From the NCBI GenBank assembly GCA_902729315.2, contig LR746279.1, positions 2,818,501 through 2,882,500 of the forward strand: 64,000 bases of DNA, written 5' to 3'. Of the stretch, positions 1-64,000 are shown one piece after another; the first letter of the stretch is position 1; every line of letters begins with the position of its first letter. Made by a program: the position numbers and the translations under genes. The notes below the pieces were generated by a model. That model made no database searches. It saw nothing but the letters and a program-made list of their open reading frames with translations, and was not told the DNA's origin. Source of the stretch: Spirodela intermedia. Lineage: Eukaryota; Streptophyta; Magnoliopsida; Alismatales; Araceae.

Positions 1-1
1 T

Positions 2-409
2 TCACACAGGAACGAGCCCACGCCCTCCTACCAGAACCAGAATAGTTCATTCACTGCATCGAGTAAGCAGGTGTCGGCGAACGTGCCACATGGCATGCAC
101 CCATTGGGTGTGGTGAACTCAAATGGCATCAACTCAGCAGGAGCCAGCGTCCCCTCAGTCGTGATGTTATATCCTTATGAGCCTTCCCACTCTGACTACG
201 AGTCCTCACAGCAACTTGAATTTGGCTCACAGAGGCCGGTGCATCTCGTTGCCACTGGTGAAGTGCCACGACCTGCAGACAGAGGGCCAATGAGGCCTGT
301 CTTTGACCAGAGGCAAGGGGCTTATGATCAGCAGGCCTCCCCGCACTCTTCACCCGAGCAGCCATCTTCGCCCCAAGTCCACCGAAGGTACAATCCTTTC
401 TCCTCTTGA
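2..409 (+). CDS. Nucleotidyltransferase / PAP-OAS1 substrate-binding family protein, C-terminal exon (partial)
   Basis: An open frame runs from base 2 to a TGA at 407-409, so this is the 3' end of a gene that begins before the window. The 135 visible residues are low-complexity and rich in Ser, Pro and Gln, but include a stretch reading VVMLYPYEPSH and then QLEFGSQRPVH. I recognise this as the conserved tail of the plant nucleotidyltransferase family with a PAP/OAS1 substrate-binding domain (Arabidopsis At3g61690/At3g51620 type). The catalytic domain itself lies outside the window, so function is inferred from the tail alone. No in-frame start is needed because the exon is open at its 5' end. 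The call rests on remembered family resemblance and could be wrong at the family level; that it is coding is much more certain. Confidence 0.62.
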   Translation, partial: SHRNEPTPSYQNQNSSFTASSKQVSANVPHGMHPLGVVNSNGINSAGASVPSVVMLYPYEPSHSDYESSQQLEFGSQRPVHLVATGEVPRPADRGPMRPVFDQRQGAYDQQASPHSSPEQPSSPQVHRRYNPFSS

Positions 410-775
410 TCCCCCTCTTATGGTTTTTCTGGGCTTTTTCTTAGTGTTTTTTCTTTTTATAAAAAAAAAGGAGATAATCAGAGGTAGTTGGGTGAAAATT
501 GGTCTTTCTTGTGGTTAAAAAATTGATATTTTTCATATTCTTTGGTCTTCCTTTTGCTGGATGAAGATTATGAACCGTGTTCGTTTGATTTCGGCCACCT
601 ACTGGTCTCTGTATGCTGGTTTAGAGCCCACATTCTTTGTTATATTTTCAAAAGCTCAGCATTCTTAGAACATCATCGATAATATTCAGTAAATTTAATT
701 TTTACTTTTAGAAAATATTTTGGAGATTGCAGATGTGTTGGTTATCCCTGGTGAAACCCTTATTTTGGCTGATGA

Positions 776-806
<31 letters not shown>

Positions 807-1217
807 GCTTCGGTTGATGATTACAGTACATCATTGAAAGGGTTTCAAACAGATGATCAGTGAACGGCTACCGAGAATAACGATTTTGGTGGATCAAAAC
901 TTGGATTTTTTTTCCTGTTTGCTCATAAACCCCAAATATTTTGATGAGATTACTGCGGAAATCCTGGATGCCCAATTGTTTTCAGAAGGTGGCCGCGTAT
1001 GATCTGTGAGGCTGTCAACTAACCTCACCTGTTGCATTAATGTTTATATAGTTTGGGATTATTCGAAGAGATTTCATTTCCTTTTTCTGGTTAGATTTTT
1101 ATTACTGATGATTTACGTCCTATCTTAGCGTTATTTCTGCCTAAAAATTGACTATGGTGTTTCCATTGCGTCCATCTTGACAGGGGGATTTGACTTGAGG
1201 ACCCATAGATAACATTC

Positions 1218-1256
<39 letters not shown>

Positions 1257-1371
1257 CCTCTCTCCCTCTCTCTCTCTTAACAGGCTCAAACATGTTTCTA
1301 TGATCATTCTTGTAATCTGTGTGTGAATCTTCTCTCCCCTTGCAAGGGTTGACGAATGTATGTACACAAGT

Positions 1372-1374
<3 letters not shown>

Positions 1375-1423
<49 letters not shown>
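1375..1423. repeat. (CT)n microsatellite
   Basis: About 24 uninterrupted CT units, the longest such tract in this part of the window. A second, slightly interrupted CT tract lies 100 bases earlier at 1220-1278. Confidence 0.95.
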
Positions 1424-1425
<2 letters not shown>

Positions 1426-1911
1426 CCGGGTCCTGTTCGGGTGACAGTGTTGTAGGCTATGATTTCTAAGAGCTCATGACCAATCACCCTAGAACTTAGT
1501 ATCCTTGCTGCCCTTTTATTTCGTCTCTTATTTCGGTTTATGAATCAACTTGGAGTCTTTTGGCGTCTACGAGGGGGGACGGATCATATCAGAGGACCCT
1601 CTTGTTATTATCTGATGTAATGGGGATGGGCGGATGGATGGAAGTCAGTGGCTGAATCTATAATCATGAATGTAAGTTAGTCGTAGGATATGACTCTGGC
1701 ACCAGTTTCTCTACGAGCAAGATCAATTTCTCTATGAGTTCATTGTTCACGTTTTGTGTGGCTTTATCTCTCTAGGTCTCTGAGAGAGAGAGAAACCCAT
1801 TGTGGTGAGAACCATCTCTCCCTCTCTCTACACTGCTGCCTGGGCCCCTGCTCAGAAGTTTCTCTCTCATGCGTATGAAAGGGCTTTTGTATCGAGTCAA
1901 AAGTGGTGGAA

Positions 1912-2212
1912 GATGGGTTGAGTGGTGTGATTATTCTTCTCTTTCCAGCTCCTTAATAAGATGATTATCATCGATATGTAGATAGAGATAGATAGGTCGA
2001 GAGAGAGAGAGAGAGAATATATCTAGGGGGAGGGGTAAAGAGATGAGGTGGATATAGGTTTATGACAGATAGAGAGAGAAAGATGGATTGAGAGGTATAA
2101 TACGGCTAAAATATCTTCTCTCTTCGCCGCTCCATAGTAAAATGCTCATAGACGTTGCTGGTTGGAGATAGAGAGAGATATAGAGATATGGAGATGGGTG
2201 GTGTGATATGTG

Positions 2213-2248
<36 letters not shown>

Positions 2249-2350
2249 ATGGGTGGTATGATACGCATAAAACGTATGATTAAGCTTCTCTTTATCCTGC
2301 TCCATAATAAGATGGTCTTCAACATTGATGGGTAGCGATAGAGAGAAAAT
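1912..2350. repeat. Degenerate ~165-bp tandem repeat, three copies
   Basis: Three diverged copies begin at 1912, 2082 and 2243 with GATGGrwTGrGTGGT. Each continues through a CTTCTCTtt..gCTCC block, a TAATAAGATG-like block and a TAGAgATAGA tail. Spacings are 170 and 161 bases. Each junction carries a (GA)n tract, so the repeat seems to have grown around the microsatellites. Confidence 0.6.
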
Positions 2351-2355
2351 ATCTA

Positions 2356-2560
2356 TAGAGATAAAGATATGAGATGGACACAGTTATATAGAAAGATAGA
2401 GAGCTTGATAGACAGATCCATACATGTATATATATAGAGAGAGAGAGAGCTAGAGGTGGGAGAGAGAGAGAGAGAGACGGAGAGAGAGAAATAGAGATAA
2501 AAGATGGACAGATATGTAGAAAGATATAGAGCTGAAAGATAGATCCATACAAATAAGATA
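2356..2560. repeat. Two-copy ~135-bp tandem repeat rich in GA/TA
   Basis: Two copies of a block reading ATAGAGATAAA.GAT then GATGGACA, ATAGAAAGATA, AGAGCT and AGATCCATACA occur at about 2356 and 2492, separated by (GA)n runs. No coding potential is visible. Confidence 0.5.
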
Positions 2561-2634
2561 TATATTATATAGCGAGAGAGAGATATTCTTGGGTTTTTTA
2601 TGACATACTCGGTGAGAGGGGACGTCGTTATATG

Positions 2635-3449
2635 CTAGTTCTTGAGAAGGTAGGCGTCGAGCTCGCGGAAGGTCTGGGCGGCAGCGTGGGTGAAGAGGGC
2701 GGGGTCGAGGGCCTCGTGGGGCGCCTTCTCCTCGTACTCGACGGCCCATGTGACGAGGGCGCCTTCTTCTTCTTCATCATCTTTCTTGGCCGCTGCCACT
2801 CGGAGGGTCGCTTTGAAGGTGCTGTAGAAACTCGCCATCTCTCCCCCGACGACGCTGTAGCTCACCGTCTTCCCCGCCTCGTCCATTGTCTCGATCCTCT
2901 CCTTGGTGAAGGTGACGACTGGGGTCCCTGCCAGATATGAGAGAGAAATAATAGAGAGAGAGAGGGAGAGATGAAGTGGGTTAACGCGTTCATGGATGCA
3001 GCACCAGAGACGTCTTCATATTCACTCCCATGAGACTAGCCAGAGAGAGAGAGAGAGAGATGAAGTGGTTTAACAGGCTTTTGCATGGAACAGCAATAGA
3101 TGTCTTCGCATTTTTTCCCAATAGCCGAGAGAGAGAGAGAGAGAGAAGGGAGGGAGGAGGGTGCAAGTTTTCCTGGTGAAACAGAAACATGTGAAACTCG
3201 GGAGGAAGGAGGGGGGTCAGGGTTTTGTTGTGGGTTGGTGGGCGGGAGTTTTCCAAAACCTGGGGCGTATTGGATGAGCCTGAGGGATCCGGGGCTCTTG
3301 CCGTCTCCTTCGAGGGTGCGGATGCTCTTGAACTGCTGCGGCAGGGCCTTCGGGAACAGCTCCGTCGACTCTGCAATGGCCGACCAGAACCTCTCCGCCG
3401 ACGACTTCACCTCCACCTCCACCTCCATCTTCCCCTTCTTCCCCATCAC
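2635..3449 (-). CDS. MLP-like (major latex protein-like) Bet v 1 family protein, two exons
   Basis: Exon 1 is 3260-3449 and exon 2 is 2635-2927. Joining CCAG|gt to ag|GGACC restores a Gly codon and gives 160 residues, the usual size of Bet v 1 fold proteins. Exon 1 starts MMGKKGKMEVEVEVKS, carries FPKALPQQFKSI, and has the glycine-rich loop EGDGKSPGS at about residues 47-55. Exon 2 carries TPVVTFTKERIE, KTVSYSVVGGE and the C-terminal helix ending LDAYLLKN. These match the MLP subfamily rather than PR-10 allergens. The single intron sits after the YAPG codon, as is typical of Bet v 1 genes. Members bind hydrophobic ligands in a central cavity and are mostly cytosolic; the ligand here cannot be told. 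A stretch of five acidic residues after DD near the middle of exon 2 is longer than I expect for the family. A TATA box lies 55 bases upstream of the start. Confidence 0.9.
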
Positions 3450-3502
3450 TCTCCAGCTCGAGAGAGAGAGATCGGATGCCCCTGGTGAAGGAGAGGGATG
3501 GG

Positions 3503-3508
3503 TTTATA
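3503..3508 (-). promoter_or_regulatory. TATA box of the MLP-like gene
   Basis: The minus strand reads TATAAA here, 54-59 bases upstream of the MLP start codon, which would put transcription start some 25 bases before the ATG. Spacing and sequence fit a plant TATA promoter; use is inferred. Confidence 0.55.
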
Positions 3509-3612
3509 AAGGGGGTTGTCGTTGAGAGACTGCATGGGCACACCCTCTTTTTGTGGGCACCTGCCCCATAGGGTTCTTCGCTACGACAGTCGGTATGTCA
3601 CCCACTTCGTGT

Positions 3613-3613
<1 letters not shown>

Positions 3614-3653
<40 letters not shown>
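3614..3653. repeat. (GA)n microsatellite
   Basis: About 19 GA units, upstream of the MLP-like gene. A second purine block with G runs lies at 3822-3877. Confidence 0.95.
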
Positions 3654-3656
<3 letters not shown>

Positions 3657-3892
3657 TGGATGAGTATATGTATACGAGCATTAACGCCGCCCGGATCGTT
3701 GGCCACCTTGCTCGCCAACCAGGTTCTCCTCTATTTAGACAGTCGGTGAATAATTGGACTCTGGGCACAGAAGAGATGCAAGAGATACAGAGACGGAGAC
3801 AGAGCTAGGGAGTTTCCATTGTTGGAGAGAGAGAGAGGGGGAGAGGGGGGGGGGAGGGGGGGAGAGAGAGAGAGAAGGGGTAAAGAAAGGGT

Positions 3893-4115
3893 ATTCTTAG
3901 AGGGGCACAGAGCGTGATTGAGACAGAGGGAGACAGACAGATCGGGTAGAGAGGACATTCTAGGAGAGGCGTGGAGAATGGTAGAGAAAGGGGGAGATAC
4001 AGATAGGGTAGAGTGGGTATTATAGGAGAGGCACGAAGGCGTGATGGAGAGAGGGAGACAGAGAAATGGGCAGGGAGGGCATTCTGGGAGAGGCGCAGGG
4101 CGGGGTAGTGAGTGA
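3893..4115. repeat. Purine-rich ~63-bp tandem repeat, three full copies plus a partial
   Basis: Units start at 3893, 3957, 4019 and 4081 (spacings 64, 62, 62) with ATTmTwGGAGAGGCr. Each continues with a GTGATkGAGA-like block, GGGAGACAGA and a GGGTAGAGwGG block before the next unit. The + strand is almost all purine. No coding sense is visible. Confidence 0.75.
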
Positions 4116-6083
4116 GAGAGAGATGCGGCTAGTTACTGGGCCTGATCAAATGTGGCCCATTAAGACCCCTAGTTGAGCACATATTAAATCCGGCATAATT
4201 TATGTAAAAAAAATAAATAGGCCTGATAAAACACGGCCCTACCAACATCTCTCGTTGACCGCGTGCGTAATCTCTCAGGCCCAAAACAGTAATAAAATCC
4301 CACTCATTGACCACCCTAGTTAGAGTGCGTGCAATAACGGCCCAAAAAGCGTATTGGGCCATAGTAAATGCTCATTAATGTCCCAGTTTGGTACGAGTCA
4401 ACTGACACATTGTCTTTCTCACGTGAGAATCTCTCCACACGTGCCCCTCTCGCTCTCTCTCTCCCCTTTTCTCTCTTCCGATATCCTCATTCTTTAAGGG
4501 TCCCCTTAACTAAGCCAGATTATGACCCTCATTAAAATCTGAAGTGTAAAAAATATTAGATATATTTTTAACGATTAGACATAAAAATAAAATTTTAAAT
4601 ATTCAAGATAATATGTTATAAAAAATTATCAATATATTTTCGATAAATAATAATAAAAATTGACAATAATATGCTAAATTAATAATTTTTAAAATGAAAA
4701 ATAATTAACGGTTTGGGTTAAAATACATTTCGTTCTCATCCAAAAAAATCATCTAATGGATGAAAATTATGATTTACTCGTTGAAAAAATTTAGAGGCAT
4801 GAAATCAACATATCAAGTAATTTAGGTGCCTCGAAAGTTTGGGTTAAAATTATGATTAGGCATGATATCAACATATCAAGTGGCTCGACCCTCGAGGCCC
4901 AAATAAGTATCTTGAGGCCCAAACAGAAGGCGTTTGGGCCGGAGTTTGGGCTTGCGGGGTCCGTTGACACCCTACCCGTACGTGCAGTTGGTATTTTTTA
5001 GATAATTTATATATGCATGTATATTACTTGGTCGTTATTATCAGAATAAAAATTCCCTTTTTTAATTAATAAGGGAATATTCTTCATAATTGTTAACGAA
5101 TGTTCCCAAAATGCCCCTATTGTCCCCCCTGGTACTACAGTGTTCGTTCCTTATCCTTCCTTGTTACACAGTTTCACACATGGTGGCCCGCTGTGCTTCA
5201 CTCTCTCACTCTCTCACTCTCTCTCTCTCTCCTTCTCCATCTTCTTCTTCTTATTTCTCTCTCACACTTTCTCTTCCGCTTTCCCCTTTCTCTCTCTTAA
5301 CAGATCCTCCCTTGCTCTCTCTCTCTCTCTCTAGCTTCCTGAAAGGGTGGGAGATGGGAATCTACTGAGATTAAAATGGGTTTATTATGATCCCCTTTGC
5401 TCCATTTCCAACGAGCTCCAAATTCAAAACTACTTTCTTTCTTGCTAGACAGAGAAGAGAGAAAGAGAGAGAGAGAAGAGAGAGAAGAGAGACGGAAATC
5501 ATGGACAAGAAAACTAAGAAAAGATTCTCGGTGCATGTGAATGGTGGGGGCTAGTTACCGAAGGGCGAGGAGAGGACAAAAGGACGAGGGCAGGTGTAGG
5601 GTTTATGATTACGAAAGGGACCGCTCTCTCTCTCTCTACGCAAAACCCGATTTGGAACGGGTTGATGGGCACCTGGGGCAGCCCAAGATTTGGGCAATCT
5701 CAAGACTTGATCTTCTTCCAGCGCGACCCAGAGAGGAAGATCTCCGGCTCTGTGATCGTCGTAAGAAACCATGAACAATGAAAAGCTCCGTCATTTCGAA
5801 AAGCGTCGCTCTCTGTCGCTGTCGTCTTCTCTGAGTGACTGATAAAGCTTCTTTTTCGCGACTAATCGCGTGGTTAGCCGCACAAAATCCCTCCATAATG
5901 CGCCATGGACAGGCGGCTGAGAAGTTCAGCGCCGGCATTTTCCGGTGTTCTTTAGAGCTCTATGAACCGGCAACAGAAGACAGATGGGGAGTTTTGACCG
6001 GGACGAAGCTAGCTTCCCTCCTGATTTGGTGGCCACAGTGGGCGCCGTCGTCTTCTTCCTAGCTCCTGCGAGGGTGGTGGTAC

Positions 6084-6127
<44 letters not shown>

Positions 6128-6406
6128 CAGTGCAGCCCATCTGCTGCTTCTTCGTGTTCTCTCTCCTCCATCCCGGGCTCCAAGCTCCTCTCTTTCTGGG
6201 ACGGCGAGGCTCTCCGAGCTCGGAGTGGGCCCTCTCTCTTCTCTGGTCATCTGGCGTGCTGCTTAGGGTTGTTCAAGTTGGGCGGGGAAGGGGAGGGGGT
6301 GTTTGGGGCGGAAGAGAACAAAAAGTGTTGAGTGACTAAGGCTCTAGAGACAGCGAGAGTGTTGAAGAGAGAGAGGGAGGGAGAGAGAGATCTAGAGATC
6401 TGAGGC
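4116..6406. other. Intergenic region, promoter and 5' leader of the NAT6-like gene
   Basis: 4.4-5.1 kb is AT-rich with no coding signal. From 5.2 kb the sequence turns pyrimidine-rich (CT tracts at 5210-5232 and 5314-5332), then mixed and GC-richer up to the NAT6 start, with a (GA)n tract at 6089-6122 and shorter ones just before the ATG. This is the likely promoter and 5' UTR. Short open frames here show no family resemblance. Whether the leader contains an intron cannot be decided by eye. Confidence 0.55.
6089..6122. repeat. (GA)n microsatellite in the probable 5' leader of the NAT6-like gene
   Basis: About 17 pure GA units lying 285 bases upstream of the NAT6 start codon. GA tracts in plant 5' leaders are known targets of BBR/BPC GAGA-binding factors; that use here is inference. 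Confidence 0.9.
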
Positions 6407-9400
6407 ATGGCCGGAGGAGGAGCGGCGCCGCCGCCCAAGGCGGACGAGCTGGTGCCGCACCCGGTGAAGGATCAGCTCCCCAACGTCTCCTACTGTATAA
6501 CGAGCCCCCCGCCATGGCGTGAGTTACTACTACTTTCCTTGTTCCTCTCGTTGGCTTCCCGGCAGACATAGGATATTCACTTCTTCCCTGCTCCTTTAAT
6601 CTCTGGTTCATCCCCCTCCCCTCTCTCTCTAACTTACTCTGAATGGGTTCGCTCGGCGGGGTGAATCACAATGCTTAAACCCTTCTTCTCCCTCATTATT
6701 TCTGCAGACAGACCTTCATTTCCGTCAAGTTCATACCTGTCTGTCAGTTTGGCCTCTGCTCCTGCCCCTCTCTCTTTCTCTCGCTAACTTCCAGTATACC
6801 TCTCTAAGCCCCCCCTGCGACTAGTACTTCTCGATGAAAGGCTTCCCCTTCCATTCTCTTGACTAGTACCAGTTCGATTCTTCTTTACTTTTCACCTTCC
6901 ATTTTCTGCATTATTCTGATTCAAGAACACTTGCTAAATTTCTTTTTTTTTCTATCTTCAATCGATCATTAAATGGGTTTTTGTGGCTCTGAAATCAATC
7001 AGAGCCCAGTGAATAAGCTCGCATTCAAGCCCTCTCCTGCTCTACCTCCTCCCACCCCTGCTTTCTATTTCTAAAAACCCTCTCTTGGTTTTTTTAAATA
7101 GCACTCTGTAATCTTCGATCCTTTTCTCTCTATACTTTCGGGGTTTAGATGGGTTCTTGTGGCTTCGAAATTAATCAAAGCCCAGCGAATCAACTCTCAT
7201 TTAAACCCTCACGTCTCTCCAACCCTTCGTTCTTTGACTTCAAGCAGTTCCATTTTCTATACTAATTCTGCTACAAAAAAACCCCATTTGAATCTTTATC
7301 TGGCTACGACTGATGATCAAATGGGTTTTCTCTTCCTCTGAAATCAGTTGATCAAATCTCATTTAAACGCTCTCCTTCTCTCTCTTTCTCTCTCTCTACT
7401 ATTTCTTCTTCTGTTAGATATAAAGTTGGTGTTTTGGATGGGGTTTTCGGTTCTCACGTCGGATTGGATTCTTCTTCCATGCAGCCGAGGCCATCCTCCT
7501 CGGCTTCCAGCACTACTTGGTCATGCTGGGCACCACCGTGATCATCCCCTCAGCTCTCGTTCCCCAGATGGGCGGCGGATTTGTAAGAATTTCCTTTTCT
7601 AGCCGCTGATTTCGTTGATCTGTGTCTTTCTGATCCCCACAATGGAATTATTTATTTTAATTTTTGGATTCAATTCAGGATGAGAAAGCCAGAGTGATCC
7701 AGACCCTCCTCTTCGTCGCCGGTCTGAACACCCTGTTTCAGACCTCCTTTGGGACTCGGCTGCCGGCGGTGATCGGAGGATCATACACCTTCGTCGTGCC
7801 CACCATTTCAATCATCCTCGCTGGTCGATACAGTGACATCGTGGATCCTCACGAGGTCAACGCTCTCTTCTTATTTTCCTTTTTTAATTTGTAACCATCG
7901 CCGTTGACTTTTCTTCTAGGTGGGTTTACTCACCAGGTCGTCTTTACTCCTTTGACTTCAGAAGTTTGAGAGGATCATGAGGGGCACCCAAGGCGCGCTG
8001 ATCGTGGCGTCGACTCTCCAGATCATCATTGGGTTCAGTGGGCTCTGGCGGAATGTCACAAGGTCAACTCTTGCTCCCCATGAAGGAAGCCGTGGACTTT
8101 GTTAAGCTAGAAACCTCCTGACATGTTTTTTTTTTTCGGGAACCGGGGGGCTACTCAGGTATCTGAGCCCTCTTGCAGCAGTTCCTCTGATTACCCTCGC
8201 CGGTATGGGCCTCTATGAGCTGGGATTTCCAGGGGTAAGTGGCTGCGAAAGTGTTTATTTCCTATTTTAGTAACATTGCTCATGATATGGCAGCAATCTC
8301 TACATCATCTCTCTTTCTATGGAAAGAACTTTTATATTATATGATATTGGCAGAAATGTCAACGTCACCCCTCTCTCCTGAATCCCCCAGGTCGCTAAAT
8401 GCATTGAAATCGGGCTTCCACAGCTGATCTTGTTGATTTTTTTTTCCCAGGTAATTACTCTGCATCTTCCATGTTTTTTTCTCTAAAAAAAGGCCTCAAC
8501 TTTTTACGATTTGAACGAATTTCATGCATTTCTGTTCGAAGGGTTTCTTCCAAATCAGTTTATGAATCGAGGGTCTGATCTGATTTCGCAGTACTTGCCG
8601 CATGTGCTGCACACCAATGTCTTTGAGCGATTTGCTGTCCTGTTCTCGGTTGCCATTGTCTGGCTCTATGCCTACTTCCTCACCATTGGTGGAGCCTACA
8701 AGGAGGCTGCCCCCAAGACCCAGCTGCACTGCCGCACTGACCGCTCAGGGCTAGTTGGCGGCTCCCCATGGTGAGCCTGGTCCCTGCCCATCATCACAGA
8801 ATCCATGCCAACGAGTCAATTTCCTCACCATGTTCATGTTCTTCGTCATCAATTCATTTAGATTGCCTAATTTTGGAAAAAAAATCAATTTTCCAGGATC
8901 AGAATCCCTTACCCATTTCAGTGGGGGGCCCCGACTTTTGATGCTGGCGAGGCATTCGCCATGATGGCTGCCTCATTTGTGGCTCTTGTGGAGGTGACGG
9001 ATGGATCTTGGCGGCCTAACTCAGAAAGCTTCACAGTTTGATGGCTACAATTGCCTCACATTTTCCGGTTTTTGTGATGCAGTCAACGGGCGCCTTCATT
9101 GCTGTCTCGAGGTATGCAAGTGCCACCCCGCTGCCGCCGTCTGTTCTTAGCCGGGGAATTGGATGGCAGGTGACGACGACGATGATGATTTCTGAGATTC
9201 TCCACTGTTCGGTTCTTACTGTGATCAATACTCAGAAGAAAGGTTATGTTTTTGCAGGGCATTGCGATCTTGCTTGATGGGCTCTTCGGGACGGTCAACG
9301 GGTCCTCTGTGTCTGTGTAAGGGCTCTGCAAAGGGAGGAAGTCTTTTGCTCTGTTTCTACCTTTGGCTTTGCTTTATGAGCTCACAGGATCGCCGTGTTT

Positions 9401-10458
9401 TGCAGGGAGAATGCCGGGCTGTTGGCTGTGACGCGTGTCGGAAGCAGGAGGGTCGTGCAGATCTCTGCAGGATTCATGATCTTCTTTTCTATTCTGGGTA
9501 AGTTTGTCTGGTGGGCATGGTCTCAAAGATTCTCGGATAGTTATGGATGGATGGGGGTTGGTTCTGTCTGAGTTTCTCTATCAAAGAACTCCCCTGAGAA
9601 GAGATGATCGAATCCAATTATGAAGACTGGCCGCCATAAAAGGCCCAGTTTTTATTTTATTTTATCCTGAAGATTATTCCCATTTATCTTATTTAATTTC
9701 CTTGACTGAAGAAGGAAACTTCTTCATTGGAGCGTTTGTGATTTCAGCGATCGCCAAAATTTTTCCTGGGAATTATTTGATTTTTTTGGGTTTGGATTAC
9801 TCAGGGAAGTTTGGCGCGATCTTCGCTTCTATTCCAGCTCCCATTGTGGCGGCTCTCTACTGCCTTCTCTTCGCCTACGTCGGTAAGGAAGAACCCTAAA
9901 CGCCGTCTGAGCTCTTCTTGTCCCCGGCGCCGACCCTAACCAGCTTAAGATCTTCTCACATTTTCAGGGGTGGCGGGCTTGAGCTTCCTGCAGTTCTGCA
10001 ACCTCAACAGCTTCCGGACCAAGTTCATCCTCGGGTTCTCCGTCTTCCTGGGCCTGTCCGTGCCGCAGTACTTCAACGAGTACACCTCCGTCGCCGGCTA
10101 CGGCCCCGTCCACACCCGGGCGAGATGGGTAAGGGGAGAGCAGGAGATCATTCTCCATGCCCAACTGGTTTTTTTTGCCGTTTTTGGCTGAAGTCCGGAC
10201 GATCCAGAGGGATTTACTTTAGGGGGTTTTTTTTCTCAGTTCAACGATATCCTCAACGTGATCTTCTCCTCGGAGGCGTTTGTGGCCGGCGCTGTGGCGT
10301 TCTTCCTGGACAACACCCTCCACCGGCACGACAGTGCCACCAGGAAGGACCGGGGCTACCACTGGTGGGACAAGTTCCGGTCTTTTAGGGCCGACACTCG
10401 CAGCGAGGAGTTCTACGCCTTGCCCTTCAACCTTAACAAGTTCTTCCCTTCTGTGTGA
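6407..10458 (+). CDS. NAT6: Nucleobase-ascorbate transporter, NAT6-like, 14 exons
   Basis: Exons: 6407-6518, 7485-7582, 7679-7855, 7962-8062, 8159-8234, 8391-8450, 8592-8770, 8897-8993, 9083-9169, 9258-9316, 9406-9497, 9805-9882, 9968-10128, 10240-10458. All junctions are GT-AG and the joined frame gives 531 residues, the size of plant NATs. The start is fixed by the conserved N-terminus MAGGGAAPPPKADEL, then NVSYCITSPPPW. The NAT signature ENAGLLAVTR lies at residues 350-359, and the C-terminus is the typical FNLNKFFPSV. The protein is a multi-spanning membrane carrier of the NCS2/NAT family, which move purines, uracil or ascorbate with protons or sodium; plant members are mostly at the plasma membrane. 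The match is closest to NAT6 among the Arabidopsis paralogs I can recall. Substrate is not proven. All exons look intact, so the gene is probably functional. Confidence 0.95.
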
Positions 10459-11068
10459 GCAAGCCCTCTCTCTCTCTCTCGCTCTTGCTAGAACTCTCTC
10501 GGGAACGGGGAGCTCTCTTTTTGCCGATTATGTAAGGGAAATCTTGGGCAGTCAATGCTTGGTTTTGTACATGTGCTTGCTGGAATTGGGAGATGCTGCT
10601 CCTCTATGTTCATCGATCGCCCTTCGTCATCTCTTCTGGTGTTACTGCCGTTATCTGATAGAAAATCTCAGTCGGGGGTGGACTGATCCTCCGCCACTTT
10701 CATCTCTCTAGAACGATTTCGGGCAGCTCTGAATCGGATTCTGATTCGTATTACCGACTTTTCGAAGATATATATATATATATATATATTGAGAGAGACA
10801 GGGAGAGAGAGAGAGAGAGAGAGAGGATTAGGTGTGTGGGTTCCAGGGATTCTTCTGTCGGAGGGGGAATCCATTAGCAGTGGGTTTTGCCAGCGGCAAC
10901 CCGGCAGGGATCATGATGATGTTCCACTGTGCTGGTAGGGCTGGACGAAGTCCTTGGCAGGCTGTCTCTGCCTTCACTGGCATTGCTTCTTTTCAGTTGT
11001 TTGGCCTTTTTGCAGTGGAACTACGCTTTTTCTGCACGAGCAAATAAAATGTCCAGCAGACGCTGGGG

Positions 11069-11106
<38 letters not shown>

Positions 11107-11160
11107 ACTCATATCTCTTATTCTCCTTCCCCCCCATATAGAGGATAAGGAGGCATAAAT
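10459..11160. other. 3' UTR and downstream flank of the NAT6-like gene
   Basis: Begins just after the NAT6 stop. Contains a (TA)n tract (10768-10789) running into (GA)n (10790-10825), and a (CT)n tract at 11070-11102. An open frame at 10832-11047 has no family resemblance and is treated as non-coding. Confidence 0.6.
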
Positions 11161-11404
11161 TCTTCGGTCTCCACCTCAAATGGCTCGAGGAATTGGAACC
11201 ATCCTTCTTGAACACACTCCCTTGGGATGCCACATTCTTCTTATTATTCCTCCATTTCTACCGTATGTGGCCGCATCTTAGAACATCTTGGGCGACCCAT
11301 CAAAATAAAATGCCTTTATTGTCAACTTATTTTCTTCAAACTTTCCATGGGGAATAGTTATTACGATTGTTGAAGAAATTGAAAACATGGTGTAATCAAT
11401 GTGT

Positions 11405-11409
<5 letters not shown>

Positions 11410-11452
<43 letters not shown>

Positions 11453-11469
11453 TATAGAGAGAGAGAGAG
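11410..11469. repeat. Compound (CT)n-(TA)n-(GA)n palindromic microsatellite
   Basis: About 13 CT units (11410-11436), then about 9 TA units (to about 11453), then GA units to 11469. CT and GA are reverse complements and TA is self-complementary, so the tract can fold back on itself with almost no loop. Confidence 0.9.
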
Positions 11470-14400
11470 TCTAGACTTTAAGCTGAACTTTGGAAAACAT
11501 CAAATGCCAAAATTTCAATTTATAGTTGGCGGAAGAAATAGAGAACCCATCGTGTTCATGATTTTCACCCCTTTATTTGTTAACAAAAAGAGGGACAATC
11601 ATTGATCATACATTGTCACTTTCACCATTCAAAACTTGTGCTGACACACGGCAGAAAATTAAGTAGGACATTTATAAATCTTGATAATCTTCATTATGAT
11701 GACTTTTCAACATGAATCAAGCGCATATTTGTACCTTTCTTAATAATGCCTCGAAGGGGTAAAATTTAATCATATACTCTATTTTAGTTTGAGTTTTTTA
11801 AAAAATGAAATTTAGATCACAATAGTACAAAGAAATTATAGTAATTACTGTAGGTTGTATGGATAAGTTTTAACACAAGAAACAAAAGTTTTAGCTGACA
11901 AAAATGTGTTGTAATCCACAAAGTATGTTAAATATTTTCCCTTTAAGTCATAGATTATATGTACACAAATTGGTCAATATGTGTAAACTTTATATTGTTA
12001 TGTTCAAATCTATGATCGAGCTTTAAGCTAAGAAATGTGATTTTATGAGTTTAATATACTGTCAAAATGTAGAGATTTGAAATGTGTTATATGACATATT
12101 TTGAATAACTATGATCAATTTTTGTAAATACTAACCAATTGTTGACACTTTAGGCAACAAAGAAGAAGCACAAATGTGTATGTTGAGTGACAAGGATACA
12201 CCAAGTGTTAGTATTGGCAATACAATAAGACATTTGGTTGAGCACAATGAGATCCTCATAGACCTCTCCCAGTGGGGTGTCACAGGCTTTGAAAATTTGA
12301 AAAAACATTCAAAGAGTTTTATGAGTATATTAAAATAAATAGAATATTTTATCTAGCCTCAACTAAATATTCATTCTAGGATTAAAAATAAATGATGGTA
12401 GTATGTAGCATCAGAGGACAAATATGGTGTTGACTATGACAACTAATATTAGTTTGAATGCTAAAGACAATAAAAAAGTTTAAAGGTGCATACACTTAAT
12501 TGAAGTTTTGCTGCTAACAAAAAAAAATGATTTAAAGGTCACTAAATGATATTAATCAGGGATAAGTACCATAGATGACTTCAATTTTTAAGAAGTACAT
12601 TGTAATATTTTAAATATTTTTTTGGGATTAAAAGTTTTAAGGAAGTAGTTATAAAACCTTATAAAGGAAAACTTCAAAAAGTTATATATTGAATAGTGTT
12701 AAAGATGCCTTTATTCTGATGAATTTTTTGAACTCTCTAGATTTGGTATTCAAAAGAAAGCTTCTAACTTTTGGGATACAATTAATGAGAGGACAAGTCT
12801 AAAATTCATAACATAATGTTTTTCAGGAAATTTCCTTAGAGAGCATTGAAATGAGAGTTGTGTTTCTTGTTGACCATTGGAGTCACTAAGGATCACTTTT
12901 GGAGAGCGTGTTTGCCTTGTAGATATATCCACCAAAATCAACATTCAAGGCTATATTTCTCTTCACAAAATTTTCTTTCTTACCATTTGTTGGTTTTATC
13001 AAGGTTTGAAGCAAAGTTTTATTTAGTTAGGTATGTTAGTGTTTACTTTTTCGTTTTATAATATTTTAAGCTATATTATATTACTAGTGTCCTGAGTAAC
13101 CAGTGGTAATGTAAATAATATCCAGTTGTTAATTTTTTAATAACCCCTATTGTGTTTAGATAGACCCAAGAACTTACCCTAGAAGGTTGATGCCCTTGAA
13201 GCAATTGTATCTTTTTTTAGAGAAATGATTCAGAAAAGTTGAAGAGCTTGATGCACCTACTACAAGTGATGCAAACCCAATGATACTATTTTACGGATCA
13301 CCATGTTGAGAGATTATATATTTTATTATTTGTGTGAAAAATTGGTGCCCAAAGTCATCATTTTTCTTCTCTTTCCACAAAATTATACTTCAACAAATTG
13401 AGTAGCACTTGATTGTTAGGCATTCATCTATTGTTTTCAACTATGATCCTTTAGAAATTGTCAATAAATATTTTGATAACTGGTATTCAATTGGACTAAA
13501 TGTATTCAAAGACATTTATGTCGTAATTTATTATTTTAAATACTCTATTTTACCTTAATAGAAAATATCTATTTATTTTGGTTGAACTAAGTGACTTGTT
13601 CTTTTTACAATTTTCTTCACATTAATAACACATGTTTTGGTCAATATCATTATTTTTTATAAACACATTGATGAGGCTCAATCAATGACTATGCTAATCA
13701 TGTTTGATGTCATATATTTTCTAACAATAAGCTATTCTGAAAGTCTTAATGATGAAAATATGGATAAGAAAGATAAATAGATCAAATTATTATTATAGTG
13801 CTAAAACCCATATGCAAACATTTAAAGCTTTGATAAAAGTATATAGTTAAGAATGTATTAGTCGTATATTTTATTAACTTAAATTATTAAAATAGTAATT
13901 TTATGATTGTGCGTAACATTCATGACTTGAATTCTAGAATAATGATTGACAATTCACTCAAAATTCTTACTTTCCTTTACAACTATATACTTGCTAAAAA
14001 TTATGAAAATTCTACAATTGAAAACCAAAGATCTGATCATTGAATAATCCTCAAATGCTTGAAGTAAACTATTAAGATAAAACTTAAAACATTGTAGTAG
14101 ATGCCCACCATTTTAAATAACTCAAATCTATTTTGCTCATGAATTTTTCAATTGGATTTGAACTATATTGATAGTAATTCAAATATTGATTGAATAATGA
14201 TTTTGAATAATTTAAAATCACGAAATTGTTGATGCTGAATTATAATATGAGAATTAAGAGAGTATGTACATTTTATTTGAGGGGATTTGGATTTTAAATT
14301 TATGTCAAAATCATTTCTTTATTTTGAGATAGATTTTTGGTTGACTTTTTATGATAATGAATTCTTAGCAAGTATGTTATACCTTTGGATATATAAATTA

Positions 14401-16915
14401 AAATATGTGTCATATTTTTTCAACCATTAAAATTTCTAACTATTTTTAAATTAAAGAATGTCAGAATATAAGGGAAAGCATGCTTTGAAGTTCTATATAA
14501 ATTTAGCTCTTTTCTAATGACTAGTAACTTTCTTAATATTTGTCCTTGATTTCCGTATCTCTTGAATCTTATTCTAATTTTTTTTAGAGAATTCAATTCT
14601 TGCTCCAAAAACAAAAAGTCAATAATTTGAGGAGCAATTTTTAAAGCCAAAATCAGTTATCTTCACCAGGATTCTTGTGAAAAAATATTCAACATTTATA
14701 GAACTTTCAGACATGAAGAGTAAGCAAAATATAAAGCACAATTTAATCTTATCTTTCATAAATTGTTGATCTTGATTTAATTCTTATCAACATCTAGAAA
14801 ATCTTGTTGGTGATTTCTTTCATGATTTTTTGCATTAAAACTCTATATTTAGTTTTACTTATCACACAAAGGGCTTAATTAATGTAATCAATATTTGAAT
14901 TATCTAGAGCCTTGAATCTAATGAGAATTGTGATTTGAGATTTTAAGAAAGTTGAGCCCTTATAATTTGTGTATAATACTAAATTATTAGAAGTAAAGAA
15001 TTGACTGTTTTGGTAAAGTGGAGTATGTAGGGGCCAAACCACTATAAAATTTTTGAGGTATCTGTGACCAAGATCTAGGCAATCAAAAGGAATCTAAGAT
15101 TAGAAGAGAAGAACAATGAAGTTTAGAAAAATTGCTTTAAATGAAACATGCAGACCCCCAATCTCATTCTCCTCTATCTAGCCTACTTTTATATTGGCTT
15201 GGGATGAAAAACAAGTAATAACTTTGTAAGAGGCAACAAGAGATGGAAGATATTCTTAAGTCTTAAATATTCAATTGCAGCTCAAGTTTGTATTACAACC
15301 TTAGGTCCTTCCACAAGTTGGTAAAATTTCTAAAAGGAGTTTAGAGAAGCTGAGGAATGGACTTATCTTTGCGAAATTCGTAATTTTATTCTCACTTTTT
15401 GATAATATTTAATGCATGAAAATTATCTTTAACCTTGATGTTGCTTTGTTTATTTTTACTACAACCAATTTTTTAAGCACATTAGTATATGCTTTTTAAG
15501 TCACATGTTTCTTAATATACTCATTGAAAGTAGTCTTATTACAATAAATGCATTCATACCCTTTTTAGTTACAATCGTTTTGATACCCATATTGATGCAT
15601 ACATACCTTCTTTGTATTTCAATAATTCTTCCATAATTATTATGTTCAACATTTTATAAAGTAAATGGTGAATAACACAATGTATACATGGCTCTCTTGG
15701 ATCACAATACTCTCTCAAAGTAATATTGTCTTTATTAAATCATTTCATGGTGATCTCTCAAAAAGTATCTCAACATAAGATACCGTTCACAATAATTATT
15801 CCCTCTAGGAAAAAATATGATATATTTTATATTTAATTAAGGTATACATATAATCATAAACAAAGATATTGTAGGTGAAGGGTTGCACATTTCTTTACTT
15901 AGGTTCTCTTTTGTATTAACTACTTCACTTGAGATTTATACTGGTGAAGATCCCAAAGATTTCTTAATGTGGGAGACTTATATTTGGGTAGAGAGGGCTC
16001 CAATGTGTGCGATGATAATCTATTCATGCAAATGGCCTTTAGACTTTGCATCAAACACATTAAGTCAATACCAAGCAAAGACATACATCCTTATGCATAA
16101 AACATAATCTAGTTTTCAAAATCCTTTTCCAACTCTAAATCTAAAAAAAATTGCTCATTGGAACTCATATTTTGTCATGAGTGTTAATTTTATGATCCGT
16201 CATGCCTTATAGTGATGGTTAAACCCATTAGTTATCAATGCCATATTGTTATTACATTTGTGTATTGACATTTTATGTAGAAGTTACAGATTAATTTATT
16301 TAAAAACACATGTTTTGACTAAGAAAAAAAACATGAAATCTTCTTTAGTAATGAATATAAAAAATGTATAAACAAAACTATACATATCGTAGGACAGGCC
16401 ATGCGACATAATATGTTTGTCTCATCAATATGTTTATGTTATATTTTTAATTTAGAATTTTTCTTATACATATTTGTTATTATGAATACCACGATTATTG
16501 TTATTTAACAATTCACTGCTTTTGAGTTATATAAAATATAATTTATTTTATAGTAATAAAGTCGTTTTTAATAAACTGTGATCTTAACATATAGGAATTC
16601 ATAATGATTGGACGCCCTACATTGTTCAACACAGGTTCTATATAAACTGGCTATAAAGTCAGTTTTGAAAAGAAAAGTAGGATTGACCACCTTAGTACTT
16701 TCTCTTCTCTTGACCAATGACAGCAAGGGTTATTTGGGTCGGACTTTCCTATCATGGTCTATAATTCCATATGATCAAGTCCAAAAATCATGGACAAAGT
16801 TAATAATAGGCTGTCTTGTTCCAGATCTAGACTGGGTCTGAACTTTGCTAAGATTCGACATAGGATACCAGATTATTATTTTTTTTCACATGATTATCAT
16901 TAGACCCTCCATATG
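11470..16915. other. AT-rich gene desert
   Basis: Strongly AT-rich with no frame longer than about 75 codons and no recognised gene. Scattered stretches (about 12.7-13.3 kb) read like heavily decayed coding sequence, with stops every few dozen codons, but I could not name a family. Unlike the gene islands, there is no GA/CT tract of note until 16.92 kb. It is probably old transposon-derived sequence; this is inference from composition. Confidence 0.6.
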
Positions 16916-16919
16916 GCAG

Positions 16920-16922
16920 ATC

Positions 16923-16953
<31 letters not shown>

Positions 16954-16970
16954 TCTCTCTCTCTCTCTGA
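16920..16970. repeat. (CT)n microsatellite at desert edge
   Basis: Interrupted CT tract of about 48 bases. It marks the boundary where the AT-rich desert ends and GC-richer, microsatellite-bearing sequence resumes. Confidence 0.9.
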
Positions 16971-18248
16971 AACAGTGCAGAGACAGTGAAGGTCTTGGTT
17001 CCAAAATCGAATTTCTCTTTCAAAATGTTAATCAAATGACAAATATCTACACATTTTCTACGTTTTCATAATCGCTGTTTTTTAGCAGATTATGTCTTTA
17101 TACATGAATGGAAGTAAAATCTTTCAAGTCAAGAGAGTGCATTTAGGTACACATCCTTCATGTGGCATCCCACACCCCTCTCCCTCCACCCACCCTACAT
17201 TCCGGTCGGACAAAGCCCGCGCTTCTCGCTGAAGCCATTACACATGAGACCAGATCGACGACTAGTCATTGAATTGTCCATTGATGATGACAGGAACTCC
17301 GGAGGGAAAGTAGAGAATGGGAGGAATCACCGAGGGATGGCCTGATAATGAGGGAGACTCTCCCTCTATCTCCCCCTCTGGGTCTGCACTGTTCTACGGA
17401 AAAAGCTTTACAGCGGTGATGACGGATCTCGTGGGGACAGCTGGAAGAAACTCCGCCTGTCACCTCCCTGTCTCCTCGTTGGATGGGTGTGGTGGGAGGA
17501 GAGACCACCCAACAAGAGCTCAAGAAGTTAAGAAGAGAGAGTTGACTCACAGATGTATGACCAGTTGGTGAAGAAGATTCTCTCTTTTGCTCTCTCTCTC
17601 TCTCTTTCCAGAGAAAGTTCCACAGCGATGGGCAGCTGTAAGAAGGTCCTCCTGTCACCTCCTCGTCACTTCGTTGGGTGGTGAGCTGGGAAGAGACCAT
17701 CCGTCGTCGAAGGCGCTTGTCGTCATTCTCGGCTTTGACCGTATTATTTACTTCGCGACCCTAAGACGTACTCCGCCTTCCACGGCATCGATAGCGGGCG
17801 TTCCCACGATGATATAGAGACCGCCGCTTCCTGCATATAATATGAGAAAAGAGTAATGAATGAAGCTGCTCCCCTCTCTCTCTCTCTCACTCTCCCATCA
17901 TCTCTCCGGCCACGTAATCTATCATCTGTCCAATCTAGTTTACTCTCCCTCTCTCTCTCTCGCAATATATATATTCCCACATTGTTATATATTTGTTATT
18001 TGTAGTTCAATCTATGTATTTACTTATATTTCGATTTCTCTCTCCGTATCTCGATTTTGTAGCATATTTCTCCAGATCAATTGAGTCAGTGCATCTATAT
18101 GCTTGTATTATTGATATCCATAGATCAATATATCGATACCTCTCTTTCTCGCCATCCGTTCATACCATACCGCCTTTTATCACCAGTCTGTCTGTCTATA
18201 TCGTCTATATTTCTACCTCATTGTCTGCTTAGTCTCATGTGTATATCA

Positions 18249-18282
<34 letters not shown>

Positions 18283-19704
18283 ATCCATCAGTCTCTCTAT
18301 GTTAGTAGCCGTTAGTAGAGATGATGGGGAGTGGGCTGTTGAGTTTCTACTCATCTTTTTCAGGTTTCCCAGACTTCATGGGTGAGAGAGGACAGTAGAT
18401 GCCGGCCATAAATAGGGAAAGAGTTTGCTCCCCTTTTCAACCCTCCGGAGCATACAACATGAAGTAAAGGCAACACATGAGAAAAAAATAAAATCCCTCT
18501 ACAGTGGCCGACTTACTTCAATCTTAGTCATTTGATGGCCTCCATATATTCTAATGAGAGAGGAGACGGAGAGAGAGAGTGAGACTCATGCGCGTAAAAA
18601 GCTGCGCTGGGGTACGTTCCGGGCTTGATCAACTCAGTGCAGGTTATCATCACGATCCATTAGGTTGAGTAAAACGTCAAATTTTCTTTATATGGATAGT
18701 CAACAACTCCACTAAGACAATATAAAATACTGAGTGGAATGTAGTGCGGTGCGGCCTCATTTAGTATTTTTGGGTATTATATATCATCAATTACTCTAAC
18801 GGCTGTTAATCTGATATTATCTACTCATCATAACTACAGTCTCATTCATGTGGGGTGTCTAGGACTGTTATCGTTCGTGGCGTTTTTAGCTGACTTTCCA
18901 TATTATTTCATGAATAAATTAGGCAGTGTTAACTGGAGAGGAAATAGCTCTTCTAATGGTAGCATCTTATTATGGTGTATGAGATCACAACCATGGTCTC
19001 ATGCGTCTTGGATACGAGTCTTACTATATATTATATGGTTTTACATATTATTTCAAGTAGAATAATGTTAATTGAAAATTGGGAATTTATTTGCAACATT
19101 TTTGCCTTTAACGCCGCAAATCTCTAAAATTGCCCATTTCATAACAGGTGGACCCCGTGAAAATTCATACTCAAAATAATTGTGCTTCCCTAGGAGTATA
19201 GATGCATTATTTTTAACAGTTGGGGAAGTTTCTTGAGTTGAATCACCCGAGGGGTATTTGATCTATCGATTTCAGTCATCCATTGGACGAAACTCAGAAT
19301 AGCTTCAAATATGAGAAGAAACTATCTTTACAAGGTGTAAACTCTATGCAATTGCTTTGGCCAACCGGATAGGTTAAGTCACATGCATTAAAAGGAAATT
19401 TTATATGACAAAAATAGGCGTTCGCCATACTGCTTCCACTTATAATTTTTAAATCTTTGTGACACCCGTTTCTGATACATTCACGAGACCTTTTCGCACA
19501 GGTACTCACTTCATGGACATTAAGCAAATGAAACAACTATTACATAGATACTCTCCTGCTTAGCGCGCTCTAAAGACTTCATGCTCCTAGAAAAAAAAAG
19601 TTTACCAAAGAAGGAAAGCTTATTACCCACAGAAGCTCCTCTCAGAAATAGTGAGAGTATCCGCCGAACCGAATCATCACCACTGGAGATTCTTCCCTCT
19701 AATA

Positions 19705-19758
<54 letters not shown>

Positions 19759-19799
19759 CACTCACTCTAAGCATTCCTTCATTTCTTCAGCCTCCACGT
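16971..19799. other. Intergenic region downstream of CYCD1, no gene recognised
   Basis: 17.16-17.85 kb is GC-richer and contains two diverged copies of a block (about 17409-17510 and 17620-17702) sharing ACAGCGrTG, CTGTCACCTCC, TCGTTGG and a GAGACCA end. 17.87-18.3 kb is rich in CT and TCTATCT-like sequence. 18.3-19.5 kb is AT-rich. A CT tract of about 48 bases at 19708-19755 sits 45 bases beyond the CYCD1 stop, in its 3' UTR. None of the open frames resembles a known protein. Confidence 0.5.
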
Positions 19800-21802
19800 T
19801 CATGGGTCGTCCTCTTCGCAGTCCAGCTTCCTCTTTGCGGAGCCGGCGGCGGCTGGCGGCACCGATCTGGTTTGCGGGACGGCGTCGAGAAGACAGACCT
19901 TCTTCCGGCCAGCGTAGGCAGGGAGCTCTCGCATACGCAGGTGACAGCTCACGACAGCGTCCTGCGGGAACAGACGCCGTCGCCCATCGGAGGTTAAGAA
20001 CACGCACCCCAACAAGTCAAAATGAGATTTAATGTGGCCTACTCTGGTTAGTCCGGCGCACCACCGCACCGCTGTCTCCGGATCGACGGACGGCGGCGCC
20101 GGCGCTGCCCCAGCCGCACAGATAACGGCGGCGGCGGCTATTGTCGACGGGGTGTAATCCAGGAAGTCGATATCTGAAAGGGTAAAAAGTTGCAACTTCG
20201 TGAATACGTGGAAGGCGACTCAAGGCTTAAGTTTTCGACGGTAAAACAAATTTGCCGCCCCGATAAAGATAAGTGTGTTGTCCAGAAACCTTCATAATAT
20301 TATTATTAAATGCGACCTACTGACTTTAAAAAATGGGATTCGATCACGAAGCACTCCCTCATTTCGTGTAGAAATAGAAGAAATAAATCGGGTTATCCAA
20401 CTCAAAATCGATTAACATCGCAACCCATTTCATATGTGGAGACTAATTTCCCGAAATATAAGGCCAAAGCTTAGATGAACCAAATTCAGTATAACTCCAA
20501 TCCGACATTATGTCAGGAAGTATCGAATCGTATGCAGATTCTTGATGAAACCTTCGAGCGTGGCGAGAATTATCTGGGTAGCACGACGAATCAAGGAACC
20601 GAAGGACTGTTCAGGGTCGGCCAGGGCGGCGAAGGCGCCCAAGAAGGCGAAGGGGGTGACGGAGCGCAACCGCCAATCGAGAACGTCGAGAACCAGGAAC
20701 TCCATCCTCTGCACTGTCCGGGGCTCGAACACGAAGCTCGCCTCCGCCGCCTGCGCGCGATCCCTGATCAGAGAGGTTTCATAGAAGAAGGACGGTGCCC
20801 AACAAGAGGAGTGGTGAGACCTGGAGATCGAGAAGGGTCGGCACGAGTCTCTCCTCCATCTTGGCAGCGAGGGAGAGGCACGCGGCCGCCAACAGCTGCA
20901 GCTGCCACCCTCCGCTGGCGCTGCCCACTTTCTGCGCCGCCGCCGGTGAGGACGGAAGTAGAAGAGGATGAGAGGCACGGTCAATGGGTATCTTTCTACA
21001 ATGAAATTAAGGGTAAATAACGGGTGTTTTTTTTCTGATATTAATGGGCCTATCAAAGATTTCAAATTCAGGTGCGGATCAAGGAAAGGGTTACGCGTAG
21101 CACTATCATACTTGCATGGAACTCCAGAAATCAAAGAAGTTCTCGTATGATCTTAAGAACGCCCATGAAATATAACCCCCCTATGCAGTACGGATAGAAG
21201 TACGTACGAAGTCCGTCAGCTAGAGAAAGAGAGACTACACGTTAAGGACAGGAGAGTGCATATTAAAGATAGAGAGAGCGGAGGTTGCATACGGGAAGAA
21301 CGTGGCGGGAGAGGAAGCGGTCCATGTAGTTGACGGCGAGGTACGCCGTCAGCGGCCGGAACCGGTGGAGCTCCGCCACCTGCGACGTCGACCAGAGCGG
21401 ACACCGGTCAAGGGGGGAGAGATCACAGATGGAAAGAGCTGAATAGCCCTGGATGTACGGGAGGCCAACCTTGAGGATCCAGGCGGCAGAGACGCGGCGA
21501 GCCGCCGAGTCGAGAGAGTCGACAATGGCGTCGAACCTCCTCCGGTACCCCAACCCCAGAGGAAACGCAGTCTCCACGCCGGCCAAGCTCCCAGTTTCAT
21601 CCGCATATTCACTGTGTAGATAGCACAGGGGCGACCAGTGGTCTTCGTCGGAGAAGGAGCCTGCGTCCTCTTCGCAGAGGAGGAGCTCGTTGGAGCCGTC
21701 GGAGGGGGAGGAGAAGAAACCGCGGCTGGAGGAGGAAGAGATCGAAGGGGACAAAGAAGAGAGGGGCATGGTGCCGGCACCCCGCCGTTCATTCTCCTGC
21801 AT
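19800..21802 (-). CDS. CYCD1: D-type cyclin, CYCD1 group, six exons
   Basis: Exons (5' to 3'): 21470-21802, 21293-21379, 20821-20931, 20552-20750, 20043-20173, 19800-19961. All junctions are GT-AG and in frame, giving 340 residues, close to Arabidopsis CYCD1;1. The retinoblastoma-binding LxCxE motif is present as LLCEE near residue 41. The cyclin box follows: AAWILK, then LTAYLAVNYMDRFLSRH, ACLSLAAKMEERLVPTLLD and MEFLVLDVLDWRLRSVTPF. The C-terminal cyclin fold has YTPSTIAAAAVICA, and the tail has a basic KRKL. The MEFLVLDVLDWRLRSVTPF block points to CYCD1 rather than CYCD3. D cyclins partner with CDKA to phosphorylate RBR and drive G1/S in the nucleus. An alternative start at 21769 (MPLSSLSPS) would give 329 residues. 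A still earlier in-frame ATG at 21880 reads through a CT repeat and is less likely. Confidence 0.9.
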
Positions 21803-23690
21803 CCATCTCAGGGAGAGAAAGAGAGAGAGAGAGAGAGTGCATAGAGAATTTCTTGGCGCGCTTCGCAGCTTCAAGAACACATGAGAAATAGTGAAATAGT
21901 CCGATTACGTCATCCGAAGGTTGAGGCTCCAGTCTTCGCCGTCTATTTTTAATTGGATGGCCATGTATACTTCTCACATGATACTCCTGCTATACAGTCA
22001 ACTCCGGGAGAGCGGTAAAAGACGTATTTTTTAAGTATGCGTGCTCCCTGCTGGACGCAATGCCCCTTCGACAACCCGTGGGGAGTAGCCACGTGGGACT
22101 TCGGGACTCATCCACCCATCGTGGGGGACAGTGACTGCCATCCCAACAGTCTCTTTCTCTCTCTCTCTAACATCTCTGTCGTGTCCCTCTATCTTTCTAA
22201 CTCGCTTATTGTCCCACTCAGTCTAACGACTCCTCTGTCTCACTCTCTCCCCCTCTCTTTCTTTATCATCCCTCCCTCATTCGACTTGTTCATCTTTTAT
22301 CTTCTCCGTTTGCGAGAGATAAAGAAGGCCTATGGCTTATCGGGCTAGTTCCCTTAAACCCACACCTCATTCATATCCCATTTATCTATAATGTCTCCGC
22401 TTTCCTCGCCGTCACAGAGAGAAAAGGAACCACAAAACTTCCATAACCCAGCTACCCCCGTCTCCCCTCTCATCTCCCGGGAGTTGCACGCCCAATTATG
22501 AGCGGCTGCTGTTCACGCGTCAAGTCTGTCAATCAGAGCAGCGACAATCCTCCGCTCCCTCTCCGGCGGTCAGAAAAGCCGGCCCCCCCCACTTCCCCGG
22601 TGCAGCATTGAAATCGACCGCTGGCCTGTTGGCTGCACCTGCTTCGTCCCCACCGGTTGCATGAGCCCTTGCCGCTGTTCATCGGCAGGCAGCCATGTGC
22701 CTCCCGTCACCTCCGCAGACCGGCCAACAAGCCTGGATAAAATCCTCGTGAAGACAAGCTCCGACGTCTCCTGGGGAGGGAGAGGGCTGCCTATCTCCCT
22801 TACCTTCTCGCCGCCGTCTCGTCGGACAACCCTCCTGCCGTGGCCCCACAATCTCCGGGCCGGCGGTAATTTGGAAGCGAATGACAGTGGCGGGGAACTC
22901 CAGCGCCGAGCCAGTTATGTCCGGCAGCTATGGAGTGGGGGATGGCCATACATATCGAATATTTTCAATGGTTTTGGACCAGGCCCAGATGACTTTTAAA
23001 CGTAAAATCCCAGATATCTATGGCAGATTTAGAGGGCCGGGACCAATCCACGTGGACATCTAAATTTGTCTAGAGAAAATGGCCCCTTCGTTGGACCCTA
23101 TTGAACCTCGGGGCCGCCCAGATGGCCAGAGAGTGCCTGCTAGTGGCTAATTAAGACAGGCAGAGGGACGGCAATGTGGTAGAGCTATCGGGCTTCCAAG
23201 TCAGGCCATCTCGAAATCTGGGCACAGCTTGATGATCCTTGGATTAATTTGTAGGCTTTTTTCTGAACTTGGCATTGTAACAAATGGTTAGCCTCAAGCT
23301 AATCTTGGCAAGGCTCACGCTGAACGCACTGAGCTGATTTTGACTCTTGGAAAATCTCAATTTTGGAACTAAGTTATATTGATATTTTACAAATTTATTA
23401 CTCTATTTTCTTTCTAAAACTCATCCTTTCACTTCGTTTTTTTGCATTTGGGTTTGTTTATATTTTTTTTCGATGATGCTTAAAAAACTAATTTTCATCA
23501 CCAAAAGAATAGATCTAATAAGATAGATGTTGATTCTCAAGTTAGAATAGTGAGAATATGTTTATGAGTACAGTTTCCTTTTATCTTTATATGACTAATT
23601 TTCAGCATCAAAATCCTTAAACCCAACACATTCTTATTTATAAACTTTACATGATATCTCATAAAAAATGAATCACAATGGACTTCCAAG
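21803..23690. other. Promoter side of CYCD1 and intergenic sequence
   Basis: A short (GA)n tract (21820-21836) sits just upstream of the cyclin start. 22.15-22.3 kb is CT-rich. 22.4-23.1 kb is GC-rich but its open frames on both strands lack any recognisable family and overlap each other, so I call no gene. Beyond 23.2 kb the sequence becomes AT-rich. Confidence 0.5.
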
Positions 23691-23732
23691 AAATTATAGA
23701 AGTCTTCTTTCCTAGAACTTGAACTAACTGAA

Positions 23733-26700
23733 GATGAAGTTATGTAGTAAATGCAAGGAAAAAGGACATTTGAAGATAGATTGTACATATGATGAAGAGG
23801 GACAAGAGGTTGAAGAAAAAATGGGCTTTGGTCACTGCACAAATTAATAAAGATACCTCATCATCAGGTTAGGACAATCAAGGCAAGGAATAGTTATATC
23901 TAATTACTCATGTAGACAAGGTACACAACATTGAAGCAAATTCAGAATTTTCAATTAATGATATGCATGATTTCATGGATGAACTGCTTGCTGCATATAA
24001 GAATAGTGGGTATGAATTGAAATCATAATTAAAAGTTATGAATATACTTTAAAAAACCAAATGCTGAACTTAACACCAAAATTTGACAAGCTCAATGGTA
24101 GAAAAATATGTTTGGAAAAGTTTGCAAATAGTGGAAAGTTAATTTAATTTATAAAATTATCCAAAAAATGGAACTAAAAAGAATAAAAATTGTAAAGAAC
24201 AATTTTAGAAGTCAACCCAATAAGCAATTTTTCTTGCAACACAAAAGCATATACTCAAGTAATGATAAAATAGTAAGAGGTTCTCACAAAAACTAGACTC
24301 AAGGACACTTGACTACTCTTATCAAAATCTTAATTAAATACATTAGGTGGATCTCTAATATGCAAAAGTGTCATGGTACCTATATAGTGGGTGTCTATGA
24401 CACAACCACAAAAAGTGATGGCTCACCTATTCTTTCAAAATGGATGCAGAAAAGTCACATTGGCAACAAGAAAAGAAAAAGGTAGAAATATCATCTTAGT
24501 CTCATACCCATTGAAAGTATCATTTGACTGGATGGATTATCCTAGAATTTTATTAACATTGGTCGATAGTGTGAGAATATAATGAACATTGAATTTAAAA
24601 GTGATTTTGAGTCATATCAAAGTTTACATTCTAATGATCATAGTTTCACTACTTATAAGTAACAAAATATTTATATCATACATCTTCTTAATTTGATAAA
24701 TTCTAATGGTTGGTTAGTGACAAAGAATCAACTAAATGGTATGCATTTTTAGCATAGACATGTAGAATGTGACATGATAGATAAACTTTGGAAACTAAGT
24801 ATGGATGATTATCCAATATTGACATTAAAGAAGAACATGATTTTAACCAATGTATTTGAGAAGAAATAATTAATAATTCAAACCTAAATATTTCATCCCA
24901 ACATCTAGGCCTTTAGCAAGTATCCATGTTGATTTATTTGGACCTTCAAAGTCAAGTCTTGGAGGGAAGACATGATTTTGTAATATTAGACTACTCTAGA
25001 GCTACTTAGGTTTACTTTCTAGCACATAAAGATGAAAAATCTTAAATTGTTTGTGAAATTCTGGAAGAAGATTCAAAATGGAGGGGATTTTAAGGTCAAG
25101 AGAATAAAATTTGATCATAGAGAGGAGTCTGAGAACCTTAAGTATGCTAAATTGTGTGATGATAATGTATAATTACACAAGTTCTCTCCTCCAAAAATTC
25201 CTCAACAAAATGTTGTTAAAAGGAAAAATGAAATCTTAATGTACATATCTTGAACTATGTTTGCTGATCTTAATCTAATCCAAATATTTTTTGGTAGAAG
25301 TAATCAATAAAATCTGATTAGATTCATTCCTAAAAAAATCATATGAGCTACTTAAAGGAAGAAAACAAAATATCAACTACTTCAGAATATATGGATGTAA
25401 AAGAAGTGATGAGGAAATATTTTAAAATTTTAAAAATAAGTGATTAAGTAAATACAAAGTAAGAAATTGAAATTTTTGACTCAAAAAGTGATGAAGATAT
25501 TTCTTTGGGCTATTCAAATGACTCAAAAGCTTATCAAGTGTATAATGAAATAAATATAGTTGTTGAAGAATCAATTCATGTGAAGTCCAACAAAAAATGG
25601 CAAAACAAAAGTTGCTTTGAATGATGTAGACGTACTAGAATCAAACTTTTAGAATATCTCTCTAAAGAATGACAGTGAAGTCAATGAAGTCACCAAAAAA
25701 TCAACATTACTAAAGGAATAAAAGGTCATAAGAAAGTTCATTGGAGAAGTTTATGAAGGAATTCAAACTAAATTATCATTTAATTTCAAAAAAATACAAA
25801 GAAGAGGCATTAAAGTTAAGAATTGGGTGTCATGCATGCATAATGAGTTAAATCAATTTGAAAAAAGTGAACTTTGGACTTTAGTATTATTTGAAAAACA
25901 TCAGCTTGCAATTGAAACTAAATGAAATTTCAAAATATGTAAAATGAATAATGGAAAGCTATTAGGAATAAGATTTGATTAATTGCTTTGATATACATTA
26001 GAACTAAAAAATTGATTATGATGAAACACATGAGCCAATGGGTAAATTATATATCATTTGATCACTTCTAACTTACGCATGTCCCAAAAAGTGTAAAAAG
26101 TGTCTTTCAAATAGATGTAAAAAATGTCTTCTCAGAATGTAGTAATTGTCAAAGGTAATTTGTCTATCAACCAAAAATTTTGACATTCAAACTTCACAAA
26201 TCATGTGTTTAACCTAAAAAAATCACTCTTCAAATATAAAATGATCCCTAAGAATTTGGTATGATAAATTAAACATATTATTTATTCAAAATGATTTCAC
26301 TTTTTTAAAAATATTAAAAATATGATATATTTATTTAAATTTACGTTGATGACATGATATTTTGGTGAATTAATAAAAATCTATGCATTCAATTTTCTAA
26401 AATCATGAAATAAGAATTTGAGGTAAGCATTATGAGGGAACTAGTTTCTTACTTGAACTTTAGACCAAATAAATCTATTATAGAAAAATTATTTGTGAAA
26501 ATACATTAATGATCTATTCAATAGATATGATGTGACTGGTGGTAAACATAAAAGAGACCAAATTATTATTCTCAAATGCAAAGTGGACTCAAGTGAACTA
26601 GAAAAATTAGTCAATCAAAAATTTTATGGACAAATGAATATATTGTTTTTATGCTTGAAGACAAGTAGACTATATTATGTTATACTTTTATGTGGTTCCT

Positions 26701-26745
26701 TGCTCATTATGAGTATAAAAGCTTTTCTTTCCAAGTAAGTCAACT
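23733..26745 (+). mobile_element. Decayed Ty1/copia retrotransposon, gag to RT order, plus strand
   Basis: Fragments of a copia polyprotein occur in the expected order on the plus strand. A CCHC zinc knuckle of spacing C-x2-C-x4-H-x4-C lies at 23743-23784 (CSKCKEKGHLKIDC). An integrase-like piece near 24.93-25.1 kb reads GPSKSSLGGK, then, past a frame break, LDYSRAT and VYFLAHKDE. An RT N-terminus-like piece (ELWTLV) lies near 25.87 kb. The RT active site IYVDDMIF lies at 26339-26362. Every part is broken by stops and frameshifts, so the element is long dead. LTRs were not identified, so the outer limits are approximate. Confidence 0.75.
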
Positions 26746-27869
26746 CTCTTCTTGAAGCTATAAATAGACATAAGATTTTATAAAATTATTTTGTCAATAT
26801 TTTTTATAAGCACTCAACATAAGCTTCATACATAAAATAATCATTTGATGTTCATATACATTTTTTCAACATCAAAACTAGCAAGACTCCAAAAGCCAAT
26901 AAGGGAAAGAGAACTTACATCAAGCAGCCACTAAATATCTATGTTGTGCTGGATTTTCACCCTTATATCACCTTTTGTGTCTACTATATATTGTTTTTCT
27001 CTCCTTAATGTTTTTGCAAAGGTCGTGAAGGATCCAAAGCGGTAACATGCAATGTCTGAAACAATGGGGCCCCATAAATAAATTCATATCGAGAAGCTTG
27101 TTGGATATAAATGATTATTTGCTATTAAGTATTAAGCAAAGAAACATATGGAAAGATTTAATGTAAATAAGTGGCGAAGGGATTTTTGTAAAACAATAAT
27201 ACATGACAACTTTTTCTCTTGTGGAAAAACTCTTGTGTGACATAAGTTATAATTAGCTACTCAATTTCAATAGAATCTCTATCACCTTGATGCAAAAAGT
27301 TTCTTTATTAAGAGAAACTTTCAAGAAGTACATGTGTAGAATCCTTCCCCATGCATACAATATCTATGATAAAATATGTAGGCTGATGAAAGTCATATAT
27401 GATGCAAAGCAATCTATACCAACATTATTTGATAACTTAAAAAAATTCATCATTACTTAGAATATAAAAAAGTGGTGCAAATGATCACCTAATTTAAAAA
27501 ATGAAAAATACTTTTTTCTATTTTAATTGGTTACGGTAATGAAATGATGATTATAGGTGATGATGACATGTGGATTTAATTTTCTAAGATCAAACAACTT
27601 CAGTGCAAAAAAGTTGTAATTCCTATTGAATTGAATGATGAGTTGTTATGTGTTTGATTCCATATCACATCATATTATCTAGAGGGGAAGGGGTAAATTA
27701 GTTTTTCACTAATTGTTTTTTGACAATCATGATCTAGAAGGTGATGCAACATACTTTACTCTTCAAGTACATCCTTGGATTATGCAATCTTTAGTAAAAC
27801 ATACAAAAATAAAAATTTAATATCTTTCACTGAATTCAATAGTTCTAATTAATTTATGATATTACCAAA
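26746..27869. other. AT-rich intergenic, nothing recognised
   Basis: Follows the copia remnant and may include its 3' part or LTR, but I saw no polypurine tract or repeated end. No coding frames of note. Confidence 0.5.
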
Positions 27870-28155
27870 TAATCATCTTCTATATTCAATCCTCTAAGGG
27901 CTAAACTAGAGGAAAACCCATTCTTATCTTTTATATTAATAGATCTAGGGGAAAAAACTAGAGGATCATCTCTCCTCTTTTTATAATTCACACATTTAGG
28001 AGGTCAATAATATGATGACATTTTATCTTTTCAAAATTCATGATTCTAAGAGGACAAATAAATCACCTCTGATCTCTTCTATATTCACAATTCTACATTG
28101 TCAAACATAATAATACCTCTCTTATCTTCCAAATTTATGACTCTAGATAACCATT
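27870..28155. repeat. Degenerate ~50-bp tandem repeat
   Basis: About five to six diverged copies of a block built around TATCTTyTATATTcA, then TCTAgGAGG or a near variant, then a run of A and an ACCTCTCT-like end. Spacing varies from roughly 45 to 55 bases. Confidence 0.5.
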
Positions 28156-28203
28156 AGGAATAGCAAATTAACAGTTCTACTTGTGCCATTATGTGATCAT
28201 TCA

Positions 28204-28351
28204 GTGAGCCTCACCTAGCCATTCCTTGAGTGTCCTCACCCAGCCATCATATGAGCATCCACATCTGGCCATCTCATGAGCATCCTCACTTAACATTTCC
28301 ATGAGCATTCTCATCTTAGTCATTTGACAAACGTTCTCACATTGGTGCTAC
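28204..28351. repeat. 25-bp tandem repeat, about five to six copies
   Basis: Copies start at 28204 (short by two bases), 28227, 28252, 28277, 28302 and 28327. The consensus begins TGAGCATCCTCACyTrGCCAT. From 28227 on, spacing is exactly 25 bases although the copies differ by several substitutions. 25 is not a multiple of three and no frame stays open, so it is not a protein repeat. Confidence 0.8.
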
Positions 28352-31300
28352 TCTACATTTTACATGCATAATCTCTGCACTCTACAAGGGGACTCTTTAG
28401 GTCTAGGATTATTAATTTCTGAACAAACACAATTGTGTTACACATGGGTGCTCCCTATGCCCAAAGTTGTTAAGAACCAAAATAGTGCATGATACTTGCA
28501 TCTCTACACTTTGGTATTACACTTTTTACTACGGCTCTTTGTCATACCATAGTAAGAAACCTTGTATGTCATTTCTCATTTATCTCATTTGAGCTATGAT
28601 TTCATTTGTCATAAATTTCAATGATAAGCAAAAAACAAAATAAAATATGATAACTTGGCTTCCAAGATCTAGTCAATCAAACTTCTAAGATCCAATCTCT
28701 CTCTCTCATATTAAGGCAATATAGATCAAGTCGATCATCAATCTCTTTTACTATTCTTCAAATAACAATTGACCTTCAATCATCTTCTCTGTTTGTCTAA
28801 TAACATCTAATCTTTTATTCTAAATATTTCTAAGGATAGCCTTTTTATAGCTTGTCTCATTTCTTATACCTATAAGAACAGACGAACAAGTTTCTTATTT
28901 TTAAGAGAGGAAAATAGGAGAGAGCTACTAAGAAAAATACACCATTCATTGGAATGGAAAAATTCGGTACGAATTCAAACCCTTTAATTGGGCTACACAT
29001 AGAATACTACCCTTTGAAATTCGCTAAAAGACAACGTAAATTGTAGCCTCACATTCCTTTAATATTGGGAATATGTACGTAGCATGTATACCTCTATTAA
29101 GATATTTTAGTTCGTTGAGCCCATGTTAGATATAAGTCATCCTTCAACAATATATATCTTGAAAAATATTCTGAAAATTTTGTAGATGTTTCATCTAGAA
29201 TTTCTTCTAAGAATATGCTCCACCTTCTCAACAAGTTGAAACCTAAGTTAATTGTAAGCAATGTTTGAATTTTTCAAATGTGTTAAGGTTGGTGAAATAT
29301 CTGTAGCATTATCTATAGTTTGAATTTTTTATAATAAGATGTCCTATATTTGAAGTCTTGATTTCTAATTATCTAACCCCATACAAAAGTAAACAGATAA
29401 CTAATAATAGATATTTGATTATCTAAATCACAACAAAATTTATATTTACAAAGTCTTCAACTCATATTAATTTTTGCCTTTGAAATCTAATTTAATATTA
29501 GTAGAAACCTTGAGATATGTTTAAATTCATTTTACTACTTTCTGATAGGCTCTTTCTAAATTAGTAGAAAATTTACTCATTGCACTCGTGACATAAACAA
29601 TATCTAGTCCAAATTATGACATAAATCAAGGTACCTATATTATTTACATGATTTATGTTCTTCATCCATCTTAGGTTTACACTCTTATTTGTCAGTGACG
29701 TGACTTAATTATTATTTATTAAATCACACATTTAAAATTTATAAAACTATTTTTCTTAATTTTTAGATACTTAAAATATTTTAGAATAAATATTTCAATT
29801 ATAATTTAAGAAAGAGTTCTAAAATAATCATAATTTTCTAAGGATATAAGATAATATCAAGTAAAATTTTAGAAATTTTCTCAAAGAATATGATTTTTTT
29901 ATAAATTTTAGACTAAAAGTTATGATGAATTTGATTTAGAAATTAAATGTCTTCGTGATACAACTAAATTCATATAAATAATATTTGTAAAACCTCATTC
30001 TTCTATTTAGGATAAGTAAGGGTCGATTCTTAGGGAGCAAGGATAATAAGAGTAAGAATTTACTTATTTTATTTATTATATATATAGATATACTTGAGAT
30101 TATAAAAGATAGAATTAAATCTAAAAAATATGGAGATAAGAGAAATAAAAAGTTTGACAAAGTGAAGAGAATGAATCTAACATAATGAAATGATAGAATA
30201 AATAGTAAAATTAGTTCAAACTAAAAGTTAATTTATCTATGAAGAAGATAATAAAGACTTCCCAAATTTAGATCTTGCATAGACTTCATTTTATACTAGT
30301 CTTAGGCCTAGTGGTGCTTGATCCATAATAATCTTGATGTGCTCCATGTAGTCTCTTCTCCACCACAATCTTGGGCACAAAAATGTCGTTGAATGGGCTT
30401 TGATTTTTTTATTTTTTTCTTTGACTAACCACTACTAGAGAGGGAGCCAAAAAGCACCCTCCAAGAGAAAGGCGAAATGTTTTAATCTTCTTGAGAATTA
30501 GGCCCCTTTAGTAGATAGTTATGACTAATAATTGACTCTTTTAGTAGACGACCTAGATTTTTTGATGAGGGTAGTGCCTTAATCTTTCTCTTAATCTCAT
30601 CTTAATGTACTTTAAGATGAGCAACCTAGATCTCATCTCTTGATAACCCTTTTAGGTCTAAATAGGCTAGGCCAAAGTGACGCTCTCTCTTAGGCTCATA
30701 AATATATTAAGCAAGTCATTTTCATAAGACTTGGGCTCTTCATTGGGTTGAAGATTTGGGCTTCTTTCATTACTTTCATCTTATAATAAGAGCTCACCTA
30801 AGTCCTTACAATCAAATAATTATCAAGAAATATGAGAGAATTATCACTTGACTTTATAAAAGTCAAGTAGAGTTAGTCTCATAATATAAATATAATAAAT
30901 AAAATAATATATATTAGGACTTAAATGATAAAATATTATGAATGTTATTATGAATCAGTAACACATATAATTATATTATCTACCTATTAATTAGCATCTA
31001 TATATATTAGATATTAATATATAGATGTAATTACTAATTTATAATTATCAAGTTTATAAAAAAAATATTTAATCATTAGAGAAAAAGAAAAATTTCATGT
31101 GTTGATGTCAACACGTAAAAAATGATGATTTAAATGAAAATATTATACTGAGTGATTATGGGTGGGTAACAATTATTAATGATTGAATTGATAAAATTGA
31201 GGTTTATAAATTTTAAATAAATCATAATAGAATAAAAAGGATTATTGAAAATTAAATTCAAATAAGTTATAATTAACCAAAAGATTCAGTGAGTTTTAAA

Positions 31301-32639
31301 ATAAAAAAATAGAGTTCCGGCATTATGGTAGCAATTGTTAGAATATTAAGTGATTGAAAGATTTTGAGGGTGACTGTGGCGTCAAAGGCTCTCTTTAGAT
31401 GAGTTTAGTCATAGTCATTCTTCATATTCATATTCAAAGTTCAAAGGGTGAAGGTAAGTGATGGTGATGCATCTCTTGTAGTTGTCACCTGATTGAGCTA
31501 ATGTTTGACAAAGGTAGGTCTTCAATGACTATCACTCATTTGAGTTGAGCTTGATATAGGTGGAGTATATATTAGGGAGCTTCATCCATAGGTTTGTGTA
31601 ACAAAAAGATGCTCTTTATCACATTCAAAACATTTTGAAGAGATCACAAAAAATCTCTTGGTAGATCACCTTGTTTTCGATGACAATGCATTCATTGATC
31701 AACCAAGATGATTTACTAAATGAATTCATAAAAAAAAATTCTAGAATCTTTCATTTCTTGTTAACGATGATTCATGATTGTTGTTGATGATCAAGCACTT
31801 CCAACAACTTGATCATTGACCAATGTTTTGCAAGAAAATTGTGAAGCTAAAATAAATAAAAGTTGTCAATTTTTGTATTGGTGAGATTTGAAGTTTCATC
31901 AATCATCTAAGTGCATGAGAGATAATTAACTAATTACTACAATACCCTTGAAATAGTAAGCTCATGACTACATTTACTTCTCATAACATGGGGTTTCTTT
32001 GGTATTATTTGTTGATGTGTTCTAACCCTATTTAAGTCCCATATTAGTTTTATCTAGATTTGAGACAAATATAAGTCTCTACCCCCTTCTTCTTCAAGTT
32101 TCTTCTCCTAAAATCATAATGGTCATGACCACCCTTTGGGGAGTGGGCCCCACAAATCAAGTGGTCCCCCTCCACATACACATATATGAACATTCCTTGC
32201 CCCATGTTTGGTTGACCCCTAGTGACATGGAAGGGGAGTGGCATACACATGTTTCTGCATGAGTTTCTTAGCCACTCAAGTGCAACTCATGGCTCTCTCG
32301 ATTTTGCTTCCCACTTGTGAGCAACACTCTCTGAGTCAATATTGAATGCCGGTCAGTTAAAAAATCTCCCCTTTTTTATACTTTTTATAGACATGAATCT
32401 AAACATCATATAAGATCATATGATTAACTAAAAATTCACATTGTTCACATAAAAACCCATTTTTCTTAATAAACACAAATATAACATTATTTTTCATGAG
32501 TTAATATCATTAGAAAATTATATGGTTAATATCATCAATACCAAATAATCCAACTAACTTTTTGATATCTTTCCTGATATCTATAGTTTTCTATTCATCT
32601 CAAAGATCTTTATGAATTTTCAGCTTACTATCTTCTTAG
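28352..32639. other. AT-rich gene desert
   Basis: No gene recognised. 30.0-30.8 kb contains phrases such as GGGTCGATTCTTAGGGAG that resemble sequence often seen at the ends of plant LTR elements, but no pair of repeats was found. The longest frames are under 80 codons and have no family resemblance. Confidence 0.5.
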
Positions 32640-33830
32640 TTGAGTCAATATCCTTCATCTCAATTCTTTAATAAATATTTCAATTTCACAATATATTTCA
32701 TAAGTTTTGTAATAATCAGCATATCATCCATTTCAAGTATGAAACAAATTTGAGATCCATCTTCAAGTTATTTAATGTAATTATAATAATGATACTTACT
32801 TAGGTGTAGTAAATTCCCATTCACAAATTAATCAAACTTTTGATACCATTGCTTGAAGATTCCTTACAATCATTATGCAATTTCTTCAATCTTCAAATGT
32901 ATGTTTTCAATCTAGTTTTGTAAATCACCATTCATGGTGTTTTATACAGATATTTTCCTTCAAATTTTCATGGAGAAATGCAATATTCACATGAATTTTC
33001 AACTTCAAGTTTTCTTTTACAAAGGATAACACTATTTTTGTTGTTATATGCTTCGCCATCAAAGATAATATTTTATTTTGATCAATTGAGGTCTCTTGTA
33101 TCTTTTTTCTATGATTGAGCCTTTAAATTTTATTTTTCCTTATTTGTAGTTCCTTTCTTTTTCAATATTGATTTGGATTTTTATCTTCTTCTCCTTAGGA
33201 TGTTCAACTAGATGATAGGTTTTACCTTTTACATAAATATTTTGTTTCTTTTATCATTGACTTCATCCATTGATCTTTAGCATAGTAATTAATTGCTTCA
33301 TGAAAAGATGTAGGTTCTCCTTCACATGCAATCAAGACAAGACAAAATAATCTTAAAAATACTTTATTGTTTTTTGATGGTGTGTCTTACCCTTCTAGTC
33401 ACTTCAATTTTAATTGAAAAATTGAGCTTCTCTTTAATCTCCAACTGAATAATTTTATTATTAGAATTATCATTCTCTAGCTATAGTAATGATTCTTCAT
33501 CAAAATACATTAACATATAATTTCATCCAAAATTGCACTTCAACTAACATCTTTTTTATTTTTTGGATCCCAAAACTTATACATTTTTCACTCCCATCTG
33601 CATAACCAAAGAATATATACTGATGAAGTTTTGAGCTTTCATCATTGAAAATATGGGCATACCCAACACATCCAACAAATTTTAATAGTTGACTTATGTA
33701 CTAACTCATGCTTCCTCAACATCTCTCCCATCATAAATAATATTAGGTAATCTATTAATCACATAATATGTCATATTATTTTTAGATCTACATGAGTTTT
33801 TAACAACTAATCAAATTCTAGCGAGAGACC
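32640..33830 (-). mobile_element. Decayed Ty1/copia integrase-RT fragment, minus strand
   Basis: On the minus strand, copia pol pieces run in order from high to low coordinates. About 33.78-33.66 kb: INRLPNIIYDGRD. 33.62-33.55 kb: FFGYADGSEKCISFG, the integrase C-terminal 'GY' segment. 33.32-33.27 kb: GEPTSFHEAIN, then AKDQWMK, the start of RT. About 32.98 kb: VNIAFLHENLKENICIK, the counterpart of the RT 'TAFLHG' segment. 32731-32720: MDDM with LIITK following, in place of the YVDDM active site. Stops and frameshifts break it throughout. It opposes the plus-strand copia remnant at 23.7-26.7 kb and so is a separate insertion. Confidence 0.75.
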
Positions 33831-35199
33831 AAAATGACATATCCATGACATGAATTGAATATTCTCAAGGAAAAATTAATATGTATATCATTTATCACTT
33901 AACATTAGTATTTGAAGCATATTGGTTCTTGATAATTTGTTTCAAATCCAATAACATAAAGAAGCATTCTTGATAGGCTATGATATAGATAAAACAAATT
34001 TGAAAATAATGATTTAAGTTTGACAGTAATTCAACATTCAACCATATTCAAATCTCCTTAATGGAGATAAAATCCTCATGTTAAATTCTCAATTAACATT
34101 CTCAGCATTCATAAGTACAAATCTGATCATTCAAATGCTTAATTGTGAATTATGATTTATCATTGTCAAATACTCAAGATATTATATCTATTAAGGAGAG
34201 CTAGCTATGTTTATTTACTCAAGACACTATTACCATACTAAACACATGAATATTTGTTATTACAAGGATGTAATAAATTAAGTAAACTTTCATATCCATG
34301 TTTTGCATTGCATTGTTTCATTCATACTGATATCTTTGTCATCATTTCTGAACCATAATATATTCTGCAAACATGATCATCTAATCCAATAGTATGTATT
34401 ATGAGCATTTCATGCACATATGTATACTTAATTTATACGTTTGTCAGTCCTTAAGCATGATCATTCTTGTAAAGTTCTCTTTTACTCATTATTATGTATA
34501 TTATTGATTGTGTTCAAGATTTATGCCTCATAAGCATATAAGATATGCATAATTCGATATCTAATTCAAACATATTTGTCATCATCAAAATATTACTAAT
34601 GTGAGACTTCAATAGATACATGTGTGTTGCCACCTATAGATACATGTGTAGATAGTATTCTACTAAAATATTCAATAAATGACACAAATATTTTTGGAGC
34701 ACATATAATCCTCTAACATTTTCAAAAATTACAAGAATATTCAAGTTAGCTTGTAATAGAAAATTACTACTTTGCTCAATCTTGACATTATCTACTTCAA
34801 GACTATCATTAATAGCAAACATTAATGTCATAAAATTTATAAAACACTTCTTACTTATGTTATGATTATCATTAAACTATGGAGAGGTCCTAAGCTCATC
34901 AATGTAGATAAGAAGCTACACCTCCTCTAACATTATCAATGGAATATATAGTTAGTAAAATTTTATATTTCACTTTGATTTCACATTACACTACTTATGT
35001 TGTTAGTTTTGATGGTAAATTTTTTGACATATAAAGGTTGTAGGTTATATTCTATTGTACCTTAAATCAAATTCATAGAAAAACATATTATACTCCAAGT
35101 TTCAACATGTATGCATTAAGAGTTGTACAGATGTAGACAAGGATAGTTCTCATCATGATTTAATATCTATTACAAGTTAATTTGTGAAATAGAAAAAAA
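33831..35199. other. AT-rich intergenic between copia remnants
   Basis: No gene recognised. It may contain further unrecognised parts of the neighbouring copia elements. Confidence 0.5.
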
Positions 35200-35555
35200 T
35201 ATTACATGATCAAGAACTTAAGCAAAAAATACAGTTGTGTAGTGTGTGACTAAATTGATTTGTGTTTGACTGCTCATTCAAGACATAAGATCCCACTTTA
35301 CTTTTCGTTGAAGCTCTACTCTGATGATAAAACAACTACAAATAGCACAAGTAGCCTATCCAGCATAATATAATCAAGCACTTTAAGGCTAACCAACACT
35401 TTATCAAGGAAAAATTGTATGAGTTCTACGTATTCTTTATGTTCATTTAGATAATCAACGTATTGATGTTTTCTCCAAAGGCTTCACATGTGCCCAGATA
35501 AAACCTATCTTACACAAGATGTGCATACATGAGACATGCTATGTTTGAGAGGGAG
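35200..35555 (+). mobile_element. Ty1/copia RNase H end plus polypurine tract, plus strand
   Basis: The plus strand reads KLYSDDKTTTN and, after a frame slip, HFIKEKLYEF and later VFSKGF, the typical end of copia RNase H (…DNKAA…HFIREK…DIFTKGL). It ends in a polypurine tract GAGAGGGAG at 35547-35555, followed at once by TGTTGAAC, a copia-type LTR start. This is the 3' end of a third, plus-strand element; its upstream pol was not seen next to it. Confidence 0.7.
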
Positions 35556-36000
35556 TGTTGAACTAATGAACACCATTTTTCTTTTAGAGTTAAATGAGCT
35601 CATTAGTGTCAAGGCCCACTAACCCATTCAGTTTTAGATCTATTTTTTGGCTTTGAAAAACCTATACAATTGAATCCACATATACACCATATGTGTATTT
35701 AAATGTCTAAGTCAAATTCCAATTATGAGCAAGAACAAATTATCTCCACCATTTGAACCAGGTTTGGGCAATCTCTCTTCATGTTGGCTTTCTCCTATTA
35801 TTTGATGATACTTCTCTTCTCACTCAACAGTTTCTCTTTCGGGCCTCATGTTTCCTCCTAGAAAATACCCTCCTTTTATGATGATTTCTTGTGATGCCTC
35901 TTACTGCCCAATGATGCCCTCCTCTTAGATAACATTTTTTCCTAATTTTCCATCTATCTTCCACTATTTATTGCTTCTCTCCAATAATTATCAATGAGAT
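35556..36000 (+). repeat. Probable 3' LTR of the plus-strand copia element (right end not defined)
   Basis: Starts TGTTGAACTAATG directly after the polypurine tract. The right-hand CA end and the matching 5' LTR were not found by eye, so the end coordinate is a guess. Confidence 0.4.
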
Positions 36001-36710
36001 GAAGCCCACTTGGCATGACATTAGGCCAAAGCCTTTAGGTTACCTATCAGATGAAATCTATTTGAAAAGATTTATTCCATTCTTATTGTTCATTAGGATG
36101 TTATAAGGTAGTAGAGGATTCACATAAGATTCTATATGCTCTGATTATTGTGTTGGATCATTAGACATGACGGCCATCTTGAATTAGTGAATGCTTGAAC
36201 AAATGTGTTCAACTATTAGACACAAAACCCACATAAGGTCAATTGAGCCATTAAGCACAAGATTTGCATTGAGACAATGGGTTCAAATGTTACTGATTGA
36301 GATGCCTAAGCATGAGACCCATTAGATTGACGAGCCCATTAATGAATGAGTTTGAATAAAATTTCCGAGGCTCACATTAAGTCAATTCAAGCAATGGTCA
36401 CAAGTTCCACATTAGATCATTGAGCTTCTTATCATTCTACTTAAGTCAGATTTATTAGTAAGATATCCAATAAATCAAGGAGCTTATCAAAAAACTGAGT
36501 TTGAAAACTAGGTGCAAGGCTTAATTAAGGTCAACTAGGCTGCTGCTATTATTAAGCCAGTAAGCGCATTATTTGACATAAGTTTGAGATCCAGTTGCAC
36601 ATAAGTTTGACCGATGGACACAATGTCAACATTAAATCTCTTGGAACATAAGTCTGACCAATGGACACAATGTCCATAGATTATCAATTATTTATTTATT
36701 TGTTTATGGG
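36001..36710. other. AT-rich intergenic with short duplications
   Basis: Contains two near-identical blocks reading ACATAAGTyTGACCrATGG at about 36601 and 36650 (49-bp spacing), and looser repeats of ACATTAAGTCAATT-like phrases. No coding sequence recognised. Confidence 0.5.
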
Positions 36711-38239
36711 CTTCTCGAAATGAACTCAGGTGGGCTGATGAAGGTCGAGTTGGTGCTCTTTCCTCCGTTGTTGAGCCGGATCTCGCTCTCTTTCTCAAAG
36801 TTGCAGCCTCCACTCTTCTTCCTCCCTCGGTCGTCTTCACCGGGTGTGAAGGACATAAATGTCCCTCTGCGACTCGGGACATTCCGGTCTTTCGCCGCCT
36901 ATCGAGAGGAAACCCTCGACTGGTTCAATTCCTCTTCCGCCCGTTCTCGGTTGACCACGCTTGGGCCTGCTAGAGCTCCGCCGCTCCAGCGTTGTTCCTT
37001 CTCTTTTTTTTCCTGGAACTTCGGTCGACGAGTGGAGGTGTCAGGCTGAAGGCGCCGGGTTCCCTTCCATCTTTTTTGCGGCGATCTCCTCTTCCCGACG
37101 GATTTTCAGTCTCATTTTCTTAACGAGGCGGTGAGCTTGACCTGAGGGCGGACGTTGCTTGGGCGGAGGCGTCTTCCTCCCCTTCTCCTGCATTGGGTGA
37201 CCACACCAGAATCATCGGCAAGCACATGGGAAGGTAGCGGCGCGGAGGTAGCTGTGACTTCGTCCCGTTCTTCCTTCTCCTTCTTCACTTCCTCCTATTC
37301 TTTGAAGCCCATCAGGCTATGTGTTTCCTCCCTCCGCGATGGGATCCCTGCGAGGTATTCTTGCCCCCTTGAGACTCGGATGAAAGCATTCTAGGTTTCT
37401 TCAAGCTGTGACGGGACCCCAATCTGTCTTCCTGTGAAAAAAAGCTGTGGGTGACATGTACTTCGTAACCAAAGTCGTAACGGGTAAATTCATTGATGGG
37501 CTCGTGAGATTTTCCTTCAGTTCAAGTATCTCGACTTCGTGGCGATGCTTGGTCTCCCCCAATGTAGTTGACTTCACTAAGTTCTAATTTTTATTTTTTT
37601 TCCTGGGGATGTAGAAGTTCTAGTTTCTACTACGGCTGGCATCTGGGTCAAATGCATATCATGCATTTAAACTAGTACAGACGTGATTTTTCATTTTTTT
37701 TTTTGAAAAATGCCGCTCTGTTGAACCGAATGATGATTTTCCCGAATGCACTTCCTTTTTGCATCAGAGTCAACCCACTCTCTGGCGCTTACTTTTCACA
37801 TCAGAGTCAACCCGCTTGCTCCCTGGCAGTTGCTCAAGCAGCCTGTGTTTGCTTTATTCATTGATGAGCTCGATGGATTATAAAGAGAAGAAACCATCTA
37901 ATTGTTATTTATTTCCGAGCAAGCGAGCCTCCACAACGGTGTTTGTCCTCTCTTCTGAAGTTCAGGGGGGATCTCTCTTGCTGACCATGGTGATGATGAT
38001 GATGATGATGATGAGGAGATCAATGACGGAGCGGATCCGTCTCATTTCTTCTTCTTCCTCCATTTACCCTGCCTTCCGCGCTGTCCTCCTCTCCCGCCAT
38101 GTTACCATGTTACTTCACCATCCATCTAGGAAAAAAAAATAAAAATTCATCCATTTCGTATGAGCATCGTCTTCAAGATGCAGCAGGTGTAATGTATCGT
38201 GGTTTCCGCATTGTGTTCTGATGATGGGTTTTCTGAGTT

Positions 38240-38273
<34 letters not shown>

Positions 38274-38361
38274 CTGAATTCATGAGATGAGCTTCTGTTG
38301 CAGGTTCTGAGCTTCATCGGGGATTCCGGCCTCGATTAGAAGAAGAAGAAGGACAACGATA
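36711..38361. other. GC-rich region and 5' leader upstream of TRM8
   Basis: At about 36.71 kb the sequence switches abruptly from AT-rich to GC-rich and stays so until about 37.4 kb. Short frames on both strands are open, but I recognise none. A TGA/ATG trinucleotide run (37990-38014) and a (GA)n tract (38242-38271) follow. A splice-acceptor-like TTGCAG ends at 38303, so TRM8 probably has a 5' UTR intron. Confidence 0.45.
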
Positions 38362-39241
38362 ATGCTGGAGACAAACAGCCACTCGGGGCGGCTGCCCAGG
38401 AAGCGTTTCTACAGAGCGCGGGCCCACAGCAACCCCCTCAGCGATTCCCACTTCCCAATCCCCATCCGCCCCTCTGACGTGGATTACGCCCAGCACTTCC
38501 CCTCCTTCTTCCCCTCCACTGCGGCCGCCGCCACCGCCACTGCCCCAAAGATCCGCTTCGCCGACATCGGCTGTGGCTTCGGCGGGCTCCTCGTGAAGCT
38601 CTCCACCATGTTCCCCACCACCCTGATGATCGGCATGGAGCTCAGGGACAAGGTGAGCGTCTCTTCTTCTTCTTCTTCTTCTTCTTCTTCTTCTTCTTCT
38701 TCTTCTGCAACTGTTTCCTGCATAATTGGAATTTTTCTTTGTATTGAAAAGGGGTCTTCTTTCTTGCTGAATGGGGGGGCAGGTGACGGAGTACGTGAAG
38801 GAGAGGATCCTGGCGCTGAGGGCGTCCAACCCGGGGCAGTACGAGAACATCTCCGTAGTTCGGACCAACTCGATGAAGTATCTGCCGAATTACTTCGAGA
38901 AGGGGCAGCTCTCGAAGATGTTCTTCCTCTTCCCGGATCCCCACTTTAAGGAGAAGAACCACCGGCGGCGGGTGATCAGCCGCCACCTCCTCGACGAGTA
39001 CGCCTATGCGCTGGAGCTTGGCGGGGTCATCTACACCATCACCGACGTGGAGGAGCTCGGAGAATGGATGCGCTCGTGCATGGAGGAGCACCCGCTGTTC
39101 GAGGCCGTGCCGGAGGAGGAGGTGGACGAAGACCCGGTGGCGGCACTGCTCTGCTCCGCCACCGAGGAGGGCCAGAAGGTGGCCAGGAATGGCGGTGAGA
39201 CCTACCGGGCAGTGTACAGACGTGTGATGCAGAGCGAATGA
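38362..39241 (+). CDS. TRM8: tRNA (guanine(46)-N(7))-methyltransferase, TRM8/METTL1 type, two exons
   Basis: Exon 1 is 38362-38652 and exon 2 is 38783-39241; both junctions are GT-AG in phase 0, giving 249 residues, as in Arabidopsis. The N-terminus has LPRKRFYRARAHSNPLSDSH, characteristic of the family. The SAM-binding motif DIGCGFGG is at about residues 68-75. The signature PDPHFKEKNHRRR lies at about 148-160, and TITDVEELGEWM follows. The enzyme methylates N7 of G46 in tRNA variable loops with S-adenosylmethionine, normally with the WD-repeat partner TRM82/WDR4. It lacks an obvious plastid transit peptide, so the nucleo-cytosolic form is likely. The 130-base intron opens with a (CTT)n run of about 15 units. 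Nothing in the coding region is broken. Confidence 0.94.
38661..38706. repeat. (CTT)n trinucleotide microsatellite inside the TRM8 intron
   Basis: About 15 uninterrupted CTT units starting 8 bases after the 5' splice site, filling a third of the 130-base intron. Confidence 0.95.
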
Positions 39242-40105
39242 AGGCTGCCTTTCGTGGGATTATGTTATTTAGATGATGATTTTATGTCGTCTTGATGCTG
39301 TTGACCTTTTTTTGGGGAAAAAAAAGTTCTGAGGATTGGTTGACTTTTGGGAGGTTTTTCCGTGTAGCTATGAGCATATTATGAAACAAAGTCAGCAAAC
39401 TTTCTCCCTCTCTGTCGTTCATTTGTATCAGACTGAGCTAAGCTTAAATAACCATTTTGTAAGGGTTCTTTTCCAATTATAGGGGGGCTCTAAAAGATGT
39501 CTGAGGTTGACTTTCTGGGAGGCTTATCCGGTGAACACCTTGGCTTTATGGGTATACTAGATTAAGAACCCATCAAAATACACAGGCAACGAAACCTCAG
39601 ATCCGCATCCCAGCCTGGAAAGTCAACCACATTTCTTTGAAATGGTCAGAATCAAGCTGTTCTGGAAGATGAGAACTTGAATTCGGTCAACCCAAGAAAG
39701 AAAAAGACAAAAGAAGAAAAGAGAAACAAAACAAGACTGTTTCTATGATTAGTTCCTTCCCTGAAGAAACATCAATAACCACGGAAGATCCAGACGGCAT
39801 AGCCTCATGCTTTTTCCAATTGGGTCTTCGAAAACCGTAATTCCAGAAGATGACGCTTCAGTTCTGACAGCAGAGACTTTCTACCATGCCACTGATGACT
39901 AAAAAGATGCCAAATAAAAAAATAAAAAAAAAATCTGGCGATGCAGGTTATTTTCTTTGTACAAAAAAAGGTTGATTTAATTACTTTAACCCATTTCTTC
40001 GATCAAATTTTATAAATTATCTGACGACAAGCTCGAGTAGTTTTCTGTTGATGGAATGATGATCACAGAGCAGACTAGGGGCGTCTGATGAGAATCAAGA
40101 GATGC
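39242..40105. other. Convergent 3' flanks of TRM8 and the EMB506-like gene
   Basis: The two genes end tail to tail 864 bases apart. The interval holds their 3' UTRs; no further gene or repeat is evident. Confidence 0.7.
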
Positions 40106-43008
40106 TCAGAGCTCCCTGTTTGCAGGAACGAGCTTGAGGAGCTTGGCAAGCTCGTAGGACTTGAAGTCCTTCCCATAGCACAAGCTGAGGTCCAGAGGGG
40201 TCTTTCCATCCTGAAGCAACAGAGGAAATTAGAGAGAATTTGAAGCTCCTTCATGAAACCTAATTAGGCATAAATTTCTGATTAATACCTTTGAATTGGA
40301 CAAAAAAGGGGAATCTACCCACAAAGTTAACTTCCCAAGATCTTTTGCAAAATAATACAGATTAAAATTATGCAATTTTATTCATTCATCCATAATCCAT
40401 GAGTTAGCCTGTTCGATCTGTTCTTGGCCGGCTCATTAACTTTCGAATTGTCTAATTAATACATTCCATATTATGCAATAGTCAATAAATATTACACGGG
40501 TGTCCTTCATACATATTAATTAGGCATGAATTTAAAATTAATCCCATTAAAGTGCACAACGTGTGAATCCTCATAAAAAGTCAACTCACAGATAAAAGAC
40601 AGGTATAATCAGCTACCAATAATTCCTTAATGCCATAAATAATTACCTTATTTCTTCTGTTCTTGTCAGCCCCATTGACCAATAATACCTTAGCAATATC
40701 TCTAGACCTACCCTGAATTGCAAGATGCAGGGGGGTCCAACCCTCCTGTGGATGAACAACACAAAAAAAAACGGTAAATAAAAAATGAAACCGTACTCTT
40801 CAAAATGAAAAATATTTCCATACACTAGAGTCGATGTCACCCACATTATCAGCAACATTTACATCGACCTTATATTTTATCAGTAGCTTGACTGTCTGCA
40901 TGGCACCAACTTGAACTGCATGATGCAGTGGAGTAGCCCCATCCTGAAAAATAAATTGAAAGCTTAAATAATACATGATTTCATTATTTTTAATAATTCA
41001 AGGCCAGATATGATCAACTCACCCTATCTCTGACATGTGGGTTGGCCCCTCTCCTCAGGAGATGACTAATAACCGCCTCTTTCTTACCAATTACTGCCCG
41101 GTGGAGGGTCGTCAAACCATCCTGTAATACTGAAGGTACTCAGGACTTACACATTTTGGATAAATTAGAAGTAGATTCGAGGTAACTTAAAGAAAAATAT
41201 AATACCTTATCAATGGCATCAATGTCTAAGCCATTCTGGAGAAGGACACCCATGAAGGGTATCTGCCCGGACAGTGCCCGAGTATGGAATGGTCTCCATT
41301 TATTCTGCATCAAAGTAGAACGATATTGAGCACATATTCCTATTAATGGAATCTACTAAATTAGGTCTGTTTCATGTTCTTGAGTATCACTGACGAAATG
41401 ACCCCCAGGGAAAAACAAAGATCAGAGCTTTAAGAACTCAACGCAAGATATTATGCTGAGATCGGGGAATTTATTCTGCTCCAAAATTGCCTTCTCTTCT
41501 GGATTTAGCAGTAAGTCAACCTCTGCAAGGTTCAGGATAAAAAATCTCAGTTGGCTTCATCTTTTTCATAAAAAAAGCTCCAAAGGTTCAGAAAGATGGA
41601 GTACATAAATGGGATCATTTATTTAACATCTGGGTCATTCAAGATATCATATTCTCAATATCCTCATTTTCCTAAACTCATCTTGAAATAATTAATCATG
41701 TTAAATAATCATTATTTCCCGGAATATACCATAATTTCATCACCCTTCTTAATTGCATGAAAAATTGAAAGAAAACAAAATCAGTAAGCATTTTCCAAGA
41801 CGATGAACTACTGTAGCAAACAACCAGGAACTGATAGAAACATCATCAGGGTATTCATGTAGAGACAACTGGGCTAAGGAACATATTTTGCACCAGAATG
41901 ATGTCTATTCGGAGGAATCCAAATTCAACAAAGGAAAAGAATATGGTGCTCCAAATTACTTTGACGATTTTCTGAAGAAGAAAAAGCTAAAACTAGATGC
42001 AAAAACGAACTTTGAAGTGAGAAAAATTATTCTCTATTTCACCTAAGTGTGCTCATTATGCACTCATTACAGGTGATTTTTTCCTAAATTTTATGAGAAA
42101 AATCAACCAGATGAACGATCAAACTTTGAAGTTAGAATAATTTCCATTGATTTCACCCAAGTATGCCATTATGCACTCAACATTGGCGAGTTATAATAAA
42201 CTCTTATCATTAAAATCCTAGGCTCTTATTATATCAGTAAAATAATATTAGCCATTTAAATGATGAGCCCGGAACTCTCAAATAAACCTTTTTCGGATGT
42301 CTACCATGGACTCAGTTGACTTCCTCGTTTCCCATCAATTGTACAGATGATGACCTTTTAGAGAAGAAGCCATTTATAGTAAAAGGGCCACAGTAGATGT
42401 TTCTTTTCTGTCATTAAACCCACCAGTATGACCTTCACTTCTGCAGGATTTCATAGCTCTGATGATTTAACCTTGTCACATTTTCAGTCATTGCAAATGA
42501 TTTGGAGACAAATTAAACGAATGTAAGCCTGGAGCTATGCAAAGGTTTTAACATAAGTGGGATGGTAAAACGGGATTCCAAAGAGAAGGAAAATAAAGGG
42601 ACCATGGCGAAGTCGCTCGTATTCAGAAGCATAGTCCGTGGAAGCATAGGCAGCCTTCTCTGAGTTGACCCTCGCTACTTCTCCGGCCGCCTTGTCTCCT
42701 TGCTCTTCGTCCTCGTCTTCCTCCCCGTTCATCTCTTCGAACTCACTGCCGTACCCATCGTCAGGTTCCTCCCAGAATCCTCCTGAAGGATAAGCCCGGA
42801 TGAGCCAGCTCCTCAGTGACGCGCCGGCCAAGGAACGCCGCGACGGCGAAAGGGTGAGCCCAGGAAGACGAAAGACAGAAGAAGAAGCGTCAGAGGCGGC
42901 CTTGGATGACGCCAAAGCCACCAGGCGGCGGAATTCGTGAGGAGAGCAAGACGAGCGGGCCGGCCCCGCCGCGGCCGCCGGCCACCCGGCCGCCGGAGAG
43001 AGCGCCAT
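40106..43008 (-). CDS. EMB506: Plastid ankyrin-repeat protein, EMB506-like, seven exons
   Basis: Exons (5' to 3'): 42603-43008, 41443-41522, 41206-41304, 41023-41121, 40845-40943, 40647-40745, 40106-40210. Joined, they give 328 residues (about 315 in Arabidopsis EMB506). The N-terminus is Ala/Ser/Arg-rich without acids until about residue 75, as in a plastid transit peptide. An acidic block ([13 protein letters not shown]) follows, then [17 protein letters not shown], the family hallmark. Exons 3-6 are each exactly 99 bases, phase 0, and each encodes one 33-residue ankyrin unit ([58 protein letters not shown]). The last exon gives [23 protein letters not shown]506 and its partner AKRP act in plastid development and embryogenesis. 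A protein-protein scaffold role is inferred from the family. Confidence 0.93.
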
Positions 43009-44479
43009 GGCGACTGAACTCCAGCGACTACAAGGATAAAGGTGAGCTTTTTACTGCGCACTGCGATTGCGTCTTTTTCTCTAAAAATGACAGATATTTC
43101 ATTATTAATTATTCATTAATTTTTAAATTTGGCAAGATATTCCTAAGAAATATATATATTATAAATATTGAATCTTTGAAAAAAATTTAATGTTTCTATA
43201 TTATCCATTTGGATTATCTAAAGTGGAGATTCTACTAGAACAGTTAAACATTTTATAAGAATTTAAAATTCTCTAAAAAAATTCAGAAAATCATATCCTC
43301 AATTATGTACCTTAGATCCTATAAGTGGCAATAAGAAAGTCAACATGTAGGTATGGTTGTTACTGGGTCGAGTTGACCTCATTTTTAACACATTCAAACC
43401 CAACTAGGCAAGGAAAATGTTTTTCATATGTAAGGTCAAAGGGATCATTGACATTTCTTATTGTCAACTCTGGGTAGTATAGAAGTCAAGGGGTTTTGCA
43501 AACTATCAACAAAATCTACCAATGATAATACAAATTTCTTGAGAACTCGAAAGTTATTAACGATGATCGTTGACTTTGACCAAAACCTGGAGAAAAATCG
43601 CTGGGCCGGGCCATGATACTTCGGGCTTACCTGGCCCATTAACAGCAACAGATTGCGAGGTCTGGTGATTGCTGGGCCCGTTTGGGCTGAATAAGGTCGA
43701 GCCCTGGCTCCTGAGAGAGGAAGGCCTGGCCTACCTGGACCAGCCCAGGGCCCAGTTAGGTCCACTGGGCCCTACATGTCAGAAGCCGCCTACCTGGGCC
43801 AGCCAGGGCCCATTTTGGTCCACTGGGTTAGTCCGACGTGGGCCCGGTTGAAAGGGACCGGTTCACAGTACGTGTACTGCCGGTTCGGAGGATTCATGAG
43901 GGTGGGGCCCAGAACTCACGTGGTGGACTCCCCGCTCCCTCGACTCGAATGTCAAAAAGCCGAAGCTACAGCTTATGTGGGCGACGAACGGAGGGGGACC
44001 ATCGCATCGGACCGGTCCGGTCCGGTCCGGACAAGGCCGAGCCTTCCTGCTGTCGTCGTTGCGTGCCCCACCCTCACGTGCTCCCCTTCCCGTCTGCACA
44101 CCACCCCAGGATCTGCGCCCTTCATCATCCCAATAAGAAATAATAATAATAATAAATAAATACACCTCAATTAATATTTACTCGTCATAATTATCCTAGA
44201 TAAATGCCTAAACATATGGATATGTTTACTGCTTTAAGACCATCTTGACCCATCATCTCTCTCTCTTAAACAAGCAAATACATAACATAAATATATCCGT
44301 TGTAAACCTCTCTCTTTGGCTATATCCTAAAACGGCTCTTCATCCCTCTTATTGTCCGTGTTTGGCAGCAGATCTGCGAGGGTTCTCTCTCTCTCTCTCG
44401 CTACGAGCCATTTCGTCTAGGAGGTGGTGGTGGTGGTGGTGGCGGATCTCTCCGGGGGTTCTGCTTCAAAAGGTCTAAG
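43009..44479. promoter_or_regulatory. Bidirectional intergenic region between EMB506-like and peroxidase genes
   Basis: The two genes are divergent, so this interval holds both promoters. 43.05-43.55 kb is AT-rich. 43.60-43.86 kb is crowded with TGGGCC/GGCCCA (site II-like) words, in part through a 59-bp tandem duplication (CTACCTGG at 43731 and 43790). A GGTCC pentamer run lies at 44011-44030, an (AAT)n run at about 44142-44158, and a (CT)n tract at 44380-44399 followed by (GGT)n just before the peroxidase ATG. Confidence 0.55.
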
Positions 44480-45472
44480 ATGGGTGGGTCAGTGGCGGCG
44501 GCGCTGCTGGGGGTGGTTGTGGTGGTGGTGGGGGCGGCAATGGCGGAGGGGAAGCTGGCGGTGGACTACTACGCGGCGAGCTGCCCGCGGGCGGCAGAGA
44601 TCGTCTCAGAGACGGTGGTGAGCAAGCAGATCGCGAGCCCCACCACGGCGGCGGGGACCCTGCGGGTCTTCTTCCACGACTGCTTCCTCGATGGTTGCGA
44701 CGGCTCCGTGCTCGTCTCCTCCACCGCCTTCCACCGCGCCGAGCGCGACGCCGACATCAATCTCTCCCTCCCCGGCGACGCCTTCGACCTCGTCGTCCGC
44801 GCCAAGACCGCCGTCGAGCTCGCCTGCCCCGGCATCGTCTCCTGCGCCGACATCCTCGCCCTCGCCACCCGCGACCTCCTCACCATGCTCGGCGGCCCCT
44901 TCTTCCCCGTCCGCCTAGGCCGCAGGGACAGCCTCGTCTCCCGTGCCGACCTCGCCGCCGCGCGCCTCCCCCTCGCCAACGCCACCGTCTCCCAGCTCAT
45001 CGAGCTATTCGCGCAGCGCGGCTTCTCGGCGCGGGAGCTCGTCGCGCTGTCCGGCGCGCACACCGTCGGGTTTGCGCACTGCAAGGAGTTCGCAGCACGG
45101 GTGGGCCTGGACGGTGGCGGCGCGGCCGATGCGGCGGCGGAGCCGCGGTATGCGGAAGCGGTGAGGAGGGCCTGCGCGGACTACCGCAGCAGGCCCACGG
45201 TGGCGGTGTTCAACGACGTCATGACGCCGAACAAGTTCGACAATGTGTACTTCCAGAATTTGAGGAGGGGGATGGGGCTGTTGGGGACGGACCAGGCGCT
45301 GGCGGGGGACCCCAGGACGAGGCCGTTCGTGGAGCTCTACGCCGCCGATGAGGGCGTCTTTTTCAGGGACTTTGCTCGCGCCATTGAGAAGCTCAGCGTG
45401 TACGGGGTCAAGACCGGCGGCCAAGGGGAGGTCCGGCGGCGCTGCGATCAGTTCAATGGCTTCACCACCTGA
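44480..45472 (+). CDS. Class III secretory peroxidase, PRX31/41/63 group, intronless
   Basis: A single open frame of 330 residues. A hydrophobic signal peptide (about 1-22) is followed by LAVDYYAASCPRAAEI. The distal heme site RVFFHDCF has Arg62 and His66; the proximal heme His is in ALSGAHTVG (His194). All eight cysteines of the four conserved disulfides are present (35, 68, 73, 116, 122, 201, 232, 322). SSTAFHRAERDADINLSLPGD and FNDVMTPNKFDNVY place it with Arabidopsis PRX31, 41 and 63. It is an apoplastic heme enzyme that oxidises phenolics with H2O2, in lignification or wall cross-linking. Most plant class III peroxidase genes have introns; this one has none, consistent with its group. 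The gene is very GC-rich, and long antisense and shifted frames are by-products of that. No defect is visible. Confidence 0.94.
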   Translation: MGGSVAAALLGVVVVVVGAAMAEGKLAVDYYAASCPRAAEIVSETVVSKQIASPTTAAGTLRVFFHDCFLDGCDGSVLVSSTAFHRAERDADINLSLPGDAFDLVVRAKTAVELACPGIVSCADILALATRDLLTMLGGPFFPVRLGRRDSLVSRADLAAARLPLANATVSQLIELFAQRGFSARELVALSGAHTVGFAHCKEFAARVGLDGGGAADAAAEPRYAEAVRRACADYRSRPTVAVFNDVMTPNKFDNVYFQNLRRGMGLLGTDQALAGDPRTRPFVELYAADEGVFFRDFARAIEKLSVYGVKTGGQGEVRRRCDQFNGFTT

Positions 45473-46480
45473 GCAAATTCAACTGCTTTCTTCTTCCATC
45501 GAAGCAGCAAAAGATCCTTCCTTTTCTCCTCCCTCCATGTAATCTTCCGATTCCTCACCATTGATTCTTTCCCTCCCCCTCTTCCCCACCCTTGATAGGC
45601 CACCGCCATGGAAGGAGCCCAATTGCCGCCCAGATCTTTCGTTTTTCCGCGAAATTATTGAGACCCAGAGAGCTCTAGAGAGAGAGAGAGAGATCTGGCA
45701 TGGCCATCGGCGTCGTTCTTCTGAGTGATTAGAAATTGGGCTTTTGGGTATTATTATTGGTGGTGTTGTCGTTTTTTTTCTGGATGATTTGATCGAGAGA
45801 GAGGTTGATGGGCGGATTGGTCGATGTGACGGAAATCCAACCTGCTGTCAGTCGGCTGGCGCTGCCGTTCGTGACCACCGACGCTAAGCTGTTCAAGGTA
45901 GACGATCCTCTCTCTCTCACTCTACATCTCTTTCTCTCTCTACATTTACATATCCATCCATCCATCCAAAAATCTTGTGTTAATTGACGACGAAATGTGT
46001 TTATGTGGGTTGGTCTCTCTAGCAAGGTTCCAACTACTTCCTTCTCTCTCTCTCTCTCTCTCCCTAACCCTTTCCACAAGAGTTCTACATGCTACTCTCT
46101 CTATCTCTCTCTTTATCTCTAAAATCTTACCGTCCATGGATAATAAGGGTATCTCCCCAATATTCCTAAAATCGACTCCATTAGATTTGATATGTGGGCC
46201 ATTTAAATTAGTATAGGTATCAATCACCCAGGTTAGCTCGAGGTGACATAAGGAGTAGGTGCTACTTTTTAGTTCATTTCTTATAGTTTGGTATTTATGT
46301 ATATATCCTTCTCTTGGCTTCGAGTCATATGGGGTCTACAAATAATCTACACACATTCAGAGGATAACATTAATATGCGACCTTTCTACGTCCTTTCTAC
46401 ATAAAACACTTCACGTGCCTGTTTCAAAAGCCTGATTTCGTGGAATCACTGAATCTCATGTAGCAATGTAGAGAGAAAGT

Positions 46481-46481
<1 letters not shown>

Positions 46482-46571
<90 letters not shown>
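46482..46571. repeat. 90-base pure (GA)n microsatellite
   Basis: About 45 uninterrupted GA units, the longest perfect dinucleotide tract in the window. Confidence 0.97.
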
Positions 46572-46574
<3 letters not shown>

Positions 46575-47213
46575 ATTTTCTGGTCAGGAACCCTAAAGAG
46601 GAAGCCGAAGGGCCCTGGGCCCAGATCTCAGTCTCAAAATAGGCGAGTACAGAGAGGAATCGGGCCTGGGCTCGATGTAGGTTCTGGCCATGAGCTCATT
46701 TCTTGGGCTTTTCTTCTAGTTTCATTTAGCAAGCCCGGCCCAAAGCGGCAGCGGGGCCAGCGAAACCCTAAAATAGGCGTATCTATACACTTCTTCCAGG
46801 AGGAAACTGTATTATGGTTCCTAAAATGTGGGAGTTTAACGGAGGAAATGTTGATGATTACCGGAAATTGTCGGTGACCACCGGCTTTTCTACTTTGTAG
46901 GGTATAAATCTGTCGGGGTAAATGGGGAATATCCCCTCCCCAAAGATGCCAGCGCCAAGGTATTTAATGGCGGCACCGACGATCTTGCTTATGCAATGAA
47001 TAGCCGTTGGTGGTTGGTCGGGTCACATCCAGTTTATGAGACCATTAATGGAGAGAACTATCCCCCTTCATAGTCATTTGACTACAAGGTCGCTCTTTGT
47101 ATGTAAATCCATAATATTCAAAGAGACAGGACCCCCCCCCCCCCCCTTCTCTCTCCTCTTGAAAAAAGGCACTCGGTTGAGATTCATTCTGCTCACAGGT
47201 GCCGTCTGCCTAC

Positions 47214-47261
<48 letters not shown>

Positions 47262-47504
47262 GTAGGCATGTCTCCTTCCATGACAAGCTGTAGAGCACGA
47301 TGAACTCATGAAGCCATAAAATCGCCGAGTGTCACGCGTTAAAGTGAATCTTTTGTTGTGGCGTCCGTCACTCTCTCCGAGGCCAAAAATTCCCACAATT
47401 ATGCACATTATTAACCTTTGTGACTTGTATTCTGTATTGAGGGCCCTTTGCATTCACCTTGGGTTGAGAAAGAGAGTAGATGAAGCTATGAGAAGTGTGG
47501 AAAG

Positions 47505-47505
<1 letters not shown>

Positions 47506-47590
<85 letters not shown>
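47506..47590. repeat. Compound (GT)n-(GA)n microsatellite
   Basis: About 26 GT units run directly into about 17 GA units without a break. GT tracts are otherwise absent from this window. Confidence 0.97.
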
Positions 47591-47594
<4 letters not shown>

Positions 47595-47600
47595 AATAAC

Positions 47601-50600
47601 TTGGTTATCGTCTTTTATTCATGCATTGTTTTGAGGAGTGGATTATAAAACATGTTAGTGAGCCTGATCACTCATTCATATCACATGAAAAGTGGAAAGC
47701 TGTCATGAACTCCTGGCCTAGTTAATTGTTTTGGGACACGAACACAAAGATCGATGTTGCTATTATCAGAATTACCCAAAATAAATGTATAGATGATCCA
47801 AATATGGATATTTCATTTTAGGTCATCTTTCAACTTTTATTGTGAAAATCCTTTATATTTTCATCTTTCTATGAAAATCCTTTCTTCCAACTTTTATTGT
47901 AGGTAGACATTGGTGACTATATTAAGGCAACACTAAAGAACCAAAAGGGTGGATGAATTTATCCTTTCTCAATTGTTAGATCTACTGAACCTACTCCACT
48001 CTATAAATATCATGTTCTTAAGTTTTGATGAAGAAGTATTTATATATTTGCATCACAATGAAGATGCTAAGTATTTCTAAGAGAGGTTATGAGGATGATG
48101 AACTTTGTGTATGACTTTAAGGCACATTGGATATGCTTATTGGGCTTCAATTAAATGAGAAATAGATGCACTTGTTTTAGGCCCGGATCAAATGCATATT
48201 GGATCCAATCGATGGGCTTGCATAAAATGTAAAATGGATCATGTTAGTGAGCCTTCACTTTATGGCATATTTGATCTGATTGTGCTGCCAAGGATCCAAA
48301 ACATAAATGAAATCGGCCGGTCCATTCATTTCAAATACAACCTATTTCCTCGCCCAATAAGACGTGAATTTATATACTTGCAATTATGGTGGAAACCCTA
48401 GAATCATAAAGATGAAGAAGGCAAGCCACAAGGACTTATTTTTTGTTATCCCTCAATGTTAAACTTTTTAAATTAGTTAGAAATTCAAAAGGTTGAAAAC
48501 TAATATGATAGGATGCTTAAGGATTTAAATATTTCCTAAGAGTAACTAATATGTGTATCGTTAATAATAACACATATATCTAAATCTTATTGATTAGATT
48601 AAGTTTGGTAAAATCTATTGTGTTGAAGCAAAGCTAATGATGCATCTCAAAATAATTTATCAATCGAAACTTATCCAAATCATTTGAAACAGATTAGGGT
48701 GATCAATTAAAAACATTGAATTACAATCTCAATATATAAAATCATAAAATTGTTGAAAAAAAATATTTAAAATAAATTTTCAAATGATCTTCATTGATAT
48801 TTTGAAAATCCTAAAAAAAATTACTTTGAAGTCAATCAATTAATTTAATACTATAATTTAACAAAAATTAAGTTAGAATATAAGAATTAGAAAAATAATG
48901 AGTCAACATCATGTGTGTCTAAAATACAAAGTTAGAATAATTTTGAAGTGGTAATGATTTTTACATCATGAATGATTATTTATTCTAAACTTTCTCTCTA
49001 TTTTCTTAAATTTTGAAAATTTTGAAGTGGTAATGAGTTTTACATCACGTACCAATTAGATCAATATATATAGCTTTACATTCCTGATACAAATATATTC
49101 TAATGGCATTCTGATTGCATTTGATCTATACACAAGAAGATATGTTTCATCATAAGTTTTTCTTTTATGTGTTCCCTCAAGCTATTTGTCTAGATTATAT
49201 TCAATGGTCTTCTTTATCACCCAACTTAGTTTTCAACATCCAACATCCAATTCATTCAAATTAGGCACTAATTTGAGGTTCTAGACACAACGGTCAATAC
49301 TTCGTTCTTGTAAAACTGATCTAGCTCTTCAAGTGTGGATCATAAACAATTTTCTTTCCATAATGCATCCAATATAAATAATATTTTAGCACATTCAACA
49401 TAATGAAACAAAAAAATAGCAATGTTAACTCATCAAACAATATTTTAAAATTTTATATTTTTAACTCTGTTTTAATCTTCTAGTTGTGTTAGTTTTGTCA
49501 CAATTAGAAAGGAACATATTCTTGTTTAGTGTAGCCTTTATAGTTTTAGTTATGAAAAAAGGTATGGAAAGGAAAAAGATATTAATTTATAAAACCCAAT
49601 ATTTCATGAGAATTGAAAAAATATTAGCATAGTATGTTTGTAATTTTTATTAAAAGTTCCATATAAATTTGAAATGGAATTCTTTTTTTGATGGAAAGTA
49701 GATTCATCTAGTTTGTGTTTTCAAGAAAAGAGCTAATTATTGAGTAAAGTCATCTAGGCACATGAGTCTTACAATCATAGTAAGAAATACCAAATTTAGT
49801 TGTAAAATGGTAATTTTTACTGAAAAAATCTCTTATCTTAGGGCTTGAAAAAAAAATTGTCCACTTCTTCTATTGTCATTAAACCAACCCAATTCGTGTG
49901 ACAAATAATAAGCACATAGAGAAATGAGTATATTCATTAGAAAGTCTTATGTCATTCAATGAGCTAAAAAGTGAGTCAACTCACCTAATATGAAAAGGAT
50001 TAATAAAAATAGTTGTATGTTAATATGAATATAATTGACCTTAAGCCTCAAAGGGCTTTAATGGGAAATACTTAAGTTGGATAAAGTGTTTGCCTCTTAA
50101 TAGCAACACATTAATTGGGGTGTCCAATTGATCATAATTTTTTTTCTTAAACATTGAAACTCTAGGCAATTATATTACAAGTCACAATCATCACTTAGAT
50201 AGCAGCAAAAAAATATAACCATTTGATCATACTGACCTACATTCTATCTAAGGGTTCCATCCTTAGGTTCCACTATTTCCATAGTGTTTTACAACCTAAA
50301 TTCTTGGCTCAGTAACCTACTAAATTAACAGCTCTAGTTGATTAGAGAAAACTTTAAAATTCTCTTCTTGTTTCATGGATCTACAAGAGAATCTTCCCTA
50401 TTTTAATATTCTTAGATTCCAAGATAGAAGAAATTTTATTTCTCAAATTAATTGTAAACAGAATGGAGAACTTAGTCATTATGATCAACTAAATGGCACA
50501 TCATCAACTTGTGTAGACTCTATAAAAATGACTTGTTATCAATTTGATAGTCTTTATCTATTGAAAACTATTGTTAGAAGGATGATGAAGTGATGGGCAT

Positions 50601-53600
50601 AGAGAGATTTCAATTTGATGAGATATATAGAGGATGATGTTGTGAAATTTCTCTCACTAAGACAATCTAGAGCATATTTAAAGATCATTTTTTTTATTTG
50701 CAATTCTTCTCATTTCCCCTCATACATGCAGTCAGCCACTTGGACAAATTTCAGCTGTTGAAGATATAAGCTTGATATAAAGAAAGTATGGCATGTGGAT
50801 GAGTACTTAGGTTTGCCTCATTTGCAGGCTCGATCAACCGACACAACATGTGAATCAATGCATGATCTCTAGTGAAGGATAGGACATGGTAATCTTTGAT
50901 GTCATGTGTTCTTTAGTGAGATTTTTCTGTAAATTTTACCTTATCAATAGCTCATTAGGATAGAAAGATCACCTTTGACCTCTTTAACATCTCAATGTTT
51001 TTTTTTTGACAATTTCTATAGCAAATTACATGCGAATATGAGTGATCTTCTAAGTTGGTCAAATTACACAAAGACATTCACTTGATGAAAAAAATCAAGT
51101 TTATGTGATGCTCTTCAACTTAATAAAATTGATAATGTCTTCAACAATCATTGAGCTTTCCTATGATAAAATGACATAAAAAATCAAATATTTATCATGA
51201 TTCTCTTCATTAACTTTTCAGATGTATTGTAAGTCAACACCTCCATATAGGAACATTTCATAATGAAGTTCTCCATATTCTCTATGAATTTTTTTTGTGA
51301 TTGAATCTAAATTTAATCACTCAAAGGAGCTATCCCTATAATTGATTGTTTACCTTGTAGTATTTTGAATTTAAAATAGAATGTTAAGATGAAATTTTGG
51401 TTGTAGTATTGAATGTGTAATATTTTGATCATAATAAATAATTATAAGATCAATTAGAGAATCGAATTATATTTAGCTATGAATATAAATGATGTGGCAT
51501 TAAATGTGAAAGGGTTTATACATAATTTTAAATAATATTATTAAATTTTCATACGATAATTCATTAAATATGTATATGACCATTGATGTTGAAACTATAT
51601 ATTCGATCGATTTCATGGTATAAACTTACCATGTTATATATTTTTGTGGTAAGTGTCAATATTTATAGAATATGTCACTATGAGAAAGGAATATTTAATA
51701 TATTTGAATTAGTAAGATTATGTGAAGTAAAAAATGAGCATTAAAATTTACTCAGTCTATTATTGCTCATAATATCATATCATTTAATTTATAATGATTT
51801 TGATATAGCTCTAATTGATTGAACTCATATTGCTTATTTAGTAGAACATAAATTTCTAAATATTAATAAATATACTTCATAAAATGCTCTTAAACACTTT
51901 AAATCTCCAAAACTATGATATAAATATGGATATCAGATTTTAATATGTTTACATAATAATAAAATTTCATTTGAGTTAATTTAGATTAGTTTTGATTGAT
52001 AAATCATTGTTTCTATGTGACATCATTTTTTTAAAACCATCTTTAAAGGGGCCTTCACTTGGGGTTAGTGTATATGGCCCATTAGCAAACTTCATTGCAT
52101 CTTCTCCATCAAGTTCAACAATTAGTTGATTGTGGAGAAGGGCATAAAGGAAGAAAAAAAAGGTTTCTTGAGGTTGTGCCTTAGAAATCATGTTAAATTA
52201 TAGGTCAAATGATTAGATATAGATTGTTTTCAAGAGTAATATGTTAATACATGCCAAAATTCATAACATTCATTCTGAAAAGTCTGTTTTCATTTTTTTT
52301 TCTTCTATTTCATAAAAATTGACTTTAGTTAATGTAATCATTCTTATCATTTAACTCCAATTAGCATATGAGAATGACACATTAATAACATTCAAGTGTG
52401 ATTTACCCATAAATGATAAGATTTACCAATTGCTAATAAATAGTTAATTAATATTCTCATCTCTCTTAGAACATCTAACTTTGAATATAATCTTTCACAT
52501 AGAAATCAAGTGAGAATGAGAGAGGTTATTAATAGATGCTCAAATACAAAAAGGCTCTAAGTCAAGGATCAAGCATTTAGGATTCACCAATCAATGTTAT
52601 AAGGTAAAATACTTTCTATCCTCATTCAACATTTTTACAAGAAGAGAACAATTACTTTCAAGGCGTGATTATCATTAAATCAAGTATGAGATTAAACCTT
52701 CATTTAATCACTTATGAGAGTTATTTTAGTGAATAGTTATTACATTTTAAAGTTGTGAATATAAAAATAAATTTATGCAAAATTTTAAAGGAGTTGAACC
52801 TAGTAATAAGTAATTTGTGATTAGACAATCATAGCAAGTGGAACTCTAGAATAAGACTTATTCTTGAAAAGGTGGACATAAGTCTGTGCTGAATTAATAC
52901 AAAAAAAATTGGGCCTAAAGAAGACTATAAATATTTGGATATTAAGGAGAAAATGGGCTCATAAGAAATAGATATCACTCTAAAAGGATTAGGAACATAT
53001 TAAATCGACACTCCCTTCTTGATCTTAGTGCAACCTAAAACTCAACAATGTTGTAAGAGTTGAACCTCACAATCAACAATTCTAATTGATGAACAACTGA
53101 TCTAGTAGAGTCCAAGAATGAAAGTGTTCCTAGAGAGAGGACATGGGTAAAGGGTCAAATTACTTCAAAAAAAATTAAGTATTTTAAACTTATAACAAAG
53201 AAACAAATAATATTAAGGACGAAGAAATGAGATCAAAGGTCTTAAAAATAGTTTACCCAATCAAGTACTTATAATGCTATTAGGTCAACCTTCCTTCCCC
53301 TTCTTGATCTAAGTGTGTCCCAAAATTGAATAAGTGGCTAGCACCTCAAAGAATAATGAAGGAGGGAGCTTAGTGAACACCATTCTTAATAGATCAATTC
53401 TATTTTTGAAAACTAAGATGGAGATTTATTTTTGGTCTTATCTTATAAATTATGAGATATTATCATGGATGGACCTTGGAAAATTAAGAACTAGAAAATA
53501 TAATGAGATATAATTGAGATATATCATGAGATATATCCTCAAATGTTAGAACTAGAAAAGTATTGATTAGTGGATTAGATCTCGAAGGGTTTAATTGATT

Positions 53601-54449
53601 ATTGACCTTTGAATCAAGAAAATATAATTGAGATAGATTGCATGTGCTTTATGAAGAGAACCACTCAAGTCAAGGAGTTTATGATATACTATTTCGTTCA
53701 CAATTATGAATTATTTACCATGATTAATAATGAAATATTTATGAACTATTCTGTATATTTACTAATACTATAAAGTTTATAAAAAATCTAAGAAGTTATA
53801 ACATAGAAGAAGCTAAGTATCTCACCAAATTATTTCTAGAAAACATTTTAGGATCCCTATTAACATATGGGAAAAGGAACGGATGAAGTAAAACATAGAA
53901 AACCCTAGTAGGAAAATTGTCAAACTGAAGTTTGCAAAAATCACAAATGAAAGTGATTCCCGCAAGCTCAAAAATAGTATGCTGGTGATTTTCAAGGTCA
54001 AAGATCATGGGAAGAAAGACCTAAGCTTGGGTTGAATTTTAAAAAAACAAAATTCTGAATAGAGCATATTTGTCCATGTGAATTTATTTGTCATAACGTC
54101 ATGTTTTCTGGAATCAAAGGCTTGATATTCAAAATACAGTCATTCATTCAGTTAGTAGCTAACTGAGCAAATTTATATTGGAGTGTTACATACATAATAT
54201 TTTGATGATGATACACACATATAAGATCAAGTAAATGATCAAAATTATGTTTATAGTCCATAAACTTGATTTATGAATTAATATTATTCTATACATGGGT
54301 TTGAATGAAATTGAGCATAGCAAAGGTGTTTGGATTAAATGAAACAAGAAAGGTGTTCCTCTTATGTGGCAAGAAAAATCCAGTATCATTAGTTCATCAA
54401 ATAGGCAGAAAAAATTCTAGAAATTCAATCAAAAACATCATCATCGTTT
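47601..54449. other. AT-rich gene desert
   Basis: No host gene recognised in nearly 7 kb. It holds one recognisable copia RT fragment (49.06-49.39 kb) and a short local duplication (AATTTTGAAGTGGTAATG at about 48942 and 49020). Frames are all under 75 codons and featureless. GA/CT microsatellites are absent. Confidence 0.6.
49060..49390 (-). mobile_element. Decayed Ty1/copia RT fragment, minus strand
   Basis: In changing frames, the minus strand reads EELDQFYKNEVLTVVSRTSN, then THKRKTYDETYLLVYRSNAI, and AIYID. These match the N-terminal part of copia RT (EELDQFERNEVWTLVPRP … YDETFAPVARLEAIR … QMDV) with stops and frame slips. It is an isolated fragment; no LTR was seen. Confidence 0.65.
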
Positions 54450-54790
54450 ACTTTCTACTTATACTTTATACACACTCATATCATGTCAATGGGTACTCAT
54501 GTCGATTCACCCATTAGCAATTCTTGTTTTTCTGGCATCACAAGTCGTTTGGCTTCTGTATTACTTCCTACGAATCTGACTACATTCTCACACAAAACAT
54601 CAGTCGCTGCTTAATTTCTACCTACGCTTCATATGTACTATCATATCATGTCAGTGGGTATTCGTGGATTCACCCAATAACTATTCTTGGTTTTTGTGGG
54701 ATACGAGTTGCAAAAAACCATTACTTGCTTCTTACAAATCGGACTATAATCTCACAGCAGGAAGCCTCCATTCTTTCCGGTTCATTGCAG
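54450..54790. repeat. Two-copy ~165-bp tandem duplication
   Basis: Blocks beginning ATATCATGTCArTGGGTA at 54478 and 54643 share further matches: GATTCACCCA, TTCTTGkTTTT, TACTTsCT and CTCACA. Divergence is high. It sits where the AT-rich desert meets the PP2C gene's 3' side. Confidence 0.6.
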
Positions 54791-54977
54791 CTCCTCCGCC
54801 CACCGACGTCCGCTCCATGCATCTCTCATCCACCGCATTATACCGGACAAGGATGATGACACAAAGCCCAAGACGCCCAGAGACTCGTCTCGATCGACCG
54901 TCGCGCCACCATCGTCCTCCGTCTCCGCTTCTCTTGAATTGCCATCGCATTGGACCTGATTGTGGCGAGGCTACTTG

Positions 54978-56153
54978 TCAGTGACGGTGACCTCCCTTGG
55001 AGAAGAGAAGAAGGCTAGATTGAAGCCTCGACGTGCATACCTTAGCAACGACGACCGTGACGTCGTCGGGCTTGCTGCCGCTCCAAGAAATCCTCGCCGC
55101 GCGGCTGGCTTCCCCGAAGGGGCTTTCTTGCCCCGTCATGTAGGCGTCTTCCGCGGCCGCCGCCAGGGCACGCGCCATCTCCTCCGCCGTCCCGCCGAGC
55201 CCCTCTGCCCGCTTTCTCGCTACAATCTCCACGATATCCTGCTCAAACAGGTTGTCTAACAGCCCGTCGCTCCCCGCCACGACGACGTCGCCGGGGGCGA
55301 GCTCCGTCGCGAGCTCCACGGCCCTCTCGATCGGAGTGGCCTTGTCCACCCCGCCGATCTGGTAGGGGATGTTGAAGCTGTGCTGATGCAAGGGGGAGCG
55401 GTAGGCGACTGTGTCCCCTCGCAGCACAATGAATCCGCTGTCGCCGACGTTGATGGCACGCAGGAGCCGCCCATCCACCGCTGCCACGCACGCTGTGGAC
55501 GTCCCCCTGGCGGTCGTCTTCGCCAAGGCTTTCTTGAGGACGGCCCGCAGCACGGGGCCGGTGGCTCTGCCGCCGCCGGTGCGCTCCAGCTCCACCTTGC
55601 AGGAGGACATCAACTGCCGGGCGAACTCGCCGGCGTCCACGCCGTTCCTGGACCAGCCGCCGACGCCGTCGGCGATGCCGAACGCGTTCCTCTCTTCGCT
55701 GACGAAGTGGGCGTCCTCGCCGAGCGGGTGCTCTCCTTTCTTGGGCCGGCAGGAGCTGCCCATGTCCAGCTTCAACCTCCGACGGGAAGCTGCTTCGGTG
55801 GAGCCGAACCACTGAGTGTCCCAGGAGTCGACGAGATCTTCTGCATCGTCTGCGGTCTCTCCAGCGCGCATCTTCTTGGCTGGAGGTCCGGAAGAAACGC
55901 TAGCGGTTTCTCCGGTAGTGTTTCTTTTTGGTCCTCCCACCAAGAACCAAGAACCAAAAACCCTCGTCCGTCGAGAGCTGAGGGAGTAGTTTACTTGTGA
56001 GAGCTCACCGGGGGAGAAGACGAGTTGCTTCACTGCAAAAGTCGCCGCATGGGAGGTCGACGTGGTAGTTGACCCAAGAAATCTGGAGATCATGACTCCT
56101 AACCGGTCAAAGCCAAGATAGTGCTCAGATGTTTCTCCTCCCCATCGGTTCAT
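54978..56153 (-). CDS. PP2C-type protein phosphatase, PP2C 55/80-like
   Basis: One open frame of 391 residues. PP2C metal-binding motifs appear in order: GEDAHF (145-150), ADGVGGW (161-167), GDSGF (237-241), GSDGLLDN (294-301) and DDVTVVVA (363-370). TSTACVAAV and the short GEDAHFVSEE start of the domain point to the small plant group near Arabidopsis PP2C 55 and 80, a SpoIIE-like branch of Mg/Mn-dependent Ser/Thr phosphatases, not to the ABI1/HAB1 ABA co-receptors. Residues 21-66 (MISRFLGSTTTSTSH…SSRRTRVF) are rich in Ser, Thr and Arg with few acids, like an organelle targeting peptide, so translation may start at the second Met (56093). No intron was needed. The C-terminal SSLLLFSKGGHRH is unusual and could reflect a missed 3' splice. 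An acidic DDAEDLVDSWDTQW segment precedes the domain. Confidence 0.87.
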   Translation of the reverse strand: MNRWGGETSEHYLGFDRLGVMISRFLGSTTTSTSHAATFAVKQLVFSPGELSQVNYSLSSRRTRVFGSWFLVGGPKRNTTGETASVSSGPPAKKMRAGETADDAEDLVDSWDTQWFGSTEAASRRRLKLDMGSSCRPKKGEHPLGEDAHFVSEERNAFGIADGVGGWSRNGVDAGEFARQLMSSCKVELERTGGGRATGPVLRAVLKKALAKTTARGTSTACVAAVDGRLLRAINVGDSGFIVLRGDTVAYRSPLHQHSFNIPYQIGGVDKATPIERAVELATELAPGDVVVAGSDGLLDNLFEQDIVEIVARKRAEGLGGTAEEMARALAAAAEDAYMTGQESPFGEASRAARISWSGSKPDDVTVVVAKVCTSRLQSSLLLFSKGGHRH

Positions 56154-56220
56154 TAAAAGGTGTCACTGGGTTGACCCCTAAAATGGACTTTAAGCTAGAT
56201 AGATACATATATTCGTACCT

Positions 56221-56221
<1 letters not shown>

Positions 56222-56265
<44 letters not shown>

Positions 56266-56414
56266 GTGTGTGTGCCTGTGAGAGAGAGAGAGAGAGAAAG
56301 AGAGAGAGATTTCAGTCTGTGTGTTTTGACCCACCTAGCAATCCCGACCCCTGACGGGCTGTTCTCCAAATTGACAGCTGGCATTGGAAGTTACAGAGCA
56401 CCCAAAGACGGAAG

Positions 56415-56449
<35 letters not shown>
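56222..56449. repeat. Clustered (GA)n tracts between PP2C and ARM genes
   Basis: Three GA tracts (about 56228-56262, 56278-56309 and 56420-56449) fill the short interval upstream of PP2C and downstream of the ARM gene. They are likely to lie in the PP2C promoter or 5' leader. Confidence 0.9.
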
Positions 56450-56451
<2 letters not shown>

Positions 56452-56504
56452 AACATGCAGAGAAGGGGCTAAAATCACCAAGGAGTCCCCATCAAAGGCA
56501 ATAA

Positions 56505-57629
56505 TTATAACAACCCCCTGAAATCTTGTTGATCGGCCCTCCACCGGCGCCGCCCTCGTAGCGCCGGCTCCGGCAAGCTCCCGCACAAACGCTCGCCGGC
56601 GTCTTCTTCCTCCCTCTTAGTGGCGGCGGCGGCGCTGAACGCCTTCTTCGCCATCTCTATTATCCGCCGACTCCTCCCCTTCGCCCCCTCCGCCACTGCC
56701 AGGAGGACCTCCTCCGCGGCCGCGTCCCTCGCCAGAGCCCGGAACCTCATGTTCCCCCTGCTCATCAAGTACAACGCCGCCACGCACAGCTCCCTCTTCA
56801 CCTCCGGCAACTCCGCCACCCTCAGCATCCCCACCAGCGCCGCCACCGCCCCCGCATCCATCATCGCCGCCCGCCCCTCGCCCCGCGCCCCCAGGTTGCA
56901 GAGCGTCATGAGCGCCGCCGCCGACAAGGTGGGCTCCTCTGCGACCACCAGCCCCAGCAGAGTCTTCACGGCCCCGAGCTTAACCAACTTCGACTGGTTG
57001 GTGCCCACCATGGAGAGGTGGTAGACAGCCATGGCGGCGTCCCTGCGGAGCCGCTCCGCCGCCGGTGAGGTCTGTGCCAGGAGGCGGAGCAGCGGCGGGA
57101 GCGCCCCCAACGCGCCGATGGCGGCGCTGTTGCCGTCCTCCACGGCGAGGCTGAAGAGGGCGGCGGCGGCGTGGCCCTGGGTCTCCCCTCGGCCGACCCT
57201 GAGGAGCTCCACGAGGGCGGGGACGGCGCCGGCCCGGACAATGTGTGCCCTGTTGGGTGGGTGGAGGGAGAGGTTGACGAGGGAGGCGCCGGCGCTGGAC
57301 TGGAGAGAGGGGCGGCGAGAGAGGAGGAAGGGGAGGATGGCGGCGAGGAGATTGTGGGAGCAGAGAGACGCCCGCACGGCGGCGCCGCCGTCCCTGGTGG
57401 AAGTGCGGAGGAGCATGAGTGCCGCCTCTTGGCTGGCGAGCAGGGGCTGCTTGAGGCCAGCGAGGATCTCCTCCTCGAGCGGCGATGGGGAGGTGGAGGA
57501 GCAGGACTTGGCCGGAGAGGAGATCTCCGAGGAGGAGGAGGAGGAGGAGGGAGAGGAGGTGGCGGTGGTGGTGACTGCCGGAGAAGCAGCGGAGGGGGTT
57601 TTCCAGAGGGAAATCTCGCCGGCGCCCAT
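56505..57629 (-). CDS. ARM-repeat protein related to PUB38-41 but lacking the U-box
   Basis: A single frame of 374 residues. A Ser/Thr-rich N-terminus (about 12-50) leads into armadillo repeats from about residue 52 to 330: LVNLSLHPPNRAHIVRAGAVPALVELLRVG, then ALFSLAVEDGNSAAIGALGALPPLLRLL, AVYHLSMVGTNQSKLVKLGA and ALMTLCNLGARGEGRAAMMDAGAV. These closely follow the ARM half of plant U-box E3 ligases PUB38-41. The U-box (CPISGxLMxDPV type) expected N-terminal to them is absent, and the protein is roughly 130 or more residues shorter than a PUB40. Without a U-box it should not itself recruit an E2; a scaffold or competitor role is inference. The start MGAGEISLWKT is the first ATG; I saw no U-box coding exon in the 1.5 kb upstream. 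The C-terminus is basic (RGRRRWR). It lies 351 bases upstream of PP2C on the same strand. Confidence 0.85.
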   Translation of the reverse strand: MGAGEISLWKTPSAASPAVTTTATSSPSSSSSSSEISSPAKSCSSTSPSPLEEEILAGLKQPLLASQEAALMLLRTSTRDGGAAVRASLCSHNLLAAILPFLLSRRPSLQSSAGASLVNLSLHPPNRAHIVRAGAVPALVELLRVGRGETQGHAAAALFSLAVEDGNSAAIGALGALPPLLRLLAQTSPAAERLRRDAAMAVYHLSMVGTNQSKLVKLGAVKTLLGLVVAEEPTLSAAALMTLCNLGARGEGRAAMMDAGAVAALVGMLRVAELPEVKRELCVAALYLMSRGNMRFRALARDAAAEEVLLAVAEGAKGRSRRIIEMAKKAFSAAAATKREEEDAGERLCGSLPEPALRGRRRWRADQQDFRGLL

Positions 57630-58024
57630 CTCCTCGGTGGCTACTCCCCCTCGGAAGGCGTGGAGTGGGAAGGCGAAGGAAGAAGTCCTCTAGAGAGCGA
57701 CTGATAGAGAGAGAGAGCTGTTAATTGTGAAAAACCCCTCAAGATTTCTATTTTTTACTTCTTGTACCTTTTGAAAAAGGTGAAAGTGCAAAGAACATTC
57801 TATGCTGTTTATTAAAATCAGGGAAGAATTTTTTGAATTATTTATTAAAATGGAGCCTCGTACATCAATCGATAAATACATATATATCATATTTTCCAAA
57901 AATAGCCTCTGAATATATATTATATAAATGGATATATTAAAATTATAAATCCACCCCTTACTTTCAAAAACTTTCTTCTTCTACCCCTGCAGAGAAATTT
58001 TTCCAAAAATCATGTGCACCTTCC
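57630..58024. other. Upstream flank of the ARM gene
   Basis: Promoter side of the ARM gene, turning AT-rich from 57.72 kb. A short GA run lies at 57704-57717. No other feature seen. Confidence 0.5.
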
Positions 58025-58175
58025 TCTGCTCCTCTACGGTTTCCATTCTGTCCATATTGGCCAACCTCACCATCTCTCTCTCTCTCTCTGGCTAATCCTT
58101 CTCTCTCTATCTCTCTGAAGTACAGCTGCCCTTCTCATACGTTTTTCCATTCTCTCCATATTTCTCAACCTCACC

Positions 58176-58216
<41 letters not shown>

Positions 58217-58399
58217 CAATCCTTCTCTCTCTATCTCTCTGAAGTATAGCTATCATTCTCTTACTTTTTTCCATTCTCTCCATATTTCTCACCCTCACCA
58301 TTTCTCTCTCTCTGGTCAATCCTTCTCTGCCTATCTCTCTGAAGTACAGCTGCCCTTCTCTTACGTTTTTCCATTCTCTCCATATTTCTCAACCTCACC

Positions 58400-58434
<35 letters not shown>

Positions 58435-58690
58435 CAATCCTCTCTCTATCTCTCTGAACTATAGCTACCCTACTCTTACGTTTTTCCATTCTCTCCATAA
58501 TTCTCAACCTCACCATCTATCTCTCTCTCTCTCTGGCCAATCCTTCTCTCTCTATATCTCTGAAGTACAGCTGCCCTTCTCTTACGTTTTTCCATTCTCT
58601 CCATATTTCTCAATCTCACTATCTCTCTCTCTCTCTCTCTCTATCCAATCCTTCTCTCTCTATCTCTCTGAAGTACAGCTGCCTTCCCAC
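58025..58690. repeat. ~100-124-bp CT-rich minisatellite, about six copies
   Basis: GAAsTAyAGCTr marks each unit at 58117, 58241, 58341, 58456, 58562 and 58670, with a partial unit before. Every unit then has CTTACGTTTTTCCATTCTCT, CCATAtTTCTCAaCCTCAC, a (CT)n tract of variable length, a CCAATCCTTCTCTCTCTATC block and the next GAAGTA. Unit length differs mainly through the inner (CT)n. Confidence 0.88.
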
Positions 58691-59379
58691 CTGAAGTGGG
58701 CCCCAAGTCACGCACATGTGCCCATGAAGGATGTAGTTCTGGGTGAGAAAATATAAACCTTTTACTTCGTTTCAAATATAATTGTAAAAGTACCTACTTT
58801 ACTCTCCAGCCTACTCATCTCTCCAATGGAAAAAAGTACAGGCATGGGCCCAACCGAGGAAGGGTATCTCTACAATTGTCGACGACAAATCAGGGCTGCA
58901 ATTGCTCCTCAGGGGAACTGTGAATTAAAGTATAGCTACAATTTTATTTTATGAAGGTTATTTCATGAAATAAAAAATTTAATGAGCCAGAAACTAAGGG
59001 AAGATAGTTTTTAATTACGAACATATTAAATGAAAATAATCAGTTATTAGATTTTTGGCGACGAATTTGAGGTTATTATTCTGAGAATTCCGAAGTCAAC
59101 GTGGCAATTGAGTATTTAGAAAAGATTAATTTGGATTAAATCAAAGAGTATAAAAAGGATCGATGGGAGGGGTCCCCCCTTCCCCTCCCCCATGTTTACG
59201 GTTTCCCATGTCGCCGACCAAATATTATATTTTTTCTGACAGGATCTCCACTCCCCTCAACGTTGTCCACTTCCGAAGACACCTCTCTCTATTTTCCTCT
59301 CTATCTCTCTTCCTGAGACTCTGCTCTCTAAGCTTCAACTTCCTGAACACTCCCTCTCTTTCTTTTTCTCTCTCTCCCT
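58691..59379. other. Intergenic, nothing recognised
   Basis: Mixed-composition sequence between two repeat blocks. A CT-rich stretch starts at about 59.28 kb. No coding frame is convincing. Confidence 0.5.
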
Positions 59380-59389
59380 CTCCTTATAT

Positions 59390-59421
59390 ATAGCCATAGA
59401 TACACTCCCAAAGCCCTCTTC

Positions 59422-59483
<62 letters not shown>

Positions 59484-59646
59484 AAAGATACACTCCCTAA
59501 GCCCTCTTCAATTCCATCTCTATCTTTATCTCTATCTCTCTCCCATCTCCCTCTATATAGCTAAAGATACGCTCCCTAAGCCCTCTTCAATTCTGTCTAT
59601 ACCTCTCTCTATATAACACAATAGATACAATCCCTAAGCCCTCTTC

Positions 59647-59702
<56 letters not shown>
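59390..59702. repeat. Spaced repeat motif with CT/TA microsatellites, four copies
   Basis: A ~30-base motif, AGATACACTCCCTAAGCCC followed by TCTTCAATTC, occurs from about 59395, 59484, 59563 and 59621. Spacers shrink (89, 79, 58) and consist of CT and TATA microsatellites, including (CT)15(TA)15 at 59423-59481. A pure (CT)n tract at 59650-59702 ends the block. Confidence 0.85.
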
Positions 59703-59703
<1 letters not shown>

Positions 59704-60990
59704 GACTTTTATGTCGCTACCTCATTTGCGTTCCAACAACCTCTCCGAAACCTCCAATAAACCCAACGGCCTGGTTTGACCAGAGAGAGAGAGAGACAGA
59801 GAGAGAAGAAATGTGGGACCGCGGAGGGCTTCTTCAGGGGGAAGCAAGCTCTTCTCAGAAAGAATCATCTTTTCCGGTGGGCCCTCCGCCTTTAGGGAGA
59901 TCGAGCGGCGGAGGGGTGATCCGATCAAGTAGCGGACGGTGATCAGACTGCCTACGTGGGCGCTGCACGAGCTGTTCACCCGGGTAGGTGACGTAAGCAC
60001 GGGATAAGAGATGCGCTGGACGTGCGCACGTTAGTGAACGTGCAGGCGTTCAGACATCTCCTTTTGCGGCGGACTTTTTCTAGGTCAATGACGTGGCACC
60101 AACTGATTCGCCACTCATGCTTTGTACCCGTTTTGGGCTTGGGGCTTGGTCTTGGTTAAGGCCCAACCTATGACACTTCATCACGTCTAAATGATTAATG
60201 GGCCCAGTCAACCCAGAAGGGTGGGCCTCTATTTCCTAATATTGGCCCAAAAAGAGAGCATGTGAAGGCCTCCACACTTCTGCATGATCACTGGTTTCCA
60301 CTTAGAGCGAGCCAGCTACGTCTATTTGGTTTTAGCCCCTCAAATATCTATCTACTTGCAAAACTTACCACATTTTTTAGAATAAATGTGGTATATCAAC
60401 AATAACCAGATTTCCAGAAAATCAAAATCAGTAGAAATAATGTAAATTTTGATGAAATCGAAAGACTTGAGATCTAACTACGTCTACCAAGTCCTCAAAA
60501 TACCATAATCCACCAGTAATGATAAATAATTTTAAAATAGGAAATTTTCATAATATTGAATAAATGCCTCTACGGGTACAACATTTTGTCTTTAAATAAG
60601 TTGAGTTTCTATTATGACACACCTAAAAAGATAGTTCAATCCATAATAGGACAATCATGAGTCTACAAGATCAAGGGTTCCCTTGAATCATAAGTAGAAA
60701 AACTTGCTTCATAAGCCATAACCTAAAAATTCAGCCCAAAAACTTAAAAGTAAATGAGATTTACTCTAAAATTCATGTAATAATAGTAAGGAATTCAGGT
60801 AATTTGGTTAGGTTGTTAGCTCATAAAACTTTAGTTTTATGAATGAAATACATGTCTTGAAAGAGTTTTGCGTTGCATGAAACAATTCATAAATTTGGCC
60901 AAAACCAAGATATTCTGGGCCTTACACAATAGGCAAGAAATTTTGACAAAATAATTTGCTCAACTCAGACAATTCAGAAATTTTGAGTAA
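59703..60990. other. Intergenic, GC-rich then AT-rich
   Basis: 59.7-60.3 kb is GC-richer with TGGGCC/GGCCCA words, like a promoter, but no gene is seen next to it. 60.3-60.99 kb is AT-rich and featureless. Confidence 0.45.
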
Positions 60991-61200
60991 ATGGCAGTTC
61001 TTGTTAGCAATGGTGAGGCAAGAAATGTCAAGAGTGGAGAGGGGAGTAGTTCTTTCCAGAGCTCAACCCCCCTGTCCTTTGAGCAGCACCTCTCAGACGA
61101 CGAGACTGAGAGGCACCAACAAGCGCCAAGAGCAAGACAGGATGTCGACCCATCGATACGCCGCCTCAAGATTCATTCAACTGTAAACCCCATTATATAG
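60991..61200 (+). other. Open frame of unknown origin abutting the LTR element
   Basis: A 69-codon frame (MAVLVSNGEARNVKSGEGSS … SFEQHLSDDETERHQ) with balanced, protein-like composition. Its last 40 bases lie in the LTR homology, so the frame is not native to its 3' end. It could be a first exon or captured fragment cut by the element. I do not recognise it. Confidence 0.25.
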
Positions 61201-61278
61201 GGAGTAACAATACACAACTTTTACCACAACACCCTCAACTAATTACACTATTTCCCTATGACCTAGAACTTCCAACAC
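61161..61278 (-). repeat. 3' LTR of the mosaic element, U3 part only
   Basis: Matches 63751-63867 over its whole length with about 7 differences, including the TATATAAT box and the TGTTGGAA end. Homology stops abruptly at 61161, some 30 bases downstream of the TATA box on the minus strand, so R/U5 are missing or replaced. Confidence 0.85.
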
Positions 61279-61289
61279 TCCCCCTCAAG
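61279..61289 (-). other. Polypurine tract
   Basis: Minus strand TTGAGGGGGAG directly abuts the 3' LTR start TGTTGG. This is where plus-strand DNA synthesis of an LTR element is primed. Confidence 0.8.
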
Positions 61290-61519
61290 ATGAACTTTGA
61301 AAAATTCATCTTGACTAAATTGATGATGACAAAAAATCTTGCCCTCTGAACATTCACTTGTTGATGATGACAAAGATCTGTTGTCACAACAACTCTCCCT
61401 TTGATGGTAATCGCAGATGACCACCACTGCAGTTGTGGATTCACCAACACCTGTGACTCCTCTAATGTTGTCATGCCCCAAAGACAGCTCACTTGCTGCC
61501 CTTGTACACTTGCTGTCCA

Positions 61520-61661
61520 GATTCTTTGAGAGATTCCAAAAAACTGGTTTGTCTGTGCGTTTTACTGAGTTTTCATACCAAGACCTTTAGGAGGAGCATT
61601 GGCAGATGCAGGTGGACGACCTTTTGCTTTGCTTGATAAAGATTTAGTATCAGTGCTCAAG
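61520..61661 (-). pseudogene. delta-COP (coatomer subunit delta) fragment, second segment
   Basis: The minus strand reads LSTDTKSLSSKAKGRPPASA, then NAPPKGLGM, and after a stop and frame shift NQFLESLKES. This is the KGRP…APPKGLGM…TNQFLESLK linker of plant delta-COP, the region before its C-terminal mu-homology domain. It directly follows the FAD6 fragment. Confidence 0.75.
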
Positions 61662-62076
61662 CCAAACTAACCAGTGAGCTATGGACATCCAAGGTCGGAA
61701 TGGGCCATATTCCAGGATTATTCCTTTCCGCAGAAGAGGCTGAGAATCAAATTTTTCTCTTCTCACAGGATGCCAAGCAATGTCCTCTTGTAGCATGTTC
61801 GTCTTGGCAAGGTGTTGATCATGCTTAAATCGCCATGGTTCATAAGGATAGATGAGGGGCAAGAACGTCAGGGTTCCAACAATATCTTCCACTAATTTAT
61901 TGCGCGAAAATGACTTGTGAGTGCAGTCGTGGCCTATCACAAAAAAACCTTGTCACTGCTGTGCCAGTCCATGCCCAAGCCAGAGGGAGAAGATACCATG
62001 GAGATTTAGAAATCATAAAAATCCCCAATGCATAAGAGGTGACTGATATCAAGATGGATTTCCAAGATTTCACATC
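61662..62076 (-). pseudogene. FAD6: FAD6 (plastid omega-6 fatty acid desaturase) fragment, intronless
   Basis: The minus strand encodes [18 protein letters not shown], then [60 protein letters not shown] and WMSIAHWLVW. This is the central part of FAD6, which makes dienoic lipids in plastid membranes. His box 1 is kept (HDCTH), box 2 has lost its last His (HDQHL instead of HxxHH), and box 3 is absent. A run of seven T before GTGATAGGC shifts the frame between the two halves. About 138 codons run without an intron, although FAD6 genes have many exons, so the source was an mRNA. It cannot be functional. Confidence 0.88.
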
Positions 62077-62491
62077 ATGACTCTCCATTTCACAGTATTG
62101 CCTGACCTGAGTAACAGTTACATTCTCCTTGTTTCCAAGAGAGAGAGCTTCATCAAAGGCGTAAAAACAGATCAAACGCACTTGTGCAAATACCTTCTTC
62201 ATCAAGATACGACGCATACTCAAACACAAGTTTTGATAAAGTCTGTGTCTCCAGATCTTCAAGAATGTTGCTCTGCTTGTTTGTTACAAGTAACAAATAG
62301 AGAGCTTCAATCGGCTGGTAGACATAGCATACACTTTCCATCTCAACAAAGGTATGCTGCTTTCCAGTACCAAGAAGCTTCGAAAATGCTGCGAGTAGGC
62401 CCTCTATCCTTATTCGAGCCATATCCACAAACTGCCTTGAGACAAGTGCTTTCCCAGACTTGCCTATGATGGAAGCCGCGAGGACAACCAT
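62075..62491 (-). pseudogene. delta-COP (coatomer subunit delta) fragment, N-terminal segment
   Basis: From the original ATG at 62491 the minus strand reads [20 protein letters not shown], then [40 protein letters not shown] and [20 protein letters not shown]. This is the longin-like N-terminus of delta-COP, a COPI coat subunit in Golgi-to-ER transport. A codon is lost near LETQTLSKL, and a one-base insertion near 62160 shifts the frame before [12 protein letters not shown]. No intron interrupts about 138 codons. It continues in frame straight into FAD6 at [13 protein letters not shown]. Some 45 bases of in-frame leader before the ATG probably come from the delta-COP 5' UTR. Confidence 0.9.
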
Positions 62492-63231
62492 CTTGGAGAT
62501 CTGCATAGTGTCAAGATCTGATGCAAAGGCTCTCAACTATGACAGTTGATTTGATGATGGGGCTTAACTCTCAGGAGAGGTGCAGGCCAGAAACCCTTCC
62601 ACCGATCGAATAATGAACTCGCAAAGGAACTGGAAGGTGAAGACCATTTCGATGAAAGCAGAGGTGAGCAGACAACACCAGACAACATAGACTGTAGCAA
62701 TGTGAACTGTGGAAAACTTTGGTCACCAGACTAGGGAAGACATAGAACTGATGCTGAATATAGGGAGACGAACTAAGGAAGACGGAGTACGACACTGGAT
62801 TGAGACAAGCGTGAACAAGAAGTTGATTTTTACCTCTCATAAAACGCTGATGAAGGTGGAAACAACGGTAATAGACCAAGATATTTATTCAGCCTCTAGA
62901 CAGAAGGCTTGATGCAGACAGAAATGACGACGATGAATTTGAAGATGTCGTTGACGAACCTGCTACTGATGAACTCAAATATACTGTCAAATGACAGACG
63001 AAGATCAGTGCTCTCTTGTCGTAGAACTACCTCGCCGGCAGAGAACCTCGCCGGAAGAGGAGATGACAGTGAACTCGTCGTCCTAGATTAGAGGACTGAC
63101 GAAAGTATAACCGCTCTAAATGGCGGAAGGAAAACCTGCTCGAAATGGCAGAATATCACGCCTTTAAACGGCGGAAAGATAACACGCCTCCAATGGCGCA
63201 ATAAGTGCATCAAGATGATGCCAGAAAGAAA
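62492..63231 (-). other. Leader of the mosaic element, unrecognised sequence
   Basis: About 700 bases between the 34-bp repeats and delta-COP. No gag-like or other protein was recognised on either strand. Part may be further captured sequence. Confidence 0.5.
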
Positions 63232-63436
63232 CTCGGCAGAGGCGGAAGGCCTCGCCGGAAAGACACTCGGCAGAAGCAGTGTGCCTCGCCGAAAAGATAC
63301 TCGGCAGAGACGGAATGCCTCGCCGGAAAGGTACTCGGCAGAGGCGTATGGCCTCGCCGGAAGGATACTCAGCAGAGGCGGAAAACCTCGCCGGAAGGAT
63401 ACTCGGCAGAGGTGGAAGGCCTCGCCGAACAAAGAG
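63232..63436. repeat. 34-bp tandem repeat, six copies, in the element leader
   Basis: Units begin CTCGGCAGAGgCGGAAgGCC at 63232, 63266, 63300, 63334, 63368 and 63402, each exactly 34 bases on, and continue TCGCCGGAAAGATA. Inside each unit GGCGAGG/CCTCGCC-type words recur. The length is not a multiple of three, so the repeat is not coding. Confidence 0.92.
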
Positions 63437-63680
63437 GGTTTTGAAACCCTAACCTGTAACCTGTAACCTGTCTGTCGCCAGATGTTAGTGGTGGCGTCGA
63501 CGCTCCCTAGACAAGCGACGTCGAGCAGAACCGACGCGGAACAGAGCTGGCAGCAGCAGCAGTGGTGCTCCCTCAGGTAGGAGACGCCAAACAGAGGCGG
63601 CAGCAACAGTGGTGGAGGCGATGGCGCTTCCCCAGATGACAGAAGTCGGACAGAGCCGACGAACCTTAGCGGAACGAACC

Positions 63681-63693
63681 CGCTCTGATACCA
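63681..63693 (-). other. Primer binding site for initiator tRNA-Met
   Basis: Minus strand TGGTATCAGAGCG lies immediately after the LTR end CCAACA. TGGTATCAGAGC is the standard complement of the 3' end of plant initiator tRNA-Met used by Ty1/copia elements. Confidence 0.93.
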
Positions 63694-63867
63694 TGTTGGA
63701 AATAGAGAAAAAAACCTCGTCACGAAGGACAGAGAGGAGAACGGCGGAAACCGCCTCAAGATTCATTCAACTGTAACCCCCATTATATAGGGAGTAACAA
63801 TACAGAAAGTTTACCAAAATACCCTCAACTAATTACCCTATTTCCCTATGACCTAGAACTTCCAACA
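63694..63867 (-). repeat. 5' LTR of the mosaic element, 174 bp
   Basis: Bounded by TGTTGGAA and TTCCAACA, an 8-base inverted end. On the minus strand a TATATAAT box lies at about 63782-63789. At 174 bp it is much shorter than typical copia LTRs and within the TRIM size range. Confidence 0.88.
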
Positions 63868-64000
63868 CCAAGCACAACCACTCTTCATCTGAGATGAGCC
63901 GCGGTGTCATCGTTCTGAAACCCGTCTATTCTAATCATATAAACGGGCGAACACCCGTTCAACCTCAGAATTACAAGTCGAAGCAGGTTGGCTCGAGCTG
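63868..64000. other. Flank beyond the mosaic element
   Basis: 133 bases with no recognised feature. The sequence next to the LTR starts CCAAG; a matching target duplication was not found at the other end. Confidence 0.5.

Follow-up and report, generated by a model that had tools for sequence, protein, structure and literature searches.

LTR-element gene capture is usually seen only as its end product. In maize, Bs1 is described as an LTR element with pieces of three host genes that arrived as three distinct transductions (PMC13317346), with exons only (PMC4717578); the short soybean element GmaRetroS15, a TRIM, likewise carries exon-only pieces of three genes, is flanked by 5-bp duplications and exists in several copies, the gene-carrying soybean TRIMs measuring 1,172-1,449 bp (PMC4717578). 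For metazoans, LTR-mediated retroposition has been described as template switching between mRNA and element RNA where the two show microsimilarity, with repeated switches possible (Tan 2016, as reported in PMC5408686), and a double template jump was inferred for a tripartite LINE chimera of Magnaporthe, in which LINE machinery fused three transcripts (WEIRD, Mg-SINE and MGL; PMC2104539). Short LTR elements that have taken up exons of several genes are already known in Bs1 and GmaRetroS15, and such multi-gene captures are less rare than a first-pass annotation of the DNA studied here had implied.

The element that we describe from Spirodela intermedia resembles Bs1 in holding exon-only pieces of several host genes within an LTR element, and resembles GmaRetroS15 in its shortness, its 5-bp duplications, its exon-only multi-gene pieces and its several copies. 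It differs from Bs1, as far as Bs1 is described in the papers that cite it, in that four genes have been captured over the family, relatives persist at other stages and one joint carries an inverted filler; nesting goes unmentioned in the available description of Bs1 (PMC13317346), and the available description of the soybean TRIMs (PMC4717578) mentions neither nesting nor a return to the first mRNA nor a series of captures. In contrast to metazoan LTR-mediated retroposition as summarized there, the recipient site here is captured host sequence itself. A literature search, with subscription papers mostly outside its reach, found neither a nested series of captures nor any element with delta-COP and FAD6. 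What is new here is a nested capture series with intermediates.

Results

Spliced delta-COP and FAD6 pieces alternate within one element

The window, that is, the whole 64,000-nt stretch analysed, corresponds to C16:2818501-2882500, and the genome searched comprised 136.5 Mb in 32 contigs. When the element was aligned to the parental loci by blast, the minus strand from 62491 to 61524 read as spliced delta-COP, then FAD6, then delta-COP again (Table 1), and 61520-62491 matched, exon by exon, a delta-COP gene on C18 (2212319-2215767) and a FAD6 gene on C14 (4310016-4310989). The delta-COP blocks (62489-62449, 62450-62226, 62222-62075, 61667-61619 and 61622-61524) and the FAD6 blocks (62078-61948, 61946-61794 and 61797-61670) are each 92-100% identical to their parents, are colinear with the mRNAs and run in the sense direction of the minus-strand element. 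Absent are four introns of delta-COP and three of FAD6, all seven with GT..AG borders; the first delta-COP intron, directly behind the ATG, depends on an inferred exon 1 that was placed by an ATG-GT site. Missing from delta-COP are mRNA nt 420-632 (213 nt), and FAD6 occupies their place.

These results bear out the first-pass annotation in its intronless delta-COP/FAD6/delta-COP order, in its placing of FAD6 where the middle of delta-COP should be and in its assignment of the mosaic to an LTR element. Its in-frame joint between delta-COP and FAD6 holds locally, but both known copies are frameshifted elsewhere; its extent of 61520..62491 covers the core, but the mosaic reaches 61493 through a 22-bp inverted fragment and an 11-nt filler.

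We named delta-COP through its C18 parent protein, which matches PDB coatomer subunit delta over 1-321 (E 3.9e-75); the C14-derived piece scores for Pfam FA_desaturase, and several of its named protein matches are omega-6 desaturases. Of eight frames searched against Pfam, three were assigned, to FA_desaturase, MlaE and Meth_synt_1, and the other five, the delta-COP-containing frames among these, gave no match. We rejected a delta-COP paralog on C7 as the source (~80% vs. 92-100% identity for the C18 gene), and a chance or low-complexity match was excluded by the genome search.

Table 1. Features of the mosaic element, in window coordinates and in the 5' to 3' order of the element.
Feature	Position	Strand	Evidence
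5' LTR, 174 bp, TGTTGG..CCAACA	63694..63867	-	LTR search and end check
Primer binding site (PBS) TGGTATCAGAGC	63682..63693	-	Adjoins 5' LTR; LTR end plus PBS exact at 3 places
Element body, PBS to TGD1 piece, partly 34-bp tandem repeats	62675..63681	-	Common to many relatives; self-matches
Captured TGD1 (MlaE permease) piece, 5' part (parent 299-505)	62492..62674	-	Blast to C18:1936200-1937250; PF02405
Captured delta-COP mRNA, 5' piece (start codon to nt 419)	62075..62491	-	Three introns absent, first inferred
Captured FAD6 mRNA piece	61666..62078	-	Three introns absent; ATGA (5' joint) and GT (3' joint) common with delta-COP
Captured delta-COP mRNA, second piece (nt 633-775)	61524..61667	-	One intron absent
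22-bp inverted fragment, delta-COP mRNA nt 929-950	61504..61525	+	Only 3 genome places within 2 mismatches
11-nt filler with second copy of GCAGCAA(GTG)	61493..61503	.	
Captured TGD1 piece, 3' part (parent 767-843)	61417..61492	-	Blast to C18 parent
Polypurine tract (PPT) CTTGAGGGGGAG	61278..61289	-	Adjoins 3' LTR
3' LTR, truncated, first 117 of 174 nt	61161..61277	-	LTR end check

The host is a TRIM-like LTR element

TRIMs have LTRs of about 100-250 bp and a total size under about 1.5 kb. The host element has LTRs of 174 bp with TG..CA ends and a PBS and PPT adjacent to them, as TRIMs do, but at ~2.7 kb the window element exceeds their very small total size, and we therefore call it TRIM-like; members that hold TGD1 as their only capture (C2, C5b and C14) measure 1441, 1762 and 2318 bp. 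We take the PBS to be of the initiator-Met tRNA type. The 34-bp tandem repeats of the body lie at window 63210-63440. The 3' LTR ends at 61161, and the sequence beyond it (window 61020-61160) is covered by no other locus among the matches listed. Exact 5-bp target duplications flank 6/11 solo LTRs and three of the 11 members with both outer ends (C5b, C14 and C16b), and those of C3b and C9 also match if the LTR end is moved slightly; this is a family-level result, the window element having a truncated 3' LTR. The two LTRs differ at 7/117 sites in the window element, at 6/138 in the C8 copy described below and at 13-35 of 159-173 in seven other members.

Exon-only pieces of host genes lie between LTR, PBS and PPT, as in Bs1-type transducing elements; capture by a DNA transposon (Pack-MULE or Helitron) was rejected on the absent introns and on the presence of LTR, PBS and PPT. 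Among 150 Copia reverse transcriptase (RT) matches scored (of 1872 candidates), none lay inside a member, the nearest being 1.9 kb outside, and no autonomous partner was identified; these positions, for Copia RT only, were compared by eye with the LTR rows (40 of 154 LTR candidates scored). At C8:3703411-3705946, a similar PBS and PPT flank a Copia RT, which may represent a partner family.

The mosaic is nested in an older TGD1 capture

In the element, the order is TGD1, delta-COP, FAD6, delta-COP, TGD1, such that delta-COP lies inside a TGD1 piece. The parent of this piece (C18:1936368-1936994) encodes an MlaE permease domain in one open frame (PF02405, 238 bits), and we take this gene to be TGD1; eleven further loci passed the PF02405 cut-off, besides the C18 gene and two matches on C27, where two adjacent open MlaE frames (C27:3878-5337) are perhaps bacterial contamination. 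The two-gene picture of the first-pass annotation was therefore right in its A-B-A order, but that arrangement is nested in a third gene, and a fourth, MetE, has entered a sister lineage.

The flanks of the mosaic (61160-61492 and 62492-63200) recur at at least two dozen other places. We mapped 21 family members onto the four parent genes and found TGD1 in 21/21 (in part by construction, because the search queries contained TGD1-derived sequence), MetE in 3/21, delta-COP in 3/21 and FAD6 in 2/21. Two further loci were compared, one with TGD1 and one without a TGD1 match (C2:2153700-2154950); the latter, a related element, is possibly the state before the first capture. The TGD1 pieces are 68-88% identical to their parent. 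In 10/21 members, TGD1 564-565 is joined to 694-699, and the gap (parent 566-694, 129 nt) starts with GTAATC and ends with GCGCAG at a place where the parent is one open frame; these GT..AG ends suggest a splice in an RNA ancestor, with cryptic splicing of the element or of a TGD1 transcript. Other TGD1 gaps differ between members (e.g. 528 to 752 in C12b and C15).

A second copy shares the joints

A second full mosaic lies at C8:2969523-2970474, 92% identical to the window copy and with the same arrangement; its letters at joints J2-J5 equal those of the window and it has one substitution within the J1 identity. These were the only two full-mosaic places found in the genome search. The C8 element also has its 5' LTR partly duplicated in inverted orientation (locus L011 3500-6400). 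Frameshifts occur in both copies, and we accordingly rejected an intact chimeric gene. The element moved after capture: the joints of the window copy recur in C8, at an unlinked locus, and MetE is present at three loci.

Three S. intermedia proteins named coatomer subunit delta by their sources (P0001, P0002 and P0037) cover the mosaic, which suggests that they are transposon debris. P0037 lies on a contig equal to C8 in length. P0001 and P0002 contain the delta-COP/FAD6 joint and lie on contigs of 4,044,921 and 58,018 bases, which match neither C16 nor C8 in length, suggesting another S. intermedia assembly. We saw no point in favour of an assembly chimera, and two loci at 92% identity, together with the same joint in P0001 and P0002 on contigs of other lengths, leave that explanation extremely improbable. 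Ordinary processed pseudogenes, inserted separately and later into one old element, would also account for spliced sequence inside it; we nonetheless regard this origin as very improbable, given that the pieces are internal mRNA fragments, that the joints, as read, show neither poly(A) nor a target duplication, and that the same joints, lying on short identities, recur at two loci.

Four joints follow short identities or filler, and one a longer identity

At J1 (TGD1 to delta-COP), the two sequences share a 10-nt identity, GATCTCCAAG, at the delta-COP start codon, where the element relative C2 reads GCAGATCTCCAAGCAGAGG and delta-COP exon 1 reads CTGGATCTCCAAGATG; GATCTCCAAG was found at this site in 4/6 relatives checked. 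Random breakpoint pairs share at least 10 nt at a rate of 4.25e-5 (400,000 pairs). C2 and the delta-COP mRNA have five common stretches of at least 10 nt, one of them 11 nt long, so the J1 site is one of several available identities. The junction check asked for by the first-pass annotation found overlaps of 4 nt (ATGA) at J2 (delta-COP to FAD6; random rate ~1.8%) and 2 nt (GT) at J3 (FAD6 to delta-COP, just past a spliced FAD6 exon border; random rate ~16%), both rates having been measured on the element vs. delta-COP; the shortness of these overlaps counts against a template-switch reading.

At J4, delta-COP nt 775 runs into the inverted 22 bp, a sequence found within 2 mismatches only in the window, in C8 and, on the other strand, in the delta-COP gene itself. 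At J5, TGD1 resumes after the 11-nt filler, for which nothing longer than 9 nt was found in the four parents or the three relatives checked. One end of the mosaic is thus an inverted filler and not a simple switch. An inverted templated filler at a deletion is a mark of end joining, and the J4-J5 end looks like a later repair deletion. The template of the filler lies in the delta-COP stretch lost from the window, as expected if a longer delta-COP piece was once present.

Relatives hold other captures

Members C3, C12 and C5 carry a spliced MetE piece (Pfam Meth_synt_1), 89-97% identical to its parent (C10:4548064-4549943); five MetE introns are absent in C3, part of MetE is absent from C12, and C5 is cut off within MetE and retains the near joint only. 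MetE is inserted in the TGD1 piece at about 562/696 (for the far side, blast gave 733 and the letters read by eye ~696), with a local duplication at its 5' end. One further member, C10 (1/21), carries delta-COP nt ~395-415 and then jumps over a 6-nt identity (TGGAGA) to the C-terminal exons; its delta-COP stops at an exon border, where TGD1 resumes at 507. In the window, TGD1 breaks off at 505 (496-505 if the J1 identity is allowed for), matching the C10 site, and we take the delta-COP of both as one insertion, altered differently in two lineages. Because C10 is rearranged and truncated on its 5' side, it does not by itself prove a FAD6-free stage; it has lost everything 5' and its jump lies within ~4 nt of the FAD6 joint, so its ancestor may also have borne FAD6. 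The ~1.16 kb 5' of its delta-COP piece matched none of the parents, relatives or other sequences compared.

The 5'-shell tree, computed for 18 members and midpoint-rooted for display alone, unites the five MetE and delta-COP/FAD6 members in a single group (support 100/98). The 3' shell is shorter; in its tree, which covers 20 members, 1/17 branches is firm and C10 falls weakly with the MetE member C3. The delta-COP, FAD6 and MetE blocks of the family are mostly 92-100% identical to their parents, with four at 87-90%. Of 545 delta-COP and 385 FAD6 sites, 12 and 3, respectively, carry substitutions common to the window and C8 (Fisher p = 0.11), 15 and 10 are changed in the window only, and 5 and 5 in C8 only; the common substitutions would fit a delta-COP capture older than that of FAD6, although the difference is not significant.

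Discussion

We consider it likely that serial template switching over several rounds, together with one DNA-level deletion, produced nested mRNA captures in a non-autonomous TRIM-like family. Two switches in one reverse transcription, as first proposed, gave way to this reading on the testimony of the relatives, which point to several rounds. The pieces with their parents, the missing introns, the joints, the copies and the relatives are observed, and we infer the enzyme, the packaging and the order of the second to fourth steps: an RT supplied by another element would leave the element RNA, copy a co-packaged spliced host mRNA and return. A TGD1 piece would have entered first, many descendants later losing 129 nt (GTAATC..GCGCAG); MetE or delta-COP would then have entered that piece in sister sublineages, delta-COP by way of GATCTCCAAG; FAD6 would have replaced delta-COP nt 420-632; and the far end of delta-COP with adjoining TGD1 would have been deleted, leaving the 22-bp inverted templated filler, in a step that most resembles the end joining of an integrated copy by polymerase theta. 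The product would then have transposed, giving rise to the copies in the window and on C8. Each of the four captured genes lies in sense and three are spliced; sense captures, splicing, LTR/PBS/PPT and joints on short identities are the outcome expected when RT switches onto co-packaged mRNA (model in PMC5408686). Four of four in sense is weak as evidence, since random orientation would give it once in 16.

Alternatively, the whole insert could date from a single round of reverse transcription in which the template changed at least four times (from the TGD1 element to delta-COP, to FAD6, to delta-COP and back to the element), and the same joints in both copies, as well as some rearrangement in every mapped relative with delta-COP, would suit it. 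We judge it quite unlikely, however: delta-COP in C10 extends past the point at which it breaks off in the window, up to an exon end that adjoins TGD1 507, and the inverted filler derives from delta-COP past the window's breakpoint. Both delta-COP and MetE entered with almost no element sequence lost, for which end joining or break patching fits as well as switching. cDNA fragments might accordingly have been patched by end joining into double-strand breaks of integrated copies that transposed later, a possibility that we hold unlikely: the near-clean insertions at TGD1 505/507 and about 562/696, the 5' end of MetE with its local duplication and the J5 filler speak for it, but four of four genes in sense, the 10-nt identity at J1 and the several separate patches that it would need in one small family speak against it. 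Serial switching with a later deletion remains our preferred account.

Coexisting in one small genome with their parents are members with TGD1 only, TGD1 plus MetE, TGD1 plus (rearranged) delta-COP, and TGD1 plus delta-COP plus FAD6, and perhaps a bare one, which allows the switch sites, the lengths of the overlaps, splicing and subsequent repair to be followed at each joint, and part of the capture order to be recovered. All three later captures seen among the mapped members lie in sequence captured earlier (delta-COP and MetE in TGD1; FAD6 in delta-COP), and we offer the tentative idea, itself doubtful, that a captured mRNA piece is a tolerated landing zone for the next, such that nested captures accumulate. 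If this is true, nested capture would be a standing habit of the family and not a run of accidents, and nested captures may disguise the element from silencing.
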